A stretch of 47,895 nucleotides of DNA. It comes from Planctomycetota bacterium. GTDB lineage: Bacteria; Planctomycetota; UBA1135; UBA2386. Made by a program: the position numbers and the translations under genes. The notes beneath the pieces were generated by a model. That model searched no databases. It saw only the letters and a program-made list of their open reading frames with translations, and had not been told where the DNA came from. Location: the NCBI GenBank assembly GCA_016795295.1, contig JAEUHP010000091.1, positions 1 through 47,895 of the forward strand, given 5' to 3'. This document shows, one piece after another, positions 1 through 47,895 of this stretch (the first letter of the stretch is position 1; each line of letters starts with the position of its first letter).

Positions 1-304
1 CGATCTGGTGCCAGAGCCGCGCCCGTTCGCTGCGCCACAGCCAGACACCGGTGGCGATCACGGGCAGGGCCAGCAAGCCGCCGGCCTTGGCGAACCACAG
101 GTGCACCCGCAGGACCTCCTGCGGGAACTCGTAGCGGCGCAGCAGCTGCTCCGTGAGCAGGATCGCGATCGCGAGCGACACCATGGTGAGCGGCCCCAGC
201 CACAGGTGCAGCCGGCGTCGGCGCAGCCAACCGGTGGCCAGTGACCCCACCAACAGCAAGACCGTGGTGACGAAGGCGAGCCAGAACGGCAGGGTGGGCG
301 GCAT
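1..304 (-). CDS. Small multi-helix membrane protein, 3' end outside window
   Basis: About 101 codons are visible and the frame is still open at the window edge. The visible part has three hydrophobic stretches, roughly residues 6-22, 36-52 and 72-86, separated by Arg-rich loops, which indicates an inner-membrane protein with several helices. The size and spacing resemble DUF420-type or cytochrome-b561-like small membrane proteins, but I cannot assign a family. The ATG at 304 is the conservative start. An in-frame TTG at 340, lying 13 nt after an AGGAG-like sequence (355-359 on the plus strand), is an alternative that adds 12 residues. It is divergent from the ferredoxin gene. Function is unknown. 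Confidence 0.55.
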   Translation of the reverse strand, partial: MPPTLPFWLAFVTTVLLLVGSLATGWLRRRRLHLWLGPLTMVSLAIAILLTEQLLRRYEFPQEVLRVHLWFAKAGGLLALPVIATGVWLWRSERARLWHQI

Positions 305-388
305 GGGCGCGATGTTGGGCTCGGCCTCGTTCGGGTGCAACAGTCCAGCCTTGTCTCCTGCGCCGTTGCGGCCCACGATTGCCCCCAC

Positions 389-607
389 GTGAACGCGCCC
401 GCCATCCGCAAGGTCTGGATCGAAACCGGCTGTATCAGTTGCCAGCTCTGCCAGGACATCGCTCCGGAGGTGTTCTTGGTCGAGAACGGCCAAGACTGTG
501 TGGTCCGCCCCGAGGCGGCGCGCCACTTCGCCGCGAAGGCCGAGGACATCGAGCAGGCGGCGCGGGACTGTCCGGTCGAGGTGATCAAGATCGACCACCA
601 AGCCTGA
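389..607 (+). CDS. Small single-cluster [4Fe-4S] ferredoxin
   Basis: This 72-residue protein carries Cys-Ile-Ser-Cys-Gln-Leu-Cys near the N terminus and a Cys-Pro in the last third (DCPVEVI). Together these supply the four ligands of one [4Fe-4S] cluster, as in Thermotoga- and Bacillus-type monocluster ferredoxins. It is a soluble cytoplasmic electron carrier whose partner is not evident from the neighbours. I chose the GTG at 389 because the protein then begins just before the conserved strand (KVWIETGCISC). The frame is open further upstream to 335, but that part is not ferredoxin-like. It converges on metH with 43 nt between the stops. Confidence 0.85.
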   Translation: MNAPAIRKVWIETGCISCQLCQDIAPEVFLVENGQDCVVRPEAARHFAAKAEDIEQAARDCPVEVIKIDHQA

Positions 608-637
608 ACCGGCACGCCACCGCGCCGGCGCCCGCCA

Positions 638-650
638 GTCGGTTGCCGAC
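638..650. terminator. Small hairpin between converging ferredoxin and metH
   Basis: GTCGG-TTG-CCGAC forms a perfect 5-bp stem with a TTG loop, directly abutting the metH stop codon (TAG, 653-651 on the minus strand). There is no U-tract, so intrinsic termination is only a possibility. A much stronger hairpin with the same TTG loop lies between cstA and topA. Confidence 0.3.
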
Positions 651-3600
651 CTAGTCGGTGACGCTGACGTTGAAGTACTTCGCCGCCGGGTGGTGGCAGA
701 TCACGGCCGAGGTGCTCTGCTCGGGCACCAGCTGGAACTCCTCGCTGAGCTGCACGCCGATGCGGGACGCTTCCAGCAACTCGAGCAGCTTCTGCTGGTC
801 CTCGAGGTTGGGACACGCTGGATAGCCGAACGAGTAGCGGCTGCCCTGGTACTTCTGCTTGAACAGCGCCTCGATCTCTGGCGCGTCTTCGTGGGCGATG
901 CCGAGCTGCTGGCGCATGCGTTTGTGCCAGTACTCGGCGAGCGCTTCGGCCCCTTCCACCGACAGCCCGTGGAAGTGCAGGTACTCGTCGTAGCGGTTCT
1001 CCTTGAACAGCCGTTCGCTGGCCGAGGTCGCCACCGCCCCCATCGTCACCAAGGAGAAGCCGACCACGTCGACCCGACCGCTCTCGCGCGTGGCGAAGAA
1101 ATCGGCGAGGCACAGGCGCCGGCCACCCGGCTGGCGTGGGAAGTCGAACCGAGCCAACTCGCGGCCGTGGTCCCGCGGGTCGAGCACCAGGAGCGAATTG
1201 CGCTCCGCCACGGCCGGCCAGTAGCCGTAGACGACGCGTGGCTCGAGCGTGCGCTGCTCCCTGACCTGCTTCACCAGCTGGCGGAAGCGCGGCTCGACGG
1301 TCTCGGCGACGAAGCGCGTGTACTCTTCTTCGCTGCGCTTGCCTTGGCGGTACTGCCACTGCAAGCGGTAGAGCGCCTTCTTGTTGACGTATTGCAGGAC
1401 GGTGCCGAGGTCGAGCTCGTCGGGCCCCACCACCGCCGGTCCCCAGAACGGCGGTGTCGGGATGCGTTCGGCCGCGGCCACGCCGCTGTCGGCGTACTCG
1501 GTGAACGCATGGGCCAACAACTGTTCCTTTTCGGCGCGCGTCATGCGCCGGTGGCTGCTCACCCGCTGTTGTGGGGTCGGGCTCTGCGTGATCGGCTTGG
1601 CCTTGGCGCGTCCGGTCAGCTCGTCCATCACGTGCAGCCCGGCGAACGCATCGGCGCCGTAGTAGACCGGGCCGGTGCTGTAGGCCGCGCGCAGGTCGTG
1701 CTCGACGTAGTGGCGGTTCAGCGCCGCACCACCGCAGATCACCGGCGTGGTCACGCCGCGCGCGCTCATCAGCTCCAGGTTCTCCTTCATCACCACGGTC
1801 GACTTGACCAGGAGTCCGCTCATGCCGATGGCGTCGGCTCGGTGTTCCCGGGCGGCCTCCAGGATCTGCTCGATCGGCACCTTGATGCCGAGGTTGACCA
1901 CCCGGTAACCGTTGTTGCCGACCACGATGTCGACCAGGTTCTTGCCGATGTCGTGCACGTCGCCGCGCACCGTGGCCAGCACCAGCGTGCCCTTGGCTTC
2001 GCCGTCGACCTTGGTCATGTGTGGCTCGAGGTGTGCCACGGCGGCCTTCATGGTCTCGGCGCTCTGCAGCACGAACGGCAACTGCATCTCGCCGCTGCCG
2101 AACAGCTCGCCGACGGTTTTCATGCCGTCCAGCAAGATGTCGTTGATGATCTCGAGCGGCGCGTACTTGGCCATCGCCTCGTCGAGGTGTTTGCCGATGC
2201 CGAGCTTGTTGCCGTCGACGATCCGCTTCTTCAGGCGCTCTTCGACCGGCAAGCGGTTCTCGTCGTTGGCATTGCCGGTGTCGACCCGCTTCTTGCCGGC
2301 GAACCGCTCCAGGAAGGCGAACAGTGGATCGTAGTCCGGGCGACGGCGGTCGTGGATCAGGTCGAGTGTGACCTCGCGGTCGCGCTCGTCCAGGGTGTGC
2401 ATCGGCAGGATCTTGCTGGCGTGCACGATCGCGGCGTCGAGGCCGTGGCGGCGCGCTTCGGCCAAGTACACCGAGTTGAGCACTTGGCGCGGGTAGGGAT
2501 CGAGGCCGAAGCTGATGTTGGACAGTCCCAGGATGGTGCGCACGCCGGGGATGTGCCGCTTGATCAGTTCGATGCCGCGCAAGGTCTGCACCCCGGCGTC
2601 GCGCGAAGCTTCGTCGCCCGAGCCGATGGTGAAGGTCAACGGGTCGAAGATCAGGTCGCCCGGGGCCAGGCCGTGCCGGTTCACGACGATGTCGTAGAGC
2701 CGCTGTGCCACCGCCAGCTTGCGCTCCGCGGTCTTGGCCATGCCCTCTTCGTCGATGGTCAGCGCGACGAACATCGCCCCGTAGCGCCGCGCCAGTTCGC
2801 ACAGCCGGTCGGCTTTCTCCTCGCCGTCCTCCAGGTTGATCGAATTGACGATGGCGCGGCCCGGGATCGCGGCGAGCGCGTGTTCCACCACGTCGATCTG
2901 GGTGCTGTCGACCATGATCGGCGCCGTGGCCTGCTGCACCAGGGGCCGCAGGAAACGCAGCATGTCGCCGGATTCGTCGCGGCCGACGTAGGCGGTGCAC
3001 ACGTCGAGCAGGTGCGCGCCTTCGTGCTGCTGTTCCTTGGCCATCTGCACCATGCCCGGCACGTCGCCGGCCAGCATCAGCTCGCGGAACTTCTTGCTGC
3101 CGTTGGCATTGGTCCGTTCGCCCACGATCAGCGGGCCAGCGTCCTGGTCGAGGGGCACGGCGTGGAACAGGGACGCGAGCTGCGGCGTGAAGTCGCGCGG
3201 TCGCGCCGAAGGCACCAGGCCGCGCACGGCCGCGGCCAGCGCGGCCACGTGCTCGGGCGTGGTGCCGCAGCAGCCACCGACCACACCGATGCCGAACTCC
3301 TGGACGAAGCGCGCCTGGAACCGCGCCAGTTCGGCGGGCGTGAGGTCGTAGACCGCCCGTCCGCCGACGTTGCGCGGCAAGCCGGCGTTGGGCATCACCA
3401 TCACCTGGCGGGTCGAAAAGCGTCCCAGGTGCCGCACCGACTCCTGCATCAGGTCTGGACCGGTGGCGCAATTCAGGCCGACCACGTCCACGGGCAGTGC
3501 CTCCAGCGTGGTGAGTGCGGCAGCGATGTCGCTGCCGACCAGCATGGTGCCGGTGGTTTCGATGGTCACCGTGCAGAAAATCGGCACTTCGCGGCCCAGC

Positions 3601-4169
3601 TCGGCCATCGCGTCGCGGGCCGCCAGGATCGCCAGCTTGACCTGCAGCAGGTCCTGGCAGGTCTCGAGGTTGAGGCAGTCGACCCCCCCCGCCAGAAGGC
3701 CTTTGGCGTAGACGCGGTAGGCGGCGTAGAGCTCGTCGCCGCCGACGTGGCCCAGGGTCACCAGCTTGGTGCCCGGCCCCATCGAGCCGGCGACGAAGCG
3801 CGGCCGTTCGGGCGTGGCGTACCGCTTGGCCGAGCGGCAGGCCAGCTCGGCGGCGCGCCGGTTCAGCTCGAAGGCGCGGTCGGCCAGGTCGAATTCGGCC
3901 AGCACGTAGGGCAGTCCGCCGAACGAGTTGGTCTCGACCACGTCGGCGCCGGCGGCGAAGTAGCGGTCGTGGATCGCCTCGACCACGTCGGGGCGGGTCT
4001 CCACCAGCAGTTCGTTGCAGCCTTCGGCCCCGGCGAAGTCCGCCAGGGTCAGGTTGGCGGCCTGCAGCTGGGTGCCCATGCCGCCGTCGAACACCAGTAC
4101 CCGCTCACGCAGGAGCCGCAGGATGGCGAATTGGTCGAGGCGAGCGAGGGGGTCGAAGCGACGGGTCAT
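651..4169 (-). CDS. metH: Cobalamin-dependent methionine synthase
   Basis: MetH transfers the methyl group of 5-methyltetrahydrofolate to homocysteine through methylcobalamin, the last step of methionine synthesis. All modules are present in 1172 residues. The homocysteine domain comes first, with zinc-ligand cysteines in GLNCATG (about residue 234) and GGCCGTT (about 298-299). The pterin-binding domain follows (starting IVGERTNANGSKKF). Next are the B12 cap and the B12 domain with the DxHxxG cobalt-ligand motif in GDVHDIGKN (His about 737). The C-terminal AdoMet reactivation domain runs to the end (YSFGYPACPN). The ATG at 4169 is preferred over an in-frame ATG at 4193 because a TATGCT box (4188-4183) lies between them. 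No cobalamin riboswitch fits in the 136-nt gap to carB. Confidence 0.97.
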   Translation of the reverse strand: MTRRFDPLARLDQFAILRLLRERVLVFDGGMGTQLQAANLTLADFAGAEGCNELLVETRPDVVEAIHDRYFAAGADVVETNSFGGLPYVLAEFDLADRAFELNRRAAELACRSAKRYATPERPRFVAGSMGPGTKLVTLGHVGGDELYAAYRVYAKGLLAGGVDCLNLETCQDLLQVKLAILAARDAMAELGREVPIFCTVTIETTGTMLVGSDIAAALTTLEALPVDVVGLNCATGPDLMQESVRHLGRFSTRQVMVMPNAGLPRNVGGRAVYDLTPAELARFQARFVQEFGIGVVGGCCGTTPEHVAALAAAVRGLVPSARPRDFTPQLASLFHAVPLDQDAGPLIVGERTNANGSKKFRELMLAGDVPGMVQMAKEQQHEGAHLLDVCTAYVGRDESGDMLRFLRPLVQQATAPIMVDSTQIDVVEHALAAIPGRAIVNSINLEDGEEKADRLCELARRYGAMFVALTIDEEGMAKTAERKLAVAQRLYDIVVNRHGLAPGDLIFDPLTFTIGSGDEASRDAGVQTLRGIELIKRHIPGVRTILGLSNISFGLDPYPRQVLNSVYLAEARRHGLDAAIVHASKILPMHTLDERDREVTLDLIHDRRRPDYDPLFAFLERFAGKKRVDTGNANDENRLPVEERLKKRIVDGNKLGIGKHLDEAMAKYAPLEIINDILLDGMKTVGELFGSGEMQLPFVLQSAETMKAAVAHLEPHMTKVDGEAKGTLVLATVRGDVHDIGKNLVDIVVGNNGYRVVNLGIKVPIEQILEAAREHRADAIGMSGLLVKSTVVMKENLELMSARGVTTPVICGGAALNRHYVEHDLRAAYSTGPVYYGADAFAGLHVMDELTGRAKAKPITQSPTPQQRVSSHRRMTRAEKEQLLAHAFTEYADSGVAAAERIPTPPFWGPAVVGPDELDLGTVLQYVNKKALYRLQWQYRQGKRSEEEYTRFVAETVEPRFRQLVKQVREQRTLEPRVVYGYWPAVAERNSLLVLDPRDHGRELARFDFPRQPGGRRLCLADFFATRESGRVDVVGFSLVTMGAVATSASERLFKENRYDEYLHFHGLSVEGAEALAEYWHKRMRQQLGIAHEDAPEIEALFKQKYQGSRYSFGYPACPNLEDQQKLLELLEASRIGVQLSEEFQLVPEQSTSAVICHHPAAKYFNVSVTD

Positions 4170-4182
4170 CGGTCGGCGGCAG

Positions 4183-4188
4183 AGCATA
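4183..4188 (-). promoter_or_regulatory. Putative -10 box (TATGCT) of metH
   Basis: On the minus strand TATGCT ends 13 nt before the metH ATG, in otherwise GC-rich DNA. It fits the TANNNT-short-gap-start pattern of this window. No convincing -35 was seen. Confidence 0.45.
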
Positions 4189-4305
4189 ACCACGGCCCCG
4201 CCGCGCGCCGCGGCGCGTTGTCGAAATGCGCCGCGCCGGGTCCCTGGGAAAGGTGGACTTTCTGCTCGCGCTGGCCGCCCACCGCCGCTGTAGTCCTACC
4301 CCCCG

Positions 4306-7572
<3,267 letters not shown>

Positions 7573-7578
<6 letters not shown>

Positions 7579-7649
7579 CCCTGCAGCGGTGACCCTGCAG
7601 CGGTGACCCTGCAGCGGTGACCCTGCAGCGGTGACCCTGCAGCGGTGAC
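7573..7649 (+). repeat. 14-bp tandem array forming a chain of minicistrons after carB
   Basis: The unit CGGTGACCCTGCAG occurs five times without a mismatch (7573-7642), followed by a partial copy CGGTGAC (7643-7649). Each unit contains GTG at 7575, 7589, 7603, 7617 and 7631, which opens GTG-ACC-CTG-CAG-CGG-TGA (peptide MTLQR). That stop overlaps the next GTG by 4 nt (GTGA). The carB stop overlaps the first GTG in the same way. The sixth GTG, at 7645, opens a frame that continues into the transaldolase gene. Each unit also carries a PstI-type palindrome CTGCAG. The repeat structure is directly visible; a relay role is inferred. Confidence 0.9.
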
Positions 7650-7830
7650 GCCACTGCAGTGCGCCCGCGCACTCCGCTGGCGCGCGTTCGTTGCGCGCCT
7701 TGTACCCCGGTGCAGGGGGCGCCCGCGGCAGCCCTTCACCACATCTTCTTGGACTTCCCGCGTGGTCCGGGGAATTGGCCGTGGCGCGCCTTGGGCGACG
7801 CCGTACGATGGCCGTGCCCAGAATTCTGCC
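7650..7830 (+). other. Spacer between carB repeat array and transaldolase
   Basis: About 180 nt. The frame from GTG 7645 is open throughout and joins the transaldolase. However, it is Arg-rich, its third codon positions are less GC-biased than in the real genes, and it resembles no transaldolase N terminus. I treat it as untranslated leader or spacer. It contains a candidate -10 box TACGAT at 7804-7809. Confidence 0.5.
7804..7809 (+). promoter_or_regulatory. Putative -10 box (TACGAT) of transaldolase
   Basis: TACGAT lies 21 nt before the ATG at 7831. A TTGGCC at 7775-7780 is too far upstream (23-nt spacer) for a normal -35. The site suggests the transaldolase has its own promoter besides any read-through from carB. 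Confidence 0.35.
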
Positions 7831-9117
7831 ATGTACGCGCCCACCACCATGCCCGAGACTCCCCGCCACGATTCCCGTCTCGCCCATGAACTCGCGCAGT
7901 TCTGCCAGCGCCACACCCAGGTCGAGCAGTCGAGCCGCGCGTCGTTTCCCTCGTCGCCGTTGTGGGCCGCCGCCGCAGCCACCGGCACCAGCCTGTGGCT
8001 GGACACCGGCGACGTGGACGCGGCGCGCAAGCTGTGGACCCGGGAGTTCACGGCCCTCACCACCAACAACACGCTGCTCAACAAGGAGGTCCAGAAGGGC
8101 CTCTACGACGCCCTGGTGCCCGACTGCCGGCGGCTCTTGACCGCGCAGGGCGTGACCGACCGCCAGCAGATGGTGCAGGAGATTGCGTTCGTGCTGAATG
8201 CCGTGCACGGCCAGAAGCTGGTGCGCACCTTCGACGCGGACGTGTCCGTGGAGCTGCACACGGCCATCGCCGACGACGCCGAGGCGAGTTACCAGTACGG
8301 CAGGCGCTTCCACGCGATCAACCCGCAGCGCTTCATCGTCAAGGTGCCGCTGACTCCGGCTGGCCTCCTGGCCGCGCGCCGGTTGGCCGACGACGGGGTG
8401 CGCTTGAACTTCACCCTCGGGTTCTCGGCCCGACAGAACTGGTTGATCGCCGCCGTGGCGCGGCCGACCTGGGTGAACGTGTTCATGGGCCGGGTCAATG
8501 CCTTCCTGGCCGACAACCGGCTCGGCGACGGCAAGAACGCCGGGGAGAAGGCGACCTTGGCCAGCCAGCGCCTGCTGCGGCGCTTGGCCAAGGACGGGCC
8601 GCGGGTGCGCCAGATCGGTGCTTCGATGCGCTCTGGCCAGCAGGTCGCCGACCTGCTCGGGCTCGATGTGTTCACCATCCCGACTGCGGCGGCGGCGGAG
8701 TTCGTGCAGGCGAACCCGGCCCCGGGCACCCTGCGCGACCGCACGGGCGACGATCCGACGGTGGTCTTCGCACCGGGCGTCGATCCGCAGCGTCTGCGGC
8801 TCGACTGTTTCTGGCAGGCCGACGCGGCGTTCGGCAAGGCCACCGCGGCGGTGGCGGCTCTCGATCCCCGGAGCCACACCGGCGCCGACGTGGTGCGCAC
8901 TCTGGCCCAGCACGGCGCGGGCGACCTGTTCCCGCAGTTCGACGCAGCGGGGCTGCGCAGGATCGCCGCCGAGGGCAAGATTCCGGTGCTCGGCAGCTGG
9001 CAAGACCGGGTTCAGGCCGGCACGGCCAGCTGGGACGGCTTGCTGACCGCGGCAGCGCTGGCGAGTTTCACCGCCGACCAGGCGGCCCTCGACGCGCGCA
9101 TCGCCGGCCTCCTGTGA
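7831..9117 (+). CDS. Transaldolase family protein
   Basis: Transaldolase transfers dihydroxyacetone units between sugar phosphates in the non-oxidative pentose phosphate pathway. The protein (428 residues from ATG 7831; ATG 7849 is also possible) shows the family barrel motifs in order: LDTGD, TTNNTLLNKE, the Schiff-base strand FIVKVPLTPAG (Lys about 171), LNFTLGFSARQ, RQIGASMRSG and LDVFTIP. At about 420 residues it is longer than the roughly 320-residue TalB enzymes and belongs to a longer family branch. The C-terminal 100 residues are a helical extension ending with a dispersed Ala-rich segment. The frame extends upstream to GTG 7645 inside the carB repeat array. Confidence 0.88.
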   Translation: MYAPTTMPETPRHDSRLAHELAQFCQRHTQVEQSSRASFPSSPLWAAAAATGTSLWLDTGDVDAARKLWTREFTALTTNNTLLNKEVQKGLYDALVPDCRRLLTAQGVTDRQQMVQEIAFVLNAVHGQKLVRTFDADVSVELHTAIADDAEASYQYGRRFHAINPQRFIVKVPLTPAGLLAARRLADDGVRLNFTLGFSARQNWLIAAVARPTWVNVFMGRVNAFLADNRLGDGKNAGEKATLASQRLLRRLAKDGPRVRQIGASMRSGQQVADLLGLDVFTIPTAAAAEFVQANPAPGTLRDRTGDDPTVVFAPGVDPQRLRLDCFWQADAAFGKATAAVAALDPRSHTGADVVRTLAQHGAGDLFPQFDAAGLRRIAAEGKIPVLGSWQDRVQAGTASWDGLLTAAALASFTADQAALDARIAGLL

Positions 9118-9386
9118 AGCGGCGCCGCTGACGCTGAGACCGAGGGGGTCGGCAGCGCGACCTGGGGCAGGGCCCGGGGTTGGGGCCAAGAACCGGGGAT
9201 TGGGCAGCTGGGAACTGGAACTGGAATCTGGGAACTGGATTCTGGGAACTGGGCGCGAACCACGGCGTTTCGGCCCCTCTTCCCGCCCGCGGTTGGCGGC
9301 GCCGTGCCGATGGGCGCGCGTCCCTCGCCGCTGGCACAATGCTGTGATCCGCACGGCGGTTCCGTGCGTTGACCCGCCACCCACCC
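9118..9386. other. 269-nt spacer with degenerate CTGGGAACTGG repeats
   Basis: No gene is seen in this stretch. It begins with a 12-bp palindrome just after the transaldolase stop. It contains an AT-richer repeat block (see next entry) and ends in the leader of the giant secreted protein. ACAATG near 9346 could belong to a promoter but is not convincing. Confidence 0.6.
9208..9255 (+). repeat. Imperfect 14-bp direct repeats, CTGGGAACTGGNNN
   Basis: CTGGGAACTGG occurs at 9208, 9228 and 9242, the last two exactly 14 bp apart, with a partial CTGGAAT copy at 9221. The block contains no start or stop codons that would form chained minicistrons, unlike the carB and aat repeats. It lies between the transaldolase and the giant secreted protein. 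Confidence 0.75.
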
Positions 9387-12300
9387 ATGTCCTCGAGCCC
9401 GCTGCGCCGTTCCCTCCCCACTGCCCTGCTCGCTGCGGCCGCCCTGCTGGCGGCGCTGCCCGCCCAAGCCCCGAACTCCGGCAGCCCGGTCGGGTTCGAA
9501 GAGACGTGGGCTCTCGCCGCAGACCGCCGAGCGGCCGTGGCCCAACTCCTGCCCGGCAGTGACGATTGGTACTACTACTCCTGCCGCGAACGCCTCGACG
9601 CGCGTGACTTCGCCAGCGTCGACCGCCTGCTGCCCGGATGGCTCGGTCAGCACGGTCGCTCCGAACGCATGGTCGAGATCGAAAACCGGCGCGCCCTGCT
9701 CGGGTTCGACCAGGACCCGACGGGCACGTTGCTGTTCTTGCGGCAGCGCCTCGGACTCACCTTCGACCAGCAGCGGCAGGTGCCCGGCGCACCGCGCGAC
9801 CTGCCGACGAAGCTGGCGCCGGAGCTGCTGGAGAGCAGCAGCCTAGCGCTCGCCGCCCTGCGCGCCCACCCCAACCGGCTCGATGGCTTCACCGACGCCG
9901 CCTTGCCCGGGCTCGCCACCCAGCCCCTCGACGAGCCGCTCCTGCGCAGCCTCCTGGAGCGCCTCGACCGCCCGGACGTGGCGAACCTGCCGGACTTGGT
10001 GGTGCGCGACCTGCAGACGCGCAACAGCCGCGGCTTCGGCTCCCTGCCGATCCATCGGGAACTGCGCCTCGAGCAACTCGAGGCCTGCCTCCGCCTGCTG
10101 CCGGCGCTCGCGCAGCAGAATGGCTTCGTCACGGCGTACCTGCAGCGCTTGGCGCCGTCGGTCGACCGTGACTGGCAACGCGACCCGATGCTGCTCGGTG
10201 CCCAGTTGGAGCGGCTCTGGAACTTCGCCCAGCGCCTGCCGAACACCTGGAACTCGCTCAAGGCGCACGTCCGGTTCCACCAACTGCAACACGACCTCGC
10301 CCAGGGCCGCGTCGACCGCGAGCGATTGTTGAGCTACCTGCGCCTGCCGCGGCGCAGCTCGATCGCCGTCGAGCCGCTGCGCAGCCCCGAGCCGGGCAAG
10401 TTCGCCGCCGATCTGACGGCAACGTTCGCCTCCGGGTTGCCGCCGGTCGGCGACGAGCGCACCGTGGTGCGGCGCTGCCTGGAACAGCTGTTCGTCGCCG
10501 CCGACACCCAGGAACCGTTCGGCGAGTGCTTGGAAGGCCAGTGGCTGGATCGCGTGTTCGCCGAGACCAAGCTGCTGGCTGGCCAGGGCGACGCCGAGCG
10601 CTGGTTCGCCAAACTCGGCGACCGCGCTGCGGTCGAGGCGCTGCAGAACCGGGTCGAACTCGATTTTGCGCCGGCGCAGCGCACCCGGTTCGGGCCCGAC
10701 GAGGCGGTGGCTCTGCAGGTCGACGTGAAGAACGTGCCGACCCTGCTGGTCAAGGTGTTCGCCATCGACACGTTCCGCTACCACACCGAGAAGCTGCGCG
10801 AAATCGACGCCAGCATCGACCTCGACGGCGTGGTGCCCAACCACGAGGCGAGCTTCGCCTATCCCGAGCCGCCGGTGCGCCGTGTGCGCCGCACCTTCGA
10901 TCTGCCGCAGTTGCGCGAGCCAGGCACCTACGTGGTCGAACTGGTCGGCAACGGCATCAGCAGCCGCGCCGTGGTGCACAAGGGTTGGCTGCGCGCGGTG
11001 GAACGGCCGAGCGCGGCCGGGCATCGGTTCACCGTGTTCGACGAAGCCGGCACCCCGGTGCCCACCGCGCTGCTGTGGTTCGGCGGCCGCGAGTACCTGC
11101 CCGACGCCGGGGGCCGGATCCTGTTGCCCTACAGCACCGATCCCAGCCCGCGCGTGGCCGTGGTGCGCCACGGCAACCGCTCCGCGCTGGTCGCGTTCCA
11201 GCACGCGGCGGAGTCCTACACGTTGGCCGCCGGCATGCACGTCGAACGCGAGGCGTTGGTCGCCGGGGCGAAGGCGCAACTGCTGCTGCGGCCCGAACTG
11301 CGCCTGGGTGCGGTCCCGATCGACCTCGCCCTGCTGCGCGAACCGGTGGTGACCCTGTTCGCCACGGACCTGGACGGCACCACCACGCAAAAGGAGTTCC
11401 GCGGCCTGGCGCTGGCCAACGACCGGGAGCTCGTCGTGCCGTTCACCGTGCCGGAGCGTCTGCAGTCGTTGCGCGCCGAACTGCGCGGCACGCTGCCGAC
11501 CCTGGCCGGTGCCGAACAGCGCCTGACCACCAGCTCCACCACCTTCACCGTCAACGGCATCGATGCGACGGCTGCCACCGGCAGTCCGATGCTGGTGCGC
11601 ACCCAGGATGGCTACGTCCTGGAGTTGCGCGGCAAGAACGGCGAACCGCTGGTCGGTGCCGTGGTGCAGCTGGCTCTGCAACATCGCGACTACACCGCCG
11701 AGATTCCGGCCGTGCTGCAGAGCGACCGGACCGGCCGCATCGAACTCGGCGCGGTGCCGGGCATCACCGCCATCCGCTGCCAACACGGCGAGTACCGCGG
11801 CACGTTCCGCCTCGATCCGCCGCGACTGCGCGTGCCGCAGGTGCTGCACGGCCGGGTCGGCAGCGTGCTGCGGTTGCCCTTGCCGATGGACCAGCGCGAA
11901 CTGCGGCGTGAGTGGTTCGCGCTGCTCGGCCAAGCCCAGGACGAGTTCGCCCACCTGGCGATCGCCGACGGCTGTCTCGAGCTCCGCGACCTCGCTGCCG
12001 GCGACTACGAGTTGCGCTGTTTCCGCACCGGGGAGCGCGTCGCCGTGCGGATCACCGACGGCCCCCAGCAAGGCGAGTGGCTGGTCGGCGGCGAACGCGT
12101 GCTGGCGGCGAGCCCGAACCGGCCCTTGGTGGTGCGCGAGCAGGGCTTTGCGGGGGAAGAGCTGCGGCTGCAGCTCGGCAACCACTCCCCCGAGACACGG
12201 GTGCACGTGGTGGCCTTGCGTTACCACCCTGGCGTCGATCTCAGCGAGGCGCTGGCGAGCCGCTTGCCCCTGCCCTTGGCCGCCAGCGACACACCGCCGG

Positions 12301-15300
12301 TGGAGAGTTCGTTCCATTCGGGCCGGCAGCTCGGCGACGAGTACCGCTACGTGCTCGAACGCCGCCTGCAGCCGAAGTTCGCCGGCAACATGCTGCGCCG
12401 CCCCAGCCTGCTGCTGCACCCCTTCGCGCTGGACGAGCACTCCTGGAATGCCGCCGTGGGCCTGGGTGGTGGTGCCGGCGGCAAGTACGGCGGCCGGGCT
12501 GGCGGCAAACCCGGACGTGGGGCCGCGCCAAGCGCCGCGGACGCCCAGGCTGCCGAGGGCCATCCTGGCACGTTTGCCAACCTCGATGCCTTGCCGTCCG
12601 GTGCGGTGGTGCTGGCCAACTTGCAGCCAGGAGCGGATGGGGTGCTGCGCATCCCGGCGGCCCAGCTCGGCGGCGGTCATTGGGTGCAGTTCGTGGCCGT
12701 GGACGGCCACCAGACCCTGCGCGGCGAACTGCTGCGCCAGGAGCAGCCGTGGACACCGCGCTCCCGGACCCTTGTGGCTGCTTTGCCGCTCGACCAGCAC
12801 CGCGTCGAACGCCGCGGCATCACCTTCGCGGCTGCGGGAGAGCTGGTGCCGCTCGGCGACCCGCGCAGCGCCCAGGTCGAATGGTTCGATTCGCTCGAGT
12901 CGGTGTTCCGCCTGCTCGCCGCCGCGGTACCGGATCCGCAGTTCCGCGAGTTCGCGTTCTTGCTCGGCTGGCCGAAGCTCACCATGGCCGAGAAACAGGA
13001 GCGTTACGGCCAACACGCCTGCCACGAACTGCACTTCTTCCTCTACCACAAAGACCGACCGTTCTTCGACGCCGTGGTGCGGCCGTTGTTGCAGCAGAAG
13101 CTCGCGCCGACCTTCCTCGACCATTGGCTGCTGGGCCACGACCTGCGCGCGTTCACCGAGCCGTGGCAGTTCGGCCGTCTGCACTTGGTCGAGAAGATCC
13201 TGCTGGCACAGCGCCTCGGCGCGGCCGAGCAGCAGGCGGTGGCGCGGCTGTTGCGAGAGTCCCTGGAGGCCTCGCCGCAGCCCCGGGAACGGCTCGAACG
13301 GTGGCTCGATCTGGCGTTCCAGAGCCAGGCACTCGACGAGACTGCGGCCGGCCTGCCTGCGTTGCAAACCGTCGAGCCGGGCAACGCCCCGGGGGGCCGC
13401 GGGCAACGGCTGTCCGAGCTGCGGGGGAAACCGAGCGCCGGCGGTGGCCCCGCTGGCCCCACCACGGGTGGTCCTGCGACGGCCGGGCCAGCGGGTCCGG
13501 GTGCACCCGCCACCGTGGCTGCCGCCACGGATGCAGAGCGGCTGGCACGACGGCAGGCGCCGGCGGACGCCGCCGAGAAGGCCGATCAGGAAGCGGCGTT
13601 CGACAGCAACCAGTGGAACACTGCGCAGAAGGCCAAAGACGGTGCGGCTACCGGCGCCGAAGACTTCTTCCTGGGCGGACAGCCGCGCAGCAAGGAACTC
13701 GCCGAAGACGCCAAACTGCGGGCGCAGGTCCGGCAGCTCTACCGCGCCGTTGGGCCGACTCGAATGCTGGTCGAGCACGATTACTGGCACCGGCAGCCCG
13801 ACATGCCCTTGGCCCAAGCGGTGGCCGCGAATCGCTTCTGGCTCGACTTCGCCCTGGCGCCCGCCGGCAAGCCGTTTGCTTCCGCGCACATCGTCGAAGC
13901 CAGCGGTTCGGTGCTCGAGGCACTCTTGGCGCTCGCGGTGCTCGATCTGCCGTTCACCGCAGGTGACCACGAGCTGGTGGTGCAGAACGGCCAACGGTCC
14001 CTGCGGCCCGCAACGCCCCTGCTCCTGGCGCAGAAGGACCTGGCGCCAGCCGACGCCCCTGCCGGCACGGCTGCGCCCCTGCTGCTCGGCGAGAACTTCT
14101 TCCGCCTCGACGACCGCTACCGATTCGAGCGGGGCGAACGCCGCGACGCGTTCGTCGGTGAGGAGTTCCTGGCCGGTGTGGCCTACGGCTGCCAGGTGGT
14201 GGTCACCAATCCGAGTTCGCAGCCCCGCACCGCGGAGCTGCTGCTGCAAGTGCCGGCCGGTGCGATTCCGGTGCAGAAGGGCTTCTGGACCAAAGGGCGG
14301 TCGTTGCGGCTCGAACCGTACGCCACCCAGGCGATCGAGTACGCCTTCTACTTCCCAGGCACCGGCACTTTCGACCACTATCCGGTACACGCCACCGAGC
14401 AGGGACGCCTGGTGGCCCACGCCGCGGCACGCCAACTCCGCGTGGTCGCGACGCCGAGCCAGCTCGACACCACGTCCTGGGAGCACGTCTCCCAGCAGGG
14501 CACCACGGCCGATGTGCTGCGGTTCGTCGCCGAGCACAACCTGCAGCAGATCGACCTCGGCAAGGTCGCTTGGCGGCTGCGCGAACGCAGTTTCTACGAG
14601 GCCCTGCTCGCCCACCTGCGCACCCGCCAGGCCTTCGACGCCACGGTTTGGAGCCATGCCCTGTGGCATGGCGACGCCGCGGCGGTGCGCGAATTCCTGC
14701 GCCACCAGGACGGTTTCGTCGCGCAGTGTGGCATGGTCCTGGACTCGCCCCTGCTCGACATCGAGCCGGTCGCGCGCGGCACCTACCACCACCTCGAACT
14801 GGATCCGTTGGTGCAGAGCCGCGCCCACCAGCTCGGCGGGCAACGGCGGCTCGGCAACGCCCAGCTGGCCGCGCAGTACCGCAGTCTGCTGACCCGCCTC
14901 GGCTACCTGTCCAAGCTCGACGCCGAGAGCTGGCTCTTGGTGACGTACTACCTGCTGCTGCAGGATCGGGTCGAGGAAGCCCTCGCCAGCTTCGCCAAGG
15001 TCGACCGAGCGTCGGTCCGAGAGACGCTGCAGTACGACTACTTGGCCGCCTACTTGGCGTTCTTCACGCTCGACGGTGCCCGTGCCCGGCAGCTCGCCGA
15101 ACCGTACCGAGAGCACCCGGTGCCGCACTGGCGGCAGCGCTTCGCCGACGTGCTGGCGCAACTCGACGAGGCCGAAGGCAAAGCACGGCCGGGCGTTGCG
15201 GCGCCGGGCCAAGACCAGCTCGCCGCGAGCGCGCCGTCGCTCGAGCTCGAATTGGTCGAGCAGCAACTGACCGTGCGCAGCCGCAACCTGGAGCGCTGCG

Positions 15301-15803
15301 AAGTCTGCTACTACGCGCTCGACGTCGAGTTCGCCTTCTCCGCGCAGCCCTTCGGCAGCACCGGCACCGGTGGTGCGGCGTTCGTGCAACCGGCCCGGCG
15401 CGATCTGCTGGAACTCGGCACCAAGGGTGAGGTCCGCTTCGAGGTGCCGGAAAGCCTGCGCCGGCAGAGCGTGCGCATCGAAGTTCGCGGGGGCGGCCTG
15501 CTGCGCAGCCAGACGTGGTTCCGCAACGACCTGTCGGTGCGCTTCCTGGAGAGTTACGGCCAGGTCGCCGTGGCCGAACGCGGCACCGACCGCCCGGTGC
15601 CCAAGGCCTACGTCAAGGTGTTCGCCAGGCTGGCGAACGGCCAAGTGCGCTTCCACAAGGACGGGTACACCGACCTGCGCGGGCGCTTCGACTACGCCTC
15701 GGTCAGTGACGACCCGAATGCCAATGCCACCCGCTACGCGGTGTTGGTCTTGGACGACCAGCGTGGCGCCTTGATTCGCGACGTGGCACCGCCGTCGCGT
15801 TGA
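9387..15803 (+). CDS. Giant secreted macroglobulin-like protein (2138 aa)
   Basis: A classic Sec signal peptide (Arg-Arg, hydrophobic core, LPAQA cleavage site about residue 29) sends this protein out of the cytoplasm. Residues about 430-900 look like consecutive beta-sandwich domains of the MG/MG2 type found in bacterial alpha-2-macroglobulins (strand pattern around TYVVELVGNGISSRAVVHKG). A Gly-rich stretch near 1030-1050 and a Pro/Gly/Ala linker near 1360-1390 separate the middle. The C-terminal part is helical, then ends in another beta domain (DGYTDLRGRFDYASVS). I find no CxEQ thioester motif, so covalent protease trapping is unlikely. The ATG at 9387 gives the clean signal peptide; an upstream in-frame TTG at 9369 does not. 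It stands alone. Function is unproven. Confidence 0.75.
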   Translation: MSSSPLRRSLPTALLAAAALLAALPAQAPNSGSPVGFEETWALAADRRAAVAQLLPGSDDWYYYSCRERLDARDFASVDRLLPGWLGQHGRSERMVEIENRRALLGFDQDPTGTLLFLRQRLGLTFDQQRQVPGAPRDLPTKLAPELLESSSLALAALRAHPNRLDGFTDAALPGLATQPLDEPLLRSLLERLDRPDVANLPDLVVRDLQTRNSRGFGSLPIHRELRLEQLEACLRLLPALAQQNGFVTAYLQRLAPSVDRDWQRDPMLLGAQLERLWNFAQRLPNTWNSLKAHVRFHQLQHDLAQGRVDRERLLSYLRLPRRSSIAVEPLRSPEPGKFAADLTATFASGLPPVGDERTVVRRCLEQLFVAADTQEPFGECLEGQWLDRVFAETKLLAGQGDAERWFAKLGDRAAVEALQNRVELDFAPAQRTRFGPDEAVALQVDVKNVPTLLVKVFAIDTFRYHTEKLREIDASIDLDGVVPNHEASFAYPEPPVRRVRRTFDLPQLREPGTYVVELVGNGISSRAVVHKGWLRAVERPSAAGHRFTVFDEAGTPVPTALLWFGGREYLPDAGGRILLPYSTDPSPRVAVVRHGNRSALVAFQHAAESYTLAAGMHVEREALVAGAKAQLLLRPELRLGAVPIDLALLREPVVTLFATDLDGTTTQKEFRGLALANDRELVVPFTVPERLQSLRAELRGTLPTLAGAEQRLTTSSTTFTVNGIDATAATGSPMLVRTQDGYVLELRGKNGEPLVGAVVQLALQHRDYTAEIPAVLQSDRTGRIELGAVPGITAIRCQHGEYRGTFRLDPPRLRVPQVLHGRVGSVLRLPLPMDQRELRREWFALLGQAQDEFAHLAIADGCLELRDLAAGDYELRCFRTGERVAVRITDGPQQGEWLVGGERVLAASPNRPLVVREQGFAGEELRLQLGNHSPETRVHVVALRYHPGVDLSEALASRLPLPLAASDTPPVESSFHSGRQLGDEYRYVLERRLQPKFAGNMLRRPSLLLHPFALDEHSWNAAVGLGGGAGGKYGGRAGGKPGRGAAPSAADAQAAEGHPGTFANLDALPSGAVVLANLQPGADGVLRIPAAQLGGGHWVQFVAVDGHQTLRGELLRQEQPWTPRSRTLVAALPLDQHRVERRGITFAAAGELVPLGDPRSAQVEWFDSLESVFRLLAAAVPDPQFREFAFLLGWPKLTMAEKQERYGQHACHELHFFLYHKDRPFFDAVVRPLLQQKLAPTFLDHWLLGHDLRAFTEPWQFGRLHLVEKILLAQRLGAAEQQAVARLLRESLEASPQPRERLERWLDLAFQSQALDETAAGLPALQTVEPGNAPGGRGQRLSELRGKPSAGGGPAGPTTGGPATAGPAGPGAPATVAAATDAERLARRQAPADAAEKADQEAAFDSNQWNTAQKAKDGAATGAEDFFLGGQPRSKELAEDAKLRAQVRQLYRAVGPTRMLVEHDYWHRQPDMPLAQAVAANRFWLDFALAPAGKPFASAHIVEASGSVLEALLALAVLDLPFTAGDHELVVQNGQRSLRPATPLLLAQKDLAPADAPAGTAAPLLLGENFFRLDDRYRFERGERRDAFVGEEFLAGVAYGCQVVVTNPSSQPRTAELLLQVPAGAIPVQKGFWTKGRSLRLEPYATQAIEYAFYFPGTGTFDHYPVHATEQGRLVAHAAARQLRVVATPSQLDTTSWEHVSQQGTTADVLRFVAEHNLQQIDLGKVAWRLRERSFYEALLAHLRTRQAFDATVWSHALWHGDAAAVREFLRHQDGFVAQCGMVLDSPLLDIEPVARGTYHHLELDPLVQSRAHQLGGQRRLGNAQLAAQYRSLLTRLGYLSKLDAESWLLVTYYLLLQDRVEEALASFAKVDRASVRETLQYDYLAAYLAFFTLDGARARQLAEPYREHPVPHWRQRFADVLAQLDEAEGKARPGVAAPGQDQLAASAPSLELELVEQQLTVRSRNLERCEVCYYALDVEFAFSAQPFGSTGTGGAAFVQPARRDLLELGTKGEVRFEVPESLRRQSVRIEVRGGGLLRSQTWFRNDLSVRFLESYGQVAVAERGTDRPVPKAYVKVFARLANGQVRFHKDGYTDLRGRFDYASVSDDPNANATRYAVLVLDDQRGALIRDVAPPSR

Positions 15804-15837
15804 CGCCGGCAACACCCGGCGGCTGCATCGGCAGCCG
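15804..15837. terminator. Tandem hairpins between giant protein gene and aat
   Basis: Two perfect hairpins lie between converging genes: CGCCGG-CAACAC-CCGGCG (15804-15821) and CGGCTGC-ATCG-GCAGCCG (15820-15837), which share two bases at the junction. Neither is followed by a T-tract. The position suggests a bidirectional terminator or mRNA end protection. Confidence 0.45.
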
Positions 15838-15854
15838 GGCCAGGGCCGCCGCCG

Positions 15855-16556
15855 TCAGTCGACCCGCAACTCGGGAGCGCGCAAGTCGACCTGCCGATCG
15901 CGGAGCTGCAGCAGCCGGTCCAGGTAGGTCGTGCGCGGCAACGGTTGCGCACCGAGCCGCTGCAGGTGCGGCGTGACGAACTGCACGTCGAACAGTTCCA
16001 CGCCGGCCTGGGCCAGCGACCGTACCAACGCCACCAAGGCCACTTTGGACATGTCGGTGCGGCGGTGGAACATGGACTCGGCCGCGAACAGGGCCCCGAC
16101 CTGGACGCCGTAGACGCCGCCGACCAGGGCGGCGTCGTGCCACACCTCCAGACTGTGCGCGCCCCCCGCGGCGTGCAGCGCGGTGTACGCCGTGACCATC
16201 TCGGGCAGGACCCAGGTGCCTTCGGCGCGTTGTCGGCCGCATTCCTCCATCACCACGCGGAAACACTGGTTCCAGGTGAGAGTGAACGCTCCAGCGCGCA
16301 GGACGCGCTGGAGCCGGCGCGGCACGTGCAGGCGGGTCGGGTCGATCACCCCGCGCGGGTCGGGACTCCACCACAGCGGCACCAGGCCTTCGCCGTACCA
16401 CGGGAACACGCCGCTGCGGTAGGCGAGTTGGAGTCGGGCCACCGACAGGTCGCCGCCGAACGCCAGCAGGCCTTCGTGGTCGTATGGGCGTGGGTCGGGG
16501 AACGGCACCACGCGCTGCCGCGGCAGATGCAGAGGCACCGGCCGTGCCCCAGTCAT
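15855..16556 (-). CDS. aat: Leucyl/phenylalanyl-tRNA-protein transferase
   Basis: Aat adds Leu or Phe to proteins with N-terminal Lys or Arg, marking them for ClpS/ClpAP degradation (N-degron pathway). The 233 residues match the family from end to end: FPDPRPYDHEGLLAFGGDLS, GVFPWYGEG, WWSPDPRGV, the core around GTWVLPEMVTAY, ALVGGVYGVQVG, ESMFHRRTDMSK and DVQFVTPHLQRLGA. It is the last gene of a minus-strand series and follows the relE-like coiled-coil gene. Its ATG is the third of three ATGs set 14 nt apart in a tandem repeat, which links it to the upstream stop (see the repeat entry). Confidence 0.95.
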   Translation of the reverse strand: MTGARPVPLHLPRQRVVPFPDPRPYDHEGLLAFGGDLSVARLQLAYRSGVFPWYGEGLVPLWWSPDPRGVIDPTRLHVPRRLQRVLRAGAFTLTWNQCFRVVMEECGRQRAEGTWVLPEMVTAYTALHAAGGAHSLEVWHDAALVGGVYGVQVGALFAAESMFHRRTDMSKVALVALVRSLAQAGVELFDVQFVTPHLQRLGAQPLPRTTYLDRLLQLRDRQVDLRAPELRVD

Positions 16557-16584
16557 CGGGATGGCCTCATCGGGATGGCCTCAT
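16553..16584 (-). repeat. 14-bp duplication forming a two-minicistron ATGA relay into aat
   Basis: On the minus strand ATGAGGCCATCCCG is present twice (16584-16571 and 16570-16557), followed by the aat start ATGA. The upstream gene's TGA (16583-16581) overlaps ATG at 16584. That ATG reads ATG-AGG-CCA-TCC-CGA-TGA (MRPSR), whose stop overlaps ATG at 16570. The second ATG encodes the same MRPSR, whose stop overlaps the aat ATG at 16556. All three junctions are 4-nt ATGA overlaps. The arrangement is directly visible; translational coupling is inferred. Confidence 0.9.
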
Positions 16585-17573
16585 TGGCGCTCTTTCAAAC
16601 GGCGCAACGTGGTGTGCTGGTCCTCGCGGTCGGCGATCTCGAGCACTTCGATGTCGCCGTCGTCGCGCTGGCGGAAGTAGACGCGCAGGCCCAACGAAGC
16701 GCGCAGGCTCCAGGTGTCCTGGCCCCCGAGCTGCTTCACTTCGAGACCCGGGTAGGCGTGGCCCTCGGTGCAGAACAGCAGCACCGCCTGCACGGCGCGT
16801 TCGACCGCCTTGCGCTCCTTGCCGACCAGCGACTTGTAGAACGAGGGCTCGAAGTAGGGCACGCGGAAGCGCCGGTCCGGCTCTGGCTCCGGCGGGGGCG
16901 GGCGGCGGCGACGGCCCTTCGGCAGCAGTGCTTCCAGTTCGGCGGCTTGCTGCTCCAGTTCGCGCATGCGGCTCTGGTTGTGGGCCAACTGGCGCCGCAG
17001 GGCCGCATCCGCCGCCTGCCAGCCATCGCGCTCGGCTTCCAGCTCGTGCAGCCGATGCGCCAGCGCCGCCGTTTCCGGCTCGGCCCGGAGCACCGGCATG
17101 GGCCTCGCACCTTGGGCGCCGCGCGCCAGGTCTTCTTCGGCTGCGGCCAAGCGCCGCGCGAGGTCGGCTTCCCGCTCGCGGGCGCGCTGCGCGGCCTCGC
17201 GCGCGGCTGCCAGGTCGGCGTGCGTGCGGGCCAACTCCGCTTCGCGCAGGGCGAGCAACGCCAGGGTCTCGGCCGGGGCTTCGGCCGCCACCGGGGCAGG
17301 GGGATTCGCGGGCGCCTCGGGCACCAGCAGCGCGAACACCGCGTCCAGCTGTTCCGGATCCCGTAGTTCGGCGAGCAGCGGTGCCAGCACGTGGGCTGGC
17401 GCCTTCTCCAGACGGAAACCACCCTTCGGCGTGAGTCCGAAACGCCGCGCCAGACCGCGCAATGCGGCCACGGGCACCAACCACTCCAGCAGGGACGCCA
17501 ACGGCAACTGGCCGGCACCGGCCAGGACCCGTTCCGTCAGTTTGCGCGGCGGCGGTGGATGGGACTTGGCCAT
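16581..17573 (-). CDS. Coiled-coil protein with C-terminal RelE/ParE-like domain
   Basis: This 330-residue protein has a basic N terminus and a helical region to about residue 80. A long Ala/Glu/Arg-rich heptad-like coiled coil follows (about 95-215), then a basic-Pro linker (KGRRRRPPPPEPEP). The last 90 residues resemble a RelE/ParE toxin fold: helices around FYKSLVGKERKAVERAV, then strands LEVKQLGG, WSLRASLGLRVYFRQ and IEVLEIADREDQHTTL. Stand-alone RelE toxins cleave mRNA on the ribosome, but no antitoxin gene adjoins this one. The coiled coil may serve as a built-in restraint or an oligomerisation arm. Its stop overlaps the first ATG of the relay into aat. The RelE assignment is pattern-based and moderate. 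Confidence 0.6.
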   Translation of the reverse strand: MAKSHPPPPRKLTERVLAGAGQLPLASLLEWLVPVAALRGLARRFGLTPKGGFRLEKAPAHVLAPLLAELRDPEQLDAVFALLVPEAPANPPAPVAAEAPAETLALLALREAELARTHADLAAAREAAQRAREREADLARRLAAAEEDLARGAQGARPMPVLRAEPETAALAHRLHELEAERDGWQAADAALRRQLAHNQSRMRELEQQAAELEALLPKGRRRRPPPPEPEPDRRFRVPYFEPSFYKSLVGKERKAVERAVQAVLLFCTEGHAYPGLEVKQLGGQDTWSLRASLGLRVYFRQRDDGDIEVLEIADREDQHTTLRRLKERQ

Positions 17574-17585
17574 GGAACCGTGGCC

Positions 17586-17591
17586 AGACTA
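17586..17591 (-). promoter_or_regulatory. Putative -10 box (TAGTCT) of the coiled-coil/RelE-like gene
   Basis: TAGTCT on the minus strand ends 12 nt before the ATG at 17573. It fits the TANNNT pattern seen before many starts here. It suggests that relE-like and aat form their own unit, separate from the lipoprotein gene upstream. Confidence 0.45.
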
Positions 17592-17680
17592 GGCCGAGGC
17601 CGGTGGCAGAACAACGACCGCCGCGCGCCGTTCCGCGGTTGGCTCACGCGCGCCCATGCCCTACCACACCGAGGCGCGCC

Positions 17681-18148
17681 TCAGCGCGGCACCAGCGGGT
17701 GGATCGGCGTCACCGGGTACTGCCGCCAGCCGGCTTCGTCGTAGGCGCGCTCGATCGCCTCCCGTTCCACGCTGCCGAGCCCTGGATCACTGCGGTAGGC
17801 GCGATACACCGCCCACTCCAGGGCGTCGAACGGCGCTCCCAGCAGCAAGCCGACTTTCCACAAGACCCACGACGGCAGCAAGAACACCGACAGCGGTTCC
17901 CGCGTGGCGGGCGGCTGGTTCGCATACACGACGGCGCTCACCGGCACCCCGAGCAGGTCCAGCGGCAGCCCCAGCGTGAAACCGAGCGTGCCCCCCACCG
18001 CCGCGGGAACGCGAGTGCACCAGGTGCGGCCGTACCGCGGCTCGACCAAGGCGTCGGTGTAGCGCACCACACCCGCGCACCCGCACAGCGCGGCGCAGCC
18101 GGCCAGGACGGCCGCGCCGCGCGACCGGACTGGCGCGCGGCGGCTCAA
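17681..18148 (-). CDS. Small predicted lipoprotein
   Basis: This 155-residue protein starts with a TTG whose last bases form the stop of the peptidase gene upstream (TTGA overlap, 18148-18145), so it is translationally coupled to it. The N terminus has Arg residues, a short hydrophobic core and the lipobox LAGC at about residue 18. A second Cys pair (LCGC) follows shortly. The rest has two hydrophobic stretches around LGFTLGLPLDLLGVPVSAVV and VLWKVGLLLGAPFDALEWAV. Short envelope lipoproteins of the YceK/YidQ type have a comparable LPLDLP region, but that link is weak. The role is unknown; context suggests the same envelope process as the S46 peptidase. Confidence 0.65.
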   Translation of the reverse strand: MSRRAPVRSRGAAVLAGCAALCGCAGVVRYTDALVEPRYGRTWCTRVPAAVGGTLGFTLGLPLDLLGVPVSAVVYANQPPATREPLSVFLLPSWVLWKVGLLLGAPFDALEWAVYRAYRSDPGLGSVEREAIERAYDEAGWRQYPVTPIHPLVPR

Positions 18149-19827
18149 CGCGCGACCTTGCGCTCCAACTCGTCGGCGAGGCGCGCCGCGCCGTAGACCT
18201 TGCGCAGCGACTCGATGATGATCGCCGGGTGCACCGACACGGTGCGCGACACTTCGTCGTCGAACACGTAGTTGTTGCCCAGCATCTCGATGTTGCCGTC
18301 GAACACGAGGCCGACCACGCGTTGTTCCCGGTCGATCATCGGCGAGCCCGAGTTGCCGCCGATGATGTCGCAGGTGGCGACGAAGTTGAACGGCGTCTTG
18401 AGGTCGAGCTCCTTCTCCTTGTCGAGCCACGCCTGCGGCAGATCGAATGGATGCACGCCGCCGAATTCGTGGTGCCGCGCGAACAGACCGTAGAGCGAGG
18501 AGAAATGCGGCGCCAGAGTGCCGTTCATGGCATACCCCTGGACCTTGCCGTCCGACAGGCGCAGCGACATGGTCGCGTCCGGCGGGATCGAAGTGCCGTA
18601 CACCGCGAAGCACGCTTCGCCGACCCGCTTGTTCTGCGCCGCCTCTTCCTTGGTCAGCTCATTGAGCTTGTCGCGCTGGCCCTTGGCCGCCACCTTGGCG
18701 GCCTGCAGCTCGGCGAGTTTGTCCCAGGCGTCCCCGTACTTCTGCTGCAGCTCCGGCTGCGCGGCCACGGCGGCGCGCAGGGCGCCTTCGGCCTTCTGCT
18801 TGATCGCCAGGATGCGTGGGTTCTTCAAGCCGTCCAGGTAGCCCTGGAACGCCTTGCGCTGGTTCTCGATCTGCAGGATGCGCGCCCGCAGCTCCTTCTC
18901 CTTGGCCGGGCTCTGCGCGGCGTCGGCATTCAGTTGCTCGAGCATGCGATGGATGCCGGCGAGCTGCTGCGGGTAGAAGTGGTCGCGCAGGTACTCACAC
19001 TGCGCCATGGTCTGCAAGCGGCCGGTCCGCCCCGGATTGCCGGTGACGAACACCACTTCCCCTTCCTTCGCCCCTTCGGTGCGCCACTCGAAGCAGTGGC
19101 TCTTGGTGTCGGCCGGCTGCCCGCCTCGGTAGGCGCGCAGGAACGTGAAGTCCAGCCCCCAACGCGGGAAGCAGAAGTTGTCCGGGTCGCCGCCGAAGTG
19201 GGCGCTCTGGCCGTGGGGCGCGCAGACCATGCGCAGGTCGTCGTAGATCTGGAAGCTGTAGAGCTGGTAGTTGCCGCCCTGGTAGAGCCCGATCACCTGG
19301 TGCAGCAGGTCGGGAGCCGCGGCCTTGGCCTTCGCCAGCACCGCATCGGCCGAACCCGCAGCCACCTCGGCGGTCACGTCCTTCTGTTGCACGAGCTGCG
19401 ACACCACGGCACCCGGGATCTTGATCTCGCCGTCGTACGAGCCGGCGTAGAAGCCGTCTTTCAGCAGGTCGCGTTCCCCCTGGATCGCGACCAGGAAGTC
19501 GCGGGCGCAGTGGTGGTTGGTCATCACCAGGCCATGGGGCGTGACGAACGACGCCGAGCAGAACCACGCGTAGCCGTCCGGACGGGAGGCGTCGACGCGG
19601 CCCAGACGCAGGGACGACAGGCGGGCGTGTTCGAGCCACTGCGGGCTCGGCTGCCAGTCGTAAGCCTGCTGGAACCAGCCGAGTGGCGCCGCCTCGAACG
19701 TCCACATGCGGCCCAGCTCCTTGTGCGCCTGGGCGGTGAGCGGCTGGGTGGCGAGGGCCAGGGCGGCTACCGCCAGGGCCGGGGAGAACAACGAGCGCCG
19801 CAGGGCGGCGAAGGGAGTCGTGGTCAT
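18145..19827 (-). CDS. S46-family dipeptidyl peptidase, DPP7-like
   Basis: This is a secreted or periplasmic serine exopeptidase that removes N-terminal dipeptides. A Sec signal peptide ends at about LTAQA. The trypsin-like catalytic motifs are TNHHCARD (His about 105-106), the GGDPDNFCFPRWGLDFTF segment and GGNSGSP (Ser about 493), then GLVFDGNIE. The residue 18 after the catalytic Ser is Gly (about 511). In characterised S46 enzymes Gly here goes with DPP7-type preference for hydrophobic P1 residues and Arg with DPP11-type acidic preference. At 560 residues it is well below the roughly 700 usual for the family, implying a reduced helical cap. It lies 18 nt after the histidine kinase gene and overlaps the lipoprotein gene. 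Confidence 0.9.
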   Translation of the reverse strand: MTTTPFAALRRSLFSPALAVAALALATQPLTAQAHKELGRMWTFEAAPLGWFQQAYDWQPSPQWLEHARLSSLRLGRVDASRPDGYAWFCSASFVTPHGLVMTNHHCARDFLVAIQGERDLLKDGFYAGSYDGEIKIPGAVVSQLVQQKDVTAEVAAGSADAVLAKAKAAAPDLLHQVIGLYQGGNYQLYSFQIYDDLRMVCAPHGQSAHFGGDPDNFCFPRWGLDFTFLRAYRGGQPADTKSHCFEWRTEGAKEGEVVFVTGNPGRTGRLQTMAQCEYLRDHFYPQQLAGIHRMLEQLNADAAQSPAKEKELRARILQIENQRKAFQGYLDGLKNPRILAIKQKAEGALRAAVAAQPELQQKYGDAWDKLAELQAAKVAAKGQRDKLNELTKEEAAQNKRVGEACFAVYGTSIPPDATMSLRLSDGKVQGYAMNGTLAPHFSSLYGLFARHHEFGGVHPFDLPQAWLDKEKELDLKTPFNFVATCDIIGGNSGSPMIDREQRVVGLVFDGNIEMLGNNYVFDDEVSRTVSVHPAIIIESLRKVYGAARLADELERKVAR

Positions 19828-19842
19828 GATCGGTCTCGCCGC

Positions 19843-19848
19843 AGTCTA
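19843..19848 (-). promoter_or_regulatory. Putative -10 box (TAGACT) of the S46 peptidase
   Basis: TAGACT on the minus strand ends 15 nt before the peptidase ATG. Its first three bases are the stop codon (TAG, 19848-19846) of the upstream kinase gene. The peptidase could therefore be transcribed separately or with the kinase. Confidence 0.4.
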
Positions 19849-22800
19849 CGGACGAGCCGGGCCCGGTGCAGCCGCTTCGGGCAATTCCGGCCCCTCGGTG
19901 CTGGCATCCGGCTGGGTGCGCCGCAGGGCGCGGCGCAGGGCCGCCAGGAGAACGGCCTCCTGCGGTGGCTTGTCGAGCACCTCGATGCCGAGTTGGTCGA
20001 GACCCTGCAGGATCTCGGGATCGTGCGCGTGCCCGGTGACGAAGACGAACGGCAAGTCGGGGCGCAGGTGGCGCAGTTCGGCCACCAGCGCCGCGCCCAC
20101 CGGGCCCGGCATCTGCACGTCGCTGAGCACGGCGTCGACCTGCGCCACGGCCGCGGCCAGCGCGGCAGTGGCCTGGGCACCGGACTCGGCCTCCTGCACC
20201 TGGAGGCCCGCGCGCTCGAGCAGGGTGCGCAGCGCCGAACGTACGTCGGCTTCGTCCTCGACCAGCAGCACGGTGCGCAGCCGCCGTTCGTCAGCCGGCA
20301 CCGGGACCAGCACCGTGCGCTCCGGGCTCCCTTCGGCCTGGGGCCAGCGAAAGCGGAAGCTGGTGCCCTGGCCCTCGGCAGTGACGAGCTGCACCTCGCC
20401 CTGGAGCTGCTTCGTGATGCCATAGACGGTGGCGAGCCCGAGCCCGGTACCACGATGCCGGTCCTTGGTGGTGAAGAACGGTTCGAAGGCGCGGTCGCGC
20501 ACCTCGGCGGCCATGCCCACCCCGGTGTCGCGCACTTCGAGCCCGACGCGACCTTCGGCGCAGCTCACGGCGACGTGCAGAGTGCCCCCCGTCGGCATCG
20601 CATCACGGGCGTTCACCGCCAGGTTGATGAGGATCTGCTCGATCTGGCTCGGCGCGCAGCGCAGCGGGGCCGGCTGGCTGGCCAGGGCCAACTCCAGGTG
20701 GCACCGTGGCCCCAGCAGGTCCTGGAGCATGCCGGCCATGCCGGCGAGCAACTGGTTCAAGTCGTGCACGGCGGGTGCCACCGCCTCGCGGCTCGCCAGC
20801 GCCAGCAGGTGGCGGGTCATGCGGCGCCCGCGCTCACCGGCTTCGCGGATGCGCGCCACCAACTCGGCGGGCTCGGGCTGGTCGTGCAGGTCTTGGGCCA
20901 GCAGGGAGGCATTGCCCAGAACGATGGTCAGCAGGTTGTTGAAGTCGTGGGCCACGCCGCCGGCGAGCTGGCCGAGGCTCTCCATGCGCCGCAGCAGTTC
21001 GAGTTCGCGTTCGAGCTTGTGGCGCCGGGCATGGTCGGCCTCGATCTGCGCCAGGGCCCGTTCGAGTTCGGCGGTGCGTTCACGCACGCGGTCTTCGAGC
21101 CCCACCTGGGCGAGCTGCAGGGCTGCCGTGCGCTCTTCGACCAGACGTTGCAGGCGCAGTTGCTGGCCGGCGGCGCGCGTGGCGCCACCGCGGAACGCCA
21201 ACCAAGCCCCGCCGAGCAGCAAGCCGCCGGCCAACAGCCGCACCCACAGCGCTTCGGTCCACAGTTCCGGCACCTGCAGCACGAGGCGTACGGGCGTGGC
21301 GCTCGCCCGGCCGGCCAGCGTGACGGCTTCCGCCTCGAAGGTGTAGGTGCCGGCCCGGTCGACGGCGAACTTGGCTTCGCGGTCGAAGCTCGGCAGGCGC
21401 CATTCCGGATGGTCGGGCAACAAGCGCCAGCGGAAGCGGATCTGGCCGGGCTGGTCGAACTCCGCGGTGCCGAGGCCCACCACGAACGTGCGATCCCCCG
21501 CGGGCAGCGCCAGCTTGCCGAACGCCGGCACACTGTGGGCACCCACCAGCAGGCGATCGACGAACACCGGCGGCGCGGGCAGCGCGCCGTCGAGGTCGCG
21601 GGCGGCCACGGAGAGCAGGCCGTCGATGCCACACAGGTAGACGCGATCCGCCACGGCGCAGCCGGCCGGCTGGAAGTTGCCGTTCGCCTCGCCACGCGCA
21701 TCGAGCGGCCCGGCCAGGGGCCGGCAGGCCAGGGTGCTCTGGCGACCGTCGGCGATCGCGTCCAGGCTCGCTGGATCGACCACGAACGTGCCGCGGTTGC
21801 TGCCGACCACCCACTGCCCGCCGAACGGCACCACGGCACAGATGCCTTGGTCGTGCAAACCGTGCTGCCGCCCCACCGCGAGCACCGGAGCGGCGCGCTC
21901 GGTGGCCACGGCGGCGAAGCCGCCGCCGTAGATGGCGACCCAGGTGCGTCCGGAGGGCCTTGGCAGCACCGCGCGCAGCTCGCCGGCTGGCAAGTCGATG
22001 CCGAGCCGCCAGGTGCCGAGCACCCGGCGTTCGCCGTCCAGGCGCAGCAGGGCCTGCTCGGTGGCGACCCAGAGCTCCTGGCCCGGCCCCGGCTCCAAGA
22101 GCCGCACTTCGCGTTGCAGTTCGGGAGGCAGGTTGATCGGCCGCAGCGAGCCGTTGGCCGCCGCGAACAGGCCGTTGCCGGTGCCCAGCCAGAGTTCGTC
22201 GCCGACCTGCCGGAGCACCCGCACCATGCCCACTTCGGGCGCCTCGACGACCGTTGCGACATGGCCGTCCGACCAGCGGCCGACGCGGCCTTCGGTGGCG
22301 AACCAGAGCTCCTGGCCCTCGGCCAGCAGCGCGGTGACCGGGCCCTCGACCCACGGCACCGGGGTGAAGCCGGTGGCGTTGCCGCGGAACAGGCCCCGAT
22401 GGTTGGCGACCCAGACGCCGCCCTGTCCGTCAGGCGCCACGGCATTCTGCCCGGCACTGGGGATGCCGTGCTCCGGGCCGTGCACCGCCACTTCGGAATG
22501 GCGCAGCCGGAGCAGGCCGCTGTTGAGGAACCCGACCCACAACCCGCCCGCTGGATCGCTGCCGAGCGTGCGCACCGTGCCCGCCAGCGCCATCGCGCAG
22601 CGCGCTCGGCCGCGTTCCGGCTCGAAACGCACCAGGTGGCTGGTCGTGGCGTACCACAAGGAACCGCTGGCAGTCCGGTGCACGGCGTGCACACACTGCC
22701 CGACGGTGTCGGCGACCAGCTCCTGGGTGCCGCCGTGCCAACGCAGCAGGCCGCGGTTGGAGGCGAGCCAGAGCTCGCCTTCGGCGCCCAGTACCGCATC

Positions 22801-23427
22801 GTTGAGGTTGCCGGCCCGCAGCGAATGGGGGGTGCCGTCGCGCACTTCGTGCAGGCCTGCAGCCCCGGCCAGCAGGATGCGTTCGCCCAGCACCAGGATC
22901 CGCCGCACCCCGGCCACGGGCTGCTGGAACGCTGGTCGGTAGCCCTGGCCCGGCAGCACCTCGAGCACGTCCCGCTCGCTGGTGGCGACCAGCCGCCCGT
23001 CCGGCAGGCGGGCGATCGCACCGAGCCAACTGGCCGGCCAGTTCGGCGTGCTGCGGAACCGGCCGTGGACCCACTGCACCACGCCCCCCCGGTCGGTGCC
23101 GACCCACAGGGTGCCGTCCGGGTCCTCGGCGAGCGCCAGCACCCGGTTGCTGCCCAGTTCGGGCGCGGCCGCGGTGTCGTGGTTGCGCCACTGGGTGCCG
23201 TCGAAGCGGCACAAGCCACCGAAGGTGCCCACCCACAGGAACCCGTCCCGGGAGCGGAGCAGCGCCGACACCGAGTTCTGGGGCAGGGCGCCACTGGCGG
23301 TCCAGTGTTGCACCGCAAAGGGGCTGCCCTTGGGCACCTGCAGAGGCAGTTCCTGGGCCACGGCGCCGCGGAGGGCGCCCAGCCAGAGGCCGAGGGCGGT
23401 GGTGCAGTTGCGGAGCGAACGACTCAT
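19846..23427 (-). CDS. Hybrid histidine kinase with periplasmic beta-propeller sensor
   Basis: This one-protein two-component system has 1193 residues. A signal sequence ends at about GAVAQELP. Many short repeats of two-component-regulator propeller type follow (GFLWVGTFGGLCRFDG, GTLWVGTDRGGVVQW, GGVWVANHRGLFRG). A Y_Y_Y-like domain (RFRWRLLPDHPEW) and one transmembrane helix (about 750) follow, then a coiled-coil linker. The kinase core has the H-box GGVAHDFNNLLT (His about 826), N-box NLAVNARDAM, DTGVGM and GTGLGLATVYG. A C-terminal receiver ends the protein (Asp about 1103 in LSDVQMPG; LDKP Lys). It lacks a DNA-binding output domain, so signal transfer to another protein is expected. The start is ATG 23427, because the frame upstream is not signal-like. 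Confidence 0.93.
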   Translation of the reverse strand: MSRSLRNCTTALGLWLGALRGAVAQELPLQVPKGSPFAVQHWTASGALPQNSVSALLRSRDGFLWVGTFGGLCRFDGTQWRNHDTAAAPELGSNRVLALAEDPDGTLWVGTDRGGVVQWVHGRFRSTPNWPASWLGAIARLPDGRLVATSERDVLEVLPGQGYRPAFQQPVAGVRRILVLGERILLAGAAGLHEVRDGTPHSLRAGNLNDAVLGAEGELWLASNRGLLRWHGGTQELVADTVGQCVHAVHRTASGSLWYATTSHLVRFEPERGRARCAMALAGTVRTLGSDPAGGLWVGFLNSGLLRLRHSEVAVHGPEHGIPSAGQNAVAPDGQGGVWVANHRGLFRGNATGFTPVPWVEGPVTALLAEGQELWFATEGRVGRWSDGHVATVVEAPEVGMVRVLRQVGDELWLGTGNGLFAAANGSLRPINLPPELQREVRLLEPGPGQELWVATEQALLRLDGERRVLGTWRLGIDLPAGELRAVLPRPSGRTWVAIYGGGFAAVATERAAPVLAVGRQHGLHDQGICAVVPFGGQWVVGSNRGTFVVDPASLDAIADGRQSTLACRPLAGPLDARGEANGNFQPAGCAVADRVYLCGIDGLLSVAARDLDGALPAPPVFVDRLLVGAHSVPAFGKLALPAGDRTFVVGLGTAEFDQPGQIRFRWRLLPDHPEWRLPSFDREAKFAVDRAGTYTFEAEAVTLAGRASATPVRLVLQVPELWTEALWVRLLAGGLLLGGAWLAFRGGATRAAGQQLRLQRLVEERTAALQLAQVGLEDRVRERTAELERALAQIEADHARRHKLERELELLRRMESLGQLAGGVAHDFNNLLTIVLGNASLLAQDLHDQPEPAELVARIREAGERGRRMTRHLLALASREAVAPAVHDLNQLLAGMAGMLQDLLGPRCHLELALASQPAPLRCAPSQIEQILINLAVNARDAMPTGGTLHVAVSCAEGRVGLEVRDTGVGMAAEVRDRAFEPFFTTKDRHRGTGLGLATVYGITKQLQGEVQLVTAEGQGTSFRFRWPQAEGSPERTVLVPVPADERRLRTVLLVEDEADVRSALRTLLERAGLQVQEAESGAQATAALAAAVAQVDAVLSDVQMPGPVGAALVAELRHLRPDLPFVFVTGHAHDPEILQGLDQLGIEVLDKPPQEAVLLAALRRALRRTQPDASTEGPELPEAAAPGPARP

Positions 23428-23510
23428 GGGCACGGTGGCATCGGCAGTTCGGGGGGTGCCGCCCAAGTTTGCACCACCGCCCGACGCCCGACCAAGCCAC
23501 CGAGAAGGTG

Positions 23511-23539
23511 TTTTCAGCGCCCAGGTCGATCGCTACCCT
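23511..23539 (+). promoter_or_regulatory. Putative promoter of efp copy 1 (TTTTCA-17-TACCCT)
   Basis: TTTTCA (23511-23516) and TACCCT (23534-23539) are separated by 17 nt, the standard sigma-70 spacing. The -10 box ends 9 nt before the ATG, so the mRNA would be leaderless or nearly so. This is the best complete promoter in the window. Confidence 0.55.
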
Positions 23540-23548
23540 GCTGCCCCC

Positions 23549-24097
23549 ATGCAAGTCAGCGCGCTCGAACTCCGTCCCGGCACCATCGTCAAGTACGAGG
23601 GCCGCATGTGCACCGTGGTCTGGTGGAACATCCTGCGCAACGATCGCCGCGCGTTCGTGCAGATGCGCATCAAGGATCTGCAGAACGGTCGCACCACCGA
23701 ACTCAAGGAGCACACCGACTCGAAGTGGGAAGTGCTCGACAAGGAGGACAAGGACCTCAGCCACTCCTACCGCGATGGCATCGACGAGGTGTTCTTCACC
23801 GAGACCGGCGACGAAGTGCGCTGCCCGGTCGCGGCCGCCGAGGACGCGCTGCAGTGGCCGGCGGAGCTGTACAAGGGCTTCTTCGTCGATGGCGCGCTGG
23901 TGGCGGTGTTCCCGCCCAAGCACTCGGTGCTGACCATCACCGAGACCGCCCCGCCGATCCGCGGCGCTGGCAGCGGCATGAAGGACGCCGTGTTGGAGAA
24001 CGGCATGAAGGCCAAGGTCAACCAGCTCTGTGACGTCGGCGACAAGGTGCGCATCGACACCGAGACCATGGAGTTCAAGGAACGCATCGCCAAGTAG
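23549..24097 (+). CDS. efp: Elongation factor P, divergent paralogue 1
   Basis: EF-P relieves ribosomes stalled at polyproline. The 182 residues show the KOW-like N domain (LRPGTIVKYEGRMCTVV), the OB domain and the C domain ending in VGDKVRIDTETMEFKERI. The domain I loop tip normally carries Lys (E. coli PGKGQ) or Arg (Pseudomonas SGRNA). Here it reads Leu-Arg-Asn-Asp-Arg-Arg-Ala-Phe, so Asp aligns with the modified position, with Arg on either side. The C-terminal half also departs from the usual STGLVIKVP motif (MKAKVNQLCDVGDKV). It is 12 nt ahead of a cstA-like gene, probably one operon. A second EF-P gene lies at 30005. No epmA, epmB or earP is seen. Confidence 0.85.
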   Translation: MQVSALELRPGTIVKYEGRMCTVVWWNILRNDRRAFVQMRIKDLQNGRTTELKEHTDSKWEVLDKEDKDLSHSYRDGIDEVFFTETGDEVRCPVAAAEDALQWPAELYKGFFVDGALVAVFPPKHSVLTITETAPPIRGAGSGMKDAVLENGMKAKVNQLCDVGDKVRIDTETMEFKERIAK

Positions 24098-24108
24098 GCG
24101 TTCGGGCC

Positions 24109-25812
24109 GTGTCGCTGGCGCTGTTGCTGCTCGGCTGCCTCGGCGTGTTCGCGCTGGCGCACCGCCTCTACGGCCGACTGCTGGTCGCTCTGTTCGGCCT
24201 GGACCCGGCGGCCAAGACCCCGGCCCACTGCCACCGCGACGGCCAGGACTTCGAGCCTGTGCCGCGGTTCTATCTGCTGTCGCAGCACTTCTCGGCGATC
24301 TCGGCGGCTGGACCGATCGTCGGCCCGATCGTCGCCGCTTCGCTGTTCGGCTGGCAGCCGGCGTTCTGGTGGATCGTGATCGGCTGCGTGTTCCTCGGTG
24401 CGATGCACGACTTCGGCGCGCTGGTCGCTTCGGTGCGCCACGGTGCCGGGTCGGTGGCGCAGGTGCTGCGCGCCCATTTGAATCCGCGCAGCTACCGGGT
24501 GTTCACGCTCTACATCTGGCTGGCGCTGATCTACGTGATCGTGGCGTTCACCGACGTCACGGCCCGCGCCTTCGTCGAAGCACTCGAAGTGCCGGTGCCG
24601 GGCCAGGAGCAACCCCTGCCGATCGCCGGCGCTGGCGTGGCCGCCAGTTCGATGCTCTACCTCGGCATCAGCCTGCTGATGGGCGTGGTGGTGCGCTGGC
24701 TGCGGCCCCCGCTCTGGTTGACGACGCTGGTGTTCGTGCCGCTGGTCGGCGTGGCGATCTGGCTCGGTCCCGAGCTGCCGATCGACTGGCGTGCCGACGG
24801 ACCGGTGCCCTCGAAGTACTGGGCGCTCGGCATCCTGGCCTACTGCGGCATCGCTTCGGTGCTGCCGATGTGGCTCCTGCTGCAGCCGCGTGGCTACCTC
24901 GGCGGCTTCTTCCTCTACGCCACGCTGGGCGGCGGCCTGCTCGGGCTGTTGCTGCTCGACCCGCCGATCGCTTGGCCAGCTTTCACCGCCTGGACGGCGG
25001 CGAACGGCCAGCCGCTGCTGCCGTTTCTGTGCATCACCATCGCCTGCGGTGCGGTGAGTGGTTTCCACGGGCTGGTCTGTTCGGGCACCACCAGCAAGCA
25101 GCTCGACCGCGAGCCCGATGCGCATCTGGTCGGCTACGGCGGCATGCTGCTCGAAGGCGTGGTGGCGCTGCTGGCGCTGGCCACCGTGATGGTGCTGCGG
25201 CCCGGTTCGCCCCTGGTCGGAGCGGGTCCGGACAAGGTGTTCGGGGTCGGCATCGGCACGTTCTTGCACCAGCTCGGCGTGCCACTCGCGTTCGCGGTGA
25301 CGTTCGGCATGCTGGCGTTCGCCACGTTCGTCTACGACACGCTGGACGTGTGCACTCGGTTGGCCCGCTACCTGTTCCGCGAGTTCACCGGCTGGCAGAG
25401 CCGCGCTGGCGATGCCATCGGCACGGTGGTGTCACTGGCCCTGCCGGCTTGGTTCGTCGCTGCCACCGCCACCGACGCCACCGGGCGCGTGGTGCCGGCC
25501 TACCAGGTGATCTGGCCGCTGTTCGGCTCGACCAACCAGCTGTTGGCCGGGCTGACTCTGGTCGGGCTGTCGCTGTGGCTCGCGCACACGCAGAAGCCGC
25601 GGCTCCTGCGTTGGCTGGTCGGGGTGCCGATGGTCTGGATGATGGGCATCACCACGAGTGCCCTGGTGCTGCAGATCCAAGCGGCCAGGGATCCGGTGTT
25701 GCGCACCGTGGCGGTGGTGTTGCTCGGTCTCGCCCTGTGGATCACCGGGGAGGCACTCTGGTCGCTGCGATCCCGGCGGCGCGTCGGCCCGCCCCCCGTG
25801 CCATCGTCCTGA
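24109..25812 (+). CDS. CstA-family carbon starvation transporter
   Basis: This polytopic inner-membrane permease has 567 residues and at least a dozen hydrophobic helices. Family marks are DGQDFEPVPRFYLLSQHFSA, AGPIVGPIVAASLFGW, GAMHDFGALVASVRHG, GTTSKQL followed by VGYGGMLLEG, and FGSTNQLLAGL. Characterised CstA-type proteins import pyruvate or peptides when carbon is scarce; the substrate here is not predictable. It is shorter than the roughly 700-residue E. coli CstA, as in the compact branch. The start is GTG 24109, 11 nt after the efp stop, implying cotranscription. It ends against topA with a strong hairpin between. Confidence 0.88.
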   Translation: MSLALLLLGCLGVFALAHRLYGRLLVALFGLDPAAKTPAHCHRDGQDFEPVPRFYLLSQHFSAISAAGPIVGPIVAASLFGWQPAFWWIVIGCVFLGAMHDFGALVASVRHGAGSVAQVLRAHLNPRSYRVFTLYIWLALIYVIVAFTDVTARAFVEALEVPVPGQEQPLPIAGAGVAASSMLYLGISLLMGVVVRWLRPPLWLTTLVFVPLVGVAIWLGPELPIDWRADGPVPSKYWALGILAYCGIASVLPMWLLLQPRGYLGGFFLYATLGGGLLGLLLLDPPIAWPAFTAWTAANGQPLLPFLCITIACGAVSGFHGLVCSGTTSKQLDREPDAHLVGYGGMLLEGVVALLALATVMVLRPGSPLVGAGPDKVFGVGIGTFLHQLGVPLAFAVTFGMLAFATFVYDTLDVCTRLARYLFREFTGWQSRAGDAIGTVVSLALPAWFVAATATDATGRVVPAYQVIWPLFGSTNQLLAGLTLVGLSLWLAHTQKPRLLRWLVGVPMVWMMGITTSALVLQIQAARDPVLRTVAVVLLGLALWITGEALWSLRSRRRVGPPPVPSS

Positions 25813-25866
25813 ACCGAGCTGGCGGGGGCTGGGGCCGCGGCGCCATGCGCCGTTCCCGGTGGGTCC

Positions 25867-25896
25867 TTCCGGCGGCGCGTTGCGCGCCGCCCGGAA
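25867..25896. terminator. Strong bidirectional hairpin between cstA and topA
   Basis: TTCC-GGCGGCGCG (25867-25879), loop TTG (25880-25882), CGCGCCGCC (25883-25891), a bulged C and GGAA (25893-25896) make a 13-bp stem. It abuts the topA stop codon and lies 54 nt after the cstA stop. No T-tract follows on either strand, so termination by structure, Rho or RNase protection is equally open. Confidence 0.55.
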
Positions 25897-28566
25897 TCAC
25901 CGGCTCTTGGCTGCCGAACGCCGCGCCGGCCGCTTCTTCGCCGGCCCCTTGGCGGCGCGTTCCGCCAGCAGTTCCACGGCGCGCGCCAGAGTCAGCTCGT
26001 CGGGGTTCTCGTCCTTGCCCAACGACGCATTGGTGGTGCCGTCGGTGACGTACGGGCCGTAGCGCCCATCCAGCAGCTTGATCGCGGCCTTGCTCTGCGG
26101 GTGCTCCCCCAGCTCCCGGCGCGCCTTGGCCGGCGCCCGCCCCGGCCGGCCGCGACCTCCGGTCTTCGGCTGGGCGAACAGCGCCTTCGCCTCGTCCAGG
26201 GTCACCTCGAGCGGCGAACGGCCCGCCGGCAGGCTGCGCGTTTCCTTGCCCCACTTCAGGTAGGGCCCGAACCGGCCGTTGGCGGCCAGCACCGGCTCGT
26301 CGGCGCCTTCGGCGGTCTTGGCTGTGCCGACCACGCGCGGCAACGCCAGCGTGGCCAGCGCTTCGTCGAGGGTCGCGGTCTCCGGCGCCATGCCGGGCAG
26401 CAGCGAAGCCATCTTCGGCTTCGCCGCCTTCTTCTTGCCGCCTTCGGTGGCCTCGCCGAGCTGGAAGTACGGCCCGAACCGCCCCACCTTGACGAACACG
26501 GGCAGGCCCGTGGCCGGATCGGTGCCGAGCTGCTTCGGCCCGTCGCCGCCCTTCTGCAGCAGCTCGATCGCCTTGGCCAAGGTCATCTCGTCCGGCGCCA
26601 TCGCCTCGGGCACCGGCGCCTTCTTGTCGCCGCAGGACAGGAACGGCCCGTAGCGGCCGACCCGCACCTCGACCAGTTCGCCGGCCTCGTTGTTGCCGAG
26701 CGGGATCGAGCAGACCTTGCGCGGATCGATGTGCTCCTCGACGCCCGCAACCCGGTCGCGCAGGCCCGGCTGGCCATTCGTGGCGCCATCGCCGAGGAAG
26801 AAGTGCTGCAGGTAGTCGAGCCGGCGCGCCTTGCCGTTGCTGATCTCGTCGAGATCGTCCTCCATCTTGGCGGTGAACTGGTAGTCCACCAACCAGCCGA
26901 GGTACTGCGCCAGTAGATCCACGACTGCGAACGCGGTGAAGGTTGGCACCAAGGCGGTGCCCTTCTTCCACACGTATTCGCGGCGCACGATCGTTTCGAT
27001 GATCGCCGCATAGGTCGACGGTCGGCCGATGCCGCGCGCTTCGAGTTCCTTGATCAGGCCGGCCTCGGTGACTCGCCCCGGCGGTTCGGTGGTGTGGCCG
27101 GCGGGCTTCAGCTCGCGCGCCGTGGCCTGCTGGCCCGGCTGCAGCCCCGGCAGCACGCGCTCTTGCTCGGCGAGTTCGCTGTCGGCGTCTTCGAGGTCCT
27201 CGACGTAGGCGAGCCGGTAGCCGGCGAACTCGATGGTCTTGCCGGTGGCGACGAACTTGGCCTGGCCCTGCGACCGGGTCGCCATGCCCAGGGTCATGGT
27301 GGTGCGCTGGCCGCGCGCGTCCTTCATCTGGCTGGCGACGGTGCGCCGCCAGATCAGTTCGTAGACCTGCCGCTCGTCCTGACCCATGTCGCCCGGCAGG
27401 GCCTGCGGGGCGACGAACTCGCTGCCGGCGGGCCGGATCGCCTCGTGGGCTTCCTGGGCGTTCTTCACCTTGGTCGCATACTGCCGCGGGGCGTCGGGCA
27501 GGTACTCGGCGCCGAAGTCGCGCGCGATCAGACCGCGCGCGGCGCTGATCGCCTGGCCACTCAGCGTGGTCGAGTCGGTGCGCATGTAGGTGATGAAGCC
27601 GTTCTCGTAGAGCCGCTGCGCGGCGCGCATGGTGCGTTGCGCCCCGAAGCGCAACTTGCGCGCGGCCTCCTGCTGCAGGGTCGAGGTGGTGAACGGCGGG
27701 TACGGCCGCTCGACATAGGGTTTGTGCTCGACGTCCAGCACGGTGGCCGCCTGCCCGGCCAGTTCGGTGGCCAGAGCGAGCGCCTCGGGCTGGCCGAGTC
27801 GCACCAAACCCTTGCCGCCGGCCTTCAGTTGGCCGGTGTCGGGGTCGAAGTCGCGGCTGGTGGCGACCCGCTCGGTGCCGAGGAACTGCAACGGCGCCTG
27901 GAACGGGGCACCCACCGCCCCCGCGAGCACCGCGTCGACGCTCCAGTAGTCGGCGGCCCGGAAGCGCATGCGTTCGCGTTCCCGTTCGACGATCAGCCGC
28001 ACCGCGACGCTCTGCACGCGCCCGGCGGACAGCTTGGGCCGCACCTTCTTCCACAACAGCGGCGACACCGTGTAGCCGTAGAGCCGATCCACCAGGCGGC
28101 GAGTCTCCTGGGCTTCGACCAGGTCCATGTCGATCTGCCGTGGGCTCTCGAGTGCCTCCAGGATCGCGCTCTTGGTGATCTCGTGGAACACGAGGCGCTT
28201 GGTCTCGCACTTCGGTTGCAGCTCCTGGACCAGATGCCAGGAGATCGACTCGCCCTCGCGGTCTTCGTCGGTCGCCAGGTACAGCACTGGCGCGTCTTGC
28301 ACCATCGCCCGCAGCTTCTTCAGGTGGTCGCGCTTGTCGGCCGGCACCACGTACAGCGCCTTGAACCCCTGCTCGACGTCGATGCCGAGTTTGGCCCACT
28401 TCTCCTTCTTCAGGCGCTCGGGCACCTCGCTGGCATCGGAGGGCAGATCGCGGATGTGGCCGATGCTGGCCTCGATCCGGTAGGCGGAGCCGAGGAATTT
28501 GCCGATCGTTCGAGCCTTGGCCGGCGACTCGACGATCACGAGGGGGGTGCCCTGCTTCTGTGCCAT
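25897..28566 (-). CDS. topA: DNA topoisomerase I (type IA)
   Basis: TopA relaxes negative supercoils. The 889 residues comprise the TOPRIM domain (IVESPAKARTIGKFLG; acidic DEDREGESIS), the gate domains with active-site Tyr about 327 in ITYMRTDST, and the clamp. Instead of C4 zinc fingers, the C terminus has four topoisomerase C-terminal repeats: GRYGPFLSCG, GRFGPYFQLG, GRFGPYLKWG and GRYGPYVTDG. A Lys/Arg-rich tail (AKKRPARRSAAKSR) likely binds DNA. Zinc-finger-free tails with such repeats are known in several phyla. It converges on cstA and reads away from the aminotransferase-like gene behind it, 149 nt apart. Confidence 0.96.
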   Translation of the reverse strand: MAQKQGTPLVIVESPAKARTIGKFLGSAYRIEASIGHIRDLPSDASEVPERLKKEKWAKLGIDVEQGFKALYVVPADKRDHLKKLRAMVQDAPVLYLATDEDREGESISWHLVQELQPKCETKRLVFHEITKSAILEALESPRQIDMDLVEAQETRRLVDRLYGYTVSPLLWKKVRPKLSAGRVQSVAVRLIVERERERMRFRAADYWSVDAVLAGAVGAPFQAPLQFLGTERVATSRDFDPDTGQLKAGGKGLVRLGQPEALALATELAGQAATVLDVEHKPYVERPYPPFTTSTLQQEAARKLRFGAQRTMRAAQRLYENGFITYMRTDSTTLSGQAISAARGLIARDFGAEYLPDAPRQYATKVKNAQEAHEAIRPAGSEFVAPQALPGDMGQDERQVYELIWRRTVASQMKDARGQRTTMTLGMATRSQGQAKFVATGKTIEFAGYRLAYVEDLEDADSELAEQERVLPGLQPGQQATARELKPAGHTTEPPGRVTEAGLIKELEARGIGRPSTYAAIIETIVRREYVWKKGTALVPTFTAFAVVDLLAQYLGWLVDYQFTAKMEDDLDEISNGKARRLDYLQHFFLGDGATNGQPGLRDRVAGVEEHIDPRKVCSIPLGNNEAGELVEVRVGRYGPFLSCGDKKAPVPEAMAPDEMTLAKAIELLQKGGDGPKQLGTDPATGLPVFVKVGRFGPYFQLGEATEGGKKKAAKPKMASLLPGMAPETATLDEALATLALPRVVGTAKTAEGADEPVLAANGRFGPYLKWGKETRSLPAGRSPLEVTLDEAKALFAQPKTGGRGRPGRAPAKARRELGEHPQSKAAIKLLDGRYGPYVTDGTTNASLGKDENPDELTLARAVELLAERAAKGPAKKRPARRSAAKSR

Positions 28567-28714
28567 GCGGAGGGGGTTGGGGCGCCCTTGTTAGGGGCAT
28601 CGGGAACGACCTGTCAAGGATCTCGGTCCGCGAAAGCTCCCATCTTGAGGCCGGTTCGGCCACTCCGTCGCTCGCTGCGGTCGGCGACGCGCCACCGACG
28701 CACCGCCGCGCGCG

Positions 28715-29857
28715 TCAGGTCGGCCAGGCTTCGGCGAGCGCGCGGCAGGCCGCCGTGGACGCCCCGAGCGTCATGCGCACGAACCGGTCCTGGCCGCGGC
28801 CGAAGCAGGTGCCGGGCAGCACCAGGATGCCATGTTCCCGGAGGTGGGCCGCATACTCGTCTCCGGTCGTGCCCGCGGGCACTTCGACCCACAGGTAGGC
28901 TCCGGCCGGCCCACCGTGCACGCGCAGGCCACGGGCCCGGCACAAACCCTGCAGCAGCGCCCGCTGCTCGGCCAGTTCGGCGGCGCGCGCTTCGACGTGG
29001 CGGGCGTCGGCCCAGGCCACTGTCGCTGCCGCTTGCACGAAATCCGCTGGCTGCAGGCCCATGCCGGCGCGGAACCGGCGGCACTGAGCGATCGCTTCGG
29101 GGTCGCCGGCCAGGAAGCCGGATCGGTACGAGGCGAGGCCGGAACGCTCGGTGAGCGAGTGGGCGACGAGGCAACCGCGCCGGCCGAACTCCAACAGACT
29201 GCGCGGCCGTTGGCCGCCGCCATCGAGGTCGGCCTGCGATTCGTCGGCGACCAGCAGGAAGCCATACTGCTCACGCACTTCCACCCACCTTCGGTAGAGG
29301 TGGTCGGGCAGGCAGGCGCCCGTGGGATGGTGCGGCGAATCGAGAAACACCACCTTGGCGCGCCGGAGGACCGCTTCGGGCACCACCTCGGGATCGAGGG
29401 CGAATCCCGCGCTGGGCTGGAGCGGCACCGCGTAGGTCCAGGCCTCGGCGAACAACGCGCCCAACTCGAACACCGGGTGCGCGGGTTCGCCGTAGAGGAC
29501 CAGATCGCGATCGCTGGGCACCTGCACGAAGATCTGCGGCAGGTGGAACAGGGCTTCCCGGCTGCCCAGGGTCGGCAGCACCTCGAGTTCGGCGTCGACC
29601 GCCACCTGGAACCGTCGGTACAGATACCCGGCGATGGCGCGCCGCAGGGCCGCGGCGCCGGCCAAGCCAGGGCCCGGCCAGACCGGGGCAGGCGCCAGCG
29701 CCGCCACCAGAGCGTCGCGCACCGCCTGCGGCGCCGTGGCCGCCATGCCGACGCTGCCGAAGTCGTGGACGCACTGGCCGCGCGCCTCCACCTCGGCACG
29801 CCAACCAGCCAACAGCTCGCGAGGATGGGGTGGCAGCGCGCGCAGTCGCTCGTTCAT
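28715..29857 (-). CDS. Class I aminotransferase homologue lacking the PLP lysine
   Basis: The 380-residue protein has the fold-type I aminotransferase layout, closest by eye to DapC/LL-DAP-type enzymes: LPTLGSREALFHLPQIF, LDSPHHPTG, LLVADESQADL, HSLTERSGLASYRSGFLAGD and a small C-terminal domain (LPGTCFGRGQDRFVRM). In the family the cofactor lysine sits in HSLSKRS. Here that codon is GAG (29149-29147), giving Glu237. The Asn of NPTG is His (HHPTG) and the Tyr of DECY is Gln (DESQ). The whole protein has one lysine, Lys168, in a different strand. A normal transamination cycle is therefore unlikely. It may be a regulatory or binding paralogue. The ATG at 29857 is chosen over an in-frame start at 29887. 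Confidence 0.8.
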   Translation of the reverse strand: MNERLRALPPHPRELLAGWRAEVEARGQCVHDFGSVGMAATAPQAVRDALVAALAPAPVWPGPGLAGAAALRRAIAGYLYRRFQVAVDAELEVLPTLGSREALFHLPQIFVQVPSDRDLVLYGEPAHPVFELGALFAEAWTYAVPLQPSAGFALDPEVVPEAVLRRAKVVFLDSPHHPTGACLPDHLYRRWVEVREQYGFLLVADESQADLDGGGQRPRSLLEFGRRGCLVAHSLTERSGLASYRSGFLAGDPEAIAQCRRFRAGMGLQPADFVQAAATVAWADARHVEARAAELAEQRALLQGLCRARGLRVHGGPAGAYLWVEVPAGTTGDEYAAHLREHGILVLPGTCFGRGQDRFVRMTLGASTAACRALAEAWPT

Positions 29858-29918
29858 GCGCGGATTGGACAAGCCGCCCCCGGCCAAGGCAACCCTCGCC
29901 CACCGCCCTGGCCTTCGC

Positions 29919-29924
29919 TATCCT
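29919..29924 (+). promoter_or_regulatory. Putative -10 box (TATCCT) of efp copy 2
   Basis: GCTATCCTGC closely resembles GCTACCCTGC before efp copy 1 and ppa. Here it lies 80 nt before the ATG at 30005, giving a leader of about 70 nt that is unusually C-rich. No -35 was recognised. Confidence 0.4.
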
Positions 29925-30004
29925 GCTCGCCCCCGGTGTGCGCCGAGCCGCGGCGTGCGCAGGCTCCTGCTCCCATCCCCAAGCACAGCCCCCCCATCAC
30001 AGCC

Positions 30005-30565
30005 ATGGCGATCCGCGTTTCCGAAGCCAAGAAGGGCATGGTCATCCGCTACGAAGGCGACCTCTACCAGATCACCAAGTACGACCACGTGACGCCGGGC
30101 AACTGGCGCGCCATCCACCATCTCTACCTGAAGAGCCTGAAGAGTGGTCGGCAGAAAGAGGTGCGCATGAACACCAGCGACCAGATCGAGCCGGTCTACC
30201 TGGACTCGCGGGACGCGCAGTACTTGTTCAAGGATTCGCTCGGCTACACCTTCATGGACAACGAGACGTTCGAGCAGTTCGTGCTGAGCGCCGACGTCAT
30301 CGGAGAGGCCATGCAGTTCATCACCGACAACAGCAACGTCACCGTGGTGTTCTGCGAAAGCGAGGCGCTGACCGTGCAGCTGCCGCCGATCGTGGTGCTC
30401 GAGATCGTCGAAGCCGAAGAGGCGGTGCGCGGCGACACGGTCAGCAGTGTGCAGAAGCCCGCCAAGTGCAGCACCGGTTTGGTGATCAAGGTGCCGGCGC
30501 ACATCAAGCAGGGCGAGAGGGTCAAGATCAGCACCGAGACCGGCGAATTCATGGGGCGCGCCTGA
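30005..30565 (+). CDS. efp: Elongation factor P, paralogue 2
   Basis: This 186-residue protein is the more typical EF-P of the two: KKGMVIRYEGDLYQI, DNETFEQFVLSADVIG, a CESEALTVQLPPIVVLEIVE domain II and the signature STGLVIKVPAHIKQGERVKI. The loop tip reads Thr-Pro-Gly-Asn-Trp-Arg-Ala, placing Asn33 where E. coli has the beta-lysylated Lys34. Asn at this position is found in some EF-P subfamilies, so it may act unmodified or by an unknown modification. It stands alone on the plus strand, divergent from the aminotransferase-like gene and converging on mnmE (67 nt apart). Confidence 0.95.
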   Translation: MAIRVSEAKKGMVIRYEGDLYQITKYDHVTPGNWRAIHHLYLKSLKSGRQKEVRMNTSDQIEPVYLDSRDAQYLFKDSLGYTFMDNETFEQFVLSADVIGEAMQFITDNSNVTVVFCESEALTVQLPPIVVLEIVEAEEAVRGDTVSSVQKPAKCSTGLVIKVPAHIKQGERVKISTETGEFMGRA

Positions 30566-30601
30566 CCACCAGCCGCGGCGCAGGGGCGGGCGTCGGGCGC
30601 G

Positions 30602-30646
30602 GTCCCTTGCCAAGGTGTCCCTTGCCCAGGTGTCACTTCCCAAGGC
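30602..30646 (-). repeat. Triplicated 15-bp unit at the mnmE 3' end
   Basis: Three 15-bp units, 30602-30616, 30617-30631 and 30632-30646, share the core GTCCCTTGCCAAGGT with a few differences. The rightmost unit contains the last codons and TGA stop of mnmE, and the other two lie just downstream. It looks like duplication of the coding end past the stop. The 15-bp period keeps frame, so it does not form the minicistron chain seen with 14-bp units. Confidence 0.75.
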
Positions 30647-31955
30647 AAAAGCGCGCGTAGATCCGGCCCAGCACCTGTTCCGGCGAATGCCGCTGGCCGT
30701 CCACCTCCTCCAGGAACCGCAGTCCAGCCTGCACCGCGGCCGCTGCGAGCTCCGGGGTCGCGCCGAGGCTCGCCTGGGCGAGCTCGAGCTGCTCGCGCAC
30801 GGCAGCGAACGCGGTGCGCAGGGGCAACCCGACCTGGCTGCCGCCTGGGACGGCATGCTGGCGCAGCAAGTCCCGTAGAGCGGCGATCCCCAGGCCCTGG
30901 TTGGCACTCGTCGCCAGGACCGGCGTGTCGGGCGGCAAGCGCTGGGCCAGTTCGGCGGGCAGCGGGGGTAGGACGGGGACTCGATCGACCCGCGACCAGA
31001 CGACTGCCAAGACCGGGGCGTGGAGGTTCTGGTAGGCGGGAACCACCGGGGCCGCGGCATCGAGCACCAAGAGCAGCGACGCAGCCCCCGCGGCGAGCCG
31101 GTCGCGCAGCGCCAAGGCCGCCGCGTCGATGCCCGTGGCCGCCGCGAGATCCCCCGGTCCGTCCCACAACATCGCGCCCCCCTCGAGGGGGATGGCGACC
31201 ACGTCCCGCGTGGTGCCCGGTTGGTCGGCGACCAGGGCAGCACGGCGTTCGGCGAGCGCATTGGCCAGCGCCGATTTGCCGATGTTGCTGGCGCCGAGCA
31301 GCAGCACGCCACCTCCGGGTACGGCACGCGGCACGGCGTCCTGCAGTTGGGAGCAAGCCGCGTGCAAGCCGGCGAGGTCCCGCGCCAGCGTGGCGGGCGG
31401 CGCGGTGCCGGTTTCGTCCTCGGTGAAGTCGAGGCCGGCTTCGATCTCGGCCAGCACGGCCTGCAGGCCCGCCCTGAGTTCGGCCACGGCAGCGGCGCGC
31501 CCACCGGCCAGCCACGGGATCGCCTGCGCTGCGGCGCGGGCGTCTTGCGCATGCAGCAGCCCGAGCAGGCCCTCCACGGCCAGTGCACTCAACTTGCCGT
31601 TCTGGTAGGCACGCGCCGTGAACTCCCCAGGCAGTGCCTGGCGCAGGCCCAGTCCCGCCCCCCGACCCAGGAGATCCTCGAGCAGGCACTGCACCAGCAA
31701 CGGGCTGCCGGGAACATGCAGCTCGACCACCTCTTCGCCGGTGAAGGAGGCCGGTGCAGCAAAGCACAGGGCCAGCGCCGCCACCGACCGGCCGCGAATC
31801 TGGATCTGGCCCTGCTGCACCGCGCGCGCGGCGGGCAGCGGCGGCGCGAACACCAACCCGGCGGCGGCGCGGGCCGCCGGCCCCGACAAACGCAGCACGG
31901 CGCGGGCACTGCTTCCCGCCGCCGAAGCCAGGGCCACGATGGTGTCGCCGAGCAC
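30633..31955 (-). CDS. mnmE: tRNA modification GTPase MnmE with altered G motifs
   Basis: MnmE, with MnmG, modifies U34 of certain tRNAs (cmnm5U). The 440 residues show the folate-binding N domain (DTIVALASAAGSSARAVLRL, FTGEEVVELHVPG, PGEFTARAYQNGKL), a helical domain with the inserted G domain, and the family C terminus FCLGK, whose Cys is catalytic in the pathway. G1 is GASNIGKS (Lys about 226) and G2 is GTTRD. G3 reads WDGPG instead of DTAG. G4 reads SRVD (321-324) instead of NKxD, which normally sets guanine specificity. The start is GTG 31955, 6 nt after a TAGCCT box. MnmG is not in the window. Confidence 0.93.
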   Translation of the reverse strand: MLGDTIVALASAAGSSARAVLRLSGPAARAAAGLVFAPPLPAARAVQQGQIQIRGRSVAALALCFAAPASFTGEEVVELHVPGSPLLVQCLLEDLLGRGAGLGLRQALPGEFTARAYQNGKLSALAVEGLLGLLHAQDARAAAQAIPWLAGGRAAAVAELRAGLQAVLAEIEAGLDFTEDETGTAPPATLARDLAGLHAACSQLQDAVPRAVPGGGVLLLGASNIGKSALANALAERRAALVADQPGTTRDVVAIPLEGGAMLWDGPGDLAAATGIDAAALALRDRLAAGAASLLLVLDAAAPVVPAYQNLHAPVLAVVWSRVDRVPVLPPLPAELAQRLPPDTPVLATSANQGLGIAALRDLLRQHAVPGGSQVGLPLRTAFAAVREQLELAQASLGATPELAAAAVQAGLRFLEEVDGQRHSPEQVLGRIYARFCLGK

Positions 31956-31961
31956 GCTGGG

Positions 31962-31967
31962 AGGCTA
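31962..31967 (-). promoter_or_regulatory. Putative -10 box (TAGCCT) of mnmE
   Basis: TAGCCT on the minus strand ends exactly 6 nt before the GTG start. Transcription would begin at or next to the start codon, so the mRNA would be leaderless. Confidence 0.5.
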
Positions 31968-32072
31968 ACCGGGCGCCGGCAGCGGCACACCTGTGCCCTT
32001 GGCGCAGGCGCCTCGATCCACCTACCACGCTGGGGAACTGGTTCCGGGGTGGCCGCCGCCGGCTCGCACGTC

Positions 32073-32078
32073 TAGCCT
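32073..32078 (+). promoter_or_regulatory. Putative -10 box (TAGCCT) of the 32085 lipoprotein gene
   Basis: The same hexamer and the same 6-nt gap as mnmE, on the opposite strand of the same 129-nt divergent region. It predicts a leaderless mRNA starting at or next to ATG 32085. Confidence 0.5.
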
Positions 32079-32084
32079 ACCGGC

Positions 32085-32798
32085 ATGCGACCACGGTTCG
32101 CCTGCGCGCTGCTGCTCGGCACTCTCCCGGCCTGCAGCGCCTGGTTCTTCTCCGGGGAGTTCTACATGGACCGCACCAACCCGGCGGTGCTGGTCGAGAC
32201 CACGGGTGGCATCGAACACGGCTGCGCGACCGAGTTCGGCGTGCTGACCCTCGGCCGCACGGCCACCACCGGGCCGTGCCTCGTGCACTACTTTTTGGGG
32301 ACCACCCCCCTGGTCGAAGCGGGCCAGCTGCACGCCTCGGGCAGCACCTTCACGTTCGCCGAGATCGACCTGAAGACGCCGCGGGTCCGGGTTCTGGACC
32401 GGCCGGTGGGTGCCGAGGACACCCTGGTGGTGGCTTGGACGCCGGACGGACAGCGCCGGGAGCAGATCGCCGTGCGCACGTGGAGCGACCCGGCGGTGCA
32501 AGGCGACGTGTTGCAGGATCCGGGCCGGGAACTGCCGTGCGGGGCCTCGGTGCTGCGCGTGGTCGACAGCGAAACCGTGCAGTTCGTCGGGCTGGTGGCT
32601 GGCCGCGCGACACTCAGCGGCGCCGGAGGCACCCGCACCGGCTACGTGTTCGCCGGGCCGGACCGGGTGCGCGAACTCCTCGCCAAGCCGCGGCCGTTGC
32701 CCGAGACGCCACAGACCCACTACCGGGTCGACGACGTGTCCGTGCAGAAGGTTCCGTTTGCGCCGCCAGCACCGTCTGGCGAACCGACGCCCCGCTGA
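32085..32798 (+). CDS. Predicted lipoprotein of unknown function
   Basis: This 237-residue protein begins with a short lipoprotein signal (basic MRPR, hydrophobic core, LPAC with Cys about 17). The mature part is probably a beta-rich envelope domain with no motif I recognise. It has scattered Cys residues (GCATEF, GPCLVH, LPCGAS) that could form disulphides, and it ends in a Pro-rich tail. It is divergent from mnmE and converges on trkA. The start is fixed by the signal peptide and the TAGCCT box 6 nt upstream. Confidence 0.65.
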   Translation: MRPRFACALLLGTLPACSAWFFSGEFYMDRTNPAVLVETTGGIEHGCATEFGVLTLGRTATTGPCLVHYFLGTTPLVEAGQLHASGSTFTFAEIDLKTPRVRVLDRPVGAEDTLVVAWTPDGQRREQIAVRTWSDPAVQGDVLQDPGRELPCGASVLRVVDSETVQFVGLVAGRATLSGAGGTRTGYVFAGPDRVRELLAKPRPLPETPQTHYRVDDVSVQKVPFAPPAPSGEPTPR

Positions 32799-32863
32799 CC
32801 CCCCCGCGGTCCTTGCGCAGCGAGGGCTTGGGGCGCGGCGAGGCCTGGGGCGGCCCCGCTGCC

Positions 32864-32892
32864 GTGTGGCCCGCGGCTGTGTGGCCCGCGGC
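32864..32892 (-). repeat. 15-bp direct repeat just after trkA
   Basis: GTGTGGCCCGCGGCT (32864-32878) is followed at once by GTGTGGCCCGCGGC (32879-32892), two copies, the second one base short of the full unit. It lies 7 nt beyond the trkA stop (32902-32900) and about 65 nt beyond the lipoprotein stop, in the gap between converging genes. Confidence 0.8.
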
Positions 32893-32899
32893 CGACGCG

Positions 32900-34249
32900 T
32901 CACTCGCGGACCACGCCCGCCAGTGCCAGCACTTCGTCGACCACCTGCTGCAGGGCGAACAGCACCAATTGGTCGTGGGCGCGGATGGTGTCGTCGCCGC
33001 GGGGAATCAACACCGTGCCGTCGTCGCGGGTGATCGCGGCCACCACCGAACCGCGCGGGAAGCCAGCGGTGCGCAAGGGCTGGTCGACCAGCGGACTGCC
33101 AGGGGCGACCTCGAGCTCCAGCACCTCGGCCTTGCCCTCCTCGATGCTGGCGATGGTCGAGATGCTGCGGCTGCGCACGAACGCCAGGATGCGGTTCGCG
33201 CACAAGAGGCGCGGCGAGACGGCGACGTCGATGCCGAGCTTCTGGTAGAGGGACACGTAGTCCGGCTTCTGCACCAGTGCCAAGGTGCGCGGCACACCGA
33301 GGGTGCGCGCCAGCTGGCACGACATCAGGTTGCGCTCGTCCTCGTCGGACACCCCGAGGAACGCATCGACGTCCCCCACGTGCTCCTCCTGCAGGAAATT
33401 GAGGTCCGTGGCGTCCGCGTGCAGCACCGTCACACCCTTCAGCAGCTCGGAGAGCCGCTCGGCCTCACTGCGGTCTTCGACGATCACCCGCACCGCGAGG
33501 TGCTCGCGCTGCAGGCTCTGGCACACCTGCGCACTGATCCGGCTGCCGCCGAACACCACCACGTTGCGCGCCGCGGCCTTGGGTTGCCCGAGCTTCTTCT
33601 CGAACTGGGCCAGCGCCTTCGGCTCGCCGATGGCGAACACTTCGTCCTCGGCGCGCAGTTCGTCGCCACCGCCGGGCACCACCACTTCGTGCGCGCGGTC
33701 GATCGCGGCGATCAACACCCCGGCCGGCAGCTTCACGTCCTTGAGCTGCTGCCCGGTGAACGGCCCCCCCGCCGTGAGGCGGAAGCGCCGCAGCTGCACC
33801 TTGCCCTCGGCGAAGTCGTCGATGCCGAAGGCATTGCTCTGGCGCACGGTTTTGGTGACTTCGGCCGCTGCCAGGTCGTCGAGGGACAGCAGTAGGTCGT
33901 ACTGCAGGTTGCGGCGGAAGAAGGTCTTCGAGCGCCGCACCGCCGAGGTATCGCGCAGGCGCAGCACGGTTTTCTTGGCGCCCATGCGCTTGCCGAACAG
34001 GCAGGTCAGCATGTTCACCTTGTCGTCGTTGGACACCGCGAGCAACAAATCGGCGCCGTGCGCCTCGGCCTTGTCCAGCACGTCGGGGCGGCTGCCGTCG
34101 CCGTGCACGGCCTGCACGTCGAGCAGATCGGCCAGCCGCCGCAGCCGTTGCAGGTCGGGATCGACCACGGTGATCGCATGGCCTTCGGTGGACAACACCT
34201 TGGCCAGGTACGAACCGACTTCGCCGAGGCCGACGATCAGGATGTTCAT
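32900..34249 (-). CDS. trkA: Trk potassium uptake regulatory subunit TrkA
   Basis: TrkA is the cytosolic NAD(H)-binding ring that gates the TrkH/TrkG potassium channel. The 449 residues contain two RCK_N/RCK_C pairs. The first begins MNILIVGLGEVGSYLAKVL, a complete GxGxxG Rossmann motif. The second begins VVFGGSRISAQVCQSL, where the glycines are less complete. Acidic strand ends (VDPD; VEDRS) are in place for nucleotide binding. No trkH adjoins, so the channel is encoded elsewhere. The frame is open 204 nt further upstream through the divergent gene, but ATG 34249 starts the Rossmann strand directly and has TATCCT 11 nt before it. Confidence 0.94.
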   Translation of the reverse strand: MNILIVGLGEVGSYLAKVLSTEGHAITVVDPDLQRLRRLADLLDVQAVHGDGSRPDVLDKAEAHGADLLLAVSNDDKVNMLTCLFGKRMGAKKTVLRLRDTSAVRRSKTFFRRNLQYDLLLSLDDLAAAEVTKTVRQSNAFGIDDFAEGKVQLRRFRLTAGGPFTGQQLKDVKLPAGVLIAAIDRAHEVVVPGGGDELRAEDEVFAIGEPKALAQFEKKLGQPKAAARNVVVFGGSRISAQVCQSLQREHLAVRVIVEDRSEAERLSELLKGVTVLHADATDLNFLQEEHVGDVDAFLGVSDEDERNLMSCQLARTLGVPRTLALVQKPDYVSLYQKLGIDVAVSPRLLCANRILAFVRSRSISTIASIEEGKAEVLELEVAPGSPLVDQPLRTAGFPRGSVVAAITRDDGTVLIPRGDDTIRAHDQLVLFALQQVVDEVLALAGVVRE

Positions 34250-34260
34250 CGCGGGGGACC

Positions 34261-34270
34261 AGGATACTCT
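34261..34270. promoter_or_regulatory. Overlapping divergent -10 boxes of trkA and the amidotransferase
   Basis: AGGATACTCT holds TACTCT on the plus strand (34265-34270, 7 nt before TTG 34278) and TATCCT on the minus strand (34266-34261, 11 nt before the trkA ATG). The two boxes share two base pairs, so RNA polymerase should be able to occupy only one direction at a time. Confidence 0.5.
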
Positions 34271-34277
34271 CCTGGCC

Positions 34278-34847
34278 TTGCTCATCCTGCTCGACAACCG
34301 GGATTCGTTCGTCTGGAACCTGGCCCAGGCGTTCGCCGGGCTCGGCGCCGAACCGGTCGTGCTGCGCAGCGACCGGTGCCGGCTCGACCAGCTGGACCGG
34401 GCCACGGCGCTGGTCGTGTCACCCGGTCCGGGGCGGCCCGAGCAAGCCGGCATCTCGATGGCGGCGATCCGTCGTCACCACGATCGGATCCCGATTCTGG
34501 GCGTTTGTCTCGGCCACCAGGCGATCGGCGCCGTGTTCGGCGCGCCGGTCGACCCCGGCCCCCCGGTGCACGGGGTCGCGACGCCGGTGTACCACGACGG
34601 CAGGGGCTTGTTCCAAGGCCTGCCCAATCCGCTGTCGGTGGCGCGCTACCACTCGCTCTACGTCGGCACCCCCCTGCCGGCCGAACTGCAGCCGGTGGCA
34701 CACACTGCGGAGGGCCGGTTGATGGCGTTGCGGCATCGTCACGCCCCGACCTTCGGCGTGCAGTTCCATCCCGAGTCGTTCCGCACCCCGGACGGCCCGC
34801 GGCTGCTGGCGAACTTCCTCGCGGTGATCCCGCGGCCCCACTCATGA
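34278..34847 (+). CDS. Glutamine amidotransferase, TrpG/PabA family
   Basis: This 189-residue class I amidotransferase would supply ammonia from glutamine to anthranilate or aminodeoxychorismate synthase. It starts with the family motif LLILLDNRDSFVWNLAQAF. The oxyanion loop SPGPGRPEQAG, nucleophile Cys77 in GVCLGHQAIG and the His-Glu pair in FGVQFHPESF are all present, so it should be active. No trpE or pabB partner is in the window, so anthranilate versus folate use is unresolved. The start is TTG 34278; an in-frame CTG at 34272 is too close to the promoter. Its stop overlaps the next gene's ATG (ATGA). Confidence 0.9.
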   Translation: MLILLDNRDSFVWNLAQAFAGLGAEPVVLRSDRCRLDQLDRATALVVSPGPGRPEQAGISMAAIRRHHDRIPILGVCLGHQAIGAVFGAPVDPGPPVHGVATPVYHDGRGLFQGLPNPLSVARYHSLYVGTPLPAELQPVAHTAEGRLMALRHRHAPTFGVQFHPESFRTPDGPRLLANFLAVIPRPHS

Positions 34848-34954
34848 TGCCCTGGCAGCAGACGCTACGACACGCGCTGCGGCTCACCGCGCTCGGGCTC
34901 GTGCTCGGCGGCGTGCTCTACCTCGCCTACCTGGCCATGGCGCTGTGGCCATGA
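34844..34954 (+). CDS. 36-residue single-pass membrane protein
   Basis: This short gene is ATG-started and overlaps both neighbours by 4 nt (ATGA at 34844 and at 34951). The product has a basic N terminus (MMPWQQTLRHALR) and one hydrophobic helix (LTALGLVLGGVLYLAYLAMA), ending LWP. Exact double overlap on the same strand strongly suggests it is translated. It could be a small membrane regulator or anchor for the kinase-like protein downstream. I recognise no family. Confidence 0.6.
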   Translation: MMPWQQTLRHALRLTALGLVLGGVLYLAYLAMALWP

Positions 34955-36561
34955 ACCCGCCGTTCCACGCCGAGCAGCACCTCGCGGCCCTGGCCGAGCC
35001 CGCGACCTATCCGCATCGGCCGGACCAGGTCCGGGTGCTGCAAACGCACCTGTCGGTCGTCTGTCTCGCCGGCGAGCTGGTCTACAAACTGAAGAAGGCC
35101 CGCGCGCTGTCGTTCGTCGACTGCACCTCGCCGGCCAACCGCCGCCAGTTCTGCCACGAAGAGGTGCGGCTGAATCGCCGGCTGTGCCCCGAAGTCTACC
35201 TGGGCACCGCGGCGCTGCGCCGCACCGCAGCTGGCGCCTTGCAGTTCGCCGCGAGCTGGGACGCAGGCGGCCCCGACGCCGACCCGGATGCGCTCGACTT
35301 CGCCGTGGTGATGCAGCGGCTGCCCGAGGCGCGCATGCTCGACCGGCTGGTCGCCGAGGGCTCGGCCAACGGCCACGAGCTCGCCGAACTCGGGCGTCGC
35401 GTGGCGCAGTTCCACGCCCGTGCCGATCGTTCGCCGGCCGTGGCTCGGCTCGGCGCTCCGGACCAACTCGGCGAGTTCGCGGCCGAGAACTTCAAGGCGC
35501 TCGCCGGGCACCCGGCACTCGGTCCCTGCGCACCGCTGTTGGCCCCGGTTGCGCAAGCGAGCGCTCGCGGCTTCCCCAGGGTCTTGTCCGCCCTGCGCGC
35601 GCGGGCCGCGCGCGGCTGCATCGTCGACGGCCATGGCGACCTGCACTGCCGCAACATCTGCCTCACCACGCCGGCCACGATCTACGACTGCATCGAGTTC
35701 GCACCGGCGTTTCGCTGCGGCGACGTGGCGACCGAGAATGCATTCCTGGTGATGGACCTGCGCTACCGGCGGGCGCCAGAGCTCGCCCAGGCGTACCTCG
35801 ATGCCTACGCGGCCGCGAGCGGCGACTTCGAGCAAGCTGGGCTGCTGCCCTGGCTCTGCGCCTACCGGGCGCTGGTGCGCGCCAAGGTCGCCGCCTTGGC
35901 CCACGACGAGCCGGAACTGCCGGCGGCCGACCGCGCGGCCGCCGCGGCCTCGGTGCAGCAGCATCTGCAACTGGCGGCAGGCCTGCTGCTGGAGAGTCGG
36001 GCGCCGTGCTGGTTGGTGGTGGCCGGCCCACCAGCCACCGGCAAGTCGACGCTGTGCCGGGCGCTCCACGAACGGTTCGGTTGGCCACACCATCGCACCG
36101 ACCTGCTGCGCAAGCAGCTCGCCGGTTTGCCCGAGCACGCCACGGCACCCGCGGCGTGCTACCAAGCCGAGTGGACCGAACGCACCTATGCGGCGTTGGC
36201 CGAAGCCGCGCAGCGCAGCACGGCTGCGGGGGCGGCGGTGGTGCTGCTCGACGGCAACTTCGCCCAGCAGGCACAACGCGAGGCCCTGCGCGGGGTCGCG
36301 CGGGCGGCGGGCGTGGGGCTGCGGTTCCTGGTGCTGCAGCTCGACGCGGCGGCAGCGTGCCGGCGCGCCGCGCAGCGCCGACCCGGGCCCTGGCAAGCCA
36401 GCGATGCAGACGCCGCGGTGACGGCGCTGCGGCATCGCCAGTTCGCATGGCCTGCCGCCACCGAGCTCGATTGCTCGGCCATGCCGAGCGACTCGGACGC
36501 AGGCAGCCTGCTGGGGCCGGCGCTGCGCCATTGGCTCGCCGCCATGCCCGACGGCCGCTGA
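34951..36561 (+). CDS. Fused APH-like kinase and P-loop nucleotide kinase
   Basis: This 536-residue two-domain protein belongs to the family annotated as bifunctional aminoglycoside phosphotransferase/ATP-binding protein. Residues 1 to about 330 form an APH-like kinase: a nucleotide-binding Lys region VYKLKKARAL, catalytic loop HGDLHCRN and metal-binding IYDCIEF in place of DFG. Residues from about 350 form a P-loop kinase with Walker A AGPPATGKST, resembling zeta-toxin or gluconate-kinase-like folds. Substrates are unknown, and antibiotic resistance should not be assumed. It starts inside the stop of the 36-residue membrane protein. Confidence 0.88.
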   Translation: MNPPFHAEQHLAALAEPATYPHRPDQVRVLQTHLSVVCLAGELVYKLKKARALSFVDCTSPANRRQFCHEEVRLNRRLCPEVYLGTAALRRTAAGALQFAASWDAGGPDADPDALDFAVVMQRLPEARMLDRLVAEGSANGHELAELGRRVAQFHARADRSPAVARLGAPDQLGEFAAENFKALAGHPALGPCAPLLAPVAQASARGFPRVLSALRARAARGCIVDGHGDLHCRNICLTTPATIYDCIEFAPAFRCGDVATENAFLVMDLRYRRAPELAQAYLDAYAAASGDFEQAGLLPWLCAYRALVRAKVAALAHDEPELPAADRAAAAASVQQHLQLAAGLLLESRAPCWLVVAGPPATGKSTLCRALHERFGWPHHRTDLLRKQLAGLPEHATAPAACYQAEWTERTYAALAEAAQRSTAAGAAVVLLDGNFAQQAQREALRGVARAAGVGLRFLVLQLDAAAACRRAAQRRPGPWQASDADAAVTALRHRQFAWPAATELDCSAMPSDSDAGSLLGPALRHWLAAMPDGR

Positions 36562-36591
36562 ATCCGGGTTGCTCCCCGGCCGGGCAACACC

Positions 36592-36597
36592 TAGCGT
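36592..36597 (+). promoter_or_regulatory. Putative -10 box (TAGCGT) of topB
   Basis: TAGCGT ends 14 nt before ATG 36612. A GTTGC...GCAAC inverted repeat (about 36569-36588) lies between the upstream stop and this box and may mark the end of the previous transcript. Confidence 0.4.
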
Positions 36598-36611
36598 CCG
36601 CAGCACCTGCC

Positions 36612-38783
36612 ATGCGCGTCGTCGTCGCCGAAAAGCCCTCCGTCGCGCGCGATCTGGCGCGCGTGCTCGGGGCGCGGCAGCGCCACGACGGCTACCTCGA
36701 AGGCAATGGCTGGCAGGTCACCTGGGCGATCGGCCACCTGGTCCAGCTCAAGACGCCCGACGAGTACGATCCGGCACTCAAACGCTGGTCGCTCGACCGG
36801 CTGCCGTTCGTGCCCGAACGCTTCGAACTGCGCCCCGCCGACGGCGACACCCGGCGCCAGCTCGAGACCGTGGTCGCTTTGTGCCGCGCCGCGGACGAAC
36901 TGGTCTGCGCCACGGACGCCGGCCGCGAAGGCGAATTGATCTTCCGCTACATCCTCGAATGGGCCGGGTGCGCCGACCGCCCCCACACCCGCCTGTGGCT
37001 CAGCTCGCTGACCGATGCCGCGATCGAACGGGCGTTCGCCGAGCGCAAGCCGGGCCGCGAATACGACCGGCTGCACGCTGCCGCACGCAGCCGCAGCGAG
37101 GCCGATTGGCTGGTCGGCCTGAACGGCACCCGCGCCTACACCGTGCGCTACGGCGGCGGCGCGGTGCTGTGGAGCATCGGCCGGGTGCAGACCCCGGTGT
37201 TGGCGTTGATCGCCCAGCGCGACGACGAGATCCGCTGTTTCGACGCCAGGCCGTTCTGGGAGCTGCGCACGCGCTACCGCGGCGCCAGGTTTCGCTGTGC
37301 CAGCGACCGCTTCCGGGTCGAAGCCGAGGCCCAGGCCGCGCTGGCGCAGGTGCAAGGCCAACCACTCACCGTCCAACGACTCGAGCGCCGCACCGAAGCC
37401 CTGCCGCCGCCACTGCTCTACGACCTGACCCAGTTGCAGCGCGACATGAACCTGCGCCACGGCCTGTCGGCGCAGCGCACGCTCACCCTGGCCCAGGAAC
37501 TCTACGAGAAGAAGCTGCTCACCTACCCGCGCACCGACAGCCGCCACCTGCCGCGCACCATGGTCGACACGGTGCGCAGCACGTTGACGCAACTGCGCGC
37601 CTGGGACCCGGCGCAGCTCGGGGTGCTGGCCGAGTGGATCGCCGGCGCACCGGACGGCAGCCGCGGGCCGAAGGCGCAGAAGCCGCGCGTGTTCGACGAC
37701 ACCAAGGTCACCGACCACCATGCGATCGTGCCGACCGGCAAGGTCGAGCCCCTGTCCGGCGAAGCCAAGTGGCTGTTCGACGCGGTGGCGACGCGCTTCG
37801 TGCAGGCGTTCCTCGGCGACCGGGTCCAGGACGTCACGACGGTGCACGCCCAGAGCGGGGAGGTGCCGTTCCGCGCCCGCGGCGTGGTGGTCACCGACCC
37901 GGGCTGGAGCGTGCTCGAACCGAAGGCGCAGAAGCCGCGCAGCCAGCGCAAGACCAAGGCGGCTGTCGATGCCGATCCCGCTGGGGACTTGGAGGACGAC
38001 GCCCAGGAGCTGCCGGCGTTCCAGGCAGGCGAGTCCGGACCGCACCAGCCGGAACTGCACGCCGGGCAGACCAAGCCGCCCCGCCCCTACACCGAGAACA
38101 CCTTGCTGGCGGCGATGGAGACCGCCGGCAAGACGATCGAGGACGAAGCGCTGCGGCAGGCGATGCGGCAGCGCGGTCTCGGCACGCCGGCGACCCGCGC
38201 GTCGATCCTGGAGACCTTGATCGCGCGGCGCTACGTGCGCCGCGAGCAGAAGGCGCTGCGCATCACCGACCTCGGCCGCTACCTCGTGGCGATCATCGCC
38301 GACCCGCTGCTGAAGTCCCCCGAACTCACCGGCGAGTGGGAGTTCCGCCTCGGCGAGATCGAGCGCGGCCGGCAGGATCGCAGTGCGTTCATGCACGACG
38401 TGGCGACCCAGTTGCGGCGCCTGCTCGCCGAGGGCTTGGCGCCGCGCAACGACCATCCGGGGCTCGGCCGCTGCCCACTCTGCCGGGCCGAGGTCGTCGA
38501 GGGCCGCGCTGCCTACGGCTGTTCGCGCTGGCGCGAAGGCTGTGCGTTCCGCCTGCCGAAGCTCTACCGCGGCGTGGCGCTGCAGCCCGAGCAGGTGCGC
38601 GAATTGCTGTTCCGCGGCATCAGCCTGCGGCCGGTGGCGATCGAGGGCCAGCCGCGCATGCTGTGCCGGACCGCCGCGGGTGCCCTGCTCGACCTCGAGC
38701 CGCCGAGCCGCGAAGCGCAACGCGGCGCCCAGGCGGCACCGCCGCGCCGGCGCCGGCGCCGCACGGCGGCCGAAGAGGAGTAG
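36612..38783 (+). CDS. topB: DNA topoisomerase III (type IA)
   Basis: TopB decatenates DNA and resolves recombination intermediates. The 723 residues start with the TOPRIM domain (VVVAEKPSVARDLARVLGA; DAGREGELIF). The active-site Tyr is about 305 in LLTYPRTDSRHLP. The family region VTDHHAIVPTG and the winged part LGTPATRASILETLIARRYV follow. A low-complexity insert lies near residues 440-490 (EPKAQKPRSQRKTKAA...). The C terminus has one C4 zinc finger (CPLC, then two more Cys in CSRWREGC) and an Arg-rich tail. It is a second type IA enzyme about 8 kb from topA, distinguished by the missing tail repeats and the short TOPRIM spacing. Confidence 0.94.
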   Translation: MRVVVAEKPSVARDLARVLGARQRHDGYLEGNGWQVTWAIGHLVQLKTPDEYDPALKRWSLDRLPFVPERFELRPADGDTRRQLETVVALCRAADELVCATDAGREGELIFRYILEWAGCADRPHTRLWLSSLTDAAIERAFAERKPGREYDRLHAAARSRSEADWLVGLNGTRAYTVRYGGGAVLWSIGRVQTPVLALIAQRDDEIRCFDARPFWELRTRYRGARFRCASDRFRVEAEAQAALAQVQGQPLTVQRLERRTEALPPPLLYDLTQLQRDMNLRHGLSAQRTLTLAQELYEKKLLTYPRTDSRHLPRTMVDTVRSTLTQLRAWDPAQLGVLAEWIAGAPDGSRGPKAQKPRVFDDTKVTDHHAIVPTGKVEPLSGEAKWLFDAVATRFVQAFLGDRVQDVTTVHAQSGEVPFRARGVVVTDPGWSVLEPKAQKPRSQRKTKAAVDADPAGDLEDDAQELPAFQAGESGPHQPELHAGQTKPPRPYTENTLLAAMETAGKTIEDEALRQAMRQRGLGTPATRASILETLIARRYVRREQKALRITDLGRYLVAIIADPLLKSPELTGEWEFRLGEIERGRQDRSAFMHDVATQLRRLLAEGLAPRNDHPGLGRCPLCRAEVVEGRAAYGCSRWREGCAFRLPKLYRGVALQPEQVRELLFRGISLRPVAIEGQPRMLCRTAAGALLDLEPPSREAQRGAQAAPPRRRRRRTAAEEE

Positions 38784-38791
38784 GCAGCCGC

Positions 38792-38810
38792 GCGGCCGGC
38801 CGGCGGCCGC
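38792..38810. terminator. GC hairpin between converging topB and secreted-protein gene
   Basis: GCGGCC-GGCCGGC-GGCCGC is a 6-bp perfect stem in the 31-nt gap between the two stops. No T-tract is present. A bidirectional terminator is plausible. Confidence 0.4.
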
Positions 38811-38814
38811 AGGT

Positions 38815-40344
38815 TCAGCGCGGCGCCGCAGCCGCGCTCGGCCACCGGCCGCGCAAAGGTGGCAGAGGCCCGTCCGCCAGCGGTCCCTGGGCTTTCGGCT
38901 GCAACGCTGCGGGGTGGCCCTCGACATGGGCCGCCACGAACGCGAAGTCCTCGGCCAGCTCGTCGAACGCGAGCGCTGGCGCTTCCTGCACCAGCAGCAG
39001 CCAGCGCCCGGCCGCGGGGAGCAGGTCGACCTGGTAGCGGCGGCCGCCGGCACCGGGATCGCTGCCGAACCAACGCGTGGCCGGTTGCCCGCGCCACTGC
39101 CAGCGCTGCCGTTCGCCCAAGGGGGCTCCGGCATGCAGCAGCTGCCACCAGGCGAGGACTGCGGTTTCGGGCGGCAGCTCGCGCGGCAGCACCGCCGCAC
39201 CGAGCTCCTGCAGCTGCGCGGTGGCACCGTGCACCGGGCACTCCAGTTGCACCGCGGCTGCCGACACTGCCCCGGTGCGCCACGCGGGATTCGGACGCCA
39301 CAGGCCGAGTTGCTGGTTGCCCGCCACGACCAGGGCTGCGCCAGTCTGCGCGGCCCCCACCGCGAACGGCACGCTGTCGGCGCCACTCGGCGCGGCCACC
39401 AGACCCGGTCCCGCGAGTTCCCGATGGACCGTGTAGCCTGCCGCATTGCACCAACGGGCATCGCCGAGCGGCGCGGTCGCGGCGGCGGCGCTGGCCTCGG
39501 CCAGGGCCGTCACCCATTCGGTGACGGGCTGTGGCGTGCCGGTCTGCAGGACGGTGCGCGTCCGGCCGGCGCGGAATTCGTGGCGCACGAACTGTTCGCC
39601 CGCTGGGTCGAACACCGGGGCCACCCCGAGCAACCGGCCCTGCTGCTGGGCGTAGGCCGCCAGCAAGGGCAAGGTGGCGGCTGCCGGCCGCGCCAGCCGC
39701 CGTTCGGCGCGGCCGCGTTCGTCGAGCCGCTGCACCAGCAGCTCGTCGCCGACCACCATGGCGCGGACGATGCGCTCTTGGCGCAGGCGTTCGCCGCCCC
39801 CGACGGTGCCCGCGGGCAGGGCGAAGGCCGGACTCGGCTCGCTGATGCGTTCGCGGAAGTAACACTCGAGCGGGACCAGGGCTGCGGTGGCGCGGCTCTG
39901 CAGCGTCACCTGGTAGCGGAACGCACCGGTGACGAACTCGTACTCTTCACTGAGGTCCAGGCTGCCGTCGGCGCGCTGCAGCACGCCGCTGCGCAGCCAG
40001 CCCACGGCGAGGCCGGTGGCGTCGTGCAGCAAAAACCACTCGCTGCGGGGGGCTGGGGGCGGGCAGGGCCCGGCACCGGCCGGCACCGCCGTGGTGGTCG
40101 CTGCGGCGTGGGCCACGGCGTGGATCGAACGCACCTGGTGCGCCGCCAGGCCGACCACCGCTCCGGCTTCGATTTCGAGCTCGACCAAGGCCGCACTGCG
40201 CGCTCGCAGGTGCCCGGTCAGGGACTCTCCGGAGCGCAGCTCCACCACCACCCGGCCGGCGGTCGGTTCCTGGGGCGACGGCGACAGCGCGAGCCAGACG
40301 AAGGCGGTGGCGAGCATCATGGTTCTGCCGATGGCATCGGCCAT
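38815..40344 (-). CDS. Predicted secreted or anchored protein, function unknown
   Basis: This 509-residue protein has an N-terminal hydrophobic stretch (MMLATAFVWLALS) after a single Arg, fitting a signal peptide or anchor. A short SH3/Sm-like beta segment follows (RVVVELRSGESLTGHL ... VRSIH). The rest is Ala-rich mixed alpha/beta without a recognised domain. Repeated motifs such as RWRGQPATRWFGSD near the C terminus do not match a known family. The start may be ATG 40344 or the MM pair at about 40320. Upstream an ATGGCGCGCCAT palindrome covers the start codon. It is divergent from ppa. Confidence 0.5.
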   Translation of the reverse strand: MADAIGRTMMLATAFVWLALSPSPQEPTAGRVVVELRSGESLTGHLRARSAALVELEIEAGAVVGLAAHQVRSIHAVAHAAATTTAVPAGAGPCPPPAPRSEWFLLHDATGLAVGWLRSGVLQRADGSLDLSEEYEFVTGAFRYQVTLQSRATAALVPLECYFRERISEPSPAFALPAGTVGGGERLRQERIVRAMVVGDELLVQRLDERGRAERRLARPAAATLPLLAAYAQQQGRLLGVAPVFDPAGEQFVRHEFRAGRTRTVLQTGTPQPVTEWVTALAEASAAAATAPLGDARWCNAAGYTVHRELAGPGLVAAPSGADSVPFAVGAAQTGAALVVAGNQQLGLWRPNPAWRTGAVSAAAVQLECPVHGATAQLQELGAAVLPRELPPETAVLAWWQLLHAGAPLGERQRWQWRGQPATRWFGSDPGAGGRRYQVDLLPAAGRWLLLVQEAPALAFDELAEDFAFVAAHVEGHPAALQPKAQGPLADGPLPPLRGRWPSAAAAPR

Positions 40345-40429
40345 GGCGCGCCATCGCCTTGACCCCGGACCGGTGGCCGTGGTGGTCACCGGCCCCCGAG
40401 CTGCGCGGGCTTTCCGGCCGCACAGCCGC

Positions 40430-40435
40430 TACCCT
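40430..40435 (+). promoter_or_regulatory. Putative -10 box (TACCCT) of ppa
   Basis: GCTACCCTGC is identical over 10 nt to the -10 region of efp copy 1. It ends 11 nt before ATG 40447. Confidence 0.45.
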
Positions 40436-40446
40436 GCGCCGCCACG

Positions 40447-41064
40447 ATGTCCTTCCCCGAACCGTTCTACAGCTGGCGCCCGCATCCCTGGCACGGCATT
40501 TCTCCAGGGCCGAAGCCGCCGGAGCTGGTGCAGGCCTACATCGAGATCACCCCGTTCGACCTCGTGAAGTACGAGATCGACAAGGTCAATGGCTTCCTAC
40601 GCGTCGATCGCCCGCAGCGCACCAGTTCGCAGCCGCCGAGTCTCTACGGCTTCATCCCGCGCACCCTGTGCGGTCGGCGGGTCGGTGCGCTCACCCAGGG
40701 CGCCAGCAAGGGCGACGGCGATCCGCTGGACATCTGCGTGCTCAGCGAACGGCCGATCTCGGCACGCGAGATCCTGGTCAAGGCCAAGGTGATCGGCGGC
40801 CTGACCATGCTGGACGGCGGCGAAGCCGACGACAAGATCTTGGCCGTGCTGCACGGCGACTTCGTCTGGGGCGAAGTCGAGGACCTGGCGCAGCTGCCCG
40901 GGGTGTTGGTGGAGCGCCTTCGCCACTATTTCTCGACCTACAAGCTGGTGCCTGGCGCCACGCCGGTGCAGATCACGCCCTACGCCAAGCAGCACGCGCA
41001 CCAAGTGATCGCGGCCGCTCTGCAGGACTACCACGAAGTCTACGGCGGGCCGCTGGTCAGTTGA
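40447..41064 (+). CDS. ppa: Inorganic pyrophosphatase, family I
   Basis: This enzyme hydrolyses pyrophosphate to two phosphates, driving biosynthetic reactions. The 205 residues show the family I features: the Lys-containing strand [24 protein letters not shown], the metal-binding signature [13 protein letters not shown] (three Asp) and a later DDKILAV segment. It lacks a signal peptide and is cytosolic. It lies 25 nt before trmB on the same strand, though trmB appears to have its own -10 box. Confidence 0.95.
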
Positions 41065-41077
41065 CGCGGCGGCGGCG

Positions 41078-41083
41078 TATGCT
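41078..41083 (+). promoter_or_regulatory. Putative -10 box (TATGCT) of trmB
   Basis: TATGCT ends 6 nt before ATG 41090, matching the mnmE and 32085-gene spacing. A leaderless mRNA is predicted. Confidence 0.45.
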
Positions 41084-41089
41084 GGGGCG

Positions 41090-41812
41090 ATGCCGAGGCC
41101 CGAGTCCGAGTCTGCGGACGCACCCGCCACGTTCAACCCCCGCATGCACCAGGGGGGCAAGCTGTCGTTCCGCGGCCGCCAGCACGACGGCGCCGAGGAC
41201 CCGGGGCCGTTGTTGGTGCGCGGCGGCCGCAATCCGCCGCCGCTCGACGAGCTGTGGCCACGCGAGCTGCCGCGCTGCGAGATCGAAATCGGTTCGGGCA
41301 AGGGTGCGTTCCTCCTCGCCGCCACCGCAGTGAAGCCGGACGTGTTCCTGCTCGGCATCGAAGCAGCCGAAGCCTATGCCCAGGTCGCCGCCGCCAAGCT
41401 GCACGGCCAGGGGCGCCGCAACGGTCTGTTGCTGGTCGACAACGGCAAGCTCTACCTGCAAGACCGCGTCGATCCCGGCAGCCTCGACGCCGTGCACGTC
41501 TACTTCCCGGATCCCTGGCCCAAACGCCGCCACCAGGGTCGGCGTTTCTTCACCGACGAAGTGCCCGCGGTGCTGGCGCAGGCGCTGCGCCCCGGCGGCC
41601 ATCTCTACTTCGCCTCGGACAACGCCGCCTACTGTGGCCAGGTGGCACGGGTGATGGGCAGCGCGCCGCAGTTCGTCCGCGACCCAGCCGAAGAGCAGCG
41701 CGTGCTGGCTCTCGGGCCTGGGCACGCGTTCTCGCCGACCAACTTCGAACGCAAGTATCTCGAGCAGGGGCGGACCATCCGCCGCTACGCGTTCGCGAGG
41801 TTGCCCGCATGA
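41090..41812 (+). CDS. trmB: tRNA (guanine-N7-)-methyltransferase
   Basis: TrmB methylates G46 of tRNAs using SAM. The 240 residues contain the SAM-binding motif EIEIGSGKGAFLLA, the family motif VYFPDPWPKRRHQGRRFF (substrate-binding and catalytic Asp), and LRPGGHLYFASDN. The first 45 residues are a family-variable extension. ATG 41090 follows the TATGCT box. The stop overlaps the Rieske gene start (ATGA, 41809-41812), so the two are coupled. Confidence 0.95.
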   Translation: MPRPESESADAPATFNPRMHQGGKLSFRGRQHDGAEDPGPLLVRGGRNPPPLDELWPRELPRCEIEIGSGKGAFLLAATAVKPDVFLLGIEAAEAYAQVAAAKLHGQGRRNGLLLVDNGKLYLQDRVDPGSLDAVHVYFPDPWPKRRHQGRRFFTDEVPAVLAQALRPGGHLYFASDNAAYCGQVARVMGSAPQFVRDPAEEQRVLALGPGHAFSPTNFERKYLEQGRTIRRYAFARLPA

Positions 41813-42132
41813 GCCGCTGGGTCGATCTGGGCGCCGTCCAAGACCTGAAGTTCACGCCCGGGGCTCCGGTCAAGGTTGGGGACTCGTGGCTGGCGGTGTT
41901 CCGCGTCGGTGCTGGCTACCGCGCCATCGACAACCGCTGCCCCCACGCCAGCGCGCCGTTGTGCGACGGCACCCAGTTCGACGGCAAGGTGGCCTGTTAC
42001 CTGCACTGCTGGGAGTTCGACCTGGAGACCGGCGCCTGCGATGTGGGGCCCGAATGGAACGTCGGCGCCTACGCCGTGCGCGAAGTGGCCGGCCGCCTCG
42101 AAGTCGAGCTGCCTACTCACCCTCCGGCTTGA
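41809..42132 (+). CDS. Rieske [2Fe-2S] ferredoxin-like protein
   Basis: This 107-residue soluble protein consists of one Rieske fold. Ligands are Cys-Pro-His in NRCPHASAPL and Cys-Tyr-Leu-His in VACYLHCWEFDLETG. A Cys replaces the usual Gly after the second His. Small proteins of this type (NirD- or dioxygenase-ferredoxin-like) deliver electrons to oxygenases or nitrite reductases, none of which is nearby. Coupling to trmB through an ATGA overlap may be only organisational. Its last 20 nt overlap the convergent gene on the other strand. Confidence 0.88.
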   Translation: MSRWVDLGAVQDLKFTPGAPVKVGDSWLAVFRVGAGYRAIDNRCPHASAPLCDGTQFDGKVACYLHCWEFDLETGACDVGPEWNVGAYAVREVAGRLEVELPTHPPA

Positions 42133-42643
42133 CCGCCGGCGGGCGCTGCCAGACTGCAGGAGTTGCCCCCTGCAGGAGTTTGCCAGCGGCCGGTTTGCCA
42201 GACACCGGTTTGCCAGACACCGGTTTGCCAGAAGCCGGCGCTTCGAACTGCGGAGCACTGACGAACAGCACCGCGGGCTGCCCGGCTTCGCGCTTTTGGT
42301 TGCGCACCACGAAGCGGCCGTCGCGCAGGGCCCAAATCGGCTCCCCTCGCAAGCCGCGGACCACCTCCACCACGGCATCGCGCAACGCCGCGTCGGGGCA
42401 GGGTTCTTGGGCGGCCAGTTTTTGATCCGCCAGTTTTTGATCCGCCAGTTTTTGATCCGCCAGTTCTTGATCTGCCAGTTCGTCTGCAGCCATCGCCGCG
42501 GACCCGTCGGAAACGACCGGCTCGGACCCACCCACCGGCAGCGTTCCAGGCCCCGGCAGGAACGGATTGCCGCCGAGCCACGCGCCCAGGACGAGCGTCG
42601 TCGCCGAAGCCAAGCACACCTTCGACCGGGTCGGGGTCTGCAT
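42113..42643 (-). CDS. Envelope protein with two pentapeptide-repeat tracts
   Basis: This 176-residue protein has an N-terminal hydrophobic segment (SKVCLASATTLVLGAWLGG) that would serve as signal or anchor. Around residues 55-80 an Ala-Asp-Gln-Lys-Leu type pentapeptide is repeated about five times (ELADQ/KLADQ), probably as a charged helix. A small ordered part (residues about 80-125: ALRDAVVEVVRGLRGEP, GRFVVRNQ) follows. A second tract then repeats Ser-Gly-Lys-Pro-Val about four times, likely unstructured. Each tract is a 15-bp DNA tandem repeat. ATG 42643 is supported by TATCCT 13 nt upstream. Function is unknown. Confidence 0.6.
   Translation of the reverse strand: MQTPTRSKVCLASATTLVLGAWLGGNPFLPGPGTLPVGGSEPVVSDGSAAMAADELADQELADQKLADQKLADQKLAAQEPCPDAALRDAVVEVVRGLRGEPIWALRDGRFVVRNQKREAGQPAVLFVSAPQFEAPASGKPVSGKPVSGKPAAGKLLQGATPAVWQRPPAVKPEGE
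42176..42235 (-). repeat. In-frame 15-bp tandem repeat (SGKPV tract)
   Basis: Four 15-bp units from 42176 to 42235; those at 42191 and 42206 are identical (CGGTTTGCCAGACAC) and the outer two differ at a few bases. They encode the Ser-Gly-Lys-Pro-Val tract of the 42113-42643 gene. A shorter CTGCAGGAGTT duplication (42154, 42170) adjoins. Confidence 0.85.
42414..42480 (-). repeat. In-frame 15-bp tandem repeat (ADQKL tract)
   Basis: GCCAGTTTTTGATCC is present three times exactly (42414, 42429, 42444), a fourth copy with two changes starts at 42459, and a partial fifth at 42474. The unit has T runs that are rare in this GC-rich DNA. It encodes the Leu-Ala-Asp-Gln-Lys tract. Confidence 0.88.
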
Positions 42644-42656
42644 CGGAAGTTGGAGG

Positions 42657-42662
42657 AGGATA
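42657..42662 (-). promoter_or_regulatory. Putative -10 box (TATCCT) of the pentapeptide-repeat gene
   Basis: TATCCT on the minus strand ends 13 nt before ATG 42643. Confidence 0.45.
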
Positions 42663-42835
42663 CGCCGGGAACCCCTGCTGGTGGTCAGGATTTCCTGGCC
42701 TCGATGCCATCGGCGCTGGCCAGGAGCCAGGTTGAGCTCTCGGCACGCCCCTCTGGGAGCCGGGCGGCTTCCCGGCGCCACGGACGAACGTGCGGTAGAC
42801 CGGCACTGGCTCTCGGCACGGCCGGTGCCACCCGC

Positions 42836-42841
42836 TAGCAT
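42836..42841 (+). promoter_or_regulatory. Putative -10 box (TAGCAT) of lysS
   Basis: GCTAGCAT resembles the GCTANNCT boxes of efp and ppa. It lies 30 nt before GTG 42872, so this transcript would have a short leader that includes AAGGATCG, a possible weak ribosome-binding site. Confidence 0.4.
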
Positions 42842-42871
42842 GTTCGCCCCCGAAGCCAGCCAAGGATCGAT

Positions 42872-44356
42872 GTGACCGACGGTATCGCCAAAGACCGCCA
42901 CGAGAAGCTCCAGCACCTGCGCGGCCAGGGCCGCGACCCGTTCCCGCCGCGGGTGCCGCGCGGGCAGCCGATCGCCGGCCTGCTCGCCGACTTCGCCGCG
43001 CGCCAGGGCCAGGTGGTGACGCTGTGCGGCCGCCTCGGCGTGGTCCGCGACTTCGGCAAACTGCGCTTCGCGCACCTCGAAGACCGCAGCGGCAGCATCC
43101 AGGTCGGTTTCCAGCGCGACCGCCTGCCGGAGTTCTGGCCCGACCGCAAGCTGGTCGAGGGCAACGACCTGGTCTCGGTCACGGGCGAACTGGGTCTGAC
43201 CCAGAAGGGCGAACCCACCCTGTGGGCCACCGAAGTCGTGCTCGCCAGCAAGGCGCTGCGGCCGGCCCCCGAGAAGTGGCACGGCCTCACCGACACCGAG
43301 CAGCGCTACCGGATGCGCTACGTCGACCTGTTCGCCAACCGCGACGTGCGCGACGCGTTCGCCAACCGCAGTCGCATCGTGCGCGAAGTGCGCGCCTACT
43401 TCGACAGCCTCGACTACCTGGAAGTCGAAACGCCGATCCTGCAGCCGATCTTTGGCGGCGCCGCGGCGCGGCCGTTCGTCACCCACCACAACACGCTCGA
43501 CATGCAGCTCTACTTGCGCATCGCGCCGGAGCTGTACCTGAAGCGCCTCCTGGTCGGCGGCATGGAGCGGGTCTACGAGATCGGCCGTGTGTTCCGCAAC
43601 GAAGGCATCAGCACCCGGCACAATCCGGAGTTCACGATGCTGGAGAGCTACGAGGCGTGGGCCGACTACCGCGACATCATGGCGCGGGTCGAGGGCCTGT
43701 TCGCGCACCTGTGCGCGAAGGTGCTCGGCGGCCGCAGCACGGTGGAGTTCCGTGGCCACGGCTACGACCTGCAGCCGCCGTTCCAGAAGGCGAAGTACCT
43801 CGATTTGTTCGCCCAGCAGAATCCGGGGGTCGATTGGTTCGACCACGGCAGCGTCACCGCCCGCGCCAAGGAACTTGGCTTGGCAGTGCAGGGCATCGAA
43901 CCGGCCAAGCTGGCCAACGACGTGTTCGAAGCCACGGTCGAAGACACGCTGCGGGGCCCGATCTTCGTCTACGACTATCCGGTGGCGATCAGCCCGCTGG
44001 CCAAGCGGTTGCCCGGCGACCCGCGGGTCACCGAGCGCTTCGAACTGTTCGTGGCCGGCATGGAACTCGGCAACGCCTTCAGCGAACTCAACGACCCCGA
44101 AGACCAGGAGCAGCGTTTTCAGGAGCAGGTGGCCCACAAGGACGAGGAGACGCCCGGCGAAGTCGACCTCGACTACGTGGCGGCCCTGGAGTTCGGCATG
44201 CCGCCGGCCGGCGGGCTCGGCATCGGCATCGACCGGCTGTGCATGCTGCTCGGTGGGCACGACTCGATCCGCGACGTGGTGCTGTTCCCGCTGCTGCGGC
44301 GGCAGCAGATCCAGGCCGACGAAGCCCCTCCTGAGGCCCCGCCGACCGCGCCGTGA
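42872..44356 (+). CDS. lysS: Lysyl-tRNA synthetase, class II
   Basis: This enzyme charges tRNA-Lys. The 494 residues hold an OB-fold anticodon-binding domain (VTLCGRLGVVRDFGKLRFAHL) and the class II catalytic core. Motif 1 is near YLEVETPILQPIFGGAAARPF. Motif 2 is around RVFRNEGISTRHNPEFTMLE. Motif 3 is GGLGIGIDRLCMLLGG. The start is GTG 42872; the ATG two bases earlier is followed directly by a stop. Its stop overlaps the GTG of the first Lol-type permease (GTGA), so synthetase and transporter genes are translationally coupled. Confidence 0.96.
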   Translation: MTDGIAKDRHEKLQHLRGQGRDPFPPRVPRGQPIAGLLADFAARQGQVVTLCGRLGVVRDFGKLRFAHLEDRSGSIQVGFQRDRLPEFWPDRKLVEGNDLVSVTGELGLTQKGEPTLWATEVVLASKALRPAPEKWHGLTDTEQRYRMRYVDLFANRDVRDAFANRSRIVREVRAYFDSLDYLEVETPILQPIFGGAAARPFVTHHNTLDMQLYLRIAPELYLKRLLVGGMERVYEIGRVFRNEGISTRHNPEFTMLESYEAWADYRDIMARVEGLFAHLCAKVLGGRSTVEFRGHGYDLQPPFQKAKYLDLFAQQNPGVDWFDHGSVTARAKELGLAVQGIEPAKLANDVFEATVEDTLRGPIFVYDYPVAISPLAKRLPGDPRVTERFELFVAGMELGNAFSELNDPEDQEQRFQEQVAHKDEETPGEVDLDYVAALEFGMPPAGGLGIGIDRLCMLLGGHDSIRDVVLFPLLRRQQIQADEAPPEAPPTAP

Positions 44357-45836
44357 TCCCCGCGTTCGCTCCGTTCCTGGCGCTGCGGTACCTGCTGACG
44401 CGGCCGATCATGCTGCTCGGCATCGCCGGGGTGGCGTTCGCCGTGTGGGCGATGCTGTTGGTCGACGCCGTGTTCTCGGGCTTCGTCGCCGAGATCCACC
44501 GCGACGTGCAGAACAGCACCTCGCCACTCCTGGTCACCGACCTGCCGCACGACACCGGCTACGAACGCCTGCAGAAAGCCCTCGAAGCCGATCCCGACGT
44601 GGGCGAAGGCCACACCGCGCCGCGCCTGCGCCACTACGGCATCCTGCAGGGCCGCCGCGACAGCCGCCTGCGCGTCGCCAGCAGTGAAGTCGACTGGGAC
44701 CACATGGCCGGCGGCTTTGCGCTGCTGCTCGGCATCGACCCCGAACGCGAACGGCGCGTCACGGCCCTCGCCGACTGGCTGCCAGCCGCGAACGACAAGT
44801 ACCGCGCGCGCCACGAACCACCGATGCCCGAGCCGCGGGTGCTCCAGGAAAGCGATCCGGCGCGCCTGCAGCGCCTTCTGCTGCCGGACAGCACCGAGTA
44901 CGCCGCGCGCCGCCGCGCCGGACTGCCCCGCCCGGACAGCCTCGCCGACTTCCACAGCGAATGGCCGGGCGTGCTGTTCAGCTGGCGGCGCCGCTACTAC
45001 CTGCCCTGGCTGCAGTACGGCGACCCGATCGACCTGCTGTCGGCGGGTTTCCCAACCACCCAGAGCGCCGACCAGGGCCTGCGCCCGACCAAGGTGCGCC
45101 TCGCCTTCGCCGGCTTCTTCCGCACCGGCCACCGCCTGTTCGACGAAGCCACCGCGATGGTGCCGATCGAGACGCTGCGCACCCAGCTCGGCCACGACCT
45201 CGACGACCCGGGCAGCATCGATCTGGTCACCGACATCGCCGTGCTGCCGAAGAGTGGCCTGTCCGACGCCCAACTGCAGCGCTGCCAGGCGCGCCTGCAG
45301 GCCGCGGTGCAGGCGCTGCTGCCCGCGGGCAGCAAACCCTGCAGCGTGCTCGATTGGCGCCAGCAGAACGGGGTGTTCCTCTCGGCCGTCGCCCACGAGC
45401 ACAAACTGATGCAGTTCGTGCTGTTCGTGGTGATGCTAGTGGCCGCGTTCGTGATCTACGCCGTGCTGCACATGATGGTGGTGCAGAAGGTGCGGGACAT
45501 CGGTGTGATGGCGGCGATCGGTGGCGCGCCGTTCGGCATCGGCTTGGTGTTCTTGTGCTGCGGGCTGGTGGTCGGCCTCTGCGGCATCACCCTCGGCACC
45601 ATCGCCGGCGTCCTGTCGGCACGCTGGCTCAATCCGGTGAACGACTGGCTCACCGCCAACTTCGGCGTCGAACTGTTCCCGCGGCAGTTGTTCGACCTCG
45701 ACGCGGTGCCCTGCCATCTGACCCACGACTGGATCGCCGCCACAGCCGGCGGTGCCCTGCTGCTCTGCCTCCTGGTCGCCCTGGTGCCTGCCCGCGCCGC
45801 CGCGCGCTGGCACCCGGTCGCCGCCCTCGCTCACGA

Positions 45837-45840
<4 letters not shown>
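44353..45840 (+). CDS. LolC/LolE-family ABC transporter permease, first copy
   Basis: This inner-membrane subunit of a lipoprotein-release type ABC transporter has 495 residues. It starts with the family N terminus FLALRYLLTRPIMLLGIAGV and TM1 (about 18-42). A large periplasmic domain (about 45-350) follows. Three C-terminal helices (VLFVVMLVAAFVIYAVL and later) make the FtsX domain, with the coupling segment KVRDIGVMAAIGGAPFGIG. The product would help move mature lipoproteins to the outer membrane. It overlaps lysS by GTGA and lolD by ATGA. Which permease is C-like or E-like cannot be decided from sequence alone. Confidence 0.9.
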
Positions 45841-46532
<692 letters not shown>

Positions 46533-46551
46533 CCCGCTCCGCACGCCCCCG

Positions 46552-47895
46552 ATGTACCGCCTCTACCTCGCCCTGCGTTACCTGCTGACCCGGCCGATCA
46601 ACCTGCTCGGCGTGGGCGGCATCGCCCTGTCGGTGTGGGCCCTGGTGGTGGTGGTCTCACTGTTCACCGGCTTCATCGCCGTGGTCGAAGCCCACGTGCA
46701 CGACGCCAGCGCCGACATCAGCATCGGCGACCTGCCGCCCGGCAGCGACGGCCAAGCGCTGGTCCGCGAACTGCGCACCGACCCGAACGTGCAGGCTGCC
46801 GCGCCGCGGCTCCTGCACCACGGCCTGCTGCACCGGCAGGGCCACCGGCCGCCACCGCCGCCGCTGCTCGGCCGCACTGCCCTGCACGGCGGCGACCAGC
46901 CGTTCCTGTTCGTACTCGGCGTCGACGCCGCAGCCGAAGCCGAGGCCACTGGCTTCCAGCGCTGGCTCACCGACTCGGCAATTCCGGCCAACCTGCGCGT
47001 CGCCGACCCACAAAACCCGCTCACCGCCCCCGCAGGCACCACCGCGGTCCTGGTCGGGCTCGAGCGCTGCCGCGCCGAAGGCTGGCAGCGCGGCGACCGG
47101 CTGGTGCTGCATTCGGGACGTCTCGTGCGCTCAGGCGACGGGCAGACCACGCCGGTGCAGGTGCAATTGCCGCTCTGGCTCGCAGGGGCCTACAAAACGC
47201 AGCACGGCGGTTTCGACGGCAACAACGTGTTCGTGCCGCGCGCGGCCCTCGCCGAAGCGCTGTTCGACGGCAGCGCCACGCTGGTGCACGAGATCGCGGT
47301 GCGGCTCACCGACCCCACCGATCTCGCGGGCAGCGCCGAACGGCTGCAGCGCACGGTGCAGCGCGCGCTCGATCCGGGCGACGGGCGCGGCTACGGGGCA
47401 GTGCGCACCTGGCGGCAGAAGAACCAGGCGTTCCTGCACTCGGTCGAGCACCAGCGGGCGCTGCTCAAGATCGTGCTGGTGGTGATCCTGGTGGTCGCCG
47501 CGTTCTTGATGCTGGCGACCTTGTCGATGATGGTGACGGAGAAGGTCGCCGACATCGGCATCTTGACGGCACTCGGGGGCACGCCGCTCGGGGTCACCAG
47601 TGTGTTCCTGGCCTGCGGGCTGTGCATCACGCTGGTCGGGCTGGGGTTCGGGATGGCCTTGGGCACGGTGACGGCGGTGTATCTCGAAGAGGTGCGGCAG
47701 GCGCTGCTGTGGCTGTTCGGGATCGATCTGTTCCCGATCGAGGTCTACAACCTCGACCGGGTGCCGTGCCGGATCGATCCGTGGTGGCTGGTGCAGGTCG
47801 CGGGCATGGCGCTGGCGACGGGCACGGTGGTGTCGGTGCTGCCGGCGCTGCGCGCGGCGCGGCACGATCCGTTGGTGTCGCTGCGGGAGGCGTGA
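46552..47895 (+). CDS. LolC/LolE-family ABC transporter permease, second copy
   Basis: This 447-residue partner permease has the same layout as the first: YLALRYLLTRPINLLGVGGI with TM1, a periplasmic domain (about 45-300), and three C-terminal helices with the coupling segment KVADIGILTALGGTPLGVT. The periplasmic domain is about 50 residues shorter and otherwise diverged, fitting two non-identical permeases in a LolCDE-type heterodimer. Both share a motif before the last helix (ELFPRQLFDLDAVPC; DLFPIEVYNLDRVPC). The stop codon is the last base triplet of the window. Confidence 0.9.
   Translation: MYRLYLALRYLLTRPINLLGVGGIALSVWALVVVVSLFTGFIAVVEAHVHDASADISIGDLPPGSDGQALVRELRTDPNVQAAAPRLLHHGLLHRQGHRPPPPPLLGRTALHGGDQPFLFVLGVDAAAEAEATGFQRWLTDSAIPANLRVADPQNPLTAPAGTTAVLVGLERCRAEGWQRGDRLVLHSGRLVRSGDGQTTPVQVQLPLWLAGAYKTQHGGFDGNNVFVPRAALAEALFDGSATLVHEIAVRLTDPTDLAGSAERLQRTVQRALDPGDGRGYGAVRTWRQKNQAFLHSVEHQRALLKIVLVVILVVAAFLMLATLSMMVTEKVADIGILTALGGTPLGVTSVFLACGLCITLVGLGFGMALGTVTAVYLEEVRQALLWLFGIDLFPIEVYNLDRVPCRIDPWWLVQVAGMALATGTVVSVLPALRAARHDPLVSLREA

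Follow-up and report, generated by a model that had tools for sequence, protein, structure and literature searches.

Background

Translational coupling by termination-reinitiation has been described at gene junctions with ATGA or TGATG overlaps (PMC6728339, PMC10666635). In E. coli and Haloferax, adding 14 nt between coupled genes reduced re-initiation by 40–80%, separations of 22–38 nt nearly abolished it, and coupling required no more of the upstream ORF than its last 15 nt (PMC10666635). Short upstream ORFs can also feed ribosomes into the gene coupled to them (reviewed in PMC12548453); the axe-txe system has a two-codon minigene, which may work via mRNA stability (PMC8708949). In mycobacteria, MIRUs are tandem units located in operon junctions, with small ORFs coupled by a −4 overlap that are thought to lessen the effect of the insertion (PMC12548453), and the units at senX3-regX3 are 77 and 53 bp long (PMC4213456).

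The junction described here, immediately upstream of aat in a planctomycete genome, resembles each of these systems in part. It uses the same standard 4-nt link as ATGA/TGATG junctions (PMC6728339, PMC10666635), for which coupling is expected, but unlike those single junctions it has several links in series, made through five-codon ORFs encoding nothing conserved. With short upstream ORFs and the axe-txe minigene it would share the principle that translating a tiny ORF in cis boosts translation of the gene after it, with frame and distance both mattering; those, however, are single mini-ORFs, whereas the aat chain is made from a tandem repeat. In apparent origin and in look the array corresponds to intergenic minisatellites (VNTRs), although interlocking overlapping ORFs are not expected of ordinary VNTRs. 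As in MIRUs, a −4 overlap links the ORF of each aat unit to the adjoining one (PMC12548453), and the MIRU lengths of 77 and 53 bp are of the form 3n+2, as is the 14 bp of the aat unit (PMC4213456). However, MIRUs form one dispersed, apparently mobile family with units of ~ 50–100 bp and ORFs of ~ 17–25 codons (the latter deduced from unit length), whereas the aat unit of 14 bp (5 codons) is not dispersed and the unit at each relay junction is private to it. On paper, the aat relay would operate in the manner of a MIRU, but it is a smaller, non-mobile analogue.

Two minicistrons between the upstream gene and aat

The window analysed is the whole 47,895-nt stretch of DNA, which belongs to a Planctomycetota MAG (the source genome, G000). 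The features at the junction are as follows:

15855–16556, minus strand: aat, leucyl/phenylalanyl-tRNA--protein transferase, 233 aa (PF03588, TIGR00667)
16553–16584, minus strand: 14-bp tandem array, 2.3 exact copies of ATGAGGCCATCCCG, read from the sequence
16553–16570, minus strand: minicistron 2, MRPSR*, with 4-nt overlaps with minicistron 1 and with the aat start
16567–16584, minus strand: minicistron 1, MRPSR*, with a 4-nt overlap (ATGA) with the stop of the upstream gene, by direct reading
16581–17573, minus strand: upstream gene, putative coiled-coil protein, 330 aa, its TGA stop (16583–16581) lying inside ATGA

On the minus strand, the junction (16584 to 16553) is ATGAGGCCATCCCG ATGAGGCCATCCCG ATGA, in which ATG AGG CCA TCC CGA TGA (MRPSR*) is present twice. 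The first ATGA contains the stop of the upstream gene and the last one contains the start of aat (16556), giving a stop-to-start distance of 24 nt. A unit length of the form 3n+2, together with the ATGA that it carries, turns each copy into a minicistron with 4-nt overlaps to its neighbours, and the resulting three ATGA overlaps in series are of the 4-nt/1-nt kind by which termination-reinitiation coupled pairs are recognised.

Identity of Aat was clear from family searches (PF03588, E = 2.4e-63; TIGR00667, E = 1.3e-55), and the annotated start is supported by the N-terminal length, since the stretch from Met to FPDP has 22 residues, as in relatives. The original prediction of a double MRPSR relay leading into the true aat start was exact in sequence and coordinates. 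The upstream gene precedes aat across the family and has a conserved C-terminus (...LRRLKERQ); it had no significant match in Pfam or NCBIfam, coiled-coil matches remaining below threshold, and its earlier description as RelE-like turned out to be weak, the sole hint being ParE_toxin at E = 0.53. No RNA structure was indicated at the aat junction (fold z = 0.62), which ruled out a hairpin or attenuator role for the array. Neither a promoter nor a terminator was found within it, a single chance-level terminator-like site falling in coding DNA.

The aat insert is private to the source genome

Junctions of aat could be analysed in 24 relatives from the same family, with mostly 56–67% identity in Aat and no same-genus relative in the comparison set. 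Seven of them have a 4-nt overlap, eight a 1-nt overlap, and the remaining nine spacings of −8 to +3. A comparison of array copy number at the 5′ junction of aat, proposed along with the original prediction, found the array absent in 24/24, and among analysable junctions a relay at this position was seen in the source genome only. Four aat junctions with an open gap and no relay come from a different family of the same order. None of the 24 has more than a plain overlap or 3 intervening nt; the source genome is thus alone in carrying the 24-nt insert, and the spacing in relatives establishes that the junction was opened by this distance.

The mutational event was probably a short tandem duplication, of a type frequent near gene ends in this family. 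Such a gap would be costly to a coupled aat, because published insertions of this length nearly abolish re-initiation. Each minicistron, however, comprises 15 sense nt, and with two 15-nt ORFs joined by 4-nt overlaps contact would be restored at every step. A ribosome finishing the upstream gene would start again on minicistron 1 and, after its stop, on minicistron 2, whose stop would in turn deliver it to the aat start; judging from the published distance data, coupling could thereby be preserved over a gap across which re-initiation would otherwise be weakened or lost. The MRPSR peptides presumably have no function of their own. We lean towards this interpretation of the sequence, in which the junction was duplicated and the duplication was tolerated or kept since repeated termination-reinitiation preserves coupling.

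As the original prediction had assumed, 4-nt overlaps are common here, being the most common same-strand spacing in the source genome (90 pairs). In 813 kb of this genome, Shine-Dalgarno (SD)-like motifs preceded overlapping starts more often than in shuffled sequence (51% vs 30%), and no SD enrichment was seen before free-standing genes or starts with gaps. Because 4-nt overlaps dominate and only overlapping starts are SD-enriched, coupling should matter in this organism. Within the ATGAGG of each aat-array unit, GAGG is placed ~ 8 nt ahead of the next ATG and may help re-initiation. The same placement, together with the SD enrichment at overlapping starts, could be taken to mean that the unit is mainly a ribosome-binding site that gives aat its own initiation. 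We consider this improbable, given that free-standing genes show no such enrichment and that the units of other relays (MTAP, HrpB and G000:C71, see below) do not contain GAGG.

If the chain works as proposed, ribosomes in nature would re-initiate three times consecutively through five-codon ORFs, which would explain how an insertion into an operon junction can be tolerated with coupling intact. If it does not work, the locus would be a clean case of ordinary tandem duplication producing a suggestive geometry.

Tandem arrays as a class in the family

In 813 kb of the source genome, 17 exact arrays have a period of 10–30 and 2.28 or more copies, compared with zero in three dinucleotide shuffles; the aat array is thus not a product of chance. 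Exact non-coding arrays in the same 813 kb numbered 21, with periods of mostly 14–18 and a frequent position right after a stop codon. A stop-anchored search that allowed mismatches returned 24 arrays in ~ 1.95 Mb from four genomes (none in shuffles), of which 16 were at convergent ends, where no following gene could receive a relay, according to gene calls made on MAGs with a purpose-written, simple and crude codon-bias caller. Tandem arrays of ~ 13–18 bp are thus typical of this planctomycete family, frequently located at the 3′ ends of genes and in most cases not followed by another gene, and the aat array, a perfect head-to-tail repeat near a gene 3′ end, fits the minisatellites of its lineage. 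Elsewhere in the window, two 15-bp arrays, at 42190–42232 (CCGGTTTGCCAGACA) and at 42403–42481 (GCCAGTTTTTGATCC), share a single intergenic region (42132–42872).

The window also contains a second 14-bp array, which had been likened to the one at aat:

7573–7649, plus strand: GTGACCCTGCAGCG × 5.5, exact 14-bp units, MTLQR* minicistrons, beginning at the carB stop (carB identified by TIGR01369)

This array is real, but its supposed role as a relay into a gene was not borne out, the next ATG being 252 nt past the carB stop. A 62-codon open frame links the last GTG of the array to a transaldolase-like gene downstream; we judged this to be chance and discarded the array as a relay into transaldolase, whose usual start is the ATG at 7831.

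The occurrence of two unrelated 14-bp arrays had been put forward as a sign that their geometry is selected. A wider count did not support this argument, as most stop-anchored arrays are convergent and other periods are common too, so that two arrays of the same period are weak evidence for selection. Four-unit xTGA arrays, tallied from listings in genomes common to all period searches (G000–G020) and including some intragenic ones at period 15, were found in 6 distinct places at period 13, 13 at period 14, 25 at period 15, 9 at period 16 and 8 at period 17. Period 14 was accordingly ruled out as a selected feature, and among arrays overall neither the 14-bp period nor the 3n+2 rule has any advantage. 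In one genome (G011; L135/L147/L146, contigs C17, C37 and C22), 14-bp arrays of GTGAACCCCGTGCG/A were seen at more than one place; xTGA arrays of various periods are unusually abundant in this genome.

These counts favour a neutral explanation, according to which the first copy of a duplication simply keeps the stop and the last copy keeps the start, the minicistrons are an accident of unit length (~ 1 in 3), and Aat starts independently. Arrays are abundant, the stop-anchored ones are mostly convergent, four-unit arrays show no 3n+2 preference across periods 13–17, diverged units also occur in non-relay periods, and the aat insert is private to one genome. We regard this as a serious possibility that nevertheless falls somewhat short of probable, in view of the recurrence of relays at orthologous junctions and of their completion above an internal control, both presented below.

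Both edges of the insert coincide precisely with ATGA, and the spacer GGCCATCCCG is unlike the sequence on either side, as might also be seen with a MIRU-like mobile element, a 14-nt unit inserting at DTGA sites with duplication of TGA. However, a search of the genome with up to 3 mismatches allowed returned no copies of the aat unit beyond the junction, which largely rules out a dispersed element of the MIRU type; in addition, the sequence at each junction is its own, and the MTAP and HrpB units partly match their flanks (by eye). A mobile origin thus appears extremely unlikely. Duplication, which the original prediction had also named as the source, is a natural origin given the frequency of arrays in the family. 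Because the unit resembles neither of its flanks, however, what was duplicated may be a short random spacer and not just the ATGA junction.

Relays at other operon junctions

A period-14 search across genomes identified relays at further junctions, flanking genes that we take to encode MTAP, HrpB and NqrD/NqrE, names given by recognition of the protein sequences without a family search. Ahead of MTAP, genome G013 has a relay of three diverged units (GTGAGCCGACACAG GTGAGCCAACACAG ATGAGCTCGAGTCG ATG...), while a plain ATGA overlap is found in its congener G022 and a 26-nt single link in the source genome. Ahead of HrpB, genome G010 has a relay of diverged units (GTGACCCACCTGCC GTGAGCAACCTGCC ATGAGCACTGGGCC GTG...); this junction is a plain GTGA overlap in 19 genomes and a relay in five (links of 14 × 3, 17 + 26, 14, 14 and 11 nt). 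The plain overlaps of these orthologues represent the state from which the relays started. Recurrence of relays at MTAP and HrpB argues against the neutral explanation.

The NqrD-NqrE junction of the source genome (G000:C71; L130 ~ 1501–1548) displays a 14-nt register with four GTGA and diverged spacers, and its chain is interrupted by CTGA in the second unit before GTGACATGA leads into NqrE, so it is possibly a decaying relay. At another junction of this genome (G000:C53; L172 ~ 2661–2678) an ATGA junction is duplicated with a 17-bp period (ATGACGGCGAGGCAGCG|ATGACGGCG), giving a one-link relay. Relaying is thus not universal among array junctions, and this counts against the coupling interpretation: when chain completion was traced, NqrD-NqrE and G000:C53 both had an interrupted chain. 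Arrays G000:C214 (L239; period 15) and G017:C24 (L252; period 13) have irregular units or flanks, yet complete chains into the next gene. Retention of xTGA amid diverged spacers was considered as proof of selection and dropped, as non-relay arrays look alike; it is uninformative in this respect because the search pattern itself required xTGA.

Purifying selection on coupling probably keeps relays at operon junctions, and expansions that do not relay may be lost more often. More tentatively, and with less confidence than we place in the account of aat itself, short duplications in this family may time and again have opened operon junctions that were repaired or maintained in the form of 3–8-codon minicistron chains, with selection acting on stop-start interlocking alone while the sequence drifts. 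Under this broader reading, the relays would be this family's own, non-mobile equivalent of MIRUs, and they would form a natural series in which re-initiation takes place in several steps. Junctions such as HrpB and MTAP, with 0, 1, 2 or 3 links at one and the same position, provide natural replicates within the family for per-step loss of re-initiation.

Chain completion at same-strand junctions

A relay can start only from an upstream stop of the form xTGA, where x is A, G or T. Junctions with CTGA, TAA or TAG therefore served as an internal control, in which the chain was traced from a non-existent first start (pseudo-chains). This control superseded earlier relay-versus-shuffle tests with loose start sets, in which little excess was seen for single links. 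The chain-completion tests were devised after the cases had been seen. Among same-strand pairs not already directly coupled, chains were complete in 32/145 xTGA junctions and 26/265 control junctions (p = 0.001). With the ascertained loci left out, the difference was 24/124 vs 22/226 (p = 0.013), a ~ 2-fold excess, while the excess was non-significant in unascertained pairs when only minis of up to 20 nt were counted (p = 0.23–0.28).

The claim that geometry is selected was thus partly upheld once confined to operon junctions, where completed relays exceed the internal control, contrary to the neutral explanation, and recur at orthologous junctions with different units. The chain-completion tests lend moderate support to retention by selection on coupling. 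At orthologous open-gap junctions, the rows of which are partly related and not fully independent, chains were complete in 10 of 14 xTGA cases compared to 3 of 19 pseudo-chains (p = 0.003), and in 7/10 vs 3/19 after removal of the ascertained cases (p = 0.011).
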